Below are positions 1 through 12,408 of a DNA stretch of 12,408 bases, in pieces. Made by a program: the position numbers and the translations under genes. Each line of letters opens with the position of its first letter. The stretch's first letter is position 1. This DNA is from Actinomycetes bacterium (lineage in GTDB: Bacteria; Actinomycetota; Acidimicrobiia; Acidimicrobiales; RAAP-2), in contig JAJZYE010000009.1 of the NCBI GenBank assembly GCA_021806055.1, positions 1-12,408 on the forward strand. Direction: 5' to 3'. The notes beneath the pieces are model-generated. The model made no database searches, was not told where the DNA came from, and saw only the letters and a list, made by a program, of their open reading frames with translations.

Positions 1-588
1 GCCGCCATGGGGCTGGCGGCCCTCTTCCTCTTCCTCTCTGCGCGCAGCAGCTCGGCGAGCGGGACCACGCAGCTGGTCCTCTTCGGATCGATCTTCACGG
101 TGAGCCCGTCCACCCTCCCCGAGGTGTCGTGGCTGAGCGGTGCCGTGCTGGTGACGCTCGCGGTCGTGGCGCGGCCGCTGCTGCTCAGCTCGCTCAGCGT
201 CGAGCTGGCGGCGGCCCGGGGCGTGCGCCTGCGGGCGGTGGGCCTGATCTTCATGGTGGTGCTGGCGGTCGCGGTTGGCCTGTCGGCCATCGTCATCGGC
301 GCGATCCTCTCCACGGCTCTGCTGATCGGCCCGCCCGCGAGCGCCCTGCGCGTGGCGCGTCGGGTAGGTCGCGCGGTCGCCCTCGCGGCGGGGCTGGGCG
401 TACTGGCCACGTGGGTCGGCGTGCTGTTCGCCTACGACAGCTACTACTGGTTCCCGTCGCACCGCAGCCTGCCCGTCAGCTTCTTCGTGGTCGCCGCGAT
501 CGTGGTGGAGTACCTCGTCGCCAGCCTCGCGCGACGGCGCACTCGCGCCGCGACCGTCGCGGTCCCCGAGGCGCAGGAGTGGATGTAG
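1..588 (+). CDS. Metal-ion ABC transporter permease (ABC-3 family), 5' truncated
   Basis: This is an integral-membrane permease subunit of a binding-protein-dependent ABC importer of the ZnuB/MntB/TroC (ABC-3) type, which carries zinc, manganese or iron across the cytoplasmic membrane. The reading frame is open from the first base, so the true start lies outside the window and the ATG at 7 is internal. The visible 195 codons give several hydrophobic segments. They include the family signature near the third quarter, seen as IVIGAILSTALLIGPPASA, which matches the usual G-x-LL...LLI-x-PAA pattern. The motif SVELAAARGV before it matches the conserved cytoplasmic loop before the later helices. 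The C-terminus is charged and ends at TAG 586-588. A second permease follows with a one-base overlap, so the two probably form a heterodimeric channel. The ATPase and binding protein are not in view. The metal cannot be told from sequence. Family call is firm, substrate is not. Confidence 0.88.
   Translation, partial: AAMGLAALFLFLSARSSSASGTTQLVLFGSIFTVSPSTLPEVSWLSGAVLVTLAVVARPLLLSSLSVELAAARGVRLRAVGLIFMVVLAVAVGLSAIVIGAILSTALLIGPPASALRVARRVGRAVALAAGLGVLATWVGVLFAYDSYYWFPSHRSLPVSFFVVAAIVVEYLVASLARRRTRAATVAVPEAQEWM
575..579 (+). promoter_or_regulatory. Ribosome binding site of second permease
   Basis: AGGAG lies 8 bases before GTG 588 and inside the end of the first permease gene. It decides the start of the second permease over the alternative GTG at 579 and ATG at 603. 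Confidence 0.6.
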
Positions 589-1388
589 TGTTCTCGAGCT
601 TCATGACCAACGCCTGGATCAGCGGGACCATCGTGGCGGTGCTGGCCGGGGCGGTCGGGTTCTTCGTGGTGCTGCGCGGTGCGTCGTTCGCGGCCCACGC
701 CATCCCCAATGGTGCCTTCGCCGGCGCCGCGGGGGCGTACCTGGTCGGGATCAGCCCGCTGGTGGGCCTGGTCTCCTTCGCCCTGCTCTCCGCGCTGGGG
801 ATCGGGGTGACCAGCCGGCGCACGCGCAACGACGTCGCGACGGCCCTGTCGCTGGTCGCGATGCTGGCCCTGGGTGCGGCGTTCCTCTCGGTGAGCCTGA
901 TCTACGAGCCGGCGATCAATGCCCTGCTCTTCGGCGAGATCCTCGGTGTCTCGTCCAGCCAGCTGATGCCCGTGCTGGCGCTCGGCGGGGGCAGCGTCAT
1001 CGTGCTGGCGTGGTTCTACCGCCCCCTGGTGTACACGTCGGTCGCCCCCGAGCTCGCGCGCTCGCGCGGGGTCAACGCCACCGTGGTCGACGTGGCGTTT
1101 CTGGTGGTCGTGGCGCTGGCCACCGCGCTGACGGTGCCCGTGGTCGGGGCGCTGCTGACGTTCTCGCTCATGATTGGGCCGCCGGCCGCCGCGCGGATCC
1201 TGGTGGCGCGCCCGGGTTGGGCGGTGGCGGGTTCGGTCGGTCTCTCCCTGGTGACCGTCTGGGTGTCGATCGGCGCGTCCTACGCCCTCAACCTGCCCAT
1301 TGGGTTCTTCGTAGGCGCCCTGGGCGCCGTCTTCTACCTCGGTGCGCGCGTCGTCGCGCGACACCGGGTCACCCGTGCGGCTACGTAA
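588..1388 (+). CDS. Metal-ion ABC transporter permease (ABC-3 family), second subunit
   Basis: This is a complete 266-residue permease of the same ABC-3 (ZnuB/MntB-like) family as the preceding gene, close to the usual family length. Hydrophobic segments occur near residues 10-29, 42-73, 85-105, 125-146, 167-198, 211-230 and 236-254. Family landmarks are the loop ALLFGEILGVSS (112-123), APELARSRGV (153-162) and the signature GALLTFSLMIGPPAAA (187-202). I chose GTG 588 because AGGAG at 575-579 lies 8 bases upstream and the start overlaps the last base of the previous TAG. The next in-frame ATG at 603 is too far from that site, and the much longer upstream frame only runs antiparallel-free through the neighbour in another phase. 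It probably pairs with the first permease as a heterodimer. A zinc, manganese or iron specificity cannot be chosen without the binding protein. Confidence 0.9.
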   Translation: MFSSFMTNAWISGTIVAVLAGAVGFFVVLRGASFAAHAIPNGAFAGAAGAYLVGISPLVGLVSFALLSALGIGVTSRRTRNDVATALSLVAMLALGAAFLSVSLIYEPAINALLFGEILGVSSSQLMPVLALGGGSVIVLAWFYRPLVYTSVAPELARSRGVNATVVDVAFLVVVALATALTVPVVGALLTFSLMIGPPAAARILVARPGWAVAGSVGLSLVTVWVSIGASYALNLPIGFFVGALGAVFYLGARVVARHRVTRAAT

Positions 1389-1391
1389 CCT
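1386..1391 (+). promoter_or_regulatory. Possible -10 element for leaderless tilS transcript
   Basis: TAACCT fits the actinobacterial TAnnnT -10 pattern. It ends 7 bases before ATG 1399, the spacing expected if transcription begins at the start codon itself. The first three bases are also the stop codon of the upstream permease. No convincing -35 element is visible, so this is a tentative reading supported by similar spacing at two other starts in the window. Confidence 0.3.
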
Positions 1392-1398
1392 ACAGGGG

Positions 1399-2277
1399 AT
1401 GGACCGGGTACGGCTCGTGCAGACGTGTCACTTCCCGGCGACGGGCGTGGTGGACCTCGCGGTGTCGGGCGGTCCGGACTCGCTCGGGCTGCTGCTGCTG
1501 GCGCGCGAGGCAGGGCTGGCGGTGCGGGTGCACCACGTCGACCATCACGCCCGGCCCACCAGCACGGACGACGCGCTCTTCGTGCGCGAGCTGTGCGCAG
1601 CGCTCGCGGTGCCCTGCGAGGTGCACGACGTGCGTGTGGCGCCGGGGCCCAACTTCGAGGCCCGGGCCCGCGCGGCGCGTCGCGCGGTGCTGCCGCCCAC
1701 GGCGCTGACCGGCCACACGATGGACGACGTGGCCGAGACGATCGTGCTCAACCTGTTGCGCGGCGCCGGACTGGACGGACTCTCCCCGATGATCGGCGAT
1801 CCGACCAAGCCGCTGGTGGACGTGCGCCGCGCCGACCTGCACGCCTACGTCGCGGCGTCGGGGCTGGTGGCGCGCCACGACGAGACGAACGACAGCCCGC
1901 ACCACCTTCGCAATCGGGTGCGCCACGAGGTGCTGCCCCTGTTGGACGCGGTCAGCGGGCGCGACGTGGTGCCGGTGCTGGCGCGCCAGGCCGGCCTGGC
2001 GCGTGACGAGCGACGGTGGCTCGACGAGCTGGTCGGGTCGGACGATCGGCCCCTGGGCGACGTGGACTGCCGCGAGCTGCGCGCGTGGCCGGTGGCCCGC
2101 CTGCGGCGGTGGCTGCGGGTGCGGCTGCGCTCGCGCGACCAGGGCGACGGCTCCCACCCGCCGTCCTTTGACGAGATCGAGCGCGTGATCGGAGTCGTGC
2201 GCGGCGAGAGTGTCGCCACCGAGCTCGCCGGGGGACGGCGGGTCGCTCGGCGCGACCAGCGACTCCGGGAAGAGTAA
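1399..2277 (+). CDS. tilS: tRNA(Ile)-lysidine synthetase TilS
   Basis: TilS ligates lysine to C34 of the CAU-anticodon tRNA(Ile2), with ATP, so that it reads AUA instead of AUG. The 292-residue product has the N-type ATP pyrophosphatase P-loop SGGPDS at 23-28, then HHVDHHARP (45-53). The TilS motif TGHTMDDVAETIVLNLLRGA (104-123) follows, and RNRVRHEVLPLL (171-182) shows the tRNA-contacting region. The protein is short, like other actinobacterial TilS, and lacks the large C-terminal domain of the E. coli enzyme. The stretch between residues 88 and 104 also looks several residues shorter than usual. ATG 1399 puts the P-loop at the expected distance from the N-terminus. AGGGG directly abuts the ATG and is too close to act as a normal ribosome site, so a leaderless start is plausible. 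An upstream GTG at 1375 is the alternative. tilS next to hpt is the standard actinobacterial order. Confidence 0.93.
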   Translation: MDRVRLVQTCHFPATGVVDLAVSGGPDSLGLLLLAREAGLAVRVHHVDHHARPTSTDDALFVRELCAALAVPCEVHDVRVAPGPNFEARARAARRAVLPPTALTGHTMDDVAETIVLNLLRGAGLDGLSPMIGDPTKPLVDVRRADLHAYVAASGLVARHDETNDSPHHLRNRVRHEVLPLLDAVSGRDVVPVLARQAGLARDERRWLDELVGSDDRPLGDVDCRELRAWPVARLRRWLRVRLRSRDQGDGSHPPSFDEIERVIGVVRGESVATELAGGRRVARRDQRLREE

Positions 2278-2283
2278 CGCCAC

Positions 2284-2289
2284 TACGCT
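2284..2289 (+). promoter_or_regulatory. Possible -10 element for leaderless hpt transcript
   Basis: TACGCT matches TAnnnT and ends 8 bases before ATG 2298. No Shine-Dalgarno sequence is visible in the 20 bases between the tilS stop and this ATG, which supports a leaderless start. No clear -35 is present. This is inference from position and pattern only. Confidence 0.35.
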
Positions 2290-2297
2290 GACCAGAC

Positions 2298-2867
2298 ATG
2301 GACAGTGATCGTTCGCCCGACGTGACGCGGCACTGGGCGGCTCACGACCTCGGTGACATAGTGGTCTCCGCGCAGGACGTGCGCGAGAAGGTGCGCGACC
2401 TCGGTGCGCAGATCACGCGGGACTACGCCACTCACCCCCCACTCCTCGTCTGCGTGCTGAAGGGCGCCGTCAACTTCGTGTCGGACCTGATGCGCGCGAT
2501 CGAGTTGCCGGTGGAGGTGGACTTCATGGCGGTGTCCTCCTACGGTGCGGCGACCAAGACGAGCGGTGTCGTGCGCATCGTCAAGGACCTGGACGTCGAC
2601 CTGGTGGACCGCGACGTCTTGATCGTCGAGGATGTCGTCGACTCGGGACTGACCCTGCACTACCTGCGTCAGTACCTGGGGGCACGCAGCCCGCGCAGCC
2701 TCGAGGTCTGCGCGCTGCTGCTCAAGGCCGGGGAGCAGCGCGTGGAGCAGGACCTCAAGTACGTCGGGTTCACGATCCCCTCGGACTTCGTCGTGGGCTA
2801 CGGCCTGGACGTCAACGAGCGCTACCGCAACCTCGACGCGATCTATACGTTCGTCGGGGAGGCGTAG
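2298..2867 (+). CDS. hpt: Hypoxanthine phosphoribosyltransferase
   Basis: Hpt is a cytoplasmic purine salvage enzyme that joins hypoxanthine or guanine to PRPP, giving IMP or GMP and pyrophosphate. The 189-residue protein is of normal family length. It shows VLKGAVNF (53-60), the flexible-loop SSYG (80-83) and the PRPP-binding loop VLIVEDVVDSGLTL (107-120), with the acidic pair E111-D112. The purine-binding region IPSDFVVGYGLDVNERYRNL (160-179) contains the D and F/V contacts of the family. The gene lies 20 bases after tilS and ends in TAG directly followed by the folE GTG. In mycobacteria and many other actinobacteria ftsH lies between hpt and folE; here it is absent. The start at ATG 2298 lacks a ribosome site, and a -10-like TACGCT sits just upstream. 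Identity is firm. Confidence 0.96.
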   Translation: MDSDRSPDVTRHWAAHDLGDIVVSAQDVREKVRDLGAQITRDYATHPPLLVCVLKGAVNFVSDLMRAIELPVEVDFMAVSSYGAATKTSGVVRIVKDLDVDLVDRDVLIVEDVVDSGLTLHYLRQYLGARSPRSLEVCALLLKAGEQRVEQDLKYVGFTIPSDFVVGYGLDVNERYRNLDAIYTFVGEA

Positions 2868-3449
2868 GTGGTCGATCGAGACCGCGTGCAGGCCCTCGTG
2901 CGCGAGTTGCTCGACGCTATCGGGGAGGATCCCGAACGTGAAGGACTCGTGGACACGCCGCGCCGCGTCGCCGAGATGTACGTCGAGCTCTTCGAGGGGC
3001 TCGAGGTGGACCCCGGGGCGCACCTGCGCGTCACCTTCGAGTCCGATCACGACGAGATGGTGATGGTGCGCGACATCCCCTTCACGACACTGTGCGAGCA
3101 CCACCTGGTGCCCTTCACGGGCGTGGCCCACGTGGCCTACCTGCCGGGTCCGCAGGGGCGCGTGACCGGCCTGTCGAAGATGGCACGGCTCGTGGAGGGC
3201 TACGCGCGCCGTCTCCAGGTCCAGGAGCGCATGACGACCCAGATCGTTGACGCCATGGAGCGCGAGCTGCACCCCAAGGGCACGATCGTGGTGCTCGAGG
3301 CGGAGCACTTCTGCATGTCGATGCGCGGCGTGAAGAAGGAGGGGACCACCACGGTCACCTCGGCCGTGCGGGGCGTCTTTCGCGATGACCCGCTCTACCG
3401 CGCCGAGGCGCTGCAGTACATCCACCAGCGGCGGTCGACGTGGCGCTGA
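2868..3449 (+). CDS. folE: GTP cyclohydrolase I FolE
   Basis: FolE opens the folate pathway by converting GTP to 7,8-dihydroneopterin triphosphate and formate, using a zinc-bound water in a homodecamer. The 193-residue product is of typical length. Zinc-ligand motifs are intact: LCEHHLVPF has C76 and H79, and EHFCMSMRG has C149. The N-terminal [10 protein letters not shown] (29-38) and the core motif [10 protein letters not shown] (101-110) are characteristic, and the Zn-dependent FolE-I rather than FolE2 type is clear. GTG 2868 directly follows the hpt TAG, and GGGGAGG at 2856-2862 lies 5 bases upstream inside hpt. The 3' end overlaps folP by 10 bases. The product needs removal of pyrophosphate and phosphate before FolB, and no recognised enzyme for that is in this operon. 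Confidence 0.96.
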
Positions 3450-4240
3450 GCCCGGGCGTGATGGGCATCATCAATGTGACGCCGGACTCCTTCTTCCCCG
3501 ACTCGCGCGTTGCGACCGCGGCGGCGGCGATCGCGCGGGGTCGCGCGTACTTCGAGGCCGGTTGCGACCTGGTCGATGTGGGTGGCGAGTCGACGCGTCC
3601 GGGCGCGTCGCCGGTACCCGCCTCGGACGAGGTGGCCCGCGTGCGCACCGTCATCGAGGAGCTGGCGGGCGTGGGGCCGGTGTCGGTGGACACCCAGAAG
3701 GAGAGCGTGGCGCGCGCGGCGGTGGCCGCCGGGGCCACGGTGATCAACGACGTGTCGGGCTCGCTGGTCGAGCTGGCCGGCGAGCTCGGCGTGGGCTACG
3801 TGGCGATGCACCGGCGCGGTGAGCGGATCGCGCCTGACGAGAGGCCCGTCTACGACGACGTCGTGGGAGAGGTGCGCGCGTACCTGCGCGCCGCCGCCGA
3901 GCGGGCTCGCGCCGCGGACGTGGGCCCGCTGTGGCTCGACCCGGGCATCGGCTTCAACAAGGGCGTGGCTCACAACCTGGCCCTGCTGGGTGCGTGTACG
4001 GCGCTGGCCGAGCTCGCCGGCGAGTACGGGGCGGGCCTGCTGATCGGCACCAGTCGCAAGCGCTTCCTGGCCCACCTGGGTCGTGAGGTGCTCGACGTAG
4101 AGCAGCGCCTCGAGGGATCGCTCGCCACCGCGGCGTGGGCGCTGGTCAACGGGGCGACGATGGTGCGCGTGCACGACGTGCCCGCTGCGGTGCAGCTGCG
4201 TGAACTGCTGGCGCGGCCGCTCGACGAGGTGGCCGCGTGA
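3440..4240 (+). CDS. folP: Dihydropteroate synthase FolP
   Basis: FolP condenses 6-hydroxymethyl-dihydropterin diphosphate with p-aminobenzoate to form dihydropteroate and is the target of sulfonamides. The 266-residue TIM-barrel enzyme has all main motifs. These are [13 protein letters not shown] (9-21), [14 protein letters not shown] (46-59), SVDTQ (82-86), INDVSG (102-107), MHRRG (123-127), [10 protein letters not shown] (166-175) and IGTSRKRF (202-209). The S-R-K of the last motif binds the pterin diphosphate and pABA region. The loop after MH lacks the MQG of E. coli, but mycobacterial FolP1 also diverges there. GTG 3440 overlaps the end of folE by 10 bases and has only a weak ribosome site, which suggests translational coupling. 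The stop overlaps the next gene as GTGA. I see no insertion that would mark a sulfonamide-resistant Sul enzyme. Confidence 0.96.
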
Positions 4241-4737
4241 AGGGCCGGTGGGCGTCGGGCATCGAGCCGCGGGGCTTCACGTGGGTCTACCGAGGGATCC
4301 TGGCCGTGTCGGAGCGCCCCGGCGGCTCGACCACCGTGCACCGGCGCGTTCGTCGCGACGAGGAGCTGTTGTGGCTCGCGCACCAGGGCTTTACGCGCGT
4401 CATCTCAATCCTGCCCGACATGCAGAACGTCACGGCGTACCTTGAGCACGGACTCGACGTGCGTCACTACGCCCTCCGTGGCGGCCCCCAGCAGCGTGAG
4501 GTGCTCGCGTCGTGCTACCGGGACCTGGCGGACTCCATGGCTCGCAACGCCACCGTGCTCCTGCACGGGGATGACGTGTCGGACCGCCTGCTCGGCGTCG
4601 TGGCCGGCTATCTGGTGTGGTCCGGCCGGGTGGAGACCGCGCCGGCGTCGCTGGCTCTCGTCGAGCGTCTCTTTCGACGCTCGGTGGGCCCCGAGGGCCG
4701 CACCGTGCTGCTCGACCTGCCCGAGTCATCGTCGTGA
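4237..4737 (+). CDS. Protein-tyrosine/dual-specificity phosphatase-like protein lacking the catalytic cysteine
   Basis: This 166-residue protein resembles small dual-specificity phosphatases. It has GFTWVYRGILAVSERPG (13-29), a helix beginning RRDEELLWLAHQG (39-51), the strand RVISIL (54-59), then Y68 and a GLDVRHYAL strand (72-80). Next comes a phosphate-loop-like HGDDVSDR (110-117) and the helix LLGVVAGYLVWSG (118-130). The loop matches H-C-x5-R exactly in spacing, with H110 and R117 kept, but glycine (codon GGG at 4567-4569) stands where the catalytic cysteine belongs. The only cysteine is C93. The loop after HYAL reads RGGP with no evident general-acid aspartate. It is therefore predicted to be unable to use cysteine-phosphatase chemistry. 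GTG 4237 has GAGG 7 bases upstream and overlaps the folP stop as GTGA; the 3' end overlaps folB the same way. Its place within the folate operon suggests a pterin-related role, but the function is unknown. The fold assignment is by eye. Confidence 0.75.
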   Translation: MKGRWASGIEPRGFTWVYRGILAVSERPGGSTTVHRRVRRDEELLWLAHQGFTRVISILPDMQNVTAYLEHGLDVRHYALRGGPQQREVLASCYRDLADSMARNATVLLHGDDVSDRLLGVVAGYLVWSGRVETAPASLALVERLFRRSVGPEGRTVLLDLPESSS

Positions 4738-5096
4738 ACGTGATCGAGGTTCGCGGGCTGCGCTGCTCGTGCGTGGTCGGTGCGCTGGCGCACGAGCGTG
4801 AGGCGCGCCAGCCGCTCGAGTTCGACGTGGACCTGGAGCGGTCCTTCGCCGCGGCGGCGCGTGACGACGACCTGACGGCGACGACGAACTACGCGCGGGT
4901 CACGTCCCTCGTGGTCGCGGTCGCCACCGAGGGGCGTTTCGTGCTGCTCGAGACCCTGGCCCAGCGCGTCGGCGAGCGCCTGCTCGAGCTCGACCCCGCC
5001 ATCGAGTCGGTCGTGGTCGCGGTACGCAAGCTACGCCCGCCGGTCGAGGAGGACGTGGCCACCGTCGGTGTGCGCTGTCGGGTGGCGCGCGTGTGA
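4734..5096 (+). CDS. folB: Dihydroneopterin aldolase FolB
   Basis: FolB cleaves 7,8-dihydroneopterin to 6-hydroxymethyl-7,8-dihydropterin and glycolaldehyde. The 120-residue length is normal. Features seen are the N-terminal VIEVRGLRCSCVVG (3-16), where aldolases usually begin with I-x-I-x-x-L-x-x-x-x-x-x-G, and the ERE-x-RQP motif (21-27) followed by FDVDL. NYARV (52-56) contains the family tyrosine, LLETLAQRVG (71-80) the substrate-binding glutamate E73, and VVVAVRKLRPPVEE (93-106) the catalytic lysine K99. The start at GTG 4734 overlaps the previous TGA as GTGA and gives the expected N-terminus; a much earlier GTG-like frame start would run into the neighbour in another phase. No ribosome site is obvious, so translation probably depends on coupling. 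The stop overlaps folK in the same way. Confidence 0.93.
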   Translation: MNVIEVRGLRCSCVVGALAHEREARQPLEFDVDLERSFAAAARDDDLTATTNYARVTSLVVAVATEGRFVLLETLAQRVGERLLELDPAIESVVVAVRKLRPPVEEDVATVGVRCRVARV

Positions 5097-5563
5097 GACG
5101 CCGGGCGTATCTGTCGCTCGGCTCGAACATGGGCGATCGGGGGGCCTTCCTGGCGACCGGTGTCGCGATGGTCCCCGGCGGCGACCGGTCGCGCACCTCG
5201 CTCGTCTACGAGACCGGGCCGGTCGGTGGCGTTCCCCAGGACGACTTCTGGAACCTGGTGCTCGAGCTCGAGACGGAGGCGTCACCGCGCGATCTCCTGG
5301 ATCGCGCGCGCGCGGCGGAGCGGGCCTGCGGGCGGACCCGCGAGGTGCGCTGGGGTCCGCGCACGCTCGACGTCGACGTGTTGCTGGTCGGCGACCTGGT
5401 GAGCGATGATCCCGAGATCCTGGTGCCCCACCCACGCCTCTGGGAGCGCGCGTTCGTGCTGGTGCCCCTGCGCGAGCTGGCGCCCGACCTGGTCAGCGAG
5501 GCGCAGGTGCGCGCGGCGCGCGGACGCGTGGCGCCACTGGGTACACTCGAGTCAGTGCGGTAG
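5093..5563 (+). CDS. folK: 2-amino-4-hydroxy-6-hydroxymethyldihydropteridine pyrophosphokinase FolK
   Basis: FolK transfers pyrophosphate from ATP to 6-hydroxymethyl-7,8-dihydropterin, producing the substrate of FolP. The 156-residue protein has the classic signatures LSLGSNMGDR (7-16), VYETGPVGGVPQDDFWN (38-54) and RWGPRTLDVDVLL (86-98). Magnesium-binding aspartates are D93 and D95. The C-terminal ILVPHP...R...FVLVPLRELAP (109-131) is also present. GTG 5093 overlaps the folB TGA as GTGA. Downstream there is a 40-base gap before the DUF2520 gene, the first non-overlapping junction since tilS/hpt. So folK probably closes the folate operon in the strict sense, although read-through into the next block is likely. 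Confidence 0.95.
   Translation: MRRRAYLSLGSNMGDRGAFLATGVAMVPGGDRSRTSLVYETGPVGGVPQDDFWNLVLELETEASPRDLLDRARAAERACGRTREVRWGPRTLDVDVLLVGDLVSDDPEILVPHPRLWERAFVLVPLRELAPDLVSEAQVRAARGRVAPLGTLESVR
5542..5547 (+). promoter_or_regulatory. Possible -10 element before the DUF2520-panC-coaX-lysS block
   Basis: TACACT near the 3' end of folK fits TAnnnT and is identical to the candidate -10 of clpC. It would start transcription near 5554, leaving a leader of about 50 bases before ATG 5604. GGTAC at 5540-5544 and GTACC at 5563-5567 form a short inverted repeat around it. No -35 match is visible and the evidence is weak. Confidence 0.22.
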
Positions 5564-5593
5564 TACCGAACGGCACCCCTGGCGGGCCGGAAC

Positions 5594-5597
5594 GGAG
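5594..5597 (+). promoter_or_regulatory. Ribosome binding site of the DUF2520 gene
   Basis: GGAG lies 6 bases upstream of ATG 5604 in the 40-base gap after folK, and it fixes the start. The longer open frame reaching back to 5406 lies inside folK in another phase and is not coding there. Confidence 0.6.
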
Positions 5598-5603
5598 ACT
5601 CTC

Positions 5604-6320
5604 ATGAACATCACCATTGTCGGCGCGGGTCGCGCGGGCAGTTCCTTCGCGCTGGCGCTGTCGCGCGCCGGGCACCGGGTGGATCTGGTTCACCACGATG
5701 ACGCCATCGCGCTCGACGACGCGCGGGTCGTCCTGCTGTGCGTACCCGACGGCGAGGTGGCCGCTACGGCGGCGGGACTGGCGCCGTCGGCCTCGCGGGT
5801 CGTGGCCCACGTCGCGGGATCCGTGACGCTCGCGGCGCTGGCCGGTCACCCCCGGGTGGCGTCGCTGCACCCGCTCGTGCCCCTGCCGACGGCCGAGCGG
5901 GGGGCGTCGCGACTGGTGGGCGCCACCTACTGTGTCGCGGGAGACCCCGTCGCCGCGCAGCTGGTGGCGTCGCTCGGTGGTCGCACCCTGACCCTGGCCG
6001 ACGGCCAGCGCGCCCTGTACCACGCCACCGCCGCGGTGGCGGCGAACCATCTGGTGGTCCTGATGGCTCAGGTGCGTGACCTCGCCGAGGCCGCCGGGCT
6101 GGACCTGGACGACTTCCTGCCCCTCGCGCGTCTGGCTTTGGAGGACGTGGCCGATCTCGGACCGACGGCGGCGCTGACCGGACCGGCCTCGCGCGGGGAC
6201 GTGGCGACCATCGACGCGCACCTGGCGGCCATGCCCGCCTCGCAGCGCGCGACCTACGTCGCACTGGCGCGCGCGGCGTTCGACGTCGCCGAGCGCCAGC
6301 GGGTGCGTACCCCTGCGTGA
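5604..6320 (+). CDS. Rossmann-fold DUF2520 protein, possible oxidoreductase of pantothenate synthesis
   Basis: The 238-residue protein has an N-terminal dinucleotide-binding Rossmann motif (ITIVGAGRAG, residues 3-12), a strand ending VVLLCVPDGEV (42-52) and VASLHPLVPLP (85-95). A helical C-terminal domain carries RALYHATAAVAANHLVVLMA (136-155) and ALTGPASRGD (190-199), hallmarks of the Rossmann-like/DUF2520 family (COG5495 type). These are predicted NAD(P)-dependent oxidoreductases related in layout to 6-phosphogluconate and ketopantoate reductases. The gene overlaps panC as GTGA, and M. tuberculosis has a comparable gene (Rv3603c) before panC. No panE is in the window. I recall that an alternative ketopantoate reductase, PanG, was described next to panC-panD in Francisella; whether this protein is of that group I cannot tell. 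Family call is firm, reaction is inference. Confidence 0.85.
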   Translation: MNITIVGAGRAGSSFALALSRAGHRVDLVHHDDAIALDDARVVLLCVPDGEVAATAAGLAPSASRVVAHVAGSVTLAALAGHPRVASLHPLVPLPTAERGASRLVGATYCVAGDPVAAQLVASLGGRTLTLADGQRALYHATAAVAANHLVVLMAQVRDLAEAAGLDLDDFLPLARLALEDVADLGPTAALTGPASRGDVATIDAHLAAMPASQRATYVALARAAFDVAERQRVRTPA

Positions 6321-7174
6321 AGTCGATCACGTCGATTGACGGGTGGCGCGCCTACTGCGAGGACGTGCGTCGCGCCGGTGGCCGGGTGGGTCTGGTGGCG
6401 ACGATGGGGGCGCTGCACGACGGACACGCGTCGCTCTTCGAGCGCGCGCGACGCGACGGCACCGTGGTGGTGGCGACCATCTTCGTGAACCCGCGTCAGT
6501 TCGGTGACGACCACGACCTGCAGTCCTACCCGCGTACGCCGCGCGACGACCGCGCGACGGCCCGACGTCACGGGGTCGACTGCCTGGTGGAGCCGCGCCT
6601 CGACGAGATGTGGCCGGACTACCCCCGACCCACCGCGACCACGGTGAGCGTGCGCGGGGTGGCCGACGGCTACGAGGGTGCCGGGCGCCCGGGGCACTTC
6701 GACGGGGTGGCCAGCGTCGTCGCGAAACTGCTGGCGATCACCGGGCCCTGCGCGGCGTACTTCGGGGAGAAGGACTTCCAGCAGGTCGCGGTGGTGCGCG
6801 CGATGGTGCGCGACCTCGGTTTCGCGGCGACGGTGGTGGCGTGTCCCATCGTGCGCGAACCCGACGGGCTGGCCCTGTCGAGTCGCAACCGCCGATTGAG
6901 CCCGCAGGGTCGCGAACGCGCGACCGCCCTGTCGCGGGCGCTGGCGCGCGCCGCCTCGGTGCCGGCGCCGGCCAGCGTCGTGCGTGCGACGCTGCGCGCG
7001 ACACTGGAGGAGGCCGGCGTGACGGTCGCCTACGCCGATGTCGTCGACCCGGCGCGCGTCGTCGCGTCGAGCGACGACGAGTCGGGCGAGCGGCGGGCGC
7101 TGGTGGCGGGCATAATCGACGGCGTGCGCCTGATCGACAATGGACCGGTCACGCTCGTGGCGCGGGAGGCGTGA
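6317..7174 (+). CDS. panC: Pantothenate synthetase PanC
   Basis: PanC makes pantothenate from pantoate and beta-alanine through a pantoyl-adenylate intermediate. The 285-residue protein shows the HIGH-like region TMGALHDGH (29-37), IFVNPRQF (55-62), RPGHFDGVASVV (124-135), YFGEKDFQQ (148-156) and PIVREPDGLALSSRN (177-191). The last includes the KMSKS-equivalent SSRN. The residue before T29 is alanine where proline is common, which is a mild difference. GTG 6317 overlaps the DUF2520 stop as GTGA. The stop at 7172-7174 shares a base with the coaX ATG. In mycobacteria panD lies between panC and coaX; it is absent here, so beta-alanine must come from elsewhere in the genome or from outside. Confidence 0.96.
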   Translation: MKSITSIDGWRAYCEDVRRAGGRVGLVATMGALHDGHASLFERARRDGTVVVATIFVNPRQFGDDHDLQSYPRTPRDDRATARRHGVDCLVEPRLDEMWPDYPRPTATTVSVRGVADGYEGAGRPGHFDGVASVVAKLLAITGPCAAYFGEKDFQQVAVVRAMVRDLGFAATVVACPIVREPDGLALSSRNRRLSPQGRERATALSRALARAASVPAPASVVRATLRATLEEAGVTVAYADVVDPARVVASSDDESGERRALVAGIIDGVRLIDNGPVTLVAREA

Positions 7175-8007
7175 TGCTGCTGGCGATCGACGTGGGCAAC
7201 ACCGAGACCGTGATTGGACTGTTCGGGACAGCGGGACCCGAGCAGCCCGACGCCATGGGCTTCGCGAGGGCGGTCGACGAGCGGGGCCTCGCGTTCCACT
7301 GGCGACTGTCCACCGTGCCCGAACGCACGCCGGACGAGCACGCCATGGTGCTCACTCAGCTCTTGGACCTCGAGGGGCTCGACCTGCGCGCGACGGTGCG
7401 CGCCATGGCGATCTCCTCCTCGGTGCCGACGGTGACGACCCAACTGCGGCGAATGGCCCACCGGTGGTTCGCCGACCTCGACGTGACGGTGCTGGGGCCC
7501 GGAACCAAGTCCGGTATGGCGATCCTCTACGACAACCCCCGCGAGGTCGGAGCCGACCGGATCGCCAACTCGGTGGGTGCCTACGACCTCTATCCCGGTG
7601 CCTCGATCGTGGTGGACCTGGGTACGGCCACGACCTTCGACGTCATCAGCGAACGTGGTGAGTACCTGGGTGGCGCCATCGCCCCGGGAGTGGCGATCTC
7701 CCTCGAGGCGCTCTTCACCCACGCCTCGGCGCTGCGCTCGGTCGAGCTGGTGCGCCCGCGCTCGGTGATCGGGCGTTCCACGGTCGAGTCGATCCAGTCG
7801 GGCGTGCTGTACGGCTTCGCCGCGCAGGTGGACGGCATCGTGGAGCGCATCCGCGAGGAGCTGGGCCCCTCGACGGTCATCGCGACCGGGGGGCTGGCGG
7901 GGTTGATCGCGCCGCACACGCGCCACGTCGAGCACGTGGAGCCGTGGCTCACCCTGCACGGATTGCGTATCGTGCATGGACGCAACCATTCGGGAGACGA
8001 TCTGTGA
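7174..8007 (+). CDS. coaX: Type III pantothenate kinase CoaX
   Basis: CoaX phosphorylates pantothenate, the first step of coenzyme A synthesis, as a dimeric ASKHA-fold enzyme needing a monovalent cation. The 277-residue product has AIDVGNTETVIGLF (4-17) with the catalytic-site aspartate D6, NPREVGADRIAN (121-132), IVVDLGTATTFD (145-156), LGGAIAPG (165-172) and RSTVESIQSG (201-210). About 20 residues near 19-41 look longer than in typical CoaX proteins, between the first strand pair and the HWRL strand. Unlike M. tuberculosis CoaX, which as I recall has a changed DVRNT motif and is reported inactive, the nucleotide motifs here are canonical. ATG 7174 is preferred over the adjoining GTG 7171 because GGGAGG at 7164-7169 sits better in front of it. 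The 3' end overlaps lysS as GTGA. Confidence 0.95.
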   Translation: MLLAIDVGNTETVIGLFGTAGPEQPDAMGFARAVDERGLAFHWRLSTVPERTPDEHAMVLTQLLDLEGLDLRATVRAMAISSSVPTVTTQLRRMAHRWFADLDVTVLGPGTKSGMAILYDNPREVGADRIANSVGAYDLYPGASIVVDLGTATTFDVISERGEYLGGAIAPGVAISLEALFTHASALRSVELVRPRSVIGRSTVESIQSGVLYGFAAQVDGIVERIREELGPSTVIATGGLAGLIAPHTRHVEHVEPWLTLHGLRIVHGRNHSGDDL

Positions 8008-9455
8008 GCACGCCCTACTCCTTCGCCCACGGCGCCTACGCGCGCGACGTGCGCGCCACCTTCGACCACCTCGAAGCCGGCGAGGAGTCGGGGTCGATCG
8101 TGAGCGTGGCGGGCCGGGTGATGCTGCTGCGCACCCAGGGGCGCGTGGCGTTCGCGACGATGCGCGACTCGACCGGGGAGGTGCAGCTGTTCGCCCAGAC
8201 GGCGGGGACCGGGGACTTCGAGGGGTTCACCCACCTGCACCTCGGGGACTGGGTGGGCGTCACCGGCGAGGTCGTGCGCACGCGTCGCGGCGAGCTGTCG
8301 GTGAAGGTGGGGTCCTGGACTCGCCTGGCCGAGGCCCGGCGCAACTTCGGGGACAAGTGGGCGGGGATCGCCGACTACGACGTGCGCTACCGCCACCGCG
8401 AGGTCGACCTGTGGGCCAACGAGCGATCGCGCTCGTCCCTGGCGTTGCGTAGTGCCGTCCTGCGCGCGCTGCGCGAGCGGTGCTGGGCGGGGGGCTTCAT
8501 GGAGGTGGAGACCCCGATGCTCAACCCCATCGCGACCGGGGCCGCCGCGCGCCCCTTCGTGACGCACCACAACGCGTTCGACAGCGAGTTCTACCTGCGT
8601 ATCGCCCCCGAGCTCTGGCTCAAGCGTCTCGTGGTGGGGGGCTTCGAGCGCGTCTTCGAGTTGGGGCGGGTCTTTCGCAACGAGGGCGTGAGCCCGCGCC
8701 ACAACCCGGAGTTCACGTCGCTCGAGCTCTACAGCGCCTACTGGGACTACGAGGACATGATGGCCTTCACGGAGGAGCTCGTGGCGGGGGTGGTCCAGGA
8801 CGTGCTCGGCACCACCACCCTGACCTACCAGGGCCGTCCACTGTCGATGGCTCCGCCGTGGCCCCGCCGCCCGATGGCCGAGTTGGCCAGCGAGGCCGTG
8901 GGGGAGTCCGTCTCGGTGCACACGCCCCGCGAGCGTCTGGTGGCGCTGCTCGAGGACCGCGGTGTGGTGGCGTCACCGGCGTGGGGGCCGGGTCGGTGCC
9001 TGGCCGAGCTCTTCGAGTGCGCCGCGGAGTCCGCGCTGTGGGAGCCAGTCTTCGTGACCGACCATCCCGTCGAGGTCTCGCCACTGGCTCGGCGCCACCG
9101 CGGTGATCCCGAGCTGACCGAGCGCTTCGAGTCCTACGTGGCCGGCTGGGAGCTGTCCAACGGGTTCAGTGAGCTGAACGATCCCGAGGAGCAGCGGGTG
9201 CGCTTCGAGCAGCAGGCCGCGCTCGGCGCCGCCGGCGACGACGAGGCGATGAGCGTTGACGAGAACTACCTCGCCGCCCTCGAGTGGGGGTTGCCGCCGA
9301 CCGCGGGCCTCGGCGTGGGCGTCGACCGGCTGGCGATGATCGTGGCCGACGAGGCCAACATTCGCGAGGTGATCGCCTTTCCCACGCTCAAGCCGCTGCG
9401 CGAGGGAGCCGACGGCGAGGGCGCGCGCGGGTCCGAGAGGGCGAGTGGGGCCTAG
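8004..9455 (+). CDS. lysS: Lysyl-tRNA synthetase, class II
   Basis: LysS charges tRNA(Lys) with lysine in the cytoplasm. The 483-residue protein has an N-terminal OB-fold tRNA anticodon-binding domain with VSVAGRVMLLRTQGRVAF (33-50) and a class II catalytic core. Motif 1 is around FMEVETPML (165-173), followed by ARPFVTHHNAFDSEFYLRIA (182-201). Motif 2 is FERVFELGRVFRNEG with RHNPEFTSLE (214-241), and motif 3 is GLGVGVDRLAMI (435-446). The lysine-binding ELSNGFSELNDPEEQ is at 383-397. It is slightly shorter than the roughly 500 residues common in the family. GTG 8004 overlaps the coaX TGA as GTGA and has GGGAG at 7992-7996, 7 bases upstream. The C-terminal tail after LKPLRE is an acidic, glycine-rich extension of about 16 residues. 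The stop overlaps the stop of the opposing prenyl synthase gene. Confidence 0.96.
   Translation: MSTPYSFAHGAYARDVRATFDHLEAGEESGSIVSVAGRVMLLRTQGRVAFATMRDSTGEVQLFAQTAGTGDFEGFTHLHLGDWVGVTGEVVRTRRGELSVKVGSWTRLAEARRNFGDKWAGIADYDVRYRHREVDLWANERSRSSLALRSAVLRALRERCWAGGFMEVETPMLNPIATGAAARPFVTHHNAFDSEFYLRIAPELWLKRLVVGGFERVFELGRVFRNEGVSPRHNPEFTSLELYSAYWDYEDMMAFTEELVAGVVQDVLGTTTLTYQGRPLSMAPPWPRRPMAELASEAVGESVSVHTPRERLVALLEDRGVVASPAWGPGRCLAELFECAAESALWEPVFVTDHPVEVSPLARRHRGDPELTERFESYVAGWELSNGFSELNDPEEQRVRFEQQAALGAAGDDEAMSVDENYLAALEWGLPPTAGLGVGVDRLAMIVADEANIREVIAFPTLKPLREGADGEGARGSERASGA
9452..9455. other. Shared stop palindrome CTAG of convergent genes
   Basis: CTAG provides TAG 9453-9455 for lysS on the plus strand and, read on the minus strand, TAG 9454-9452 for the prenyl synthase. 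The two genes therefore overlap tail to tail by four bases. No intergenic terminator can lie between them, and none is obvious in the flanking coding sequence. Confidence 0.9.
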
Positions 9456-10429
9456 GAGGCGGGCAGGTCGTCGAGCAGCGACGTGATGAGCGCGCTGAAG
9501 CCCGCGCGCAGGCCCGGATCGGGCAGCACGTCCAGGGCCCCGTAGGCCAGATCAAGGAAACGCCGGGCCGCCGCGACGGTCTGGGCGACCGCGTTGGTGG
9601 CCACGACGAGCTTGCGGGCGCGTTCACGGTCCTCGTCGCCCAGGACCCGGCCGAGGAGGGTGCGCAACTCGTCGCCGACGGCCGGGTCGCGCAGGGCGAA
9701 GAGGGTGGGCAGGTTGTAGATCCCCTCGGCGAGGTCCTGGCCCGCGGGCTTGCCCAGCTGGTTCTCGACCGCGACGACGTCGAGGATGTCGTCGCGCAAC
9801 TGGTAGACCATGCCGAAGCAGCGGCCGAACTCGCTCAGCGCCTCGGTCTGGGCGTCGTCGTGGCCGGCGGTGATCGCGCCGATGCGACAGCTCGAGGCCA
9901 TCAGCGAGGCGGTCTTGCCCTCGATGGCCTCGTAGTAGTCCTCCTCGCTGCGCGCCACGGAGAACGCGGTGCGCACCTCGCTGGCCTGCCCGCGCGTCAG
10001 CCAGGCCAGGGTGTGCGCGAGCAGCCGGGCGGACTCGACTCCCAGGTCTGCGGCGATGCCGGCCGAGCGGGCCATGAGGTAGTCGCCAGCGACGATCGCC
10101 ACGAGGTTGCCGTAGCGGGCGTTCACGCTGTCGACGTTGCGTCGGACCATGGCCTCGTCCATGACGTCGTCGTGGTAGAGCGAGGCCAGGTGCATGAGCT
10201 CCACGGCGACGCCGCCCATCAGGTCGTTGGTCGTCGCGGGCCGGGTGCCGCCCGTGGCCGCCGCGAGCGCCAGCGTGGGCCGCAGACGCTTCCCGCCGGC
10301 GTAGATGAGGTGCGTGGTGACCGCGTCGAGGTAGGGATCGCCGATTACGACCGAGTCCGCCAGCAGGGTCTCGAGCCGAGCCAGGTCGGCGTCGATCGCG
10401 GGTAGGCGCAGCAACTCGAGCGGATTCAC
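9452..10429 (-). CDS. Polyprenyl diphosphate synthase (long-chain trans-prenyltransferase)
   Basis: This enzyme adds isopentenyl diphosphate units to an allylic primer to build an all-trans polyprenyl diphosphate, probably the menaquinone side chain. The 325-residue protein has GGKRLRP (45-51), the first aspartate-rich motif DDVMD (87-91) and the second DDILD (213-217). GQASEV (147-152) and EGKTASLM (170-177) are also typical. The residues 4 and 5 before the first aspartate motif are small (A, S), which in this family points to a longer product than farnesyl diphosphate; exact length cannot be read. GTG at 10429 is preferred to GTG at 10435 because AAGG lies 7 bases upstream of the former. 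The gene is divergent from clpC and convergent with lysS, and it stands alone on the minus strand. The neighbouring genes give no pathway clue. Confidence 0.92.
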   Translation of the reverse strand: MNPLELLRLPAIDADLARLETLLADSVVIGDPYLDAVTTHLIYAGGKRLRPTLALAAATGGTRPATTNDLMGGVAVELMHLASLYHDDVMDEAMVRRNVDSVNARYGNLVAIVAGDYLMARSAGIAADLGVESARLLAHTLAWLTRGQASEVRTAFSVARSEEDYYEAIEGKTASLMASSCRIGAITAGHDDAQTEALSEFGRCFGMVYQLRDDILDVVAVENQLGKPAGQDLAEGIYNLPTLFALRDPAVGDELRTLLGRVLGDEDRERARKLVVATNAVAQTVAAARRFLDLAYGALDVLPDPGLRAGFSALITSLLDDLPAS

Positions 10430-10435
10430 GCACAC

Positions 10436-10441
10436 ACCTTA
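10436..10441 (-). promoter_or_regulatory. Possible -10 or ribosome site of the prenyl synthase gene
   Basis: Read on the minus strand, TAAGGT precedes GTG 10429 by 6 bases. It can be read either as a TAnnnT -10 element for a leaderless transcript or as AAGG serving as a ribosome site. The sequence alone does not decide between them. Confidence 0.3.
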
Positions 10442-10488
10442 GAGGAGGAGGGTCGTCCGCCTCGGGGGTGGGGGCGATTACGGACGAC

Positions 10489-10498
10489 GTACCGGTAC
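10489..10498. promoter_or_regulatory. Perfect palindrome GTACCGGTAC in the divergent promoter region
   Basis: This 10-base perfect palindrome lies in the 101 bases between the prenyl synthase start and the clpC start. Its last three bases form part of the candidate clpC -10 hexamer. A site here could act as an operator for clpC or for both divergent genes. It does not resemble the HspR inverted repeat or the ClgR sites I know. Function is inference. Confidence 0.3.
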
Positions 10499-10501
10499 AC
10501 T
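10496..10501 (+). promoter_or_regulatory. Candidate -10 element of clpC
   Basis: TACACT fits TAnnnT and would start transcription near 10508, giving a leader of about 23 bases that carries the AAAGGG ribosome site at 10518-10523. No -35 close to TTGACA is found at 16-18 bases upstream. It is the best promoter candidate in this intergenic region. Confidence 0.4.
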
Positions 10502-10517
10502 GCTACTAGTCAGCCGA

Positions 10518-10523
10518 AAAGGG
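10518..10523 (+). promoter_or_regulatory. Ribosome binding site of clpC
   Basis: AAAGGG lies 7 bases before TTG 10531 and supports that rare start codon. The peptide from this TTG begins [12 protein letters not shown] after the initiator, the conserved N-terminus of actinobacterial ClpC. Confidence 0.55.
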
Positions 10524-10530
10524 ATGAGAG

Positions 10531-12408
10531 TTGTTCGAACGATTTACAGACCGTGCCCGACGAGTCCTGGTGCTCGCTCAGGAGGAGGCCCGTGACCTGA
10601 ATCACGCGTTCATCGGCACCGAGCACATCCTGCTCGGGCTGATTCGCGAGGGGGAAGGGGTTGCGGCGAAGGCTCTCGACGCCCTGGGGGTCACCTACGA
10701 CGTCGTGCGCGAGAAGGTGGAGGAGGCCATTGGCACCAACACCAACCCCTCACCCGGATCACCCCCCTTCACGCCCCGGGCGAAGAAGGTCTTGGAACTG
10801 TCGCTGCGCGAGGCCCTGCAACTGGGCCACTCCTACATCGGCACCGAGCACATGCTGCTCGGGCTGGTACGCGAGGGTGACGGTGTCGCGGCGCAGGTGC
10901 TGAACGACCTGGGCGCCGACATGGCGCGCGTGCGCGCGCAGGTCATCCAGATGATGTCGGGTCAGGGCACCAAGGAGACCGGATCGGCCGTCTCATCGGG
11001 CGGACCCAAGGGCGACGCGGACGCGTCGAGCGGGTCGGCGGTGCTCGACCAGTTCGGCCGCAACCTGACCCAGTACGCCCGCGAGGGCAAGCTGGACCCG
11101 CTGGTGGGTCGCGAGAAGGAAGTCGAGCGCGTGATGCAGGTCCTGTCGCGGCGCACCAAGAACAACCCGGTGCTCATCGGCGAGCCCGGCGTCGGCAAGA
11201 CCGCCATCGTCGAGGGCCTGGCCCAACGGATCGTGGCCAATCAGGTGCCGGTCACGCTGGCCGACAAGCAGCTCTACACGCTGGACCTCGGCGCGCTGGT
11301 CGCGGGCAGCCGCTACCGCGGCGACTTCGAGGAGCGCCTGAAGAAGGTACTGAAGGAGATCCGCACGCGCGGCGACATCATCTTGTTCATCGACGAGATC
11401 CACACGCTGGTCGGGGCCGGGGCCGCCGAGGGTGCCATCGACGCCGCGTCGATCCTCAAGCCCATGCTGGCCCGGGGCGAGCTGCAGACCGTGGGGGCGA
11501 CGACGATCGACGAGTACCGCAAGCACATCGAGAAGGACGCGGCGCTGGAGCGTCGTTTCCAGCCGGTGAAGGTCGAGCAGCCCTCGGTGGCCATGACCAT
11601 CGAGATCCTGAAGGGCTTGCGCGAGGTCTACGAGGAGTTCCACGCCGTCAAGATCACCGACCAGGCGCTGGTCGCCGCGGCCAACCTGGCTGATCGCTAC
11701 ATCGCCGATCGCTTCCTGCCCGACAAGGCCATCGACCTCATTGACGAGGCCGGGAGTCGCCTGCGCATTCGGCGCATGGACGCGCCGCCCGCCGCCGTGA
11801 AGATCGACGAGGACCTCGCCCGCGTGCGCGCCGACAAGGAGAGCGCGATGGACAGCGGCGCCCTCGAACAGGCCAAGGCCCTCGAGGAGCGCGAGCGCGA
11901 GCTGGTGGCCAAGAAGGAGGCCCTGGACGTGACGGTGGCCGCCTCGGGCGGCAGCACGTTCGATCTGGTCGACGAGGAGACGATCGCCGAGGTGCTGGCC
12001 AACTGGACCGGCATCCCGGTCTACCGGCTCACCGAGGAGGAGACGTCGAAGTTGCTGCGCATGGAGGACGAGCTCCACAAGCGCATCATCGGACAGGACG
12101 AGGCGATCATCGCGCTGAGCCGCGCGATTCGACGCACCCGCGCGGGGCTGAAGGACCCCAAGCGCCCCGGTGGGTCGTTCATCTTCCTCGGCCCCACGGG
12201 CGTGGGCAAGACGGAGTTGGCCAAGACGTTGGCGGAGTTCCTCTTCGACGACGAGGACGCCCTCATCCAGCTCGACATGAGCGAGTACATGGAGAAGCAC
12301 TCGGTGAGTCGTCTGGTGGGCTCGCCCCCCGGCTACGTCGGCTACGACGAGGGCGGCCAGTTGACCGAGGCGGTGCGCCGCAAGCCTTTCTCCGTGGTCC
12401 TCTTCGAC
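10531..12408 (+). CDS. clpC: ATP-dependent Clp protease ATP-binding subunit ClpC, 3' truncated
   Basis: ClpC is the hexameric AAA+ unfoldase that feeds substrates to ClpP. The visible 626 codons begin with two Clp N-terminal repeats (IGTEH at 28-32 and 103-107, 75 residues apart) and a glycine/serine-rich linker (about 143-168). The first AAA+ domain has Walker A GEPGVGKT (217-224) and Walker B IILFIDE (283-289). A short coiled middle segment rich in K/E/A (about 425-467) is of ClpC length, not the long ClpB type. The second AAA+ domain has Walker A GPTGVGKT (554-561) and the pore-loop GYVGYDEGG. The frame is open to the window end, with roughly 200 residues missing by family length. TTG 10531 is chosen because of AAAGGG upstream and the conserved N-terminus. 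In mycobacteria clpC1 also lies downstream of lysS. Confidence 0.97.
10612..10853 (+). repeat. Direct repeat encoding the two Clp N-terminal motifs
   Basis: The 17-base string ATCGGCACCGAGCACAT occurs at 10612-10628 and again at 10837-10853, with strong similarity continuing about 25 bases on. The copies are 225 bases (75 codons) apart and encode the two equivalent helices of the duplicated Clp N-domain. This is an internal domain duplication, not a mobile or regulatory repeat. Confidence 0.8.

Follow-up and report, generated by a model that had tools for sequence, protein, structure and literature searches.

Why should a run of folate genes carry in its middle an intact gene for a protein that resembles a small dual-specificity phosphatase (DSP) but has no catalytic cysteine, and what might such a protein do? 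We address this question for a stretch of 12,408 nucleotides from a member of the class Acidimicrobiia, the whole of which we call the window. The gene occupies positions 4237..4737 on the forward strand. It is an intact open reading frame with a GTG start that encodes 166 amino acids, and its product, here named PSP, has a DSP fold from which the PTP catalytic pair is missing (f-, g-, G- and L-codes below denote families, genera, genomes and loci).

The cluster around the gene runs in the order tilS, hpt, folE, folP, PSP, folB, folK, a DUF2520 gene, panC, coaX and lysS, where tilS, hpt, coaX and lysS are the names that we presume to fit the Pfam families and sequences found. On the same strand as PSP lie a tilS-like PP-loop gene (1342..2277, start uncertain; ATP_bind_3, E 7e-30), an HPRT-like open reading frame, hpt, that is also a member of the housekeeping cluster (2298..2867), folE for GTP cyclohydrolase I (2868..3449; Pfam, E 1e-73), folP for dihydropteroate synthase (3440..4240; Pterin_bind, E 7e-61), folB for dihydroneopterin aldolase (4734..5096; FolB, E 5.5e-29) and folK for HPPK (5093..5563; HPPK, E 1e-34). 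The GTG of PSP (4237-4239) overlaps the stop codon of folP (4238-4240) in a shared GTGA (4237..4240), and the TGA of PSP (4735-4737) overlaps the GTG at 4734, a possible start that we take to be that of folB, in a second GTGA (4734..4737). The preliminary description of this DNA, which spoke of an intact gene translationally coupled on both sides, is thus borne out. In one of the 176 loci having both genes, some of which come from the same genome, a single open frame of 457 amino acids holds FolP and PSP together (L039:1185-2558, genome G107), and none of the 155 loci tested has a frame that fuses PSP to FolB. We do not count the FolP-PSP frame as a Rosetta-stone fusion, because a run of G and the GTGA at the joint make an assembly frameshift the likelier explanation.

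The phosphatase fold is nearly invisible to searches with the single sequence. On its own, PSP reaches the cut-off of no Pfam family (the best is Tc-R-P at E 0.23, 12.5 bits against a cut-off of 27), an NCBIfam search with the window protein gives no match, and the PDB returns the DSP family protein 25xa at E 0.044. With a profile of 67 rows (A1) the match to 25xa sharpens to E 1.2e-11, and with a second profile (A2) to E 5.4e-10, while the Pfam models DSPc, Tc-R-P and PTP-SAK, run over the 67 members, attain E 0.0038 at best (DSPc). Structure models and fold matches both place PSP in the DSP/PTP fold. The small-DSP layout that had been read from the letters is therefore upheld by the fold model and the 67-row profile; the preliminary description had also asked for a predicted structure to be compared with DSPs, a fold other than that of a phosphatase being one outcome that would speak against it, and the model turned out to be a DSP fold.

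Among relatives with a structure, 25xa is the closest in sequence, and the two have an L-A-x-S...P-G-G-S-G loop in common. However, 25xa carries an HCRAGYGRTG, which the 67-row profile aligns onto the PSP loop, and it is without six residues that in PSP hold the HRxxR part of a charged motif. Compared with DUSP23/VHZ and the archaeal-type small DSPs (Tk-PTP, Sulfolobus PTP), PSP is without the nucleophilic Cys, its Arg is not conserved and the window protein has no Asp at the place of the general acid, whereas the charged motif at residues 26-43 and the acids in the loop are features of PSP. An antiphage role was also considered and set aside, since PADLOC gave no match to the window protein.

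The altered catalytic loop, H110-G-D-D-V-S-D-R117 (4564..4587, forward strand), reads just as the preliminary description had it, with Gly for Cys at the C-x5-R spacing; His110 is encoded by CAC (4564-4566), Gly111 by GGG (4567-4569) and Arg117 by CGC (4585-4587). We compared it across 68 diverse class members (71 rows less three partial ones), across 355 different full-loop sequences and in 120 Thermoleophilia-type proteins. The 355 come from 265 loci and the best 120 proteins of a protein search, and include six Thermoleophilia-type loci (L117-L122), the other 349 being taken as of the class. The sets of 68 and 355 overlap and include near relatives, so the following counts are not independent: none of the 68 has Cys at 111, all have His110 and an acid at 116, 66 have an acid at 112 and 41 have Arg117; of the 355, all have His110, 348 an acid at 112, 352 an acid at 116, 294 the Arg and 7 a Cys. 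Cys and Arg are found together in 0 of the 355 sequences, none of which therefore carries the HC-x5-R signature; the seven with Cys have Lys (L111) or Trp (the six of Thermoleophilia type) at the place of the Arg. The best 120 Thermoleophilia-type proteins likewise include none that combines the two residues. The 68 rows and the 355 sequences contradict a local loss or a sequencing error, the latter already judged unlikely from the window alone. Conservation of G111 and R117, which had been proposed as a check, fails for the former and is partial for the latter: position 111 is variable in the class, where residues including R, G, Q, H and S occur, and we discarded G111 as a key residue. The sole class member seen with a Cys at the nucleophile place is L111 (genome G039, f2), which reads HCEEVSDK. 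A homologue with an intact cysteine in the same genomic place was to have indicated a loss confined to this locus, and L111 fits that description only in part, having Lys for Arg and no fol gene within 1.5 kb.

The general-acid loop of the window protein, RGGPQQRE, is indeed without Asp, as had been suspected. For other members the loss is less certain, because this loop varies in the class and an acid often comes slightly later (position 85 in 47 of 68), and D or E stands at position 82 in 115 of the best 120 Thermoleophilia-type proteins. PTP catalysis requires both Cys and Arg. Since no member seen has both, phosphatase action by the PTP route is, on the strength of these alignments, very unlikely for PSP. 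A phosphatase fold whose catalytic residues are lost, encoded by an intact gene under constraint, marks PSP as a putative pseudophosphatase.

One could imagine that such a gene is a relic, decaying or neutral, which its operon has retained, and its loss from one family (f3) does show that PSP is dispensable. Several observations make this hardly credible. PSP is found in 276 of 296 genomes, mostly as a single copy in the class, and these include f29 assemblies as small as 0.6-1.1 Mb; it is also kept where its operon neighbours are lost. The dN/dS of PSP against nine relatives is 0.06 to 0.21 and lies below that of folP, folB and folK in 9 of 9 pairs, which is to be read as a ranking and not as a precise rate, because every pair includes the window sequence and some dS values are high. 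Where the preliminary description had called the loss of the cysteine tolerated or selected, the low dN/dS and the breadth point to selection throughout the clade. In a tree of 84 rows, f1, f2, f29 and the Thermoleophilia type each form one group, although many deep forks are weak, and to judge from these sequences the grouping is as would be expected from inheritance by descent.

The position of the gene suggests a task in folate synthesis, where PSP would aid the pathway by binding a phosphorylated pterin or one of the Fol enzymes, e.g., as a carrier or regulator. Besides the translational coupling in the window, the closest 80 named loci, all of them near relatives, lie beside fol genes, with folB behind PSP in 80 and folP before it in 79 (in the remaining one the sequence ends there), and in 64 loci from many families the matched parts of FolP and PSP are separated by 0-226 bases. 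FolK is moreover absent from 11 of the 20 genomes without PSP: seven from f29 (all seven such genomes of that family, 70-88% complete), G028 (99% complete), G154, G174 and G274. This co-absence is what a missing contig, or an operon lost in one piece, would produce; it shows linkage in place but does not undo a dissociation of PSP from the folate genes that runs in both directions.

On one side, even a profile search turned up no PSP in four f3 genomes (G014, G134, G214 and G269, 97-99% complete); in another search the same profile recovered it from 37 genomes of the class and again gave no match in G014. All four have FolK and the gene order hpt-folE-folP-folB-folK, the matched parts of FolP and FolB being no more than 96 bases apart. 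On the other side stands f2, which we take to be Ilumatobacteraceae. PSP is present in 22 of 22 f2 genomes, and in the 13 f2 loci with long flanks tilS lies directly before PSP every time and a fol gene is nearby in none. Profile searches detected no FolK in seven of the 22 and no FolB in eight of the ten searched, including all seven without FolK (G002 and G071 were positive), and FolP was undetected in six of the ten with a single-protein query, which is weaker than the FolB and FolK profiles, two of the four positives being partial. Six f2 genomes (G157, G008, G031, G039, G202 and G217) thus keep PSP without detectable FolP, FolB or FolK, and one of them, G157 (L320), is 99% complete and assembled as one contig of 5.0 Mb. 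These six look like folate auxotrophs or users of another route.

The same separation recurs in genus g113 of f34, where six of six genomes have PSP and none has FolK, which three sister genera possess; in G129 of this genus (L331) the cluster reads tilS, hpt, ftsH, PSP, DUF2520, panC, coaX, and the fol genes around PSP are gone. Of the six Thermoleophilia-type genomes, five carry PSP and folK on separate contigs and the sixth, G368, has 0.7 Mb between the two genes; a 4HBT-type thioesterase gene is found upstream of PSP on the same strand, within ~1.2 kb, in all six loci. PSP is therefore independent of the folate genes, and the tie to folate proposed in the preliminary description is not supported. 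Nor is the binding of a phosphorylated pterin in the old P-loop likely, since the two conserved acids of the dead loop would repel phosphate and the Arg that would grip it is not conserved. The same acids make it unlikely that the old loop serves as a phosphate sensor. That most loci lie directly behind folP might reflect a genuine connection that can be dispensed with, but we regard a folate role as improbable. As a separate observation, PSP at the f29 locus L063 (G053) is free of fol genes to a distance of 1.5 kb, which sets it apart from most f29 loci examined.

Since PSP still stands behind tilS in those f2 loci, and behind ftsH in L331, when the fol genes are gone, it could instead help a neighbour outside the folate set, e.g., TilS, HPRT or FtsH. 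However, persistence after deletion of flanking genes needs no functional link, f3 retains tilS and hpt without PSP, and the Thermoleophilia-type homologues lie elsewhere, behind the thioesterase gene. We consider such a helper role very improbable.

A further clue to the function comes from a charged motif at residues 26-43 (E26 R27 P G29 G30 ... H35 R36 ... R40 ... E43; 4312..4365, forward strand), recognised from residue-class conservation and predicted secondary structure, which has helix 1 starting at residue 36. Positions E26, R27, G29, H35, R36, R40 and E43 keep the same residue class in at least 88% of both the Acidimicrobiia and the Thermoleophilia clade. In DSPs, the segment matching this Arg/Glu-rich motif adjoins the catalytic loop, and we infer that E26, R27, H35, R36, R40 and E43 meet His110 and the acids at 112 and 116 in space as one site. 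A metal site with an invariant H35 was rejected, as this residue is replaced by S, P or A in all seven f29 rows.

The explanation that we favour, and think probable, is that PSP is a conserved and repurposed DSP-fold protein of the housekeeping cluster, non-catalytic, with a binding or regulatory task other than folate synthesis. The DSP fold would have been given a new use as the Cys-Arg pair of PTP chemistry was lost, and the region of the old pocket would have gained the conserved charged set of His110, the acids at 112 and 116 and the Arg/Glu-rich motif. A partner protein or a ligand may then bind to a surface that the acidic loop and the basic motif form together, so that the protein would bind rather than catalyse. 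In most of the class its gene sits within the tilS-hpt-folE-folP-PSP-folB-folK-panC-coaX-lysS cluster.

The main rival to binding or regulation is an enzyme with a new, non-PTP chemistry, in which the loop His, the two acids and the Arg/Glu motif make up a new catalytic centre that may hold a metal. The charged set is conserved in both clades, as it would be in an active site, and the dN/dS is lower than that of three true enzymes nearby. However, no relative with such a chemistry appeared among the matches listed in the family and fold searches, the replacement of H35 in f29 speaks against it, and His110 may be structural, given that PTPs keep a His before the Cys. We therefore hold this to be rather unlikely. 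A bolder possibility, which we put forward tentatively, is that the dead pocket was rebuilt into a new active or ligand-sensing site (E26/R27/H35/R36/R40/E43 with H110/D112/D116), either in an ancestor that the Acidimicrobiia and Thermoleophilia forms share or prior to a transfer between the two groups, which would give the class a core protein whose chemistry or signal has no known precedent in the PTP fold.

To our knowledge, pseudophosphatases have been described mainly in eukaryotes. PTPRU, the second domain of PTPRK and PHLPP2 are reported to be phosphatase domains without activity, and that of PTPRK is reported to recruit a substrate. These are eukaryotic and belong to other subfamilies than PSP, and PHLPP2 has another fold altogether. 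As a binding or regulatory protein, PSP would add a class-wide bacterial DSP-fold pseudophosphatase with a conserved replacement site. Among the matches listed in the open-licence literature, no title describes a bacterial DSP-fold pseudophosphatase, and no title on bacterial, folate or actinobacterial pseudophosphatases, or on folP and folB of Acidimicrobiia, describes the PSP family. The case also illustrates how a gene's close fit into an operon, even when many families share it, can suggest the wrong function: here the lineages that lost their folate genes, and one that lost PSP, argue against the obvious role. Together, lineages that kept and lost PSP form a clean test set.

Proteins that are signatures of the whole class have been sought before, starting from A. 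ferrooxidans (PMC5962788). We take the genome G014 to be that of Acidimicrobium ferrooxidans (PMC3035218), and on that basis we name f3 Acidimicrobiaceae. As this genome is without PSP, the approach of PMC5962788 could not have discovered the protein, and we rejected the idea that PSP had been listed there as a signature of Acidimicrobiia.

Some minor observations concern individual genomes. A second match in G196 (E 3.4e-4) was not accepted, since tblastn with the window protein finds nothing in its locus L072 at 1e-4. The Thermoleophilia-type homologue of G368 (L118) is frame-broken, with two matches in neighbouring frames, and a TGA falls inside the homologue match of G378 (L122), which is of the same type.
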